Shown here: one piece after another, positions 1 through 64,000 of the stretch
How the letters are laid out: each line of letters opens with the position of its first letter
Position numbering within the stretch: the stretch's first letter is position 1
Source: Carex sylvatica
Taxonomy: Eukaryota > Streptophyta > Magnoliopsida > Poales > Cyperaceae
NCBI GenBank assembly: GCA_964058845.1
Contig: CAXKVR010000239.1
Location: forward strand, 34,137-98,136
DNA length: 64,000 nt
Direction of reading: 5' to 3'
The notes under the pieces: model-generated
Database searches by the model: none
What the model saw: the letters and a program-made list of their open reading frames with translations, nothing else
Told to the model about the DNA's origin: nothing
Translations under genes and position numbers: made by a program

Positions 1-581
1 ATAGTACACACAGGAGTATTAATTTAACAAAAGAAAAAGTAACATCCGATTTATTATTGTATTTTTTTTAAACCAAAAGTTACAATCTTCCAATTCTAAA
101 TTGCAGGGTTAATCCAAAACTCACCTAAGCCATTAAAAACTAGTCAAGTAGTCGGTAAGATGCGAAAAGAAATAAAAACAAATTGCATGCTCCTTTGTTG
201 ACTAAACCAAATTAAGCAGTAAATCAATTGACAAAGAACAAATAAAAGAAAAGACAGTAATATACCTCTTTAAAGCCAGAGACAGACATACAGACAGCAA
301 GAGACACAACCCAAAATTGAAGCGCTGCTGCTGACCAACCTAATATTGAACGACAAAAAAAGTACAAATTTAGTTTTAAGGTTCCAATTTTTTTGAGAAA
401 AGAAGACAAAACCCTAAACCTTGAATCAGTTAGGTCAGTTGCAAAATCAATGAAGAGAGATGGAGCGAAGAGAAGCGAAGAGAAGAGAAACAGAGAAATT
501 TCGAGAGAAATTGGACATAGCAGTGGGTCTCATCTGTCATTGATACTGCAGCAACTACTATTGATCTACAATGCCAAATTT
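1..581. other. intergenic, no supported gene
   Basis: AT-rich sequence with short open frames on both strands that show no recognisable domain. On the minus strand 224-409 reads as a hydrophobic 61-residue frame, but nothing supports it as coding. The last nine bases (573-581) are the left target duplication of the MITE that follows. Confidence 0.5.
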
Positions 582-987
582 GAGTAAGGCTAGGGTGCTA
601 TGGGTTGCATAGAGGACTACAGTGCTACGGATCAATATTAGAGTTTTTTAAATCCTAATGGTCGATCCGAACCGTTCATCTTGTTCTCCATATTAATATG
701 TGTTTGGAGACCAAATTTTACATTTTTTGGAAATTTTTTACTTTTTTTTTAGATAGTTAGAAAATCAAATATCTGAATGGTGCAGAATTTTTCAGATCAA
801 GTAATTTTCTACCTATCTAAAAAAATAGTAAAAAATTTTCAAAAAATATAAAATTTGGTCTCCAAACACATATTAATATGGAGAACAAGATGAATGGTTC
901 GGATCGACCGTTAAGAGCTTGAAAAGTCGAATATTGAGCTGTAACACCGTAGCTCTCTATGCAACCCATACCACCCTAGCCTTACTC
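582..987. mobile_element. MULE-type fold-back MITE with perfect 9-bp TSD
   Basis: The two halves are inverted repeats over almost their whole length. The ends read GAGTAAGGCTAGGGTG and its inverse. The element is flanked by the direct repeat GCCAAATTT at 573-581 and 988-996, a perfect 9-bp target duplication typical of Mutator-like insertions. The centre carries the motif TTTGGAGACCAAATTTTA and its inverse, shared with several other MITEs in the window (10440, 14168, 61200, 61561). No coding capacity. Confidence 0.9.
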
Positions 988-1456
988 GCCAAATTTAAAG
1001 ATCTTTTCATAGATGATTCATCTTTTTTCTTCATCTTCTTTTCATAAATGATTCATCTTTTTTATATATTATTTTTTATGTTCACAAACGATTGCATCTC
1101 ATAATCACTCTAGATAAATGGGTTATTCTTCTATCAACGTTTATGGAGTTGTAATATCAAATAAGTTACATCACATAATAACAGATATAAAATAGGTTGT
1201 TTACCAAAGTATATCACTTACCAAAGTTTTGTGTAGGGAGACATGCATCGTAAATTCAAATTACACAAACTATCTTGAAAAAGCTCAGAAAAAAAAGTGT
1301 TGCAAAAGAATAAAGAGGGCATTCAATATTTCCATACCAAAGAATGATAAGCTTCAATATTATCCTGAAATCACAAATACCAGCATACATAAAATCAATA
1401 GTATATATCAATGGCAAACCTTTGCCTAACTAAAGAATGATACAATTTTAGTCGGC

Positions 1457-1815
1457 ATTAACTAAACCCTAAATCAAGTGGCAAAAGAATGATAAGAGAA
1501 AGTACCTGAGTGCACACTGACAGAAGCTCCAAAGATGACTGATAATCGCGATTTCTCCCGAGACGACGTTGAATAAGGTAATCCCTAAATCGGTTAAGAA
1601 AACATGTAAAAAGAAACAAAAAATTTGAGTTACCTCTAAAATCAGTTCACTGAAGCAAGAAATTGAATTGATTTTGCTCAATATAAACTAAACCCTAAAT
1701 CGGGTGAAAAAACAGAGAAAAAAACGAAGAAAAATACCTCCTAACACACAGAAAAATAGCCCACACGATCGATAATGGCAATTTCTCCCGAGATGACACT
1801 AATAAGCTAAAAGAA
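1457..1815. repeat. imperfect tandem duplication, period about 228 bp
   Basis: ACTAAACCCTAAATC recurs at about 1461 and 1687, and ATTTCTCCCGAGA recurs at about 1552 and 1781, in the same order and spacing. On the minus strand each unit reads like a short exon with nearby splice-like signals. It could be exon duplication in a minus-strand non-coding or decayed gene. Confidence 0.5.
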
Positions 1816-1951
1816 AAAATGACTCAGTAAAAGGCAAAAAGAAACAACAAAATTCGGAGGGAAGTACGAAGGCAATGAGAGATAACAGAAGGAATCAATT
1901 GAAGTGCAGTTAGAGAAAGTTTAAGAGAAGAAAGGTAGATAGGTCGGTACC

Positions 1952-2044
1952 TTATTGTGCGTGTTGTGCCGCGGAGAGAGCCTTGAGTGCATTGGGGATT
2001 TCGGATGGAAGCGCTTTCTTCTTCTCGTACGCGGAGGTCGCCAT
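1952..2044 (-). CDS. hypothetical 30-codon minus-strand ORF, possible first exon
   Basis: On the minus strand an ATG at 2044 opens a frame of 30 codons, starting MATSAYEKKKALPSEIP and ending in TAA at 1952. The stop is followed at once by AAG|GTACC, which resembles a splice donor. The local sequence (1950-2110) is clearly richer in GC than its surroundings, as expected for a 5' exon in an AT-rich plant genome. The frame is open upstream to 2257, but the initial Met there is less convincing. I do not recognise the peptide. It may be the first exon of a decayed or non-coding gene running leftwards through the duplicated exon-like units at 1457-1815, or a small ORF in a 5' leader. No downstream coding exons could be assembled. 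Confidence 0.25.
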   Translation of the reverse strand: MATSAYEKKKALPSEIPNALKALSAAQHAQ

Positions 2045-2523
2045 GGAAGTCGAGGAGCGAGAGGAGGCAGGGGAGGAGAGGGAGGAGCGGTGGGAATGAG
2101 GAATCTCGTTTTCTTCTCTAGAGGAGCGCATAATTTTCCAGAGAAGTCGAAGAAGAAAAAAATATCGGGGCTGAAAAATGGAATCCACCTGTAACTGTAC
2201 TAACAATGCAACCCGGCTGTAAGTCTTACTATTCATTTTATTGCAGCACGTCATCAAAGATTAAGTATATAGTAATAATAGATTTGATGTTAATTTAGAG
2301 CCATTCGATTTGTATAAAAGTTTGCACCTAAAACTTTAAAATTCGTATGAATCAAGCGCACATGAATTTTGACGCAAAGACATCAGACATCGGACCGTCT
2401 CTTCCAAATCAAACGATATAGTTTGAGCTACCACAATATCAAACAATACAGGGACTATTCGGTTAATGATGGCACCTATAGTATTATAGTAACGACTAGG
2501 TACAAGTACCAGCCCAATAACAC

Positions 2524-3824
2524 GAATTTTTTTTGTAAACCATAATTATATAAATCAAATTTACGAAAGCAGGATGATTGTTTTTTTTTTTTTTTTTAAT
2601 TGTAAGGACCAAGTGGCTCATTTAGTTTTCAGAATTGTCTTTTTCTTTGACCGAATGAGTCATTCGGTCTCACCAAACCTTTAGTTTTTTTAAGCTTTAT
2701 TGTGTGGCCGATGGTGTAATTGAATTTTAATTGGTGCAATGGAATTTTAATTGGAGATCAAATTGAGAATTCGGTCTCCATGTATATATATTTATAAATA
2801 TTCGAACTGTGTAAGGGAATTTTAATTGGAGACTGAATTCGGAATTTTAATTGGAGACCGAATTGTGGATTCGGTCTCCATGTATATATATATTTTTTAA
2901 TATAAATATCCATTTTCTCATTTCTTCAACAGACGATTGATTTCTTCTTCTCCACCATTTTCAACATTTTCAGTATTTTCAGCTAAAAATCAAGCTCCAT
3001 CAAAATATTATGTTTTTACGGATCGGCCTCTGCATTGTGTTGGTAGCTTTCATCTAAAGATTGTAGTAAGTTTATTTTTTCAATTACGATTATATTTTAG
3101 GTTGTAAAATTTGAATCTAAATCGACAATTGATTGTGATTTTTTTTTAAATAATATCTCAAGTAATAATAAATGTTTATTATAGACGCGAAATTTCAGAC
3201 ACACCGACCTGCACATTTTCTATTACTAACTTAACGAGTCTTGATGAGTTAAGAAAACATATATATGTTAGCATTCATTCACTCCCATGCTCATCGAACT
3301 CAAATTATATATAAATTATTAATTGTTAATAGTAAATTAATAAAGAAACATCATTAGGGAAATATATTTTTGATAGTATATTTTTAATATAGGAATATTT
3401 GTAATTTCTATTTGTCCTTTATTACATTAAAAAAAAAGGAATAGATGCCCTTCCATTAAATAAAAAGAACCATACAAAGACCAAAGTAAAAAAAAAAAAT
3501 ATTAAACCATGGCAGAAAATATAAATTACAACAAAATATTAAACCATGGAGACTGAATGGTGCATTTGGTATGGTGTAAAAAATTATGGAGACCGAATGC
3601 ACCGTTCGATCTGGGGTAAAATGAATCTTCTATGGCTGCTAATTGTGAAGGAGTGAAAAAACTAAAAAAAATAGTGAGACCGAATGAGCCATTCGGTCTA
3701 GAAAAAAGACAATTCTGATGACCGAACAGCTCACTCGGTCCTTATGGTTTTTCAAAAAAAAAAAGCGCAATCATATTGATTTTGTAAATTTGATTTAAAT
3801 ATTTATGGTTTACAAAAAAAATTC
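2524..3824. mobile_element. 1.3-kb fold-back transposon with perfect 9-bp TSD
   Basis: The terminal inverted repeats begin GAATTTTTTTTGTAAACC and extend for roughly 180 bp each side. The element is bounded by CAATAACAC at 2515-2523 and 3825-3833, a perfect 9-bp target duplication. Both arms and the interior contain repeated short modules around GAGACCGAAT / ATTCGGTCTC (near 2650, 2780, 2870, 3540, 3590, 3680), partly in tandem. No transposase reading frame is present, so it is non-autonomous. Nine-base duplication points to a Mutator-like enzyme. Confidence 0.9.
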
Positions 3825-3852
3825 CAATAACACAGCAGCGACTTCATGTACG

Positions 3853-4064
3853 AATGCGTATCTTTTGCATTAACTCAAAATGAATCTTTTGAGTTAAAAG
3901 AATGTCAACCGTCCGATTTTAAACGGAGTCAATTCAGCACCTGATTATAATATAGAGAAAGAATAGGGAGTCTTTCAATATTAGTGTAGATTTAGTTCAT
4001 ACAAATTTTAAAACAGATTGAACTATTGAAATTCATTAACTCAAAAAGAATCAGAGGATACGAA
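3853..4064. mobile_element. small MITE, copy 1 of a two-copy family
   Basis: Inverted ends GAATGCGTATC and GGATACGAAGC are followed by inner inverted repeats around TTAACTCAAAA. The same layout recurs at 43648-43840. Non-coding. Confidence 0.65.
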
Positions 4065-4069
4065 GCACT

Positions 4070-5330
4070 TGCTATTTTTAGGTGTTGATGTGCAAGCGAG
4101 CACGTGAACACTGGAGGGCCCAATTTCCAATGCATGTCGCGCTCTCATCTGCATATAGATGTATACTCCTAGTCCCTCGTTAAGTTCTGATTGTGGGAAG
4201 TAAATCTGCTGTTACTAGAACCTGTTATTACGATTCCAACCGTTGAGATTCGCACATAAAAATTACTTCATTGAGACTCGCATATGGAAAAGTTTGAAAG
4301 GTTGAAATTAAAATAATAGGTTCCTGTTAACAGCAGAGTTATTACCTTGATTGTTAAATTATATTTACAAATTACAACTACACAAAATGACACATTTTTT
4401 GTATAGAAACATTAATTGACTCATATATAGACAACAACACCGCAATTTGAGAATTTAATAAGTTGTTGATGGTTGTGTTGAATTCCCGGAATTGAATGCA
4501 AGAAGCGATTGCAACGTAGCCTCGTCGTATTCTTTTATCGTGGCGCCACGCAAACGTTTAAAATGGCGTTTCCTTATCCGGGCTATTTTGACCTCTTTCA
4601 CTGGTTATTCTGCTGCTCTATCTCAATTATATATATCAACTATATATGTTGTATACATATATATATCTAAGCGTTTCTAATTTTGAATCCAGATTGCCAC
4701 TTAATTATCTATACGGGTTTCATATATGTCATAAATTTTTTCTTTTTGTTAGTGACAATAATATAATTTGGTAATTATATATTGAATCAATCTGAATCCA
4801 ATCACAGTTTAATATAATTAAACCTGGAATCCTAGTCATTAGTTTACCAAAAATAATGAAGTTGAATGTCAAAATAATGTATATATACTTGATGAACAAT
4901 TAAATTGAGTGTCAGTATTTACTGGTACAGTACAGTGTTTTCTGGTACGGAACTGGTAGAGCAACAATTTGGTACCAGTGTTATCCGATACGTATCAGGG
5001 CAGATTTTCTTGATAGTGGAAAGAGAAAACAAGAAGAGAAATATCAACAATGCCTTCAACTGGTAACTGGTACAAATCCGGTACCAATGCCATCTGATCC
5101 CTGGTAGTAGCTAGCTAGGGATGTAAACTTTTCTTGTTTTACTTTATTTCTTTTTTATTTACGCTTTGGTATTTAGATTTTTTTTTTAAGGTTATAATTT
5201 ATATTTATTTTATTTTTTTAGTTTAATTTTGTTGTTTTCTTTGTTAGGATCTTGTGTAAATAATGACACGCTAAAACGAATTTGAGGACTTGATCCTCAT
5301 CTTTTATTAATAAAAAAACAATTGAATTGA
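4070..5330. other. distal upstream region of the 11S globulin gene
   Basis: No gene is supported. A palindromic G-box CACGTG (4101-4106) and an RY core TGCATG (4131-4136) lie close together about 1.4 kb before the globulin start. Both motif types bind seed regulators (bZIP and B3 proteins), but at this distance a role is only possible. Around 4915-5105 the motifs CTGGTAC and GGTACC recur many times, which looks like decayed mobile DNA. Confidence 0.45.
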
Positions 5331-5331
5331 G

Positions 5332-5350
5332 TGCATGAAGTGGTGAGTCA
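5332..5350 (+). promoter_or_regulatory. seed-promoter motifs: RY core plus GCN4-type box
   Basis: TGCATG (5332-5337), the RY/legumin-box core bound by ABI3/FUS3-type B3 proteins, is followed by TGAGTCA (5344-5350), the GCN4 motif bound by Opaque2-type bZIP factors. An ACGT core follows at 5401-5404. They sit 110-185 bp before the globulin ATG, the expected proximal position for seed storage protein promoters. Confidence 0.7.
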
Positions 5351-5451
5351 CGAGTGTGGCGTGTCACACGATTGACAACTACACAAGACCTCAAAATTCC
5401 ACGTTGCCAGTACAACTGTCATGTGTCAACACTCCATAACACTACTACCCC

Positions 5452-5459
5452 TACAAATA
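5452..5459 (+). promoter_or_regulatory. TATA-like box of the 11S globulin gene
   Basis: TACAAATA lies 57 bp before the ATG at 5516, giving a leader of roughly 25-30 bases. It is a one-base variant of the TATAAATA box usual in legumin promoters. Confidence 0.55.
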
Positions 5460-5515
5460 CCCCAATACACATCTCACAACCCCAAGGTAGGTCCTTTCTC
5501 TATCCATATTTCTCC

Positions 5516-7542
5516 ATGGCAATCTCTAAGGTTTCGTTCCTTGTCACCTTTCTAGTCCTCTTCTACGTAACCCAAGCTCAACTAGGTCAATTGGGTGCCT
5601 CCAGGCGCAAGTTTGGCGATCAAAGAAGCAGGTGCCGCATCGACAGGCTCAATGCGCTACGCCCGAGCCAGCGCATCGAGTCGGAAGCCGGTGTGCATGA
5701 ATTGTATGACGAGAACGAGGATCAGCTTGAGTGTGCTGGTGTGTCAGTTCTTCGCACCCGGATTGAACGTAACGGCCTCCACTTGCCTTCCTACTACAGC
5801 TCCCCTAGCCTTATCTATGTTCTCAGAGGTTTGTTTTTAACTTCTTAGTTCTTATATCCAACTTTCAATTCTTATATTTTTCTTTCCGTTATTTTGTTTC
5901 TAAATCAAAGTTCATGCATGCTTTAAAAATAGGTTACAGATTGTAGCATGGCAGTTTTGGTTTCATATAGCGTATGGACTATAGAGTATAGAATCAAAAC
6001 AACTTTGTATATGATTTGTGCGCTGCATGAAGTTAAAATTGCTCTATCAAAAAAATTACACGAAAAATATATCATATCATGTCATGCATGCATGAACATC
6101 AAATTAAAATAATTTCTTTACCTGGTCTAGCAGTTAATTAATAATCTTTTGAAAATATTTTAGGCAGGGGTGTACTTGGAGCAGTGATCCCGGGATGTCC
6201 CGAGACCTTCCAAGATTTACAACAAGAATCCGAGGAGGGTAGTTATAGAGGCGAAAGAGGAAGAGAAGAGGAGGATGCTGGCAGCCAGACGTTCCGCGAC
6301 GAGCACCAGAGGATCCAGCACTTGCGTCAAGGAGACGTCATTGCGGTTCCAGCCGGTGTCCTTCGCTGGTGCTACAACGACGGCGAAACCCCCCTCGAAG
6401 TTATTGTTGTTACTGACGTCACCAACAATGCCAACCAACTTGATCCAACCTCAAGGGTATGTGATCACTATATATATCAAGTGCTTTTATCAAAATTTAA
6501 TTAGATGACTAAGTAAATAATGCAACCTTTGATCAATGAGTTGATTTTTGGTTAGTACTTCCTGCTGGCCGGGAGACAGCAGCAGCAAAGTGGTGGAAGG
6601 TTTCGCCGGGAAGAGGAGGAGCAAGGAGGGTTATCCAAAAACATCCTTAGCGGTTTCGATGCTGAGCTTCTTGCTGAAGCAATTGGTGTAAATAGGGAAA
6701 CTGTACAAAAGCTGCAAGGACGAAACGACGAACGCGGTGACATTGTGCGCGTTGAAAGGAGCCTCCGGATAATGAGGCCCTCGAGGGAAGAGGAGAGGGA
6801 AGAGGAGAAGGGTGAGAGAAGGGAGAGCAAAGAAAGGCACTCTGAAGGTAGGAGGGTTGAGATGAGCGGAAACGGTTTCGACGAGTCGATTTGTTCCATG
6901 AAGATGAAGGAGAATATCGCCGAGCCGATGAAGGCCGATCTCTACAAGCCCAACGGTGGCCGAATTACATTCCTCAACAGCCAAAAGCTTCCCATTCTCA
7001 AGTACATTCAAATGAGTGCTAATAGGGGAGTTTTGCATAGAGTGAGTGATATAAAATTTACTGAACTATATGATTATTTATATTTTATAGAAGTTATAAA
7101 TAATTAAGAAAATTTTCTAATTATTATTCTCATGTTTTGCAAGCAGAATGCAATTTTGGCCCCACACTGGAACCTCAATGCTCATGCAATTGTGTACGTG
7201 ACAAGCGGCCGGGCCCGCATGCAGGTTGTGAACAACGAAGGACAGAGAGCCTTTGATGGCGAGCTTCGCCGTGGCCAGCTGATCGTCGTGCCTCAGCACT
7301 TTGCAGTGGTCGTGCAGTCGACATCCGAGGGATTCTCCTGGATTTCATTCCAGACAAACGACAATGCGATGAACACGCAAATAGTAGGAAAGACTTCCGC
7401 CTTGCGTGGCATGCCGGTGGATGTTTTGGTGAACGCTTATCGCGGCTTGTCTCGCGAAGAGGCCAGGCGGGTGAAGTTTAACAGGGGCCAGGAGATGACC
7501 ATCTTTACCAGTGAGGGGTCTAGGGGTAGAGAATACGAGTGA
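5516..7542 (+). CDS. 11S globulin (legumin-type) seed storage protein precursor
   Basis: Four exons, 5516-5828, 6164-6456, 6556-7041 and 7147-7542, give 495 residues with GT-AG introns. This four-exon layout is standard for legumin genes. Residues 1-21 are a hydrophobic signal peptide ending VTQA, so the protein enters the ER on its way to storage vacuoles. Two cupin barrels follow. C40 and C73 match the family's intrachain disulfide. C116, in PGCPETFQ, and C315 match the disulfide that links acidic and basic chains. The vacuolar processing site is Asn308-Gly309 (GNGFDESIC), leaving a 187-residue basic chain. A charged Glu/Arg-rich variable stretch lies at about 278-302. The frame is open upstream of 5516, but the TATA-like box at 5452 supports this ATG. 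The 7147 acceptor has an alternative three bases upstream (see findings). The protein stores nitrogen in seeds and self-assembles into trimers and hexamers. Confidence 0.96.
5913..6094 (+). promoter_or_regulatory. RY repeats inside globulin intron 1
   Basis: CATGCATG at 5913-5920 and CATGCATGCATG at 6083-6094 are perfect RY repeats within the first intron. RY elements are classical seed-specific enhancers; function inside this intron is inferred, not shown. Confidence 0.4.
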
Positions 7543-7709
7543 TAAGAGTACTGTGTGAGTTTGCCTAATGTATGTGTACATTATATATATGTATAATGCA
7601 AGTACTTGTGGGGGCTTTTGTCAGAAGGGAGAAGAGCGCATGAGGTTGTATGAGTTGTGCATATATGGTTTAGTATGCATGTCTATGTCTAATGCGAGAA
7701 TATATATTA

Positions 7710-7715
7710 AATAAA
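7710..7715 (+). terminator. poly(A) signal of the 11S globulin gene
   Basis: AATAAA lies 168 bp after the globulin stop codon in an AT-rich 3' region, a normal position for a plant near-upstream polyadenylation element. Confidence 0.5.
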
Positions 7716-8341
7716 ATAACGTGCTCTATTACCCGCTGAATTTTTTGTTCAGAGCTTAAATATGTGTTAACACAATCAGAAAAGGCACTTTTTTTATGGT
7801 TTATATATTTTCATGTTCCCAACAAATTTTGATGCGCTGTGATCAGCTTGCACAAACTTTTTTCCAAACGACAAAAAACCTATATACAAATTTCCAACAT
7901 TAACTTCAAATTTATCCCAAAAAACAAAATATGAAAAACCAAAAGAAAACAAACAAACTTTGATTTTATCCACAACAAAAAAAAAAAAAAAAAAAAAAAG
8001 AGAGAGAGAGAGAACGAAAATTGGACTTTATCCATTATACGCACAACCGATTCAGTAATTGGCCCAATACAGCCCAAAACCATACTCTTTACTAAGATCA
8101 ATCGGCCAGCCCATTTTTGTACTAAATCTCATCATAAATTCTTAAATGGGCCGATGGCCCAATATTCTTTTCTCATCTTCTCAACCTACTCTTTTTAGTT
8201 ACTCTATTCGCATGGATAGACATCGACCAGTGGGAAGGAGCGAAAGGGGGCGTTAATGGCGTATATCCATAGTTCCAGTTCTCTACTTGTAATTGTAAAC
8301 CCCTGAAGAACCCTAAATTTAATTAGACGAAGAACTGAGAA
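7716..8341. other. spacer between globulin and CPP1-like genes
   Basis: No gene seen. A poly-A run of about 20 followed by (GA)n lies at about 7977-8013. The last 150 bases probably hold the promoter and leader of the following gene; no clear TATA box is visible. Confidence 0.4.
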
Positions 8342-11300
8342 ATGGCGGTGAGTGTTCGTGCTACGGTTCAGCTCTTCAATCTTCCTCGGACTCAGCAAGG
8401 CTTCCTCTCCTGCTCGCCAGTTCGTGCTTCTCCTCCGAGATTTTGCTCGTTGAGGTAAATTAAATAGAAAGAAACTAGATATAATGCTTCAGGATCAATT
8501 TTATCTGATTGAATTACAAAATGGAGAAGGAAATAAGCGTGTTGTCGTTCATTACTATTTTAATTACCTCTCAAAACCTGAGAAACAATTAGTATTTAGA
8601 AAGTTCGCTAATTTCTAATTAGAATTTTTATTTTAGATTTTGTAGATTTCCTGTTAGACAGTCTTATCTTGCCATTAGAGCTGCTTCTTCAGCAGCTGGA
8701 ACTCCCTATTTAGGTGGTGATGAAAACCCATATGAGGTATATTTTCCCTTTTATTATATTATTATTTTATTTAATGTTTTCTGTACTTTTATTTTTATAG
8801 GTATAGTTTGATACAAACATTTTTGTAATAATTTTAAAAGGTACTTGGTGTTAGTCCCATTATGGGATTTGAGAAGATAAAGACCGCTTACGCAAGGAAG
8901 CGCAAGGAGGCTGAGAAAAATGGAGATGATGAATTCTTGGCTGATGTAGGTTCTGATTTTTTTGTATTTTCAGTGTTTCTGATAGCCTCAGTTGAGATGT
9001 GAGGATTTATTTTTTCTCGGGTTTATTTCAGCTAGAGAGGGCATATGATAAAATCATGATGCATCAGTTGCAAAAACGAAAGCAGGGTTTAACTTTTGGG
9101 TCATTTAAGGTTAGCCTCCTTGATCAATCTTCTAAATTTTATTCTTTTAAATTTTGGTGCAAACTTGACCAGCATACTTATTTCAAAATATTATCAGGCA
9201 TTTGTCATACGTATAATTAAATCAAACAATTTTTTTGGTCATTGCAAAAGTGAACCAGCCATTTGGATTATGGCTAAGTCCACAACAAATGACTAAATTG
9301 GCTTAATCAAATCTGTGGAGCACAAGTTCTCTGAAATTTCAAACCCAATGCGTTAAAATTTTAATGCTTGATATAATTTTGATTAGTATAGTTAGGGGCC
9401 TGACAGTCAGAAGTTAAGTGAATATACATGTGTGATAAAAAAAACATAGGAGCTGGAAATGTTCTTTGCTAGTTTGGAAATATCAGAAATGTTTGGGTTT
9501 TCTTTTAAATGTACTAAAACATTGGGCATTATTTCTTGGAGAGTCTTAAATTAATTCATCTTGTATACAAATCAGCATCATTTGACCTTTTCTTTTCAGG
9601 TGTCAAAGGATATTAAATATGCAGATAAGGAACCTATAGTTCCCTGGGGGCCTAGGTCTGTCTCTCATGCACATACTCTCCTGCTTAGTGTATTGATTTT
9701 CTCGTATTTAAATTTAATAACTCTAGCACAAATGAAGTTGGAACCACAGATACTGAATTCAGTATATTTTGTATGGTTTCAGGTACTCAAGGTGTACTTT
9801 GAAAGATATGCGCATTAACATGGCAATATCAGCAGTATTTGTATGATTTTATGACACTTCTTATTATTGTCTTCAATTTAATTCAATTTTAGGTTTTTTC
9901 ACGATTCAATCTATATTCTATGCATGCTACTTCTAATTTTTTATTGGGAGTAGTAGCAGATGGCTTTTGCAATGCCAGCATCCTTTATTTTTATTTTCTT
10001 CAATATAACTTGAACTTACAAAATCTGGAGTATTTTAAATTTCTAGTTGGTTTGGTGATGGTATTTTTTGTCGATTTCATAGTAACCTGAAGTCATCAAT
10101 AGGTTTATATTTTTTACCAAAGTAGTGTTTAGTGTGGTCGCTAGATTAGACAATTTGGCACATGACGAGTTTTTAGTTATATTCAAATTGAAAATTGTAT
10201 TATGAACGGGTTTAGCTTACTCTAGTTACGAACTATTTGAAACTTATTTCTTTGGTTCATCCACATTGCCTCTCCAGCCTAACAAAACTAAGTTAAAAGG
10301 ATTCAATGAGAAATGAAGCATGGATCAGGATCTAAATTTTATCGTTAATTCTTGATCTTAGAAGTCAAGTACCGTGTTTGTAAAGTAGTGAAGTGATAAA
10401 TAGCTTCATTTGTTATTTTATTACTAGATTTAAGAACAAGAGTGAGGCTATGGTACTATGCATAGCGCACTTTGTTCCGTACTACAGATGCATATCTTCA
10501 TTTTCAAAGTCCAAATAGTCGATCCGTTCAGCTCAACATGATCTCCATATGAAAATGTGCTTGGATGCCAAATTTTACATATTTTAGAATTTGTTTACTA
10601 TTCTTTTTAAATAGGTAAAAAATAACTTGATCTAAAGATTCTAGACCATTCAAAAGTAGTGATTTTCTACCTATCTAAAAAGATAGTAAAGAAATTTTAA
10701 AAAATGTTAAATTTAGTATGCAAGTGCATTTCCATATGGAGATCATGTTGTTGAACGGTTCAGATCAACTATTTGGACTTGGAAAATGGAGATATTGATC
10801 TGTAATAGCCTCATTCCTCTTTTTTGAATTGTATATTTGGTGTCTAATATTCAATTTTTTTGTGTATTTACTACCTACATTCTTTTGTTGTTGTGCAGAC
10901 AGCTTGGATTTTTATCACTCGATCTTCTCAGTGGAGGCCAATGCAATTTATGGCTTTTGCATTTTTCTACCGCATTTTTGAGAAGTTGAAGGCTTTTGAG
11001 CCGAATGTGGCCCCTACATATAATGTGTGCATAAAATTTTACTTTATCATGTCAATGAGATATTTTAAACACAAGCAATTACAAAATGAGTAAATTAGTT
11101 GGAAGTAAATGGGCAAATCATATTATGTCTTTCACTGGCCATATAGGCTGAAACTTGTTATTGTTCTCATACAAAAAATACAAATAGAAAGAAAAGGAGT
11201 TGCTTTGTAAAGTTGTGACTATTTAATGTAGATATACGGCGAGGATGAAGGGAAAGGTATGCGCATGGGAAAGCGAATGCTCCGGTCTCTTGGCTTAGTT

Positions 11301-11635
11301 TTTGGCTGCATTGCTGTTGCTTCACTTGTATGATTTTAAAGTTCATTTATTTTTGTGTTATGTTTTTGTTTCCTTTATTTGTCTTCTATAATTGTGTTTT
11401 TTTAATGTCTGATAGGGTTATACTGGTATACTCAACTTAATCGAGATGTTCAGCAAATATGTTCCTCTCTTTGTTTACAACAATCAGGTATTTGAACTAG
11501 ATCACCTCATTTTGCACCCTCTCCCCTCCCTCACATTATGCAACTGATCAGATTTTGCTTCTATTTTGACAGGAGTTGTTTGTAACAACAGCATCTTCCG
11601 TTCTCCTTTACATCATGGCTTCGTACTACCGATAA
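8342..11635 (+). CDS. CPP1-like (DUF3353) J-like chloroplast membrane protein
   Basis: Ten exons, 8342-8454, 8637-8736, 8841-8945, 9032-9109, 9600-9655, 9783-9840, 10899-11024, 11232-11327, 11416-11487 and 11573-11635, join in frame to 288 residues. Residues 1 to about 55 are Ser/Arg/Ala-rich with few acids, like a plastid transit peptide. Residues 66-132 form a J-domain-like region opening with ENPYEVLGV but lacking the HPD triad, as in the CPP1/CDF1 family. The C-terminal half has about three or four hydrophobic helices and ends in LLYIMASYYR, close to the family's usual end. Arabidopsis CPP1 (At5g23040) is a holdase-type chaperone that stabilises protochlorophyllide oxidoreductase in plastid membranes. 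The family also includes At3g51140 and At2g20920, and I cannot tell which of the three is the ortholog. Intron 6 holds a MITE. The family is secure, the exact role is inferred. Confidence 0.93.
10440..10819. mobile_element. fold-back MITE inside intron 6 of the CPP1-like gene
   Basis: Ends GAGTGAGGCTAT and ATAGCCTCATTCCTC are inverted. The interior carries the inverted motif GATTTTCTACCTATCT and the GTCGATCC-type arm shared with the 582-987 element. No clear target duplication. It lengthens the intron but leaves both splice sites intact. Confidence 0.7.
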
Positions 11636-11639
11636 ACAT

Positions 11640-12327
11640 ACTATCAAACCTGAAATAAGATTTTGTATTTTACAAGTTTGTTAGATCTATTGTGCTAGTT
11701 TAAGTTTTTCTGTCAGAATTTTTGTAGGACCCAACAAGCTAAAACCATACCTCTGGATTTGTGCATGCATTAGGATCGCATGTTGGTTTTGGTCCAGAGT
11801 TATGGTGTTCTATTTGTAAGAAATAATTATTTGGATTAAGAGAAAGTAATATTTTCCGGACAGTGCAGGTGTCCATTTATTGTTACTTTTCTTACCTTTT
11901 GAGAAGTTAGTATTATTACTAAAAATTAAATTGAAGTGGATGTTATTTTAGAACTACGTTCTTACCACCTAGAGTTACTAGGGTGCCATGCATAGTGTCA
12001 ATTGGTTGGGCTATAGCTTTAAAACTTTTATTTTTGAGAATCAAACATTTGCATAGCTGTTCAATTCTACATAAATAGAAATCTTGTAGATTTTTTTTTT
12101 GTATTTTTTTTTAAGAGAACTATTCTTACTAGATGTACACTTTAAAATTTAATAGTTTTCTTTTTATCAAAAGAATAGTGAAGGATCGTACAAAAAAAAT
12201 ACAAAATTTCTTTTCATACAAAATTTTAGCATGTAGATTATATTGTGCTGTTTGAATGTACTCTTTGAGTTTATTAATTTGAGATTTGAACCAGTAGCAC
12301 CGGTTGAATGGTTCTTAATTTAGCAAC
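11640..12327. other. 3' flank of the CPP1-like gene with a decayed MITE
   Basis: No gene. About 11975-12300 resembles the large fold-back MITE family (motifs CTAGGGTGCCATGCATAG and an inverted poly-A/T core) but its arms are badly degraded. Confidence 0.4.
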
Positions 12328-12532
12328 AAAGGCGGAGTGAGAAAGGAGGAATGAGATCAATTGACCTCCATTTTTTTTTTCAAAATTTTATATTTATGTA
12401 TGATTTTTTATTAAATTGTGAATAAAATATCATGGTACTGCAAAATTGACTCTCATTCTCTGCAGAAATTTTTTATATTATTGACCCCCATATGCATTTG
12501 GTCCCCATAGTCCGAAAGTTTGGCTCCGCCCC
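12328..12532. mobile_element. short hAT-like MITE
   Basis: Ends AAGGCGGAGTG and CTCCGCCCC are imperfect inverted repeats of the GGGGCGGA type common in plant hAT elements. Flanks TTAGCAAC (12320-12327) and TTAGCAGG (12533-12540) match at six of eight positions, as expected of an old 8-bp target duplication. Confidence 0.55.
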
Positions 12533-12540
12533 TTAGCAGG

Positions 12541-13718
12541 ATAACGTAACTCAATAGCATTTATTAATATTAAATTGCACAGTCACAGAATCACTCATTT
12601 TATGATATGGCCGAAAAGTTTGAAAACTACAATACTGGGCATTAAATTTTTATTTACCACAAATTAATCAACTTTAGAAAAAAAAAAAAGTAAAAAAAAA
12701 GATATAACATATTCATTCATTTTGGCGTCATGTTTGCATAATTTTATTGTGCTACAAATATTATGATTTAGCTGGAAAGCAATGCAGATGATATATATGC
12801 AAATATTATTATTCACACATCAATTTCATAAACACTAACATAGAGATATGTGTCAATATAAACTAATAAAAAAAGAAATGCTTTCACAAACCCTCATTTC
12901 GGATATTATCATAACTTTTAATGTTAACTTATATTTCTATCTAATTTTAATCAATTCTTACAGTAGGACCTATTTAATATAAAACAAAATTTTCAAGAAC
13001 CAGTATGGTAACTTTAAATTCTAAGAACTAAAAATATAAAAATAAGATGCAAAGTGTGTTTGGTTGGTTCGGATCGGATCTGTTCAAATTAGATTTAGGC
13101 GAATTTAATGTCTTTTGGTTTGTTAATTTTATCCTGCCACCTGTCCCTTGCTGTTACTTTCTGTTTCTGATAATGTACATCAAGGTTGATATGAGTGATA
13201 ATTTTGATATCTTCCATTTCAACCACATTTAAGTTTGTTACAACTTTTCCTCTTTTTTTAAGTTGTCAATTCACCTCCAAACTCAAGTCGCCTACTTGTT
13301 TTAATTAATTCTAGTTAGAACGCAAAAACAAACTCTTTACTTTGTCAAATAAGTGACCTTTCTCAGACGGAGACTATGGTCCCTGTTCAAGTTGAACGTC
13401 TTTGATCAAGACTTATGGTTCTTTCTAATATATTATTTGAATCTGTACAAGGTTAACTTTAATATATTATTTGCAATATTTTAGAAACAAAAAATTATTC
13501 CGAAAATATATTCGTACTAACCAAGAGGGTATTAAATAAGTAAAATATAATATAATTTGCCTACTCTAGCTACAAACAATCCCGATCTAAGTGGGACAGA
13601 ACATTTGTTTCCTAGCTGTTGGTGAGGATCCGAACTGGTCAACAGGTCAAGTGATCTTACATAATCTCTCTCTAAGACTAAAGTTGACCTGTCCCGTTTT
13701 TTGTGACACTAACATAAT

Positions 13719-13749
<31 letters not shown>
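12541..13749. other. intergenic, no gene seen
   Basis: AT-rich sequence without recognisable coding regions. It ends in an (AT)n microsatellite at 13722-13749. Confidence 0.45.
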
Positions 13750-13752
<3 letters not shown>

Positions 13753-14160
13753 TAGAACTTGGGTGTTCTTAAGTTCACCAAGTTTTTTGGTGAACTCAAG
13801 TTTAAAATCTGTCAAATCAGTTTGAAATGACAAATTTGAACTGTTAAAATCCGTCTACCTTACGAATGATGTGTATACATGTGAAAATTTTAAATATTAG
13901 AATTAATTTAGTATAAAGTCAAGCGGTCAAAAATCGTTCAAAAAATAAATGCATTAAAATTATTTTATTAACCTTTTAATTTTGACCTCTTCACTTTATA
14001 TTAAATTAATTCGAATGTTTAAAATTTTCACATGTAGACGCATCAATCACAAGGTAGACAGATTTCAACGGTTCAGATTCGTCATTTGAAACCGATTTGA
14101 TGAATTTTAAACTTGAGTTCACTAAAAACTTGGTGAACTTAAGAACACCCTAGTTCTACT
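13750..14160. mobile_element. fold-back MITE, GAGTAGAACT family, copy 1
   Basis: Ends GAGTAGAACTTGGGTGTTCT and AACACCCTAGTTCTACT are inverted, and the arms pair for nearly 200 bp each. The flanks are AT repeats, so the target duplication is ambiguous here. Related copies at 18925 and 51552 have clear 9-bp duplications. Confidence 0.8.
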
Positions 14161-14167
14161 ATATATA

Positions 14168-14546
14168 GAGGAGGGATCCAATTACACATTTTTTGGTGAT
14201 ACTGAATTACACTCTCTATTTTCAAAATTTTCAAATTTCAAACAGTCGATCCAAACCATTCAACATAATGGATATGTTAAAATGTGCTTGCATATCAGAT
14301 ATTTTATTTTTTGGATTTTTTTTTACTCTTTATTAAGTATTTAACAAAATCGCTATATTTAGGCCATTGAATTTTTGTATCCATCTTAATATTAAGATAG
14401 TAAAAAAAAATCAGAAAAATATAAAATTTGATCTGCAAGCATATTTTAACATATCCATCATGTTGAACGGTTTGGATCGACTGTTTTGGCTTTGAAAACA
14501 TAGGGTGTAATCCGGTGTCACCAAAAAAAATGTAATTTGATCCCTC

Positions 14547-14549
<3 letters not shown>
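14168..14549. mobile_element. fold-back MITE sharing the GTCGATCC core
   Basis: Inverted ends GAGGAGGGATCCAATTACA and its imperfect inverse surround arms containing CAGTCGATCCAAACC and its inverse. The central part resembles the 582-987 element, but the outer 50 bases are different. It starts only 8 bp after the preceding MITE and is followed by an (AT)n run at 14550-14583. Confidence 0.75.
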
Positions 14550-14583
<34 letters not shown>

Positions 14584-14585
<2 letters not shown>

Positions 14586-16112
14586 CTTAAACATAAAATG
14601 CATTGTGTTAGAATTTTAAACTCTAAAATAAGTTTCCACAACTACAAGATGGATCACTAACCATTAACTTACAAACATACATTTATCATTTTATGAGAGG
14701 CTGAATCATATAAAAAAAATATATATTAAAAAGAGAAATTTAATTAAATTTTAATATACATAATTATTATTTTTTAAATAAATAATGGAGGTTGCTGAGC
14801 TCCCTTGATTTGACTGTTGATACGCCCCAGTTTGTGACTAAATCTAACAACTTAATCAGTACTGATATGGTAAATCTTATCCTTATCCTTGTGCCAGCAC
14901 TGTTTCTGATCGGTTGTTGCTTTAAGGATGAGAAGGGGACGGCTATTGACTAAATAAGTTCTACTACAATTATAATAAATTACGATTCATGAGTTTCTGT
15001 AATAAATGCAACACAATGACAGCAGTAGTACAATTGTACAAATACATAACAAAATACGAAATGAATTCATATGATGTCATAATATTAGTCCAAATAAAAC
15101 AAATTGTTAATATTTAGTCTAAATTGGAAAATGATAATATGTATGTTATTATCCATACCTCTGTTGTGATATTTAATAAAAGAAAAATAGACTAGCTGGG
15201 TAAGATAACGCCATCAAACTTTGCTGTTTTGAGAGATGACTCTGCTTGACCCTGGTCTAAAATTTTAAATGATCGCATGTTGTACGGCTGTATCAACTAT
15301 TGAGTCAGCAATCATGCGAGTCGGGTCGGGTGGGGTTGGATCGGGTCAATTTGACATTCGAGAATTGTGAGATCACGAATCGGATTGGGCATCGGATTAT
15401 CCAATTTTCGCTCATGTCTAGATTTTGGGCATGTCGGATCAGATCAGGTATTGACTTTCTAATAAAGTTCGATTCCGATTGGTTTCTGACCCGGTTGAAT
15501 GAGAGTTGTTATATTTCTAAAGTAACATCAAATGTACATGATAATGTTCGGATCAGGTTGAATTTAAAAAAATGTAAGTCGGATCGAACTTTATAGGCTC
15601 GGGCCGGATGTACATTGCGACATCTGATCAAGCACTAGAAAAGATCCGTTGTTTTTTACGCTTTTAATTGGCTTGTATTGTTTGTGCAGTTGAGCATCAC
15701 ATATATTAATTAAAGGGTAGTGTTGATGCTGTCCAACATGTTCAACACTGAAGCATTTGATAATTACTTTGATAATGCAGATTTCAATCATGATAATTAT
15801 TGTTAAAGGTTTCATCAGATATTTTCTGTCACAAAATATGTAGATTGAGTGAATGATAAGATTTGTGTTGCAGATAGGGGAATTGACTTGGAGATGAAAC
15901 CAAGGATAGCCCCCATTAGGTGAAACCTTTAACAATAAATTAATTCAATCAACAATTAGTATTTGATCTAGTAACAGAAGTAATATCTTCTGTATGAGAT
16001 ATTACGTACTTGAAATCCAGACAAGATCCTTTGTGGATATTTAATAATTCATGACTTGACATCTAACATTTACTCAAAATAAAATAAATTCATCCAATCA
16101 ATACCTTCATTT
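14584..16112. other. intergenic with a CGGGT-type repeat
   Basis: No gene is supported. From about 15310 to 15610 degenerate CGGGTCGGGT / GGATCGGG motifs recur, as in the hAT-like elements at 38735 and 19600; borders were not found. A short palindrome around 15718-15750 is unexplained. Confidence 0.4.
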
Positions 16113-16761
16113 GGTCATGATGTGGCTCTAGACAAGGCTATGAATGTTTCCATAGAATTAGCTGTCTGAGGGGGGGTCTCTGGTTTCAGCTTGTTGACCT
16201 TTCAAGAGGTACAGTTATTTGCTAAATAATTAAATATTTTGAATTAAATTTTCTGACATTAGACACACTCAGTATTATTTTGAGGATTCTGGTATCTGTC
16301 CATAGTGAATGGAGATTTTTTTTATGTATATATGCTGTCAAGAATTAACTATGCTTGTTTTATCAGCATCAGAGGTGCTATCAGCAGTCTCAAATTTTAG
16401 AACCACCATAAAACCAATTTCCTCAGAATTTCCTAACATATGACTATGATTGATCACCTGCCCCTATAATATATTTATGAATGTTTTACCCTTGATTATT
16501 GATAAATTTTGGTATCTTGACTACAACCACAACTGAATCAGACGATGACAGCATTAATCATAGCATTAATCTCCCTTCTGGTACAGGACAGAGTGAAATC
16601 AGTAGTGCATCAATCTGGGCAACTGTGTTTTCTGTTGTCAGAATCCATTTGACAGTGTGTGTTCATGTGGACACATGGCAGGTTGCAGGGAATGTTTACA
16701 GAAAATCATAGAGGCCAATTCAGTATGGCGCAATGAAATAAAAGAGGTAGTAAAAAAATAG
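16113..16761 (+). pseudogene. decayed XBAT35-like UIM and RING tail
   Basis: At 16119-16169 the reading HDVALDKAMNVSIELAV aligns with the UIM exon of the gene at 20580-23083 and then meets a TGA. After the stop the same frame continues GGVSGF, matching GVSVF in the intact gene. At 16612-16761 a second block reads NLGNCVFCCQNPFDSVCSCG and then HMAGCRECLQKI. It matches the RING of the intact gene (CSICIENP, CGHMAGCMGC, LQKI) but ends at TAG without the last Cys pair. A change of frame separates this block from the acidic stretch TESDDDSINHS before it. A stop, a frameshift and loss of two zinc ligands make it a non-functional remnant of a paralogous tail. Confidence 0.75.
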
Positions 16762-17877
16762 GTATTAAAAAAATAAAATTGCAAGTGTGCTCTTCATTAT
16801 TTAGATAGAAGAATCGAATGTGAGTTGTGTTGAAAACTTGAAATTTAATTAGTCAATTATCATCAAGCTATTAGTGTTTTAATTATTTAAATATGACACG
16901 TACCAAAATTTAAGCCAATCTAAAAAAATTATCAGTCATCTATCAAACCTCTATTGTGGTAATTAATTAAGATACTCCAAATATTATACATACACTATTT
17001 AAGAAATAGAAACACATCTTCAATTTTTATTTTTTAACTTGAATAATATTTTTAAAGATATCAACTGAGTATTAAATATATGTTAAAATTATCCAATAAA
17101 AATGTGTTGGCTAATCTCTTTTTGGTTTTAAAAAAAAAAGTTAAACTTTATTTGTTAAAAACTAAAAAGTGTTGTCTTGTCTCCTTTGGTTAAAAATAAA
17201 AAGATTAAAGAAAATAAAAAGATTCAACACTTTCTTTTGGTTAAAAAGTGTTGGCTTCTCTCCATTTTGGTTAAAAAAAGGTTAAACACTTTTCTTTTGG
17301 TTGAAAACTATTTGCTTTAGTCCTGGTGGTTTGGAATTGAACGTACCGTGCTAGTAAATGGCTGAAATTTAGTTTGTTTTCAACAACAATTCCAAGTTTT
17401 GAGTAAATGATTTTGCAACTTAGGTGTCTACCTGCTTGTATATATTTTTTTCTAAGAAAAGATAGTCAAGTCTCCTAATTTAAATATATTATTCACAAAA
17501 TATCTCCAACCCAATTTCAAATTTACACCTTTTTCATACGAAAAATATTATCTTAATTACTAAACAGATTGAGGTTCTTGAAGTATTACGTGTTGAATCT
17601 TATTTGTATATTATTTTAACTTTAAGTTCCATTTTAAGTATTTTGTAAGAGATTGTCATTATAAGCTAACAATTTTATTTTTCTATTTAATTACAAAATT
17701 TCAACATCAGTGTACCAAAAAAATCTAGTGTAGGTAATAATCTATCATCTCAAGTTGTTCAAGTCTTCGTTGAATTGTCAAATACGACATTTTGTCGAAA
17801 CTCCTGCAGTTTAGTCAAAAGTTAATTATCTCAAGTCGTTATAATATTTTATGTGAAATTGTCTAGAAACTCCTACC
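16762..17877. other. intergenic with degenerate GTGTTGGCT minisatellite
   Basis: No gene. Between about 17100 and 17310 the unit AAAAAGTGTTGGCT...TTTTGGTTAAAA recurs several times with substitutions. The rest is AT-rich and featureless. Confidence 0.4.
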
Positions 17878-20350
17878 TAAATATTGCGGTCATTTTTATT
17901 AATACCAAAAAAAAAAAGATAATTAAAAAAATGCTCCTGCATTTGTTTTTTTTTCAAAATTGCTCCGACCGCCAGGCTCACGGGTGGTCCAATCCCCATA
18001 GCAGACCACCTGAGACAGATCCGAGTGGTCCTCTTTTTTATTTTTATTTTGTTTTAGAGATCTTAATATTTTTTATTTAAATAATTTTGTGAAGAATTTT
18101 TTTTCTTGTTTAGAGTGTATGCCAAAAAATAAGACATTTGATATATTTATGAAGTGATGTCGTAACTCTTTATAACTTTGATTGATTTGATTTGTCAATT
18201 GGATATCACAAGTCTAAAGATAACACTAATTAAGGACTTGGCTTTAATTCTTAATAATTTATTTTATTCAAATATACACAAGGAAATATAGTTAAATTGC
18301 CTCAATGATGTCAACTTTTTTTTTTTTAGAGAATAATTGAATTATTTGATTATTGTCAACATATATCATTTGCTCGGATATAGGCAAACAAATACAATAA
18401 ATAGTAAATGCATTTAAAAATAACTATATGGATAATTCTTGAATAATCTCTTAGGCTTTTGACTAAACAAAATGCCGATCGTTGTATGCCTACCGTCGAA
18501 CGAAAACTTAAACTGAATTTTTGAGGCACTAAACGATGTTTTTTTGAAATTATGATGCTTCGGATATCCGAGGGTAACTCTCCTGGGTGATATTCGGACC
18601 TATCTCGTCCCCCCTTTCCAAAAAGTGGTCATACGCGCAAATCCGACTTTTCTAGCCAAAGTTATCGATGTTTAAAGGTTTTTCGAAAGCTGAACTTTGA
18701 AAATTCATAACTAACTGTAGAAGAATCCAAATAAATTGAAATTTGTGTCAATTATGTATATTTTTGAATGCTCTACATTCTGGTGTAATCACTTTTGTAG
18801 TTTAGTCCTTGTATCAGTTCAGACTTGCTGATTTTCCAGCAGAGGTTAAATGCAGCGCATGCGCCGTATTTGCGGCCACATGGGCTGTGTATATATGTAT
18901 AATATATGTATATATAATATAATAGAGTAGAACTAGGGTGTTCTTAAGCTCACCAAAGTGTTTGGTGAGCTTAACTCCAAAACTCATCAAATCGGTTTCA
19001 AATGATAAAGTAATTGATTTAAGTAACATTGTTTTAAAATAATTAGTAATTTTGATTTATATATAAAGTAATTGATTTAAGCAACATTGTTTTAAAATAA
19101 TTAGTAATTATTTTTGTGAAGTAGTTAGATTTGTTTTGAATAGGTTAGATTTTATTTTTGAAATTCGAAATTATTTTTAATAGGTTAAAAAAATGTGTTA
19201 GAATTATTTTTGTGAATATGTGAAGTAATTTCTGTTTTTAAATTCTGTTTTTTAAATTTCTTTTTATTTTATTTTTTAATTGTATGTTAGAATTATTTTG
19301 AAAAGGTTAAATAAATATGTTATATATATTATCAATTTAAAACGTAAACTAAAAATTTCTAGATATAAATAAATTATAAAACTATATAATTAGAATGAGA
19401 ATTTAAAAATAAAATAAAATAACTCGTGTAAAGAAATAAATAAATACATTTCTATCTAACCGAATAAATATACAAATTTTAACATGAATAATTTTTATAT
19501 ATAAGTTACAAATTTTATTTATTTATATACACTATTTGATATTGAACAATTCTAATTTTAAAAGTCGAATTATATACACTTAATGATATTCGGACAACAC
19601 CGTAAAAAAATAAAAGAAAAAAAACAAAGGAAAAAAAAATAAAACACAGAAAAAAAAAACCGCACCGCTGTGCCCGTCAAGGGTACCACGAGCACGGGTA
19701 TAAGACGGACAGGGCACAGGTTTTAAAAAAATACCCGTGATACCCGGTCCATAGTACCCGTATACCCGTGATACTTATACCCGACCCGTACCCGTGCCCA
19801 ACCCCGGATATACCCGGCCCGCCCGGTCCCTACCCGAGAGCACAACTCTAGCTTAGAACACCCTAGTTCTACTCAATATAATATATGTATATGTATATCA
19901 TTGAGATAATTTAACTATATTTTCTTGTATATATTTGAATAAAATAAATTATTAAGAATTAATGTCAAGTCCTTAATTAGTGTTATCTTTAGACTTGTGA
20001 TATCCAACTGACAAATCAAATTAATCAAAGTTATAAAGAGTTACGACGTCACTTCATAAATATATCAAATGTCTTATTTTTTGGCACACACTCTAAACAA
20101 GAAAAAAATTTATTCACAAAATTATTTAAATAAAAAATATTAAGATCTCTAAAAAAAAAAAAAAAAGACCGCTCGGACCAGGGGTGGTCTGATCTCTAGT
20201 GGACCGCTCCTGTCTCGGACGGTCTTCTATGGAGATTGGGCTGCCCGTGGGTCTGCCGGTTGGAGCAATTTTGAAAAAAAATCTAATGTAGGGGTATTTT
20301 TAAAATTATCTATTTTTTTTAGAATATTAATAAAAGCCGTAAATATTGTT
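17878..20350. mobile_element. 2.5-kb fold-back element upstream of the EH-RING gene
   Basis: The left arm (about 17878-18310) and the right arm (about 19888-20350) are long inverted repeats. Shared blocks include TTTCAAAATTGCTCCGACC and GATATCACAAGTCTAAAGA on the left, with their inverses on the right. The loop (18311-19887) carries a MITE with its own target duplication. No transposase frame was seen. A target duplication was not identified, so the outer borders are approximate. The right border lies about 130 bp before the TATA box of the next gene. Confidence 0.75.
18925..19874. mobile_element. GAGTAGAACT-family MITE, copy 2, nested, perfect 9-bp TSD
   Basis: Ends GAGTAGAACTAGGGTG and its inverse are flanked by AATATAATA at 18916-18924 and 19875-19883. 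It is longer (950 bp) than its relatives. Inside is a 58-bp-period duplication starting at 19007 and 19065, and a segment at about 19660-19855 rich in TACCCGT / CGGGTA motifs like hAT-type elements. So this is an insertion within an insertion within the larger fold-back. Confidence 0.88.
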
Positions 20351-20480
20351 GCCATTGGTTTGTCACTAAAAGTCTAGCAAGAACCGCGTAGTAAGAGAGA
20401 CGTGAGAGTCACTATCATAACATTGATTTCATGTCAATTCATACTGATCAACTTATATGAAAAAACACTTAATAATTTTG

Positions 20481-20488
20481 TATAAAAA
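20481..20488 (+). promoter_or_regulatory. TATA box of the EH-RING gene
   Basis: TATAAAAA lies 99 bp before the ATG at 20580. It also shows that the in-frame ATG at 20457 is upstream of transcription and is not the start. Confidence 0.6.
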
Positions 20489-20579
20489 CCTTCCCCCTCT
20501 CATCTCTCCCACCCTCCTATTTGTTCCCTCCATTTTCATTTCTTCGCTGTTAGTAGCTCTTTTGTATTATATTTTGAGC

Positions 20580-23083
20580 ATGATGAGCTTCTCGATTGAG
20601 GTAGATAAGGAGGTGTATGAGAATTATTTTTGCATAGCTGATTCGAATGGCGATGGAAAGATTAATGGCCCTGAAGCTGTTGCCTTTTTTCATGGCTCAA
20701 AGTTGTCTCGTGAAGTCCTGGCTCAGGTTCCTCTCTCTGTGTGTTCTTTTAATATATTTTTCATTAAATAAGCATAAAATTACTCATCGATCATTCTACA
20801 TCTAAAACATCATCTACATCAAAATCGAACAACACAAACATAAAAAAAAAAAAAAAAACTTCCTCGGAAGTAGTGGGCAGACTGACACCGACGATCTTCA
20901 GCATCGGCTGGCCAGCGACCTCTCTCTCTCTCTCTCTCACAGCTGCTACCCTTTATTTCTACTTCAAAAAATAGAAAATTACAACCTTGACTCAGTCTCC
21001 AATAAAGTCCCAACCTCAACATTTTTTTTTTTTAATACAGATGCTCTTGCATGCATTATTCATGGATTAATTAGGCCTGTACACCTAATTTCAGCTATAA
21101 TAATCTTAAAGTTCTCTTATTCTTTAGATATGGATACATGCTGATCAAGATAACAAGGGTTTTCTCGATCGGTTAGGATTCTACAATGCTCTCAAGCTTG
21201 TATCAGTTGCACAACAAAAGGGTTATTTAACAGCTGAAAACATAAATCATGCATTATCAGTCAAATCCAAAATTCCTGCTCCAAGGATAAATTTGGGAGA
21301 CGCCACATGTCGTATAAATAAATGTGAAGATTCTACAGAGGCAGATGCTGTTAAGTGGCCAAAATTCTCAGAATCTGACATCTCCAAGTATGCCGAAATA
21401 TTTAGGAAAATGGATAGGGACATAGATGGAAAAATCACCGGTGAGCAGGCGCGCATATTGTTCCTCAGTTGGAAAATGCCCAAAGGTTATTTTCTTGTCT
21501 AACTGTTTAGGTTGTTTTAAAATATATTTTTGTGTCATTTGCTTGTGCTAATCATGTAATTTTCTCCTTCAGGGGTCTTAAGGGATATATGGACCTTGTC
21601 AGATTGTGATAGAGATGGCGACCTTTTGTTTTTTGAATTCTGCATCGCTGTTTATTTCATGGAGCGGCACCGGGAGGGTTTTTCTCTGCCGATCTCACTC
21701 CCTGATACTGTTCGATACGACGAGACACTGTTGAAAGCCACAAGTAAAGGTAGGGGGCAAGTTTTTTAATTAGAAAAATTATTTGGAGAGATTGATCTGA
21801 TAACCGTAAAAAGGTTTTGAGCAGTAATCTAACAAACCCAAAAAGGAAAAAAAAATTATATGTTGTCCTGATTCAATTCAAATTGTTGGTTACTTAATTG
21901 CACAAAATCTTAATTGCAGATAGTAACTCCCATTCAAATTGCTGGAAAAATATCTATCAGTAATGTTATAAAGAAATTTTTTATAACGGTAGCATAATTT
22001 TTTTCCGACCATTTTTTGTGAACTTTATAATTCTTTCCTTTGCTACCTTAATTTAGTCACTCAACCCAATTATCATTTAGATCAAGCAGAGGAGGATCTA
22101 CAATTGGCTATCAAAGCATCAATTCAAACAGCAATACAAGAAGGGGTGTCTGTTTTTCAGCCGTGCGATTCTTTTGGAGGTAAGATGAAGGTCTCATGTT
22201 CAACATTTTATATATTTTTGATGAAATGTTCATGGTTCTATTAAAAACAGAAACTTATTTCTAAAGATTAAAAAAAAGTATCATAATAAATCATAACTTC
22301 ATTTGTTCAGACTTAAGAGCCATAAAATACAAATGTGAAAACAGTTATTTTTCTCTAATTAATAAGAAACATGGTGAGAGGCAGCTAAAAGGAAATAGAT
22401 GGAGGATTTGACGAACTTTCTATTTCAAAAAGGAGAGGGGCAGAGGTCAAGTTATTCAATTAGAAAACATAATTTGGGGATGAACCAGAACTAGAAAATA
22501 AAACATGACAGGTTAATGCACAACTGACAAGGTAATTTTGAAGGTGCCTACTACCAGCAACAGACCATACCTGTTAAACTTTGTACCACCATGGATACAA
22601 CTGACATGGTAATTCTAGGCTTTAACTTTAGGAGATCATTACTCAGATAAGTTTCTAAAAAGAATCTTAATCATACATTTTAACTATAATTAACCATTAG
22701 GTACTGACATGCCAAGCCCAAGTACCCCAACAGCATGTGCACCAGATCTACATAAATTTGGTGCAAACCCCATTCTGTCTCCAAGCACAAATTCCGCACC
22801 GTCAGCGCCGCCTTTGGATTTTTTTTCTTTCCTCTCTGTACCTCATGTTGATAATTTTGGTACAACTGGATTCAAATCAAGTCAAATTCAAGAATGGGAG
22901 AGCAACTGTGTCAATTTAGGCCTGTGCAGCATCTGTATTGAAAATCCAGTGGAGGGTGCGTGCATACCATGCGGACACATGGCCGGCTGCATGGGATGCT
23001 TACAGAAGATCAAAAATTCCGGCGGCGAGTGCCCTATCTGCCGTGCCAAAATTGTGTGGATTGTCAAACTCTATGCTGTATGA
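20580..23083 (+). CDS. EH-EH-UIM-RING chimeric protein, putative endocytic E3 ligase
   Basis: Five exons, 20580-20726, 21128-21485, 21573-21749, 22081-22179 and 22701-23083, give 387 residues with GT-AG introns and an open frame. EH domain 1 spans about 9-100, with a canonical EF loop D21-E32 and the conserved Trp51. EH domain 2 spans about 125-215, with EF loops at D145 and D179-E190 and Trp175. Both resemble the N-terminus of plant AtEH/Pan1 proteins, but the linker is only about 25 residues where those proteins have a long one. Exon 4 encodes a ubiquitin-interacting motif, 231-248 (EEDLQLAIKASIQTAI). Exon 5 adds a Pro/Ser linker with PSAPPL and a C3HC4 RING: C336, C339, C351, H353, C357, C360, C371, C374, ending IVKLYAV as in XBAT34/35. 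Expected activity is EH binding of NPF motifs, ubiquitin binding and E3 ligation at endocytic membranes; this is inferred from domains. Fusion of two adjacent genes by misprediction is the alternative, but frame and phase agree throughout. Confidence 0.85.
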
Positions 23084-24167
23084 GGAGTTTGTTCCTGTGA
23101 ATTAGGGGGTTTTGTTAGCATATTTTTCTGTTTTTGTATGTATATAATTTAGGCAATTTGTTACAGAGTGAATAGCAACTTTTAGGCGATTTGCAGTATG
23201 GTATGATTTTTGTACTGAATCATTTATATGTTAGAATCTTAATTTGAGTGTACTTTGATTTATTAGGAGATATGTAGCCCATTTTACCACAACTCGGCAT
23301 AATTTATTAAATACTTGATAGAAAAATAGAAGATACACAAAACAGGGGCTACATGCCAATAATGAACTCAATCATTCAATCCTGACATAATGTATCTGAC
23401 ATATCGTCTGTTTTTACTCAAAAATCATGACATATCGTACAGCTAATTAACAGCGTTGTTCTGCATAATGACCTGCTTAATCCAATTAATTTATCAGCAT
23501 TATTCCGTAACAACAGAATATATCTTATCTGTTCTTAATCAAGTGAAGAAAACAACTCAAATAATGTGAGTGTATAACATTTCATGCCATGTTACTGCTG
23601 TTACTGATCTTCATAGAACAGCATTAATTTTCTGGTTAGTACCAGGGAACAAATTTATTTATTTTTATTTAAACAAGCATATAATTTTTTGAGAGGTTGC
23701 CTGGACTTCTTATCAATTCAAAATATCAACACTGTATCTTAAATTTGAGAGCAATCAGAAAAAAAATACCAGCAACAGTGACATATATCTAGTGTATTAA
23801 GGAGGTTGGTTCATGCTGCGCGTTTGTTAGGCAGGTAACAGAATCAGCAGATCACAACTTCTCTAATTGCGCGTTTGTTAGGCATGCACAACAAACTACA
23901 CACACCAGATAATCTAATCGAAAGGAGGTTATGAATTGCTCAAACTTGTGATATTTTGTTAGGCAGGTAACAGAATCAGCAGATCACAACTTCTCTAATT
24001 GCACATTTGCAAGATAGATCATCTGAAAGGTAGTGAATAAAACATTTCAAATCTTGACACCATGCCAGGCCTTCCAAATTGGTGATACCCACAGGCTATT
24101 TAAGCTGGCGTTACAGCCCAATTTTTTTGGGCTAATATTTTTCTCTTTATTCTGAGAAAAGGTTATC
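23084..24167. other. 3' flank of the EH-RING gene with a direct repeat pair
   Basis: No gene. A 47-bp unit beginning TTGTTAGGCAGGTAACAGAA occurs at 23824-23870 and 23956-24002, nearly identical, with a partial third start at about 23875. Remaining sequence is AT-rich and unremarkable. Confidence 0.5.
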
Positions 24168-24176
24168 CGAGGTTAG

Positions 24177-25426
24177 CCGACATTTTTATTTTTACCCAAA
24201 AAAAAAATTATTTTATTAAAAATAACCAAGATTTAAAAATAATTTTAAAAATACCCAACCCGTGGAAATTTTTCACGGGCCAGAATTTTAATTCCAACCC
24301 GTGGAATTTTTCCACGGGCCAGATTTTTTTTTTTTTTTTTTTTTTTTTACAAAAACAGAAATTTATATTTACTTTTTATTTTTTTATGAAAATATTAGAA
24401 ATGTTGGATATATTTTTTTAAAAATAGATGTAATACAATACAATTTGATTTATTAGAAAGATTGTAACAAATAATCCGATCGATATTTTTCAGGCCGGAT
24501 TTTTCGCGGCTGTAAGAAAAATTAATATATTTCATTATGTGTTCTTGTAAAAAAATAAAAATGCATGAATTCTGAGTTATTGATCCCGGTTCAAAAGTCA
24601 CTTCTAGGTAATATAGAAATTATTGTGATCCTTCTAGTACATTTAATTTATAAAAAGTTCTATCTATTTTGAGAATTTTTTTTGAATAATAATCATTAAA
24701 TAACTTTAAGTTTTTTTTTTAAAAAATAGATAAAACTTTTTATAAATTAAATGTACTAGAAGGATCACAATAATTTCTATATTACCTAGAAGTGACTTTT
24801 GAACCGGGATCAATAACTCAGAATTCATGCATTTTTATTTTTTTACAAGAACACATAATGAAATATATTAATTTTTCTTACAGCCGCGAAAAATCCGGCC
24901 TGAAAAATATTGATCGGATTATTTGTTACAATCTTTCTAATAAATCAAATTGTATTGTATTCCATCTATTTTCAAAAAAAAAATCCAACATTTCTAATAT
25001 TTTCATAAAAAAATAAAAAGTAAATATAAATTTCTGTTTTTGTAAAAAAAAAAAAAAAAAAAAAAAAACTTAAAGTTATTTAATGATTATTATTCAAAAA
25101 AAATTCTCAAAATAGATACAACTTTTTATAAATTAAATGTACTAGAAGGATCACAATAATTTATATATTACCTAGAAGTGACTTTTGAACCGGGATCAAT
25201 AACTCAGAATTCATGGATTTTTATTTTTTTACAAGAACACATAATGAAATATATTAATTTTTCTTACAGCCACGAAAAATTCGGCCTGAAAAATATTGAT
25301 CGAATTATTTGTTACAATCTTTCTAATAAATCAAATTGTATTGTATTACATCTATTTTCAAAAAAATATATCCAACATTTCTAATATTTTCATAAAAAAA
25401 ATAAAAAGTAAATATAAATTTCTGTT

Positions 25427-25469
<43 letters not shown>

Positions 25470-25611
25470 CCCGTGGAAAAATTCCACGGGTTGGAATTAA
25501 AATTCTGGCCCGTGGAAAATTTCCACGGGTTGGGTATTTTTAAAATTATTTTTAAATCTTGGTTATTTTTAATAAAATAATTTTTTTTTTGGGTAAAAAT
25601 AAAAATGTCGG
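24177..25611. mobile_element. 1.4-kb nested fold-back transposon, perfect 9-bp TSD
   Basis: Outer ends CCGACATTTTTATTTTTACC and its inverse are flanked by CGAGGTTAG at 24168-24176 and 25612-25620. Each outer arm carries two small palindromes of the type CCCGTGGAAA...TTTCACGGG (24259-24320 and 25463-25535), then a long poly-T or poly-A tract. Between the arms are three copies of a unit of about 360 bp: inverted at about 24350-24740, direct at about 24700-25060 and direct at about 25075-25440. Nine-base duplication suggests Mutator-like mobilisation. No transposase. Confidence 0.9.
24350..25440. repeat. three copies of a 360-bp unit, one inverted
   Basis: Copies are nearly identical and all contain ACTTTTGAACCGGGATCAAT and CCGCGAAAAATCCGGCC-like blocks. 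The single difference of note is a TGC to TGG and a CGC to CAC change in the third copy. Each copy keeps an open frame of 68-74 codons, but this follows from recent duplication and is not evidence of coding. Confidence 0.85.
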
Positions 25612-25620
25612 CGAGGTTAG

Positions 25621-27181
25621 GGTACCAGCTTTAATTTTTTGTGGGTTGATATATAATTTTTTTTTTTTTTCAAAGACTTCCTCTTTCACAAATTACAGCG
25701 TTAAATTAAAGAAAATAAGTTATGATTACATAGGTTGGGCCCTTTCATGTTAGCTCAACAACTTTTACCAACTGGCTCTAAATCATTATACTGGGCTTAA
25801 TTCTAAATTTAGGAACAGTGACACAACGCAGTAGGCTTCCTTATTTTATTCAAGTTTTTAATAAGAAAATACAAATCAAAAGGAGCATTATGAAAAACAA
25901 AAATACTTCTGTACAGATGTCAATCCCAGGCAATATAACAAATTTTTGCTACAAATTACGCATTGATTAACAGATATTACCAATTTAATTTTTTAAAGGT
26001 TATTGAAATGCTTCTGTATGTGACGAGCATCTGAACTGAAATTACAATAAAAATAACTAAAATTGTAAATTTAATTTAAAAAATACTATACTCATACAAT
26101 TAATTTTGATTGTTTTAGGTTTCGGAAATTGAAAAATAATTATCATACACACAAGAAATTAATTTCTAGGATGGATGAGTGAATAGGAATTAATATTTTT
26201 ACCAATATGACATTTTTAAAATTAATTTAATTTAAAACATTTTGTTTGTAAAATTATCATGTATTTTTAAAATAACAATGTATAAAACGAAAATCCGTGG
26301 GAACTCATCAATGGATTACTGAAGCTATGTCGTGAAAACAACAGACACGGACAGTTGGATACGGGACAACCCTCATTTTTTGCGACAGATTGTTTTGTTT
26401 TAATGACAAAAACGACAAACTGCCTCCTCTGTTTTTGTTAGAAGCAATTTAAAAAAAGGAGAGACAGAGACTGCACCATCCAATGGTTGCGGCTTGCTTA
26501 AGGAAATCGTGATCTTGGTCAAATTAAAATAGCAATCATCGTACCATTGAACTGTGCATACTATGAATAGTAAGTACTCAACTTATTATATAAAGATGGA
26601 ATTTCATGTATAACCCTCAAAAATAACAAAAATACGTATTTTCCCTCTAAACTTTATAATATCATTTTTGCCCTTCTAAATTTTAAAAACTCCCATATTT
26701 TATCCAATTTATTGACTTTTCTATTAAAACCCAATTTAAATTTATTAATAACCCAATTTACCCTTTATTAAAAATAATGAAAATCCTTCCTCCCCTCCTT
26801 ACACGCCGAGACAATTGCACTGCTCGACGTGTTACAATATATTTTGTCACAACAACATAGACAACAGTATGTCGTCTTCTCGGATTGCAAAGTCCAAGTA
26901 GATTTAGTAACATGAAATCAGACAAAAGACCTACTCTCATGACATGCAATACATGTTGTGTCACAAGCGGCTAAATGTTAACAGATGGGCACCAACAAAA
27001 TCAAACTAAACTATATTAGTAGAGAAACACTCCAATTGCCACAAGCTTTTGTACTCTATCTCTTACCGAGAAATTGGATCTTCATATAAACTGAGCATAG
27101 ATATATTATAAGTACAGGATTAGTGGTGTATACAAGATCAATGGACATAACATAACAATTATGTTTATGCATCTAGTAGTT
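25621..27181. other. intergenic, no gene seen
   Basis: AT-rich sequence with no domain-like reading frames. Around 26780-26960 base composition is more balanced, but no gene could be supported. Confidence 0.45.
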
Positions 27182-27576
27182 GAGGAGGGTTCCAATGCCT
27201 CATGTCTTTCATATCTTGTCATACCTCATATTCTATATTTTCGTTTTCAAAATTCAAATTATTGATCCGAACTGTTCAACACGATATATATACTAAAATA
27301 TGGTTAGGAATGAAATTTTATAATTTTTATAATTTTTTACTATTTTTTAATAGGGTAGAAAATCACTGTTTTTTGAACAGCTCAAAAACACTGATTTTGT
27401 ACCTATCTTAAAAAATAAATATAAAATTCAAAAAATATAAAATTTCATCTCCATTCATATTTTAGTATAAATATTATGTTGAACGGTTCGAATCGATAAT
27501 TTGGACTTTGAAAACGAAGATATAAAATATGAGGTATGATGAGGTATGAAAAAGATGAAGCATTAGAATCCAGGAG
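27182..27576. mobile_element. fold-back MITE, core-sharing family
   Basis: Imperfect inverted ends (GAGGAGGGTTCCAATGCCTC on the left, GAATCCAGGAGA on the right) enclose CATACCTCAT motifs and the shared TTGATCCGAAC...GTTCGAATCGA inner arms. Target duplication not clear. Confidence 0.65.
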
Positions 27577-27704
27577 AGTTTCCTTTTAGCATGATTAGCA
27601 AAAAAATTTAAGTATCATATTTTAGCATAAATTAGTGACATTTGTCTAGTAGCTTCAATTTCTTGCATTTCTCAGAACAATAGTTTGTAATTTGTAATGA
27701 GTTT

Positions 27705-28095
27705 GACTAGTATAACATCAGTGTCATTTCAACCTATAGAACACTAACTCTAAAACCTATCAAATTGACTTCAAACGATAAATCCAAACCGTTCAAACCA
27801 ATCTACTTCATTAGTTGTGCGTTTACATGCAAAATTTATAACTTTTCGAATTTATTTAGTATTAGGTCAAGTGGTCAAATATGTGAGTTTTTAAGTTAAT
27901 TTTAATATATTAATTTTTCAATATTTTTACTGCTTGATTTGAAACTAAAATAACTCGAAAATATAAAAAATTTGTATGTAAACGCATCACACATAATGTA
28001 AATTAGTTTGAACGGTTTAGATTAGTCATTCGAAGTCGATTTGATAGGTTTTAGAGTTGGTGTTATATAGGCTGAAATGACACTAATAAATTGAC
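27705..28095. mobile_element. fold-back MITE, CTAGTATAACATC family, copy 1
   Basis: Left arm ACTAGTATAACATCAGTGTC and right arm GGCTGAAATGACACTAATAA are inverted, followed by paired arms with AAACCGTTCAAACC-type motifs. Related copies lie at about 50407 and 51207. Confidence 0.7.
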
Positions 28096-28703
28096 AATTG
28101 GATTTGAAAAAGCAGGGATTTCAGAATACTGTTCATTCAATTCGGATCACAGCAAATTTGTTTCCATCAAATGGAAGGACGGTACTATCGGTTGATCCTT
28201 GTAGGATAATTACAGTACCAAAAAGTATATCATTATTTTTGAGTATAAAAAATGATTATTGTTGAGAGTAGACATAGAAATTATTATTTTTGTATATATG
28301 AGTATTAATATGAGTATTATTGATAGGAGTATTTATAAAGATATCATCGGCAAAAAATATTTTTATTCTCGTAGATAGTGATATATTTTTATAGAATTTT
28401 TATATTTTCGTAAATTGTAGGAAGTCATACCGTATAAAATCCAAAAATTATAGATACATTCAGTTCCTATAAAAACTATCAAATAAGGCTCCTCTAAATT
28501 TGATAAGCAAATCATAGGGACTGAATCCATGAAGAAGTTAAAGGGATAAAACTTTTAATTTTGGGTCCTCTATGTTTGGAAAAAATAATAATCCAACTTT
28601 TTTAGATAATTATTTTTTTGTATTTCTAAAAATATTTTTTATTGCTTTTATTGTATTTACAAGTGGGAATTCATCAAGTTAATGGATCAAAAAAGCTAAA
28701 TTC

Positions 28704-28916
28704 TGTTGAAGAATATAATAGATTAAAGGGTTAAATTGTAAAATAGAGAGAATGATAAAATTATAATTTAAAACAATTAGAAATGTACCGTTAGAATCCA
28801 ACGGTAAAATAAAAGAGGAGGCTATAAATACCTCCGGTACACATTGTAGAAAAATATACAAGAAAAATAGAAAAAAAAATTCAAATCTCACAATTCTGTC
28901 TCTACAAAAATTAACA
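28704..28916 (+). repeat. 5' LTR of the Copia element
   Basis: Starts TGTTGAAG and ends AATTAACA, with CTATAAATACCTCC as likely TATA region at about 28821. Pairs with the copy at 35973-36184. Confidence 0.93.
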
Positions 28917-29887
28917 TGGTATCAGAGCTCTAAGTTTCTGAGATCACAAAAAAAAAAAAAAAACATAACAACAAAAAAGACCAAAACTGGCTTAAGAGAG
29001 GCAACACGAGGTTTTCAATAATGCCTCCAAGCTCACCAATACTTTTCTTAATGACAAAAATTATCTCACATGGGCAAAGATTGCAGTGAGAGCGCTCAAC
29101 GGTCGAGAGATGTGAGAATACATCACGGGAGACAATAAAGAGCCCGAAGTCGCAAATTCGCTTTCGCTAACCGAAGCAAAAAAAAAAAGTCAATGAGAAA
29201 ATGGAGAACTCAAAATAATAAAATCATAACTTGGCTCACGAATTCCATGGAGCCATCCATTTTAGAACTTTTTCTCCTCGCTGACACAGCTTTCGAGCTA
29301 TGGGAAACCGTCAAAGCCATGTACGGTCAAGAAAATAACTACTCTCGCATTTACCAACTCAAACAAGAAATTCAGCAAGAAAAACAAGGCAAGAGGAAGT
29401 ATATAGGGTATCTCAGTGCTCTTCAAAAGAAAAAAAACGAGCTTCGATTGTATCGGCCACAAACTGCTGACTTGGCCGTAATCAGAAAATGAGAAGAAGA
29501 TGATGACATATTCGAGTTCCTTGCGAGATTGAATCCAAGTTATGAGGTCGTACGAGCTCAGATCATGAATAAAATTCCTCTCCCTTCCTATTCTCAAATC
29601 AAAAATATGATCCAATAAGAAGAAAGCAGGAGAGAAACCATAAGCGGTTCACAAGTCACCATCGACGAGGGACACGAGAATCATGGCTTCGTTGTGGCCA
29701 AAATATCAAATTTTCCAAATTTTGGCCAAAGCTCGGAGAAATGAGGAGCCTCCGAAAAATACAAATATTGTAAGAAAGAGGAACACGAGAAGAGTAAGTG
29801 TTGGTTTCTCCATCCCGAACTGAGGCTGAAATGATAAGACAACAGTGGAAAAGGTGAAAAAGGAAGAAAAAGGAAAAATCCTAAGGG

Positions 29888-31832
29888 TGTGCTCCAATTG
29901 GGGGGAATGGAGGGGAGGGTGAGGGAATTTTGTACGTTAACCTGCTCCACAAATAAATATCGAAAGGAAAGGAAAGACAGAGCGGGTGGATGGTTTACTC
30001 TGCGGGGCCAAAAAATGTCACCCCCAAATCGGAGTGTAGCCGAAGGGAAAATGGGCCCACCAGCGAAATTGACCAACTTTGCCCTCTTTCTGCCTCTGAA
30101 GCTTCATCTCCCTTTTGGCAATCTCAGTTTTTTCTCTCAGCGATCTCCTGTTCCTGTATTTTCTTATGGCGATCTCCACTTTTTCTCACAGCTCTTTAAA
30201 TAACTTCAATTCTGTAAATTCATGAATTCTTCTCAAAAGTACCATGAGGGGCTACTCGGCTACTCCTGTTGTATGAACTACAGCCTATAAGGTAAATGAT
30301 TTTCAAATGCTTCTTGATTTGAAGTTCTTGGTCTTGACCCATTTGTAGAGATTGAGTTTGTTAATTCTTATACTAAATATGTAAATCTTAGAGATGTACG
30401 CAAGCCGTTCAATGAAATGCTCATTAATAATGTCAAAGCACTGTTTTGGCTTGGTGTGATTGTGTATGCGTTGATACACAAATTGCAAGAGTTAGGTGTA
30501 TACTGTATAATAATGTCAAATAATTTTCAATATTTTCAATTGATATTGGTACCGTACTTATTGTTGTTTGATTTTAGAGGGAAGCCAAGTGAAAGACTTA
30601 GAACAACCATGAAGCTGGGCTTATAAATTGACAACAATTTCTATGAGAATTTGAGGAAGCATTAACAGGATATGCCAGAATCTCAGTAGTAGTTTTTATG
30701 TTTTTCAATTTTAATTTAGTTGTTAGTTAACATGTAGTAGGTTTTATCATCAATTTCAGCTTTTCTTTTCAATTTACTTTTGTACTCTGGAACAATCAGA
30801 AGTGTAGGGTGAAAGTTACGATTAGATCCTTCACCTTTTCAATTTATAAAAAGTAGAGGGACCGGACTGTCATTATCTCCAATTTATCGAAACATCTCAT
30901 CTTGAATAACATACAAAACGAGATACAAGAATCACTGGTATCAATCGGGCTCAAAGTGATGGAGTAGGAGCACCGTTTCATTTACTGGTAGTTAGATGTC
31001 TACATTATTTTTTTAATTATATGACTTTAGTTTTCAGGTAGTTTGCTAGTAGATGTATTTCTAATTTTTTTATGGCAATATAACTTTGTTAGATTCTTTA
31101 ATTAATCATTTAATATACTGTACCACGGGTTTCTCATAAAAAAAAAAAGACAAAGATTGATTTTTGATTTAAATTCTTTATCCACTGTTTGTTGTTATCG
31201 TGTATGCATAATGCTTGAGCATATATTTTGAATATTAAAATAGCAAAACTTTCAGGGACTGGCATGTAACTTTCGTATACCTTTCTCGTCATATTCTTTT
31301 ATAGCTCTTGATGATCATTTGCTACTTATTATTAAGTCAATTTTGTTACTATATTGCATAATACTAAACATAAATATGAATGTCTATTATTCTCTTGAAG
31401 GACCTATTTATAAACTTCAAATGAGGATACCAATGGGTATAGTGGTATTGGTACCACTGGTACTAGTGAGGCTATGAACATGCTGATATATTGAGTTTTG
31501 CATCTGGTTTTGTATTTTTGTGAATTGCATAGTTGCAAGTTGAGTTTAAGCCTTATAATAGAATACTTGTGATTCTTTTTTTTTTTTCAGAATTTTGTGT
31601 TTATTATGAGATGCTTCCAATGATGGACAAAAAAATAAAATATACCTTTTTACTATCTAAAGCCAACTAGAGAGCAAACTAGTAATTATAGATAAAATAT
31701 AAGTGAAGTTTAAAAATAACAGCTAACTTCTCCCGTTCATCCGTGAACTTTATTGGAGCAAGTAACTTATTAAAAATATCCCCTCCCTCCTCTCCCCTCC
31801 CCTTCATCTCTTCTATAATTACTGGAGCACAG
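29888..31832. mobile_element. 1.9-kb non-autonomous TIR element nested in Copia gag
   Basis: Ends TGTGCTCCAATTGGGGG and CTGGAGCACAG are inverted, and imperfect similarity (G/C-rich GGGGAGGG blocks, inner GGAGCA) extends for some 60-80 bp. Flanks CCTAAGGG (29880-29887) and TCTAAGGG (31833-31840) match at seven of eight bases. Gag sequence continues on both sides, which proves insertion. No transposase was recognised in the interior. Superfamily is uncertain; 8-bp duplication favours hAT. Confidence 0.75.
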
Positions 31833-32038
31833 TCTAAGGGGGAGAGAACCTTCGTTGGAGCGGTGCATTCTTAGGAAGAAGAAAACATAAAAGGAGAAGA
31901 GGCAGGAGGATCTGCTTCTAACGGGTCCGCCTTTCTCCTAGGAAACGGGTCCACCTATCTCCCTTCTAATGGGTCTGCTCCCGTGATTTTCGCTCCCGTT
32001 GTTTACACTGCTAGATCCGCCCCTTTAATGGATCCGCC

Positions 32039-32574
32039 TAGGAGTGGCAAAAAAGCTCATAGCTCGTGGATCGATCGTGACTCGCATTTGGCTCGCTCGC
32101 TAACAACTCATTCGTTAGTGGACCGAGCTATTAACGAGCCAGCTCATCACTAGCTCGACTCAAAATTAATGAGTTTGAGCTGGGGCCTAGCTCGCTCATG
32201 AGCTGGCGAGCCAGCTCGGTCTAAGTATGAATTTGTGCATTGGTATAAATTTGTGTGAATTTAGTATACATGAATTTATTTTGTAAACTGTGTTTGTATG
32301 AATTTGAAGATTTATTAATTTAATATGTATGAATTTAGTTACAAATTTAATTTATGACAGTTGACTTTATAATATATTATCTAAAACATTTGGGCTTTTG
32401 GCCAATGAGCTTTCATGAGCTGGCTCGGCCCGCTCGTTGCCAAAACAAGCGAACCATGAGTCACTTTTTCAGCTCGGATTCAAATATTGGCTCGCTCATG
32501 ACTCGCTCGTTGCTAAAACGAGCAAGCCATGAGCTTGGTCTAGTTTGGACCGAGCCAGCTCGTTGCCAGCCCTA
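32039..32574. mobile_element. hAT-like MITE nested in Copia gag
   Basis: Ends TAGGAGTGGCAA and TTGCCAGCCCTA are inverted, with 8-bp flanks GATCCGCC (32031-32038) and GATCCGTC (32575-32582). Interior is built of GAGCTGGCTCG / CGAGCCAGCTC motifs in both orientations, typical of this plant hAT group. Removing it restores the Ser/Gly-rich Gag linker reading. Confidence 0.88.
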
Positions 32575-32914
32575 GATCCGTCACACCATCTAATAGGGAC
32601 CACACATGCACTAACGGGTCCGCCACAATTTGGATCCACAGCTGGGCACGCTCCAACCAGATCAGAATTAGGAGCCTTCTTTTCTCAATTAAGTGGGCTT
32701 CTAAACAAGCCCAATTCGGGTTCTTTTATTTAAATAATTTATTAAGAGATCAAAGTAATGAATTTAATCTAAACCCAAATAACATAAAATATGTAATACC
32801 AAATAGAAGGGTGGAAAAAGGTCCAAACATATTTGAAAACAGTGAAACAAAATCAGAAAATGCACATATTTAGGAAATCTAAATCAGAAATACTCCCAAA
32901 ATAATCTTGATTAG

Positions 32915-35867
32915 ATTTTAGATTCCGGTACAACCGATCACATGACTGAAAATAAAGATTTATTACAAAATTATAAAAAAGAAAAAGGTGGAGAATTTGT
33001 CTATGTTGCAAATGGTGAAAAAATAAAAATTTGTGGTTATGGCTCTATTATTATTTTTTTTATAGGAAATTACAAATGTCATGCATGTAAAAAATTGTAC
33101 TGCCAACTTATTATCTATGGGCAAACTTTCAAAGGAACTAAAGTGTGAAATTATTTTTTCACCTCAAAATGTATTCTTTCATGATATAATATCTAAGAGG
33201 ATGATTGGTGAAGGTGTTTTCAAAAATGAATTATATTTTTTTGTATAGCCAAAAATACAATTTCCACACCCAAGTACAAGACTTGGGATACTTATGGCAT
33301 AGAAGAATTGGACATCCTTCCGATAGAATATGTATTTTTTATTTTTCTAATTTAGATTGTAGTAATTGTGAAGTATGCAAACTAGCTAAGCATACAAGAC
33401 TCCCTTTTGTAAGCTCAAATTCTAAGAGTAATCATATATTTGAAATTGTTCATTCCAATGTTTGGGGACCCACTCCTGTAAACTCTTATAATGATTTCAA
33501 TTTTTTTGTTACATTTATAGATGATTTTTCACGACTAACATACTTATATTTATTAGAAAATAAAAGTGAGGTTTTTACTCATTTCCAAGATTTTTCAAAT
33601 TTAATTGAAAATCAGTACAATACTAGGATTAAAATTCTTAGAACTGATAATGGAACGGAATTTGTAAATCTAACATTGTCAAATTTCTTGAAACAAAAAG
33701 GAATCATACATCAAACAACTTGTGTTTATACTCCAAAACAAATGGAATTTTCGAAAAAAAAAATCGTCACTTACTTGAAATAACAAGATCACTTATGTTT
33801 CAAACCAATGTTCCAAAAATCTATTAGTCGGATGTCGTTCTCACCGCAACTTATTTGATAAATAGGTTGTCAAGTATTGTTTTAAAAAATAAAATCCCAT
33901 TAGAAATTATTTACCAAAGAAGAATAATTTTTAATCACCTAAGAATTTTCGGATGTACATGTTATGTACACCAACATAAAAGATATAAACTAGACCATAC
34001 TTTTATAAAAACTATTTTTTTAGAATATTCATCTCAAAAAAAGGGTTATAAATGCTATGATCCTATAAATAAAAAACTTTATATTTCTAGAGATGTAACA
34101 TTTTTTTGAAAATGAGCCATATTTTAAAAATAAAGAAGAGATTGATAATCAAATTAGTACAAATGATTTTGTCATTCCCGTGTCTACTGATCAAATTATT
34201 GAGCAAAAAATTATAAAAAATGACAAAAATGAAGAAGAAGAAGAAGAAGAAGAAGAAGAAGAAGAAGAAAATGATAACACTTCTCAAAGTGGAGCTGGGG
34301 AGGAAGAAAAGGAAAATATTAATGAAGAAAATATTGAAGAAGAACCTAGGAGGAGGTCAACTCGTTATAGACAACCATCAATAAGGTTACGAGATTTCGT
34401 AACCTATAAAGTTCAATATCCTATTGAAAATTTTATTTCATATAAAAATATTTCAAAAAATCACCATGCATTTCTTAATTCAATTTCAAAAATGAAAGAA
34501 CCAAGAAATTTTGAAGAAGCCATTAACCAACCGGTGTGGTACAAGGCTATAGAAGAGGAACTTTAAGTCTTAGAAAAAAATAACACATGGACCATTGAAC
34601 CATTACTAAAAAATAAAAAACTCGTTGAATGCAAATGGGTTTATAAAATAAAATATCAAACTGATGGATCCATAGAAAGGTATAAGGCCCGGCTAGTTGA
34701 CAAAGGGTATACCCAAATATATAGTATTGATTGCCAAGAGACCTTTGCTCCGATAGCAAAGATGAATAACATAAGAATTTTGCTTTCAATAGCGGTAAAT
34801 AATGGATAAAACTTATGTCAAATGGATGTTAAAATTTTTTTTTTTTCAAGGAATACTTGAGGAAGAGATTTATATGACTCTACCACCGGATCATATAAAA
34901 AGAAAAAAAAAATACTAACTTTGTTTGTATGTTAAATAAGTTAATTTATGGTCTTAAACAATCGCCAAGGACATGATATGAAAAACTCTCTCAATATTTA
35001 TTTTTTCTCAGTATTAAAATAAACCAATCCGATACATCACTATTTTCAAAATATAAAAATAATGATACAACCATTATTCTTGTGTATGTTGACAACATAA
35101 TTATTATCAGAAATAATTATGAAAAAATTGACAGTGTTAAAAAACACCTAAAATAAAAATTTTAAATAAAGGATCTTGGTAGACTTAAATATTTTTTTAG
35201 GAATTGAAATAGTTCATTCCTTCAAGGGATTATTTATCTCACAAAGAAAATATACTATTGACATGCTAAAAGAAACGGAAAAATTAGGATCCAAACCAGC
35301 CTCAACACCAATTGATAGCAATTGTAAATTGAATTCAGAAGAAGGGGAACCGTTGGAAGATATCAACCAATTTCAACTGCTTGTAGGTAAGTTAATCTAC
35401 CTAACGGTAACTAGGCCGGATATATCATGTGCAGTAAGCCAAATTAGTAAATTTATGCACTCACCAAGAAAATCTCATTTGGATGCAATTGATAGAATTT
35501 TGATATACTAAAGAAATTACCCAAAAATGATGTATTGATGAAAAACAATAAATCTAATGATGTGTGTGGCCATTCCAATGCAGATTGGACCAGGAGTTTT
35601 GATAGAAAATCAACAACCAGCTATCGCACATTTGTAGCAAAATATTGTATCATGGCATCCACCGCGAGTGAACTCACGTGGATTAAACAATTGCTTGAAA
35701 AATTAAACTTCAAAATTGATAAGCCAATGAAGATGTTTTGCGATAACAATGCGGTAAGGCAAATTGCTTCAAATGCCGTATTTCATGAAAGAACAAAGCA
35801 TGTTGAACATTTCGTAAGAGAAAAGGTGCAAGCAAAAGAGATTGAGACCCTTTATGTGAAGAATTAA
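32915..35867 (+). pseudogene. Copia pol remnant: protease, integrase, RT, RNase H
   Basis: Protease is recognised by LDSGTTDHM near 32920. The integrase zinc finger (HRRIGHPS, then CSNCEVCKLAKH) and core (33205-33783) follow. The first catalytic Asp is Asn here (HSNVWGP instead of the usual HSDVWGP), the second is intact in LRTDNGTEF, and the third motif is lost at a poly-A frameshift near 33760. A (GAA)n run at about 34216-34270 encodes a poly-Glu tract in the spacer. Reverse transcriptase begins near 34560 and contains several stops; its YVDD box reads YVDN at about 35085. RNase H ends at 35867. The element cannot transpose on its own. Confidence 0.9.
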
Positions 35868-35972
35868 GATCAATTAGCCGATATCTTCTAAGGGACTAAT
35901 TTCGAAAGCATTTGAAGAAATAGTAAGCAAGTTATGATTAATTGACATTTATAATCCTAGCTTGAAGGGAAG

Positions 35973-36184
35973 TGTTGAAAATTAGAATAAATTAGAAGGA
36001 TTTAATTATAAAATAGAGAGAAGAGTAAAATTACAATTTAGAACAATTAGAAATGTACCATTAGAATCCAACAGTAAAATAAGAGAGGATGCTATAAATA
36101 CCTCCTCTACACATTGTAGAAAAATATACAAGAAAAATAAGAAAAAATTCAAATCTCACAATTTTGTCACTACAAAAATTAACA
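35973..36184 (+). repeat. 3' LTR of the Copia element
   Basis: Starts TGTTGAAAATTAGAA and ends AATTAACA, followed by the target duplication AATTC. Differs from the 5' LTR by scattered substitutions and small indels. Confidence 0.93.
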
Positions 36185-36625
36185 AATTCTAACAATTACT
36201 ATGTATATGGCCGTTCGACTTAGAAAACGAGACCGTTTTTTCAATCTACAGCTTATAAATATGGGTTAAAAATTAAAGATGAATGTTTTATTTTCGGGTT
36301 AAATATTTATATTTAGGCGTATTAATTGTATTGTATTGCATTTTAAATAAAAATAATATAACTATTAATGATATTAAAAATTAAGTGGGTGCACGAGGAT
36401 GGATTTTGATCCAATTCATTTTTTTTTTATTAACAAGAATTCGATGATTACAAAATTGCAAAATTGGGATATTCCCTAATAAATACAATAGACCTGAAGT
36501 GTATGATTAATTGGGAGTTCCTTTAGTTTTGCAAAAGTAAAAGTATAATATGTTTTCTTAAAATATTAACATTTTTAAACAAAATTACTTATAAATATTC
36601 AATATTTTGGTTGATTAGATATAAC

Positions 36626-37372
36626 CAGTGTTCTAAATAGCGGCGCTATAGCTTTTTCAGACCATAAACGCTAAGCTATGAGATAAAAATGCGCTAACTC
36701 AGTTACGACCGCTATTACCGCTATGTGCAACCCGCTATGCTACATGGGCTTTTTTTTTTGCAATTTATATGGGATTATGTACTTCTACTCTTATTTCTAA
36801 TACTACATGGTGTTTTACGATAAGTATGATATACAAAACTATGTGCTTCTATTTTTATTTGTGATTTATTCTCTTATTCTATATCGAGAAATATTCAAAT
36901 ATTAATTCTTCATTTTGATTGCTATTCGTATAGTATTAATTTGTAAAATTATTATCGTTCATTTCAATCGAAAGCTGATTTTGATTATTATTATAATATA
37001 TAAAATATTTAAATATGTATATTGATTTCATTTACCTTACAAAATTAATTACTCTATGTCTATTATAATGTGTAATACTATGAAGTATAAACTATTAAAT
37101 ATTGTTACTTTTTAGATTTTTTTTTTCTTTTTACTTGCGTAATTGATAAAAAAAAATATAGGCTTAGATTAGTTGTCATTTAGTTATTATATCAATTCTT
37201 TAATATTTATTATGTTGATAATTAGTAGAAATATAGAATATAAAATTTTAAAAAAAAATCGCTATGTATGATAGCTTTCGTTATAACTACGCTATTTACA
37301 ATAATTTTTTTTTTTGTGTCTCTCTTCGTTGTGCCACTATAATCACTATTTAGCATCTTGGATATAACACTG
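36626..37372. mobile_element. hAT-like non-autonomous element
   Basis: Ends CAGTGTTCTAAATAGCGGC and GATATAACACTG are imperfect inverted repeats, with GCTATGC / GCGCTA motifs inside both ends. Flanks GATATAAC and AATATAAA match at six of eight positions. No transposase frame. Confidence 0.6.
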
Positions 37373-38489
37373 AATATAAACTGTATATGTGGCTGTTTGG
37401 AATATAGATTATATGACATTCTGAGCACAATAGCTGGCCGCATACGCAGATGTATCTGTCAACAGTCATTGCTACAGTCACTTCGAAAGTAACCCAATTC
37501 TTTTTCAATAATTTATTTTTGATATTTCTAGAAATATAATATTTGAACAACAAGATTCATTTTCTTATCACCTCTTATGGACCCCCTCCTGTGGATTAAA
37601 AGGGAAGTCTCCAGTGCCACTAAAATACTGGACATACTCATGAGATATTAAAAAAAAAGGAAAATACGTGGCATAAATAGTACATATTTCCAAGCAAACC
37701 AACATAATAAATACCTTTTTAAACTTAATTAATTTATATTACTTCAGTAGCTGAGTAAGCATAGTGACAAGTACATACCGACATACTACCGCCGTACTGC
37801 AAGCAAAAAAAAAGTAAAAACATGTGCTTACTTTGAGTTCTTCAATTAACAATTTTGTCCTTTTTCTGGGAAGTATTTGATTGGTTTTACATTTATTCAA
37901 GAAAAAAGGCACTGTAGTTTGTACCACACAAGAAAATTTGTCCCTCCTTCGTATACCGTGCAATTGGTTTCTTGCATATGAGCACATGCACCGTAATAAA
38001 AATTCGATCTGTATTTTTTTTTATTTTTTTTTACCATCGAATTTCATATTCAAGTAGGATTCGATCCATTTAGAAAAGTAATAAAATGTTAGTGACCGGA
38101 TTTGATGTGACCCGAGCCGACTAACAGGGGTGAGGATTTTAACAGCAAAGAAATGGCTCAATGCAGCGATTAGGTGAGAGAATTCTTTCACTTGGACCAT
38201 TATGTCCATGTTTTAAAAATAAAACTAATATAACAATATATTACAAGATCATAAGCATTAATGGAGCATCACCTCTTAATGAAAATATTTTCTTCAAATA
38301 AATTCAAAGGTATACATATGAAATCAAGAATATTGTATTTCCCCTTTCATTGTTACAAAATAAGACGTTATTTTCCTAGAAAAAATGGCCCGTTTATTTT
38401 ATATTAAATATTGAGTTTTTGCATTTGAAATTTTATATCCTGATTAATGTTGTTATTATTTTTCAACATCATATAAAATACGTCTGATT

Positions 38490-38534
<45 letters not shown>

Positions 38535-38734
38535 ACAATTCAAAATTTCTAACTAGTCCTTTTTTTATTTTTTATTTATTTTGTGAACTACATAATTAAT
38601 TATTGAGGATACACGCACAAGTAAGATTATGGAGTAAATAAGCTGATTTCAAAAATTAATTTTTAAGACTGTATGCTTTGTTTCTCTTGATGAAACTAGT
38701 GTAACAAAATGCGGCCTATGCAGCTGCATATGCA
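37373..38734. other. intergenic, no gene seen
   Basis: AT-rich with an (AT)n microsatellite at about 38493-38530. Several short frames on the minus strand have no recognisable features. Confidence 0.45.
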
Positions 38735-39626
38735 TAGAGGTACTATCGGGTCGGGTCGGGTCCAGATCCTATTATATTTGGACCCTTACCCTAAAAGTGT
38801 TCGGGTCCAAATTTCAATCCATATACTTATTTGTTTTAAATCGGGTCGGATCCGGATCCGAATACCTATCTACCCATAGATATTTCGGGTCCAGTCTTTC
38901 GGTCCCGGGTAGATAGATACCCATAACTTGTTTGTGGATTATCGGGTCCGGTTCGGATACGGGGTGGTTCCGGATCCAGAGCGGGTATAGGTCACAACTC
39001 CAAAGCATTTGAGAAATTATTGAAAAAGAGATATATTTTTTAGAAAGTAAAATATTGGAGATGACGATTTCATTTTTCTATGGTTCAAAAAAATTTAAAA
39101 TTTTCATATCAATGAGAGCAATAAATTTTCATTATTATGCGGAGGATATCAAGGAAAAATTGTATTCTTCTATAACAAATATGTAGGAACATATCAAGGC
39201 AAAATTGTATTCTACTATAAATAATGGAACATATATTATAGCAAATATGTTACTGCTATAAATACCCGAGAATAAATTTGACATCATGGCTTCCCACAGC
39301 TTATGCATTAATATGTAAAATTGTATTTTTATATATTAATAGTTATTAATATATATTTTCTCGGATATTTATACGGGTATTGGGTCGGATCTGGTTATGG
39401 GTCGGATAATTAAATGAAATCCATATCCTACCCATTACAGTATCGGTTCTAGTACGGATCCGGATCGGATATTAAATTATTAATTTTGTAATCGTACCCA
39501 TAATTTAACTGGTTATATTTTTTAAATCATACTCTATCCAAATTAATTGAATCTGGATCGGTTCCGAATTAAATCCGGTTTGAATCCAGATCAAATTCGA
39601 ATAATCGAGTAAAAGTAGCACCTCTA
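38735..39626. mobile_element. hAT-like element with CGGGTCGG subterminal repeats
   Basis: Ends TAGAGGTACTATCGGG and GTAGCACCTCTA are inverted. Both ends are filled with GGGTCGG / GGATCCGG repeats, typical of a large plant hAT group. The flanks share only the first five of eight bases (CATATGCA and CATATATG), so the target duplication is uncertain. Confidence 0.65.
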
Positions 39627-40316
39627 CATATATGTATGCGCTTTCGAACCGCAATGATATGCGGTGTAATATGCGGTTTGTACTGTGCACGTGGCGTATC
39701 TTTCTTTCAAGAGTTAATATTTTATCATTTTCTTCACGCGGTTTCAACTGTGCATGTAGCTTTAATTGTGTATTGATCTTTTAAAGTAACAAATAGGAGG
39801 ATATGGGCCGAATGATTTCAAATAATTTGGGCCTAATAATTTTGGACTAATAACTACAGTAACATTTAACTATAGAGTTCAACTACTAAAATACAGATTA
39901 ATAATTATTTAACTCATAATATATTATTATACATATTTTTTAGTTTAATATTTTACAATACTATTTATCTACTCCGTATATTATAAATCCGCATAAAAAT
40001 CCGCATATGTCACCGTATACCGTATATGCAGTATGCGGTGACCTTCTGCATATCGCATAAAAACTGTATTTTATAACATTGGATGGAACTATTATCTCGA
40101 GAATCTGAGCCTATTTTATATATTTTTTTTTATCAAGAATGAGTTTAACAATAGATCAATCAACATATCACATACATATTTTGAGCCGTTACAATCTATA
40201 ACATAATAGCATAAATATAACAACCATTAATCCTAAAAACTTAATTTTAACTATAATAATTCGAATAGAGTTTTCGATAAATATTTTATTATTATACTAA
40301 TCATAAAACTAAAAAT
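39627..40316. other. intergenic with ATATGCGG-type repeats
   Basis: No gene. ATGCGG / CCGCAT motifs recur at about 39650-39690 and 39990-40050 in opposite orientation, suggesting another decayed hAT-like element of about 430 bp with unclear ends. Confidence 0.35.
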
Positions 40317-43197
40317 TTAAAAACTAGAAAATTCATTTAAATTAAGCATAGTAGTAACATTATTCTCAAAGATCATATTAAGATCTTCATTTTCATCCGC
40401 CGCTTCATTAGCTAGAGGGGATTCATTGTTGTTACATGACTTGTATTTTTTCGATGCTTCCACAAGTTCAAATTTAGATGAATCTCGTTTGATAGAACTC
40501 AATGTTTTTTTTTCCTTTTTGGTCACCAAAGCTTGCGCCTGTTGCGTGAAACTTTTGGTTCAAGTATCAACTCGGAATTGGACATAAAGTTGGAAATATG
40601 TTCCTTGGCAACTTCCTTTTTGTGAAGAGGCCATTGTTGATATACTTGGATTGAAACTCAATAAATAAAATCATCATTTCAGTATCAACATCATTAGTCG
40701 AGTTGGGTGGTGGAGCATACAAGAGTGATCTATTATTAATTCTTCATTGTTGATTAATCAAATCTAGCGGTAACATTAAATTGGTGAACTTCATTATTTT
40801 ATGGGCAAATGGAAGACCTATTGTCGCCTGAAAATTTTCCGTGCAAACGGGATTGAATGTTCTTTTTTTTTTTGATCTTTTCATATTACTTGTACAACTC
40901 TTTCAAAGCATAAATGGAGACATTCATTAATAGTTTCTTGAACAATGAAATATCACAACTATGCAAGATACATATTTTTATCTCTTGAGAGATTCACCTT
41001 TATTTCATTGAATTCGTTCTCGACTGCGAGAAATATTTTATCTTTTACCCGTTGAAAATCACATGTTGAAAACAAACTATATAAATATACTAACTTGTAG
41101 AGTACACAAAGATCTTAAAGCAATATTAATAATTACAAAATTTATTGCTTGACCAGACAAGTATGTAATTACATTATATGTTTTTTTCCTTTTCGTTTTA
41201 TTACTTCTTGAACTTTCAACTAATTACTTTTACATTTATTTTAACTGTTATTTTTATATTTTTACAGCTCAATGATTTTTGAGATACACTATTGTATTTT
41301 ATCAAAGTTTATCTCACTTTAAAGACCTAGACATTTTTATTCTCATTTATCATATATAAATAAGGGTTAAGACTCTTATTTTTTTCTAAAAAAGTAAGTA
41401 CATGTTGAAACTTGCAGATACATTTTTAGTTTTACATGCGCTCCTTCGGCTCTCGAGGATGCATGATTGCCTAGATGCAAATACTTATCCGTCCGTACTT
41501 CAATAAATTTTTCTTTCAATGGCAGTAAATCCTACAAAATTTCAATAATAATATAATACTCTTGAGTTAGAACATTAAATTTAAAACTAGACAATTGTTA
41601 GTAATTATAAGGTCTTATATCAAAATCCTTTTCGAATTGTTTATTTATTTATTTTGAAATTAGTACTACTCATTTTTTTAATCTCTCCATGTAATTTGTC
41701 TCCATGAAACAAAAATTCAAGCATGTCACTAATAATTTTTTTATTTTATGGTATAAAGTTGGAAGTGAGAGAAACTTTTTGTTGATCTACCTAAAACATA
41801 TATATCGGATATAAAAAATTTACTATACACCAGTTGAATCCAAAAATTAAAGCATACAGGAAATTACATGCTTATTTTATTCTTGGTACGCTCGGATTTT
41901 TGACATACTTAATTTGTTTTTTTTGTTAGATTTTTTAAGTATATGGACTGTAATTTGTAACAAAACAGATTCGAACTTTATTAATTTTTTTTGTTTTCTA
42001 AATTTTAAGTTTCAACGAAAAACTATATGAATAAAATAATATTTTATATAACTAAATTGAAACACTAAATCTTCATTATGTATAGTAGCAAAGCTTATTT
42101 CTCTTCATAAAGTGATTGAAGTTTCAACCAATTTTGATCAAATTCTACTTCGGTTGAAGAATAAACTACCTTGTTCCAAATAGATAGAAAAATATCATAT
42201 TCCTCTTTGGAATCAAAGTGTTTTCGACAATTTGTCATTAAATTCTTTTCTATATACCACATACATAGAAGATGGATAGTAGTTGGAAAGACAACATTCA
42301 CTGCTTTTGTAAATGCTTGTTGCCGATTTGACATTATAACCGAAGGTTGAGTCTCTTTAATTTGGATGAACCTTTTTAAACATGCTTAGTACCCATATGA
42401 AATTTTCTTCTCTTTCATTCTTTAAAAGTGCACATCTGGCATAAAATGATATGTTAAAGCATGAGACCCCAACAATATCAAAAAGTGGCATCTTATACTT
42501 ATTTGTTTTATATGTACAATCCATAATGAAAACACTACGAAAATTCTTAACCAGAGTGATTGACATAGAATGTATAAAGAAAAGATGTGTAAAAAAATCA
42601 ACTTCATCTTGTAAAATATCATACTCAAACCCACCTCCTAGTTCTTCCAATAAAATTTGAATCATTGTTCGATCTTCTAACTTTTCTTTATGGATCTTTG
42701 CCTTCACATTATACATAGTTTTAGAGAGCTTTAAGCTCGGAATTCTTTTGGCGTAAATAAGAGAGGATTTGTCTAGGCGGTATTCCAAATCGAGTCATGT
42801 GGTCAACTTTCTCGATATCTTCTTATGATAGTTGTCGAAGAGAAGGATGGCCAGAAATATCGGCAGATGCTTAATGGTTGTGTGATAAGTTACGTACTTC
42901 AATTATCCAAATTTCTTCATCCATCTTTTTACCCTTAATTTTAAAATGACAATTGATCCGGCGTGTCCCTGTTGTATTTTCTCTTTCATCTAAAGGCACA
43001 CCCCGTACATCGCAATATTGACCACTTCTATCACATTGTAAAATCACATATTTCTCTGCAAATAGATAATACGTATCCTTTAGCCGAGTAAAATGCATAC
43101 CAATGAGTAGATCTTCGCGAGTTTCGTACTTGAAACTGAGTAATTCGAGTTTTTCAGCCTCTTGTTCAAATCAAATTGCCGACTCATCAATATTCAT
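40317..43197 (-). pseudogene. MULE transposase with FAR1 DNA-binding domain, decayed
   Basis: Reading leftwards from an ATG at 43197: a FAR1-type zinc domain at 43098-42871 (CDRSGQYCDVRGVPLDE, then GTRRINCHFKIKGKKM and LSHNH). Then an MULE transposase region at 42788-42357 (FIMDCTYKTNKYKMPLFDIVG, here split by the limit after DIV), and HLLCMWYIEKNLM at 42334-42095. At about 41515-41400 LGNHASSRAEGAHVKLK continues it, and a SWIM-like FQATIGLPFAHK appears near 40840. The C-terminal tail ends at 40317. There are stops at codon 9, between domains and in the tail, plus frameshifts. This family includes FHY3/FAR1 transcription factors, but the decay and setting point to a dead transposon. Confidence 0.85.
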
Positions 43198-43647
43198 CTA
43201 TTAAACAAAAAAATAAAAATAAATAAAACAAGAAATCAAATGACCTCTTAAAATATTGTAGAAAATTATTTTTTTATTATTATGCTATACTTTCAAACAT
43301 CAAAATTTAATTAAATTTGCTTAAAAAATATTTTCTTAAAAATATAAGTTTTGTCCACATCTGATGAGAGAAACTAACACTTGTTACCTTTGATTTTGAT
43401 TTGAGAATTTCTGAACGAAGAAGAGGAAATGGCGTACTCAAAGCATGAATTCGTTTTTTCTTGCAGCAGCCTTTTTTCTTGTTCAGCCGAAAATACCAAT
43501 TATAATTGACGGCCAATTAAAGAAAGAATTATCAATTGATTATACTCGAGGTATCAAAGGAGTAAATAGTCATTTAAAAAAAAAATTCTAATCTCTTTGC
43601 TGCTTTGAGCCAAAACTTAGCTGATAAAATAACCACTTTATCAAAAG

Positions 43648-43840
43648 GAATGCGTATCCTCTACGTTAACTCAAAATGAAATCGGTTGAGTTAATGAATC
43701 TTATCTAATTTCTGTTTATAATAAAGATGATTCTTTAATATTAGTACATATTAGTATATACACATTTTAAAACAGATCAAATAATTTAGATTCATTAATT
43801 CAAAAGATTTACTTTTGAGTTAACACAGGGATACGAATCC
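43648..43840. mobile_element. small MITE, copy 2 of a two-copy family
   Basis: Ends GAATGCGTATCCTCTACG and GGGATACGAATCC are inverted, with inner TTAACTCAAAA / TTTTGAGTTAA. Flanks ATCAAAAG and ATCAAAAA are nearly identical. Relative at 3853-4064. Confidence 0.75.
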
Positions 43841-43890
43841 ATCAAAAAAGAGGAACGAAATATTCAGTTCTTCAAATATGTGCTATACTT

Positions 43891-44420
43891 CAAGGTGTTC
43901 AAACGGTCGGTTCAGTTTAAACCGAATTAATTTTGTCAAACTGAACTAAAATCGAACCAATTAAAATCCAACTGAACCGACTGAATTAAAATGTCAAATC
44001 GAACTAAATTTCGATTTGTTCGGTTGAACCGAATAGAGGAATTCAATCTCAAAAAATCAAAACTCAATACATAGCCAATACATTCATAATTTCAAAGAAA
44101 GAAAAATTAAGAAACCATTACATGCATGGTTCAATTTTATACAAATATATTGATGTTATAAACTATCCAAAGTTCTAGATCAATATTTATTCTTGATTTT
44201 TAAGTCTAAAATAAATAAAAGAACTAAAATAATACTTCAATTATTATATAACCGGTCAATTCGGTTTTGAGAAATTAAAACCGAACTGAACCATTTAAAC
44301 TGAATTACTTCATAAAATTAACTGAACCGAATCATTTGAATCGAACAACCAAACTATTTAAACTGAAATTTCCAAGTTCGATTCAAGACCAAATAAACCG
44401 AACCATTTGAACACTCCTAG
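43891..44420. mobile_element. hAT-like MITE with perfect 8-bp TSD
   Basis: Ends AAGGTGTTCAAACGG and CATTTGAACACTCCTAG are inverted. The flanks CTATACTT at 43883-43890 and 44421-44428 are identical, so the duplication is intact. Interior is rich in AACCGAA / TTCGGTT motifs. Non-coding. Confidence 0.9.
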
Positions 44421-46263
44421 CTATACTTACTATTTTTTGTTATTTTCTCTCTCTCCTCTGTCTTTCTCTCTCTTCTTCTCTTTCAAAAGAGAGAGAGAAA
44501 AGAAATGAGATAGTAGGATATTACTTTTCCTTTGAAAAAAACAACAGATGTTGATTTTAGAAGATGTTGATTTCAAAAGGGAATTCAAATTTGCGAGAAT
44601 TCAAACATATGATTCTTTAAGAGTAAAAAAACTGATAAGAAAGAAAACGATACAAAAAATTTCAATATTAGAATCGGTAGGAGAGATATCTATTCTAAAC
44701 TTTTTTTTTTCTGTATTAAAGTATACAAATTTTTTAAAAACGTTTCATATTTTAATAAAATAAAGTTTTTCTAAAAAAGTTTCATATTTTAATAGAGAAA
44801 ACAGAACTGGGTTAGAATCGGTGTCTTCCCAACCGATCTTAACATTGTGTTATTTTTGATCAATTTCTTTCCTCTCACTTTTTTTATTCATAAAAAATTA
44901 TATATATTCTTTCTATTTTTCTCTTCTTTTTTAATATTTTCTTTCAAAAAAAATAATAGAATCTTCTTATCTTCTTTTTCTCTGTCTTCTTCTCTCTTTT
45001 TTCTTTGTCACTCTCTAAAAACAATATCCTCCTTTTCTAAAAAAAAAACAGTAGATTTGAATTCGTCGAAAGGAAACGAAAGGGTTAGCGGAGCATCATA
45101 TCGACTTTGGTCTGATGCATCGTCTATGTCATTAGATCTGCGTCAAGATGGTGCGTTCGACTTAGCATGCAGTCATAATTTTTATTAATTTTAATTGTAT
45201 GTGTGAATCTTGATACAAGTAAAATGTATGGATGATATTTTAGCTCATAACTCATTGGTCTGTCGATGTATTCATACCCACTCGCTTCAAAGCACTATCC
45301 ACTTACGTCTGATTTGTCAGGTAAGGCCTAGAGATAGGCCAAGTCAAACACAATATTGTGTTTTCTTTACTAAAAATGAATCCTCCGATTTCTGAACTCT
45401 CCTCTTATTTCTCTCTAGCGCATTCCTTCTAAAGTTATGTGCGATCTTACATAGATACGAGTAAGCAAGGGTAATAGTTCTAGCATAACATTTTGGCAGA
45501 CAAATCAGTCGTAAGCTTAACATATTACCTACTGATAAGACCCATTGCTATCCCTAATTGAACAAACTGGATCGGACATCGGGCCTAATTTGATCCGAAA
45601 CATCACACTTTTCTATCATAATATTTAATGTATCATAGAACTATAATATAATCTGAAAATAATTTTAACTTCTCTCTAGATAATCAAATTAATTTGATTA
45701 AATGTCATATAACTACAATATAATCAATTTAATTTGTCCAATCCAACTGAATTTGATCCAAGTTCAGTTAATCAATTTGATCCGATCCATTTATTTAGTA
45801 AATTACTTGCATTTGGCAATAAAGTTTTATTAGTCTATTGCAAAACACTTATTTTATAGTGCCAGTACTTCATTTTCTCCGAAGACAACTTTATTCACAC
45901 TAATTCTACAAAAAAGAGCACAACAGGAAAAAGCAGGTCCTTTTTTCAGAATTTAAGGAGAATAAAATTATTGTTCTTATGATAATTTACATTCCCAATG
46001 TGAAGCAAACTTTTTGGGCTTCATTGGGCTTTCTTTCGCACACCAATCAAGTAAAATTTCTCAAAAGTTCAGTTTCGGCCTATAGACTTTCCTTTTAGTG
46101 ACTAAATAAATTGTACTATTTCCGACAATTTCTCTTGTCCCAAGGCTATTATATTTTTCTTTCTAGCACATGCATTATTACATTTTAGGAAGTGGAATAC
46201 ATTATAAGTTCATCACTTCCGGAACAAAAATGGATACAAATAATCACAGATCTATTTTGACTT
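44421..46263. other. intergenic, no supported gene
   Basis: Pyrimidine-rich stretches (TCTCTT) near 44445-44480 and 44870-45020 and short frames at 44847-45395, none with recognisable domains. GATCGGACATCGGG and GATCCG motifs at 45570-45790 hint at another decayed hAT-like element. Confidence 0.4.
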
Positions 46264-46272
46264 CATACAGAG

Positions 46273-47700
46273 GAGTAAGGCTTGGGTGTTATGAATAGCA
46301 TAAGCTCATCTGTGCTACCAGGGGCGGATCTAGAATTTCGGTCAGGGGTAGGCACAAAATGCACGCATTTTCAAATTTAAAATTTATACGTGAATAAAAT
46401 AGTTATCTATACAAAACTGACATAAAAAATAGACACAATTATTTATCTTTAGTTTTTAAAATATAACGTAATTATTTATGTTGAAATTTATTTAAAATCC
46501 ATATTTTAAAATAAGTTTTATATCTTTACTTGTAAACACACAAGATATTATAGACATGGTTTAGTTTTGAACTACAAAAAATAGAAAAAAAATTGATAAA
46601 AAAATATAATTTGTTCAAAATAATGTTAAGATAAATTATTACACTCAACAAATTGGTCTATTCTATGAGGTAGAGCCCTGTGGTTGTTCTTATGTACTGA
46701 TTGATTGTCTCGAATTTTTCAAAAAAAATATGTTTTGTTTTAGAAAAATAATGATTTATATAGTTCTAATTTAATAATACAAAGGACAAGACTCAAATAT
46801 TTACTAATATAAATAATGTAGAATTAAAATTAAACTACAATAGTTTGTATGAATGAATAAAAACTAATTCTAATGCAATGTGCCTGTAGATTGTTGAGCC
46901 CTAAGGACTTGCGCCCCATATCAAAATTGAAACACAACACTTAGAATAAACATTAAATTAGATATGGCCCAATATAAAAATAAAAAGCTGGCCCATTAAA
47001 TTAAATTGTAAATGTTGGTCCCACATGTCATATTCTTCTCTTTCCTTTTGTCTTCTTCCTTTTTATGAACAAACAACGTATTCTTCTTCATTTCCCCCAA
47101 ATTTTTTCTTTTTCCCCTGATTGTTCCCCATTCACGGTGCAAATCTCAGCTGGACCGTGTTTCTTTTTCCTTCTGGACCAGGGGTAGGCACTAACATATA
47201 GTGCTAGTATATCTCCAAAAAATTTCATAATCCAGGGGTAGGCACTAACATATATTGACCAATTTTTTCTTTTGCCTACCCCTGGACGACTTTGGATCCG
47301 CCCCTGCGTGCTACGGTCTCAAAAATTTATCGTACAAACTTCAAACTTTGATTTAAATAGCTCAATAAATTGGTTATATAATAAACTTGTAGAATATTAA
47401 TTTTTATTATTTTTAAAAAATATTTTATTATTTTTAGAATTTATGAAATATGGCCCATAAAAGCCTAAAAATAAAAAAATTTGTCAATATTTTAAGTTAT
47501 TTTTTTGCCATCTTTCATAAATCATAAAAAATAGTAAAATATTTTCAAAAATAATAAAAATTAGTATTCTACAAATTTATTATATAACAAATTTATTGAA
47601 CTATTTAAATCGAAGTTTGAAGTTTATACGATAAATTTTTGAAGCCGTAGCACGGATGACCTTATGCTATCCATAGCACTCAAGCCTTACTCTAATACTC
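46273..47700. mobile_element. GAGTAAGGC-family MITE, 9-bp TSD, split by a hAT-like element
   Basis: Ends GAGTAAGGCTTGGGTG and CACTCAAGCCTTACTC are inverted. Flanks CATACAGAG at 46264-46272 and 47701-47709 are identical; the right end has an extra eight bases TAATACTC. Inner arms resume after 47314 with CTCAAAAATTTATCGTAC and its inverse. Same end sequence as the element at 582-987. Confidence 0.88.
46319..47306. mobile_element. hAT-like element nested in the 46273 MITE
   Basis: Ends CAGGGGCGGATCTAG and TTGGATCCGCCCCTG are inverted. Flanks TGTGCTAC (46311-46318) and CGTGCTAC (47307-47314) differ at one base. GGGGTAGGCACTAACATAT recurs near the right end (47182 and 47234). No transposase frame. 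Confidence 0.9.
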
Positions 47701-47972
47701 CATACAGAGAGTACCATCAATACAATCAATAGAGATACAACAAAAATATATATGACTGATTCACTGGGTTAATCCAAAATTGCTCTAAAAATATCTTTAC
47801 CCAAAGATTTGACTGTAAAATGAGATTTTCAAATATGCAATATTCCTCGAGGATGTCAAATATTTGATTGGTTGCATCTCTTTTATCTCGCTGCACACAA
47901 AGCTACAGAGTTTGTTAAGAAAAGAAAAAGAAAAAAGTAAGTGTACGTATTGGATGTTGTGATGTATACATT
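47701..47972. other. intergenic, nothing seen
   Basis: Short AT-rich spacer between two mobile elements. Confidence 0.4.
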
Positions 47973-48293
47973 GTAGGGGTGTAATCGGATCAGATATTAT
48001 CTATTCGTATTTTAATATTTAAAAATTAAATACAGATATTCGATATTTGAATATTTGTGTAGATATGGACACAAATATAATTTTAAATTTTAATTATCTA
48101 TATCTAAATAGTAGATTATGAACAAATTTAATATATATTATGAACAAATTTCTGGTTTGATCATTATAAAAAAATGATATCCGATCCGTATCTGTTTATT
48201 ATCCGAGTTATATATCCATGTTCGTCTAACATCCAATTTATATCCGTATTTGAAAAAAAAAATATCGCGTATCTGGTCAATTTGAACCCTTAA
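47973..48293. mobile_element. short hAT-like element
   Basis: Ends GTAGGGGTGTAATCGG and AATTTGAACCCTTAA are imperfect inverted repeats. Flanks TATACATT and TATACGTT differ at one base. GATATCCGATCCGTATC-type motifs inside recur in both orientations. Confidence 0.6.
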
Positions 48294-49202
48294 TATACGT
48301 TATAAATATAATGGTATAAAAATGGTGGTCTAAACTTAACAATGGTTGATGCATTGTCAAGTGACTTACAAATTGTATATATTAGATTGGAAAATTAGTT
48401 ATCAATTAATAGTTTTGAGCTTTGTATGACATGAATGGACAAAATGATCATTTAATTTGTAACAGAAAAAAAATTAATTAGTACGTTTAACTTTTAACTT
48501 CTTAATCTTGTATACAATAAATTATAAACCACAAACTATAATTAAAAAAAATACGTGAATTTGGCAATAATACATGAATAACGTCAACAAATAAACGTAT
48601 ACAGTATTCTAGTGATAATATATATGCATGGACTAACAAATAGAATTATGTGGCATACGTGTCTCAGGGATGTGGAGATTAAAGGAGAGGTTTGTCACAT
48701 CTTAGATTTTGATCATTGATAACATGATTGTAATATTATTATTGTATTTTTTTTAGTCTGTCAACTAACGTGTCAATATAAAAGAAACTAAATAATAAAA
48801 TGGAGTTAGCTACAAAGCTCACTAACTAATTATCACTACACACTTCTCTATAATTCACTTAATTTAACAATCATTTAAAAAAACCAGATTATTTCATATA
48901 AATAAACATCAAATTATGTATGTATATTTAACCGACGATAGCACGTCGGTCTAGGTTATTCGAAAAACAAGTCACATCATATTCACATATTTGTAATCTC
49001 TGTCACAGACAATTATCACATTCTCATAACACAATTTATTAAACTGTCAATCAAATTGGAAATCTATCCATCATTGAAAGACCACAAACTCATTGAAAAG
49101 TTCAACAAACATTGAGAGGCTACAATCACAAATTAAATTCTTACCTCATATCCACTATCCCGTTAAATATATATGTCATCATAATTCAATATGCAATACC
49201 AA
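48294..49202. other. intergenic, no gene seen
   Basis: AT-rich, no domain-like frames, no repeats recognised. Confidence 0.45.
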
Positions 49203-49210
49203 TTAATATT

Positions 49211-49491
49211 CAGGGGTGGAACCATGTGGAGCCAGAGGGGGGCAGCCGCCCCCCTAGATTTTGAGTTTTAGTGGTGATTTATTGGTTCCGATTGACTTTG
49301 CTCCCTTTGAAATTTTCTTTGCCCCCATCTAGATGTTTAATTTGTAATTAGGGTTAAATTTAAAGTTAAAATCAAAATAGATTTCTTGAATTATAATTGG
49401 TAATTAGTTAATGGATTTAAATCTGATTAGCTATTTAAACTCGATTCGATAATTTTTTGCCCCCCTGACGAGAATCCTGAATCCGCCCCTG
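49211..49491. mobile_element. short hAT-like MITE
   Basis: Ends CAGGGGTGGAACCATG and GAATCCGCCCCTG are inverted; flanks TTAATATT and CCAATATT match at six of eight bases. A diverged relative without a right end begins at about 59574. Confidence 0.7.
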
Positions 49492-49499
49492 CCAATATT

Positions 49500-50400
49500 C
49501 AATTCAACTGTATAAAACAAAAACACAAATTATAGAAAAGTCTGATTATCTGACAGTGACAATTCAAAATTTCAAATTGAATTGCACGATAGTTCAGATC
49601 GAATCGGAATTTTGAAATCGAATATCAATACATTTGTTACGATAAATTCTCTTTATATCTTTCTATTTGCCTTTATTCTCTCTTAATTTTTTTATTATTT
49701 GAATCTTTTTCTCCGAAGAGAGAGAAACGGAGATACAGAGGGGTTCTTTCATTTCTTAAATTAATAATTATGTTTCCAAAACAAAAGGGTATACAACGAA
49801 AAGGCATGAAGAAAAATCAGAAAAGAGAGGAAAAGCGGAAAATTAAGAGTGACAAATTGGAAAACAAATAAGATGACATCAAAGGAAATTGATCCAGCAT
49901 CTTCTTTTATTTAACAGAGATATTTATTTTTATGCATTTTGTCAAACGTGAAAATTTATTTATTATCATTTATTATTTTTTAAGAGGCACTATAGTTTTT
50001 ATTATTTTAAAAATAAACTATTATCAAAAGAAGTATAATTTTATTTATTATAAAGCCCTTGTTAGTATAAAAAAAATAATGACTCAATTTTTCGGGATGT
50101 TACATAACTACAGATTTACTATTAATTTTCATATCTTTGTTTGAGGCCTCTGCCATGTAAATATCTGTAAACAATTTTTTCTTTATTAATGAAAATCGTT
50201 GTTGAGCTATCTGCCGATGCACTTACATTAAAAAAAAAAATAGTATTACATATGTATATATATACGCTATGATAATATGACTCACAATAAGAGATCAAGG
50301 CGACTTACGTACTTTTTTTGTCAACGCGAAGTATTTTTTTCATTATAAATATGGCTATAATTTATTCCAATGATTTGACTATATTTACATAGTATAGAGT
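49500..50400. other. intergenic, no gene seen
   Basis: AT-rich; the short frame at 49932-50144 has low-complexity composition and no recognisable features. Confidence 0.45.
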
Positions 50401-50406
50401 CCGGCT

Positions 50407-50826
50407 AGTATAATATCGGTGTCATGTAACACTAACTTCAAAATTAAATAAATACACTTTAAACAATTAATTCAAACCGTTCAAACCAATTTACTTTATT
50501 TATGAGTGATGCATTTACATACAATTTTTTATTTATTTATATTTTTGAGTTATTTTTATATCAAATGAAGTGGTAAAAATATTGAAAAATAAATGTATTA
50601 AAATTAACTTAAAAATTCACACATTTGACCGCTTGACTTGATACTAAATAAATTCAAAAAATTATAAATTTTGATGTAAACGCACAACTAATGAAGTAAA
50701 TCGGTTTGAATGATTTGATTTCATCGTTTGAAGTTGATTCAATAGATTTTGAAATTGATGTTATATAGGCTGAAATGACACTGATGTTATACTAGCCATA
50801 CTTGATGTTATACTAGCCATACTCCA
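50407..50826. mobile_element. CTAGTATAACATC-family MITE, copy 2, with a duplicated right end
   Basis: Left end GGCTAGTATAATATCGGTGT pairs with GACACTGATGTTATACTAGCC on the right (split here only by the length rule). The right terminal 23 bases GATGTTATACTAGCCATACT are repeated in tandem at about 50781-50826. Confidence 0.75.
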
Positions 50827-51206
50827 TAGTATACTACTAATTATTTCTGTTGCATGCCTACTACTTTTATATATCATTTTTATTTTAGAACTTTCTACTA
50901 TTTATGGTAGTGTACGTACATGGTATCATCAAAGGTAAAATATTGACAGTATGGTTTTGGCTTTATGTAGTGCACAAAAAATGGAATAAAAAATAAAACA
51001 TTGATAACTCGTGCGCGCATTGCACGAAACCAAAACAACTTTGACATTATCTTTACTCATCGTTAATTAGTTTATGAGGAGACATCAAAATATTATAAAG
51101 AGACTTAACTTTATATATTTACACTCTTAGAAAATAATACATTATTCATTGGATAAATAAAAAGTTAACATAAAATACTGCTACAAGATCAGGCACTTGT
51201 AAGTAC

Positions 51207-52030
51207 TGCTAGTAGTATGACATAGTGTCATTTTAATTAGCTTATATACTACAAATTCTAAAATTTATCGAATAGACTTCGAATGATAAAACCAAACCGT
51301 TCAAATTGATCTACTTCATTAGTTGCGTGTTTATATACATAACTTATAACTTTTCAAATTTATTTAGTATCAAATGAAGCGGACCTTTAAATTAATTTTA
51401 ATGCATTTATTTTTGAACACTATTGACCTCTTGACTTAATATTAAGATAACTCAGAAAAATAAAAAAATTGCATGTAAAAACATCACTGATAAAGTAAAT
51501 TAATTTGAACGGTTTTAATTAGTCATTTAAAATTTATCCTATTAATTTTAAGAGTAGAACTAGGGTGTTCTTAATTAAGTTCACCAAGCCTCTTGGTGAA
51601 CACAAGTCTAAAACCCGTCAAATCGGCTTTAAATGACGAACTCGAACTGTTGAAACCCGCATACCTTACGAGTGATGCGTCTATATATACATTTTTTAAG
51701 CATTCGAATTAATTTAGTATAAAGTCAATCAGTCAAAATTAGAAGGTTAATAAATTAACTCTTTTTACATTTATTTTTTGAACGTTTTTTGACCGATTGA
51801 TTTATACTAAATTAATTCAAATGTTTTAAAATTTCACATGTAGACACATCACTCGTAAGGTAGGTGAGTTTCAACGGTTCGAATTCGACATTTAAAGCCG
51901 ATTTGACAGATTTTATACTTAGTTCACCAAAAAACTTAGTAAATTTAAGAACAACCTAATTTTACTCTAATTTTAAAATTAATATCATATAACACTAACT
52001 CTAATTTTAAAATTAATATCATATAACACT
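51207..52030. mobile_element. CTAGTATAACATC-family MITE, copy 3, split by another MITE
   Basis: Left arm (51207-51550) and right remnant (51977-52030) belong to the same family as 27705 and 50407. The right end holds a tandem repeat of ATATCATATAACACT (about 51985 and 52015). Confidence 0.6.
51552..51967. mobile_element. GAGTAGAACT-family MITE, copy 3, nested, perfect 9-bp TSD
   Basis: Ends GAGTAGAACTAGGGTG and ACCTAATTTTACTC are inverted, flanked by TAATTTTAA at 51543-51551 and 51968-51976. Arms pair almost throughout. Confidence 0.88.
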
Positions 52031-52896
52031 GCTAACTGCCGATTCTCTTTTTATTACTAAAACAAAAAAAGGACGCAAACACTTGAAACACAGAAAAAAT
52101 ATCGAACTTGACTTCTACACAGTAACATACATGTTGCTTTTTGAGCATTGTTGCAAAAAAAGAGAGGCCTGGAGAGAGAATGTGTACTGTGTATAATGGA
52201 TATGTCCAGTCCTCATGCCTGGAGAGAACGCCAGTACTGAAACATATAAACTGTCCGGACACTGAATTTAAAATTCAATATTGAATGTATTTCGTATAGT
52301 GCGCCAGAATCAGATGTCCGTGTACACTCTACACAAAGTCACGACTGACATCAGAAATAAAAAATAATACCAATGACCGTACAGATATTTCACTGTCCCT
52401 CCTCTCCACTAATTTTTAATTTTTTCTCCTGTCACGTCATCTTTTTACCGCACTGTCAACTTTTCTCCTATTTGCACAGCCTCCTTCACAGTGATTCTCC
52501 TATTCTTTCTCAATCATCCCCCCTTTTTTAGCTAAAGAAATCAATAGCAATAGCAATAGCACCTGAAGTAAAACTAAAACCAGATGTTTATAATTCTCTC
52601 TTCTCTTCTCCATTGATGCGTGCTGGGTAAACCAAAATTGGTGTCTCAGGACCACATACTTCTCTTAGAATTACTAATTCATTCTCTCCTTCCAATCTGA
52701 CAAAAACCCAGAAAAGGTATCTATTTCCATATCTATATTCTTCTTCAATCTGAATTGGATCTATTTATGGTGCTTTGTTTATCTCTTCAGTATACCATTT
52801 ATATCCAACCTAGCACCAATTCCTAAATTGATCTCTTTGCTTGTTTCCCCACACTTTAAATAAAAGAAAAGAAGAGAGAACACCTTGCCTATTTAC
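52031..52896 (+). promoter_or_regulatory. promoter and 5' leader region of the ALOG gene
   Basis: No other gene is seen. The leader is pyrimidine-rich. AAAAG|GTATCT at 52715 and TCTCTTCAG| at 52790 could bound a 75-bp leader intron. No convincing TATA box was found. Confidence 0.35.
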
Positions 52897-53463
52897 ATGG
52901 ATCTAGTTCCAAATCCAGAAAGCCCTAACTCAGACAACACCAGTGGACACCATCTGTCAGTCACCGTCGCAGCCTCTAGTTCCTCGACCCCTCCTTCTCT
53001 CAGCCGTTACGAATCTCAAAAGCGCCGTGATTGGAACACCTTCGGCCAGTACTTAAAAAACCACAGGCCGCCGCTAAGCTTGGCACGGTGCAGCGGGGCC
53101 CATGTGTTGGAATTCCTCAGGTATCTTGACCAATTTGGCAAAACCAAAGTACACACGCCGGTGTGCCCCTTTTTTGGGCACCCGGCTCCGCCCGCACCAT
53201 GCCCGTGCCCACTACGTCAGGCCTGGGGCAGCTTGGATGCGTTGGTCGGGCGGCTTCGTGCAGCTTACGAAGAGAATGGTGGGAAGCCGGAGAACAATCC
53301 ATTTGGTGCCCGTGCTGTTAGATTGTATTTGCGAGAAGTAAGGGAACACCAAGCAAAGGCAAGGGGAATAAGCTATGAGAAGAAGAAGCGGAAGAAACCA
53401 CCGACAAGAGATCAGACACCGCCACCGGGATCCACTAGTACTCCTGCAACAGCGACATCATAG
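52897..53463 (+). CDS. LSH: ALOG-domain transcription factor (LSH family)
   Basis: A single-exon gene of 188 residues, typical length for LSH proteins. The ALOG domain spans about 37-162, starting [18 protein letters not shown] and ending with [13 protein letters not shown]. It contains the zinc-ribbon insert with H86, C90, H95, C102 and C104. The basic KKKRKK at 162-167 is the family nuclear localisation signal. The N-terminal 36 residues are Ser/Thr-rich and the tail Pro/Thr-rich, both variable in the family. The ATG at 52897 is the first in frame. LSH proteins are small nuclear DNA-binding regulators that control light-dependent growth and organ boundaries; the domain is thought to derive from a tyrosine recombinase of DIRS-type elements. 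LSH1-LSH4 subgroup is likely; which member is not certain. GC content is far higher than its surroundings. Confidence 0.95.
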
Positions 53464-53471
53464 CAGAGATA

Positions 53472-53506
53472 GATTGGATTGGATTGGATTGGATTGGATT
53501 GGATTG
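53472..53506 (+). repeat. GATTG pentanucleotide repeat after the ALOG stop
   Basis: About seven copies of GATTG begin 9 bases after the stop codon, within the presumed 3' untranslated region. Confidence 0.85.
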
Positions 53507-55669
53507 TTAGCGTGCGTCTATGAAAGTAATAGGGTACTTTATTCTACTCTTGTTAGTTTCTCAATCTCCATTATTTGTCTTTTGTTATTGTTAGGAGATA
53601 TATTGAGAGATCAGCCATATGAATTCTATAGGTACTAGCTACTAATTTTTAGCAATTTCTATTATCTTTTGCCTTAATTATGTTTTTTTTTTGTTTTGCT
53701 TGGTTTCTCTACTGTTAGGTTATGACTGGTGTTATTTGATTAGTCTGTGGTCTGCTCAAACATTTTGAAATCCTTTCCCAAATTCAAAGTTGAAATCCTT
53801 CTTTTTATTTGGATTTTCTTCATTTTTTTTTTCTGAGTTTTGTCTTTTCTTTTTGCACTGTACAACCTAATAACATCGCTACAATTGGCCGGTGAGTTTG
53901 ATGATGTGAAGTAATTTTAATTATTTTTGCTGAATTTCTTATATATATCTTCTGTTGTTTGGAAATGACAACAATTTATGTCAGCATATATAAACATAAA
54001 CTTGCATTTGAGTTAGTGCTGCATCAATGTTGGTGGTACATTTGTTCAGAATCTATTGTGACCAGTGAAGTGTCCGTTTCGCACATTTATAGGATTCTCT
54101 TTCGTTTCTTTTTATGGTATCAAAAGTAGTGTGTCTTTGAGTTGACAACCATTCCACAGAAAAGTTAGATGTCTCGTGCTTCTGCTCTTAATTATGAAAA
54201 AGAGACGAACCAAAGGTCGCAAGTAGCCAGTAATGCAACTCAGTTATGTTTGTCTCCTTGACCAACTTTGTTTGTTTAGTATTATTGAAAGATAACTTTA
54301 CAGTATTTGATTATTAATAATATAATAAATTTCCTCCATTAGTTGAGTAATGTACATTCCTTGTACAACACAGTTCTTTTTCTTCTTGCGTTTCTTTCTG
54401 AAGTTATTATAAACTAGTTACTGTAGGCTTTGAACTTAAATTGCAAGTAATCTTCCTTATATTTTTTTTCCTTCTAAGACTATTTTGTAGTTAATAAATC
54501 CAATTTCGTTTCCACTTTTGTTGTACTTTTATATAATTCATGTTTTATCATCATAATTTTATTCCTTTTCTCAGCATGTCCTTGCATAATTTTGCCTAAA
54601 TGAAATTCAAGTATATCCAAGGGCCTTTTAAACTGTTCTCTCTAAGAAGAAATAGTTGATAAATGAGTATTAGTAGTTAGTGGGGAAGAAAATGAAACAA
54701 ACTGATGCATTGCGTTACATATTTAGCATGCATATATAGTAGTAAAATTTTAGGATGAGATATATGACTGGAAGATTAAATTAAAGAGAACAGTTTCGAA
54801 GTTTCAATTGGAACAGTATTTATAAAATAGGCTTAATAGTGTAAATATCTTAAATTGTTCTGCGAATTAATTAGGTCAACATAAAATGATAATATTTTGT
54901 GAACAAGTATTCATTCTGAAATTATAATTCATTTTGTTTATCAACCAGTTGTCATGTAGTATAGGCACATTAGCTTTAATCAAAGTTCTAAATTTCTACT
55001 GTACATGCTAATTATAGCTATTGACAACTTCCAATCCAACACTAGGGATATATATTTTATCTAATTTTCAATTACATTTGATTACTTGACCTCGTATAAT
55101 TTATTTAATTTGATCATACAAGTTTTACTTTATTTTATTTCACGCTATCTTTTGGACTAACAATATTCTTTTGACCATTTTCAAGTGGATAAACATGTTC
55201 AATCTAGACATTGAGATTTATTCAAAAAGGTTGGATGGTTGGCTTGAATTTTAATGATATCCTCAAACTGCCATTCTTGTTTGCTTACTATTCATAAGTC
55301 AAACTACACATTGTGATTCTCTTATTATTTCGTACTTAATATTAAAATATACATATATGGCTAGTGTCAGAAATTAGAATCCTTTCTATAATTATTTTTT
55401 ATACATGTTTTCTCTCCTTCAATTTTATTTTTCTGGGGTCGTAACTTTATTACTTCAATTTTATTTGTCCACTAATTTCTGCTTATGTTTAATTAAATTT
55501 GGTGCTGGGCATCTAGATCTTTTTGTACATGTACGTATCTACAGTGGCATTTGCTCTAAAGAGAAGCTGTCTAAGATATCAATATGTTCTGAAAAAATTG
55601 AAGAGGTTAGAATGATTTATAGGATATATAAGTAGATTACAGTATCGAATTGACCAAGAATTGTACTAG

Positions 55670-55702
<33 letters not shown>

Positions 55703-58700
55703 TATATATAGGATCCATCCTTTTTGTCTTTTTCTTCGTATCAATGTTTCTTCTGCATTGGCCTTTTCTAGGTGGTCTTATGCTTACAATTTATTTGGTT
55801 TTACGTTTTATGTAGATTAACATGAAATGAACAAGACTTGTCAGAATGTTAGATGGTACCAGTTGATATTGCACAGTTTTAAAACGCCTGGTACTGAGTG
55901 TAACACTGTCATATGGAATCATTTGAGACGTTACACTCTCATAAATATATGTTATGTAGAATTGTATTTTTTTAGAAAGTAACAAGGCTCGGGCCCTTAT
56001 AATGGGTAAAGATATTGATATATAGCGTTGTTTTGGCATGCAGTTTCATGAACAACACGAGTCACATGCTTTTTTCATGTGACTCTATTAATTGTTGATG
56101 CATTGCATGTGCATGAACCCAAAATAACGCTGTCAAAATCTTTACCACCTACAACCGGTGTCGTTTTATTAACTTTAGTTTTCCTTTGCATATTAGGAAA
56201 AAATATTGGAAGTCAATAATTCATTGGTCAATCACACAACCTCTAGAGAAGTTAATTGTCGTTCTATATTATATCCGACTATAGGAGATTTGCATACAGT
56301 TCATGCTATATATGTAGCATTGATATATATATATTCTAATGTTTTTAAGTATAGTTGTCTCTGCATCCGATAGGACACTAACACTTGTGCCCATTCCGTG
56401 CTCTAATAAATACGAGGGTATATCCATCCATAATATGCATATTTAATTTCCTGAAAATTCTTTCATGTTGTTTTCTTGAATGTTTGAGTCAAGCATATAT
56501 ATATGGGTGTTGTTTTCATGTATTCTAATAGCTATCATGCATTTACCTTGAGCTGATTCCTTATTGATGTGAGTAATAACTTATTAGTAGGGTACGTAAA
56601 GGATGGTGAATAAACAAATAGATAAAATAAAGTAAGGATAATGGTATTTATTTATGACAAATTATCGTTGCAATGTTTTACACGCAACAGTACTTCGAAA
56701 GTGTTTATCCATCAGTTTTTAAATTTTGGTAATTCGAACTTTTCAAAAAACATGCATTTGATTGTTTGTTTTTTACCAGACGTGACAATTCTACAAGTTC
56801 CATTAATTTTCATTCCTTTTTACCACAAGAAAATCCAAAAAAAGTAAAGAAATCGTAGTATTGTGATTTTCCCATAGATGAACTGTAGAAATGTTATGGT
56901 TCCTATAGATATTTCTAAAGAAACCATATCAATGTTACAGTTTCTTTTAATGTATATATAGGAAAACAACTGTAATTTTATTCTTTATATAGAAATTAAT
57001 ATTCAGATTACTAAAAATAAAAAACTTGTATAAATTATACGTATATATGATTTTATAAGTGCTAATTTCCAGTATTATTTTTAATAATCAACAGGAAATT
57101 TAAGGAAAATTAATACTTTGTCAAATAAATAAATAAATAATTTTCGAAGTTATTATTGCTAGTAAATAAGGTATAAACATTATTTTATGAAAAAAGTATG
57201 AATACATATGAGGTATAAACCTAGGTTGCAGATATAAGGTTTACTTATCACGTACTCTTTATTTATTTGTTTTACTGTTTATTTACTGCATCTAGTTAAT
57301 TTTTTTTAATTTTTATTAAAGGACAGCTCATGTTCTTTATTAAATTATATATTACTTTAGAAAGTTTTTCTAAATGCATATAAAATATTAAATAAAATTA
57401 AAAAAAAAATCTAGGTCGGGCTCTGTCTTAAGTAGAGCAAATTATACACGCGCACATACAGACATAAATACACACGCTTGTAACAGTGAAAGTCTTTTAT
57501 TATAACAAAACGACATAGGAAAATAAGCAGGTCCAGTTGCAATTAATCTTAGATCTATTTTTGTCAGAAGTGGGTCATTACTTGCCTCTTCATGAAGCAA
57601 TGAAAGGAAGCAATATAATTTCAAAATATGAATATTTGGATGAAGAAATATCTTTACCTGCTGCTATAATTAATTAATGTTATTTCGATGAATAAATATC
57701 TTTATCTATGTACTAATTTCCTGTGTACTTTGATTTTGGTGGTGTGTACAGTAATACATTTTTAATAATAACATTGAAGGTATACAATAACCAATTATAT
57801 ATTACTCATTAATTTGATCCAACAAAGTTGTATCATTTATGTAAACATGCATGCATAATATTATTAATTGTGGACTGCATCTATTTGTGGTTATTACCAT
57901 TAATTTGAACCAAAGTTTCAGATATATAAGTTGGGATCGATCGATATATATATCATTTAATTTTCTTACTTTAAACAGTATTATAAAAAATAAATATCGA
58001 GATCTTCCTATTTGATTCGTAGACATTCATATTTATTGTTTGAGATAAAATGAGAATCGATTAAGTCTCTCAATTCAGAATATTACAAATACAAAAGACG
58101 CTTGGCTCAACTACTGTCCGGATATAGCTTTTTCTGACATGTATATATGCAGTTACATTTTAAGTAGAAAGATCATTGTATGTTTGACTATGAAAATATA
58201 TGTAATTGCTAGCATTACTAATTTAAAATTAGGCAAACTAAGTTCATACCTACCATTCATGATCTCTTTAACATTTCGATGATGATGTTAGTTCAGTATA
58301 CAGGTACCAGCATATATATATAGCCGTGTCGGTGACACGGTAAAGATGGTTAAATATGTGTACATACATAGTTAAATATACGTATATAGGGGTATAATTC
58401 ACCAATTATATATATGTAGACATGGTAAGCATGTCAAGTACGTATATTATGTTACTTATCTACGAGAGGCCGTATTATGTTGGAAATATTTTGTTATGTA
58501 AGATAAACATAACTTTCTTTTAGCACAAACGAATTCAATAAGCGCAAGCTATTAAATCGTGCAAATGCAAGATATAGGTATTTGACAAAAATGGGAATTC
58601 ATGATTGAAAACGACCTCCCTCCTTGTCCTTTTGGCCTTCGTTCAACGCCAGAAAAGGAATAACATCTCAGCAATTTCCAGTAGCTTCAAGTTAATAACA

Positions 58701-60333
58701 GTCTTTTTCTCTTTCCCGATTTGATTTCAATTTCTTTGTCCCTTTCCGGAGTGTTATTATTTCGTCCCCTCCTCAGACCATACTGCTAAATTCTAGCTCG
58801 GATTTTGATGACGCCTATGATAAATTGAATTAATGAGATTATAATTGAATCTTTTCTGTACCAATCTCGGAAAATGACAAAGTTTTTACATATGGTCATA
58901 TTTGATTGTAGAGTAAAATTAATGATAATTAAATTGCTTACTTCATCTTACTTCTCATATTTTATATCTTATAATTATTTGATAGTTTAAGCATTGATTT
59001 AAATTAATCCATATGAATGAGTAAGATGTTGAAAAATGAACTCATATCTATGTAGGCCCTACATGTGAAGCATAGAGTAAGTTAATCCATCTCAAGAGGT
59101 GAAGCAACTTATTCTAAATTAACTCATCTACCTCTTACTCCTAATTTACTATTGGTTTGGCTTCTTAAAGTAGATAAAAAATGTACTCCACCTCTTCCTC
59201 TACAATCAAACATGGCCAGTAGTATTACATCCCACATATCACTACCTACTGGATGTACAATTACTGTATATCACTATAAGCATACTGCTCCCAGGCATTC
59301 TCATAGTATCATATTCATTAGGTTTACTAATAAACTATAAGCTAAGTCTTGAATGAAGTTTCTATATTATTTTTATATATACAAAATATTTCTCCAAAAT
59401 ATCTCCCCAAAATTCCAGCCAATTGATCGAGAAGGGTATGAAGTTCTAATTATTTTTGTGTAGATTAATTGTAGGTTAATTGAGAAGGAATTGATAAACA
59501 ACTCATCCAATATTCCTTATAAATAGAATAAAAGATATGAATTTATTAAAAAGAACAACTAATTGGGTAAAAGCAGGGGCGAACCCACATGTATCCAAGG
59601 GGACAGTAGCTCTCCTAAATTTAATTTGAACCTTTTATAGAAATATATAGGTCCGGACCGTGAGTTTGCTTCTACTGAAACTTTTTTTGTCCTCCTCTAG
59701 AATTCTAATTTATAATTTGGATTAAATTTTGAATTAAAATTAAAATAAATTCTTCGAATTAATTATGATTGACAATTAGAATTAGAAGTTAGAGATTCAA
59801 AAATTGTAAGCCTGAGTATTAAAAATTATAAGTCAGAATATTATTTTTTTATTTGAATCCGATTTGTTATTTTGTCACTTATTGAGTCAGTTGCTCTAAT
59901 TATTTCTCTTAAGATAGTTTGTCTCTTGAATTTTGTCCAAACACTACATATAAATATATTTTTTCAGAAAATTAATGCAGCTAAATATTTCGTTTTTAAA
60001 AAACATGAGATGTATAAACGTACAAGTCAAGTTTCTAATTTATGAATATATTAATAAAAAAATCTACAAAGTCAATAATGTGACAACAAAAATATTTACA
60101 CCTCTCAATTGACCTACACTCTATGTTACCCTAACACTCATAGAAACTCATCGTACCTGTGTCCGATACGTAACCAACATCGACACGTCTCTGATATGAC
60201 CACGATACGTATCAGATACGTCAAATGGCGTATCAGATGAGCTGGCGTGTCCCAACCATGTTGATACGGTCTCTGATATCGCATTGAAAAGTGCCAATAT
60301 GGCTCGAAACGTCCGATATGAATAGAACACAGC
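53507..60333. other. gene desert, AT-rich, one partial hAT-like element
   Basis: Nearly 7 kb without a supportable gene. It holds an (AC)n microsatellite at 55671-55701 and a partial relative of the 49211 MITE starting CAGGGGCGAACCC at about 59574. A stretch at 60150-60330 is rich in GATACGT / ACGTATC motifs and looks like decayed mobile DNA. No tRNA or other RNA gene was recognised. Confidence 0.5.
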
Positions 60334-61168
60334 TGGACGGACCTATATGTGTCAAAATTTGCTATTTCCCATTTAGTTGAGGGGCTTTGCTATATGTGGT
60401 TAGTTGTCTGAGAGGTGTTTGGAAACGATTGGTCTTTATACAAATAGTTAGCGTGTAAAACTAATTTTTGATCTATTCAAAAAAATTGTACGAGAGATGG
60501 TAGATATAAAATCTGAATTAAAGACCCACAATTAGGGATCGGGATATAATGAACTTGGATCTCCAGCTATGCATCCATGACCGACTGAAAACCCTGATAT
60601 TGCGCCAGACAGAGAGAGAGGGGAGGGCGGGGGGGGGGGGGGGGGGGGGGGGGGGGGATGAGCCTCGATTTGGATAACATGTCAATGCCAGAGAGAGAGG
60701 GGGGCATGAGCCTACACTACTCTTTTCACACTCGTTCTAGACCTTCTCTCTCTCTCTTTATGAAATGCTAGCAGCAGCTGATCTCTTTTTTTTCGCAAAA
60801 CTTGACACATTAATTCTCCCTCTCTCTCTGACATTGAACTGTTATTCAAATCGAGGCTCATTCCCCCCCCCCCCCCCCCCCCCCCCCCTCTCTCTGGCGC
60901 AATTTCAGAGTTTTCAATCGGTCATGGATGCATAGCTGGAGATCCAAGTTCATTATATCCCGATCCCTAATTGTGGGTCTTTAATTCAGATTTTAAATCT
61001 ACCGTTTTTCGTACAATTTTTTTGAATAGATCAAACATTAGTTTTACACGCTAACTATTTGTATAAAGACCAACCATTTCCAAACACCTCTCGGACAACT
61101 AACCACATATAGCAAAGCCCCTCAACTAAATGGGAAATAGCAAATTTTGACACATATAGGTCCGTCCA
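60334..61168. mobile_element. fold-back element with poly-G and poly-C at the arm ends
   Basis: Outer arms (60334-60657 and 60863-61168) are inverted repeats starting TGGACGGACCTATATGTG. Each arm ends inward in a homopolymer: 29 G at 60629-60657 and 26 C at 60863-60888. The loop (60658-60862) contains a second, smaller inverted pair, AGCCTCGATTTGGATAAC and AATCGAGGCT, plus AGAGAGAGA / TCTCTCTCT tracts. No target duplication was found. No coding capacity. Confidence 0.85.
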
Positions 61169-61194
61169 ACCCTTGCTGGCACGTGTCTCAGAAA

Positions 61195-61527
61195 TAAATA
61201 GCCGATCAAACGGTTAGATGTTTAATCTATATTAAAATGTGTTTGGAGACCAAATTTTATATTTTTTTAATTTTTTTTACCATTTATTAAGATAATTTGA
61301 AAATCGCTGTTTTTATTAAAATACTGCACTATTAAAAAATAACGATTTTCAAACCATCTTAATAAATAGTAAAAAAATTCTAAAAATATAAAATTTGGTC
61401 TCCAAGCACATTTTAATATAGATTAAATATCTAACAGTTTGGATCGGCTATTTGGACTTCGAACTAGAGATATGAGCACGAATTAAAACAGCCTGTTCAA
61501 TTCGCGAAGTAGCGTTGCCTTACTCCT

Positions 61528-61530
<3 letters not shown>
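61195..61530. mobile_element. core-sharing fold-back MITE, left end lost
   Basis: Arms with GTGTTTGGAGACCAAATTTTA (61238) and its inverse (61395), the core of the 582-987 family, are present. The right end GTAGCGTTGCCTTACTCC remains, but the left outer end is missing. Confidence 0.6.
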
Positions 61531-61560
<30 letters not shown>

Positions 61561-61564
<4 letters not shown>

Positions 61565-61986
61565 GTTGACTACTATGCTTATATAAGCATATCCCCACAT
61601 ATGCTTATAACTCATTTTTGTATTTTCAATGTCCAAATGGTCGATCTGAACCGTTAGATGTGATCTCTATATTGAAATGTGCTTGGAAACCAATTTTACA
61701 TTTTTCTAAATTTTTTTACTATTTGTTAAGCCAATTTGAAAATCTCTGATCCAACGGTGGCTTCTGATTTTATTGTTTTGTTAAGTCACCGTTGGATCAA
61801 CGATTTTAAAAGTGGCTTAATAAATAGTAAAAAAATTCAGAAAAATAAAAAATTTGGTCTCCAAGCACATTTCAATATATAGATCACATCTAACAGTTCA
61901 GATCGACCATTTGGACATTGGAAACACAAAAATGAGTTATAAGCATATGTGGGGATATGCTTATATAAGCATAGTAGCCAACCTCT
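61561..61986. mobile_element. fold-back MITE, core-sharing family
   Basis: Ends AGAGGTTGACTACTATGC and GCATAGTAGCCAACCTCT are inverted; inner arms hold TGGTCGATCTGAACCGTTAG and its inverse. It lies between (GA)n/(TA)n microsatellites, so the target duplication is masked. Confidence 0.8.
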
Positions 61987-63797
61987 ATATATATATATAT
62001 GTATATATATATATTCATTCCATTATTAAGCACGTTGGGTGTTCGATCTGCCAATGGCTACGATTAAAAGATGAAATTTCGGATTTAATCCAGCCCTCCA
62101 ATCACATAATATGTCTTCTTTTGATCAAATGCATCTGAATAATGTGTAGAAGTCTAAATTTAACTAAATAATACTTGCCACATGTACTGCCACACGATAC
62201 ATTACAATTAAAATTAAATAGATTATGAAATATAGCGATATAATTATCTGTTTTCTTATTTCTTTCTTTTCTTATTTCTCTATTTTCAATTGAACCGGCT
62301 CCACCTTCCGTTTCTATCTAAATTCAAAATCATGAATAAATATTCACTACCCGAAAACAATTAGATGGGAACTTTTATGGAAATAACTAATTAAGAAATA
62401 TAATTTCCTATGGCCTTTCACGATTATGACTGCCAATATATTATTTGGCAAGCTAGGTATATATTTCATTATTATATTTCAGTCTAAGTTCATTAATAGT
62501 TTAATTTTACAAAATTCATAATATTCTCACTTCGTAATTAAAATTGAATGACAATATAAGATATTATCACATAATGGTTTTAAAACTAAGACCAAATTTC
62601 ATTCTAAAATTAACATAATAGGATCAAATAATTAATAATTTTATGTATTAACCAAATGATTATGCAGAAAAAATAATCTAAAATGCATTTGAATCTCATG
62701 TAGATATTTGCTGAGCGTTAAAAATGCGCCTCTTTTTAGACAAAAACTTGAGCATAGATCGTTAATTAAATAATAATTTATGTTATTTTAAATTTTGATT
62801 TTCTATTCATGGCTGATTAGTGACTATTAGTTGCTACTTGAAATTCATTTAGTTATATATGAAGTACAAGAAGCAATAAAACGATAAGAAATATAGTTAG
62901 ATCATAAATTTTGTTGTAGCAAAACACACAAGTAATAAATCGAAAATAAAAATAAAAAAACATCAATGTCAGTTTCTATTTATTAATTGTATAAAATTAT
63001 ATAAGAGTTAGTATGACTCGAAATTGCATCTGGACTTATGCGAACACAACTTTGATTTTATAAGCTAAATAGTAAATAATAATATGTATGATTGAAAATT
63101 TTAATATAACACTTTTTTAATTATACCATCTCATCTAAGCTGTACACATACCATTATACCATTTTCCTTTGCTCTATCTCTGAGCAAGTCAACTTTGAAA
63201 ATTGTTATGAATTTTTCTAACATAGAAAAATACAAAGAAATATGCTTTTTATTTATATTAACGCCCATACAACTTAGTGCTAGGTTCTTTCCTGATTAAA
63301 CGCATGCAAAATGTAACAACAAGAGAATCCAGCCAGAGCAATTCCTACTTAAGGCTTGAAAGGTGTCATGAAGCATGAACAATGGGAGACTGCAATGCAG
63401 TTAATTCCTCAGTAATTTAATTAGGATCTTAGTTGCAGTTTATTTAGTTTTTACATTGCCTCTCCTGTACTTTCATTTTTATTCAATTTCTATGACATCA
63501 CTATATTTGCTGGTACGAGAGAAAGTCACAAATATGCACCTTGCCTTTTTCTATTTACTAGGTTACAAAAGGCAGGTTGATAGGTGCCTTTTCTGTTCTA
63601 AAGTAGGAGTCATTGATACTTTAGTAGGTAGTTGTTACTTGTAGGATTTTCTTCTAACTTTTTCTCTTTTGACAATGTAATATTTATATGGTTGAGATTA
63701 ATATATTTTTTTTTTTTTTTTTTTGTTATGAAAAAATATCATTTTTTTATAATTTATTTTCGTTGTAACGTACTGGCACAATACTATTGTGTGTATA

Positions 63798-63832
<35 letters not shown>

Positions 63833-64000
63833 TTCTTAATTAACTAGGTAGATACAGATGTCCAAACAAAAAGATTGTTGCTATCTGCAGGTAAATATTT
63901 TAACAGAGCTGTCTAGACTCTACGAAGTGTACGAACGATATAAAACACTATTTTGATTTATAAAAGTTAGTGTGATGCATGAAGTTGAATCTACTCTGTT
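61987..64000. other. intergenic, no gene seen
   Basis: AT-rich; a poly-T tract near 63703-63724 and a (TA)n run at about 63805-63832. No domain-like reading frames or RNA genes recognised. Confidence 0.45.

Follow-up and report, generated by a model that had tools for sequence, protein, structure and literature searches.

A chimeric gene of two sedges joins a pair of EH domains to an XBAT35-type RING finger

In plants, proteins of the plasma membrane have to be tagged with ubiquitin and recognised where endocytosis takes place, and to our knowledge the TPLATE machinery has been tied directly to ubiquitin ligases in few cases. A natural fusion of a TPLATE-type EH region with a ligase would link both in one chain, and would offer a compact and testable reagent. 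In animals, Eps15 has UIMs, and we know of no RING in it. In AtEH1/Pan1, according to PMC8144573, a coiled coil and an acidic motif come after the EH pair. XB3-like ANK-RING E3 ligases are defined in PMC3596331 by at least two ankyrin repeats. For XBAT35.2, the published account describes binding to the ESCRT-I component VPS23A through PSAP motifs, said to be two, and ubiquitination of VPS23A.

The window analysed here (the whole stretch of 64,000 nucleotides of Carex sylvatica DNA) contains a gene in which known modules stand in a new arrangement: the chimera is genuine, and it is conserved between two sedge species. Its exons are the following.

20580..20726, forward strand: exon 1, start codon and first half of EH1 (residues 1-49), with a phase-0 donor after ...LAQ
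21128..21485, forward strand: exon 2, second half of EH1 (to ~21295), a linker of ~19 residues and the first half of EH2 (from ~21353)
21573..21749, forward strand: exon 3, second half of EH2 up to RYDETLLKAT(SK), with an alternative donor at 21744
22081..22179, forward strand: exon 4, UIM-like helix at about 22086-22133 (residues 230-245)
22701..23083, forward strand: exon 5, a low-confidence/disordered part, a PSAP motif, the RING, the C-terminal tail and the stop

A first-pass annotation of this DNA had joined these five exons in frame into a protein of 387 residues, and the model stands, as all borders are GT-AG and the frame is free of stops. A script enumerated 18 in-frame models without stops (378-391 residues), this one among them; they vary solely in the exon-1 donor, the exon-3 donor and the exon-4 acceptor. 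The choice among them is settled by a protein of Carex rostrata, P0001 ('uncharacterized protein LOC144567604 isoform X2', 385 aa), which matches the query over 100% of its length at 95% identity and shows the same joins, except that it uses the exon-3 donor lying 6 nt upstream (21744) and reads KATNQAEED. Its isoform label suggests a transcript-based annotation. According to PMC12635528, poly(A) libraries have been prepared for C. rostrata. Between the proteins of C. sylvatica and C. rostrata, 18 alignment positions differ, two of them gaps, and only one of the 18 lies within the 56 residues of RING and tail.

The two EH domains announced at first are recovered by Pfam in two stretches (94.2 bits in C. 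sylvatica, cut-off 22; 99.3 bits in P0001). Among PDB sequences, the best match of EH1 is EH1.1 of AtEH1/Pan1 (6yeu, E=5.4e-27), and that of EH2 is EH1.2 of the same protein (6yet, E=1e-33). EH1 and EH2 are respectively 57% and 58% identical to those of the C. rostrata AtEH1 (P0227, LOC144551456), 54% and 58% to those of Rhynchospora, and 56% and 58% to those of Juncus. For the key residues, the reference positions of AtEH1 were taken from PMC8144573. Both tryptophans of the NPF pocket are kept (W49 as W51 in EH1, W401 as W175 in EH2), and the PIP2-binding residues R384, R391 and K398 of EH1.2 correspond to R158, K165 and R172 in EH2 of the fusion, three basic positions. Residues K42, K78 and K97 of AtEH1 EH1 correspond to R44, K80 and K97, where the C. 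rostrata AtEH1 itself has Q, G and K; R428 is kept as R202, while R431 is lost (F205), an arginine that the C. rostrata AtEH1 does not have either (S493). The calcium-loop acids are kept relative to AtEH1, with N for its D21, the loops of the fusion being D21/N23/D25/E32, D145/D147/D149/Q156 and D179/D181/D183/E190. P0001 shows the same pattern of key residues. Since EH2 keeps basic residues at the PIP2 positions, NPF motifs and membrane lipid are equally likely targets.

An AlphaFold model was made on P0001 with 24 sequences. Its mean pLDDT is 62.6, and 156 of the 385 residues, including the start of the RING, fall below 50. EH1 is modelled with confidence (most blocks above 90) and EH2 less so, a helix at 226-245 (P0001 numbering) covers the UIM-like motif, and confidence is low over 249-347, again with the start of the RING. 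The top Foldseek match of the model is 6yig (AtEH1 EH1.1, rmsd 1.3, TMt 0.87), whereas 6yet, in third place, has an rmsd of 13.1, a poor fit of EH2; no RING structure is found among the 50 Foldseek matches listed.

Two further features lie in the last exon.

22799..22810, forward strand: PSAP motif, residues 294-297, in the setting SAPSAPPLD; a possible ligand of ESCRT-I VPS23, judged from the motif
22925..23080, forward strand: C3HC4 RING (from C336) and C-terminal tail ...IVKLYAV, recognised by Pfam, aligning with the RINGs of MDMX and MDM2 through Y385

The XBAT35-type C3HC4 RING proposed from the letters alone is borne out by Pfam (46.9 bits, cut-off 27; 47.0 bits in P0001), by a profile common to homologues named XBOS34, XBAT34 or XBAT35, and by the presence of all eight zinc ligands (C336, C339, C351, H353, C357, C360, C371 and C374). 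C-terminal tails of the MDM2/MDMX type support RING dimers. No ankyrin match is given by Pfam in the fusion or in P0001. The PSAP motif had been missed in the earlier reading; it occurs once in the fusion and once in P0001, and the SAPSAPP setting recurs in the C. littledalei protein. Among 34 chosen XBOS34/XBAT35 relatives, 28 carry P[ST]AP, and four of the six that do not are from Rhynchospora (which contributes six rows).

As to the ubiquitin-interacting motif, the first-pass annotation was right in part: a UIM-like motif is present and a helix is predicted over it, but its score (14.1 bits, and 12.8 in P0001) is below the Pfam cut-off of 21. A UIM-like pattern is matched at the same place in 31 of the 34 XBOS34/XBAT35 relatives (chosen out of 100), although the Pfam UIM is absent at E<=1 from the four relatives that were scanned. 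As these relatives share its position, the motif presumably arrived together with the RING module, as XBOS34 heritage; the parallel that had been drawn with the UIMs of Eps15 is then no sign of kinship, and the likeness is probably one of convergence.

How rare is this order of domains? EH and RING occur together in one of 107 homologues, P0001 (precomputed Pfam column, within the length range searched). The RING profile is found without EH in 100 of them, many named XBOS34, XBAT34 or XBAT35 and others hypothetical or otherwise named, and six are proteins or fragments of the EH side (P0002, P0003, P0004, P0006, P0013 and P0106). Neither Carex littledalei nor Rhynchospora has an EH-RING counterpart among the 107. 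Open-licence PMC literature, queried for EH+RING, EH+UIM/E3, NPF+RING, EH+U-box/kinase and AtEH+XBAT, yielded no characterised plant protein of such an order; it brought up PMC4276913, whose text deals with other subjects, and PMC7253699, and among the ten titles listed by a looser search none was on this topic. The view that no described plant protein has it therefore survives for characterised proteins, but the order is not unique, C. rostrata carrying the uncharacterised LOC144567604. Rfam and tRNA searches gave no match.

As to origin, our reading is that the first exons of an AtEH1/Pan1-type gene were joined to the last exons of a gene of the XBOS34/XBAT35 type, in place of its ankyrin repeats; taken together with the ligase mechanism discussed below, we hold this to be somewhat probable. 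On the EH side, intron 1 lies between Q and IW, in phase 0, and EH exons on contig C21 have an intron at the same position. Exon 2, which closes in phase 1 after KMPK-G, matches the stretch IW...LPR-G of AtEH1-type proteins. It is probably a single AtEH1 exon that has lost a long linker, as P0006, P0013 and P0106, which are AtEH1-type sequences of different provenance, run beyond LPR-G into unrelated and mutually different residues, like unspliced genomic reads, and P0006 reads LLQ directly before IW; the two EH domains are separated by ~19 residues in the fusion versus ~315 in P0227. On the RING side, an alignment to XBOS34 covers the C-terminal part, beginning at the UIM-like motif and reaching the final residue, with 38-40% identity to the compared XBOS34-type proteins of C. 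littledalei and R. pubera. The joint to this part sits at intron 3, a position which, with comparison made on the AtEH1 side only, would fit joining between exons and not retrocopying.

When the EH region of the fusion is set in a tree together with 33 selected proteins of the AtEH1 type, it sits on a long branch (0.86-0.96 over the EH trees), with neither its position nor the bootstrap settled; grouping it with Carex, with Cyperaceae or with Cyperaceae plus Juncus gives p-AU values of 0.136, 0.192 and 0.315, none rejected. The C-terminal part is likewise on a long branch (1.7) in the XBOS34/XBAT35 tree. Because of these long branches neither of the two donors can be placed, and drift may have altered binding. 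The assembly of the window yielded no canonical gene for AtEH1 or XBOS34, and as this assembly is clearly partial (64 Mb versus 381 Mb for C. rostrata), we do not claim their absence from C. sylvatica. RING-like matches on contigs C26 and C424 (low scores, 41-49% over 37 residues with the fusion) and low-scoring ankyrin matches on contig C201 were taken for other genes.

About 4-5 kb upstream of the gene, at 15750-16755, remnants of EH1, UIM and RING follow one another in the same order, with stops.

15750..15794, forward strand: relic of the start of EH1 (EAFDNYFDNADFNHD); protein score 57 against Carex AtEH1, with 0 of 200 shuffles reaching 57
16119..16190, forward strand: relic of the UIM exon; DNA score 39 against a maximum of 31 in 60 shuffles, and 34 against a maximum of 32 in 200 (weak)
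16606..16755, forward strand: relic of the RING exon, its second half degraded; DNA score 83 against a maximum of 30 in 60 shuffles

A second shuffle comparison gives the RING-exon relic a score of 125 against a maximum of 42 (0 of 200). The EH1 relic shows as protein only against AtEH1 and the U-box fusion described below: against exon 1 of the EH-RING gene its score of 41 is reached by 1 of 200 shuffles, and as DNA it is not detected (34, null maximum 41). The EH2 exon is not detected in this copy by DNA comparison. Taken as a whole, these remnants are most simply read as a tandem copy that has decayed.

The window also contains, at 7108-7542 (with ORFs from 5339), a Cupin_1 exon (101 bits) of what looks by eye like an 11S globulin seed storage protein gene, and at 52864-53463 an ALOG-domain reading frame (226 bits). 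Apparent pieces of a Ty1/copia retrotransposon and a MULE transposase fragment lie at 33205-35867 and 42357-42794; the integrase core is in 33205-33783, and the remainder of the Ty1/copia-like pieces was recognised by eye.

A second fusion of EH and E3 modules was found in the same assembly, together with a relative of its E3 donor.

contig C21, 321607-325678, reverse strand: second EH-E3 fusion, six GT-AG exons, 676 aa
contig C889, 727-5952: PUB33-like U-box kinase gene, related to the EH-U-box donor and carrying an N-terminal domain of its own

The order of the C21 protein is an AtEH1-type EH1, a coiled coil (by eye), a kinase (148.9 bits) and a U-box (67.4 bits). Its EH scores 16.2 bits, below the Pfam cut-off of 22, and its first 116 residues are 70% identical to the C. 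rostrata AtEH1. This EH lacks the first-loop glutamate (E30 to K22) and groups with Carex AtEH1, with weak support (84/0). A C. rostrata counterpart of the same length, P0226 ('U-box domain-containing protein 57-like'), is 96.45% identical. Among 99 matches to the first 180 residues, three have a U-box (P0226, P0302 and P0305), and of these P0226 alone has an EH match worth counting. In the intron before the ICAKLQ exon, the last ~385 bases match between the C21 fusion and the C889 gene (score 376, shuffle maximum 30, 0 of 200), so the break of this fusion is probably inside that intron. As the breakpoints differ, EH-RING and EH-U-box are separate events. In C. rostrata, EH-RING, EH-U-box and AtEH1 are on records of 10.56, 12.53 and 16.35 Mb, lengths that match chromosomes 16, 13 and 3 in the published table. 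That EH domains of AtEH1 were captured in sedges at least twice, onto two unrelated E3s (a RING and a U-box kinase) and each time in place of the N-terminal domain, so as to form a lineage-specific set of endocytosis-targeted ligases, is a plausible reading that we place slightly short of an even chance.

The kinase motif HGDLNPSN of the C21 copy reads HGALNPSN in P0226, at residue 442. The aspartate of motifs of this type is catalytic; to judge from the residues it seems lost in P0226, whose kinase may be turning into a pseudokinase. Elsewhere in the assembly, contig C284 has at 30563-30685 (reverse strand) an isolated match to the C. rostrata AtEH1 coiled coil, 41 columns long (63%); no other significant match to that protein was found in the 7 kb around it, and it is perhaps a gene fragment.

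What could the EH-RING protein do? It would be a small RING ubiquitin ligase, probably working as a RING dimer. Its EH domains, with calcium-loaded EF loops, would bring the ligase to proteins with NPF motifs (such as SCAMPs) and to a plasma membrane or cell plate rich in phosphatidic acid/PIP2, and through the UIM-like helix and the PSAP motif it may be linked with ubiquitinated cargo and with VPS23 of ESCRT-I. Its targets for ubiquitination, at membranes served by the TPLATE complex, would be endocytic cargo or ESCRT/adaptor proteins. We infer the joining between exons, as well as the activity, dimerisation, binding partners and site of action of the protein, and we lean, by a modest degree, towards this explanation as a whole, that of a retained AtEH1-XBOS34/XBAT35 chimera acting as an EH-targeted RING ligase.

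The premise of a single gene has to be weighed at the outset. Introns 3 and 4, of 331 and 521 bases, divide the two halves, and since the model comes from sequence, two adjacent genes might have been wrongly joined. However, P0001 runs across the joint in another species, the relic copy keeps the same order, and no ATG precedes the UIM-like motif in the stop-to-stop frame that contains exon 4 (21993-22244). The full-length identity of 95% and this missing ATG make the EH-RING arrangement no product of chance and hardly one of two genes; the single gene proposed at first is upheld, and we regard a wrong join as extremely improbable. A chimera may also be functionless, perhaps transcribed yet drifting, as could be read from the long tree branches, from the decayed sister copy nearby and from the fact that a full-length relative is found only in C. 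rostrata among the 107 homologues. Against this, the frame, the zinc ligands, both EH tryptophans and the calcium-loop acids are intact in two species, and we consider drift quite improbable.

If the gene is functional, its two halves need not matter equally. The protein could be chiefly a competitor driven by its EH domains, occupying sites at the membrane, or ligands with NPF motifs, that AtEH1/Pan1 uses, yet unable to join the TPLATE complex without the later parts of AtEH1, with ubiquitination secondary or limited to self-turnover. The EH pocket residues are indeed kept and no AtEH1 part beyond the EH pair is matched in the fusion, but a difference between species at one of 56 positions of RING and tail suggests that the RING matters, and such a competitor seems to us unlikely. 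Conversely, the main target could be the ESCRT/ABA arm inherited from XBAT35, namely turnover of VPS23, with the EH domains merely shifting the location. The UIM-like helix, PSAP and RING were inherited as a block, and the published account of XBAT35.2 and VPS23A describes both binding and ubiquitination; on the other hand, a single PSAP is present in the fusion versus the two said for XBAT35.2 in that account, and the C-terminal part has diverged (38-40% identity, as above). This possibility is on the unlikely side too, if a little less so.

The EH-targeted RING ligase that we favour can be set beside known systems. With AtEH1/Pan1 it shares two EH domains in the same order, the NPF tryptophans, the calcium-loop acids, the basic residues of the PIP2 site and the intron between Q and IW common to the AtEH1-type EH exons on C21; it differs in having a RING module instead of the AtEH1 coiled coil and acidic motif, and a linker shortened from ~315 to ~19 residues. 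It is not an AtEH1 orthologue, because BLAST matches the EH domains of P0227 only and none of its later parts. With XBOS34/XBAT35 it shares, in the same order, the UIM-like helix, PSAP, the C3HC4 RING and the ...LYAV tail, but it has no ankyrin repeats, of which the definition of the XB3-like ligases asks at least two. Animal Eps15 resembles it in having EH domains followed by a UIM-like helix. A parallel in design is the EH-U-box fusion of P0226 and C21, where AtEH1-type EH exons also replace the N-terminal domain of a plant E3 and the intron between Q and IW recurs in the C21 copy, although it has one EH only, a U-box kinase rather than a RING, and other breakpoints; it suggests that EH modules can be carried from one protein to another and serve ligases as targeting units.
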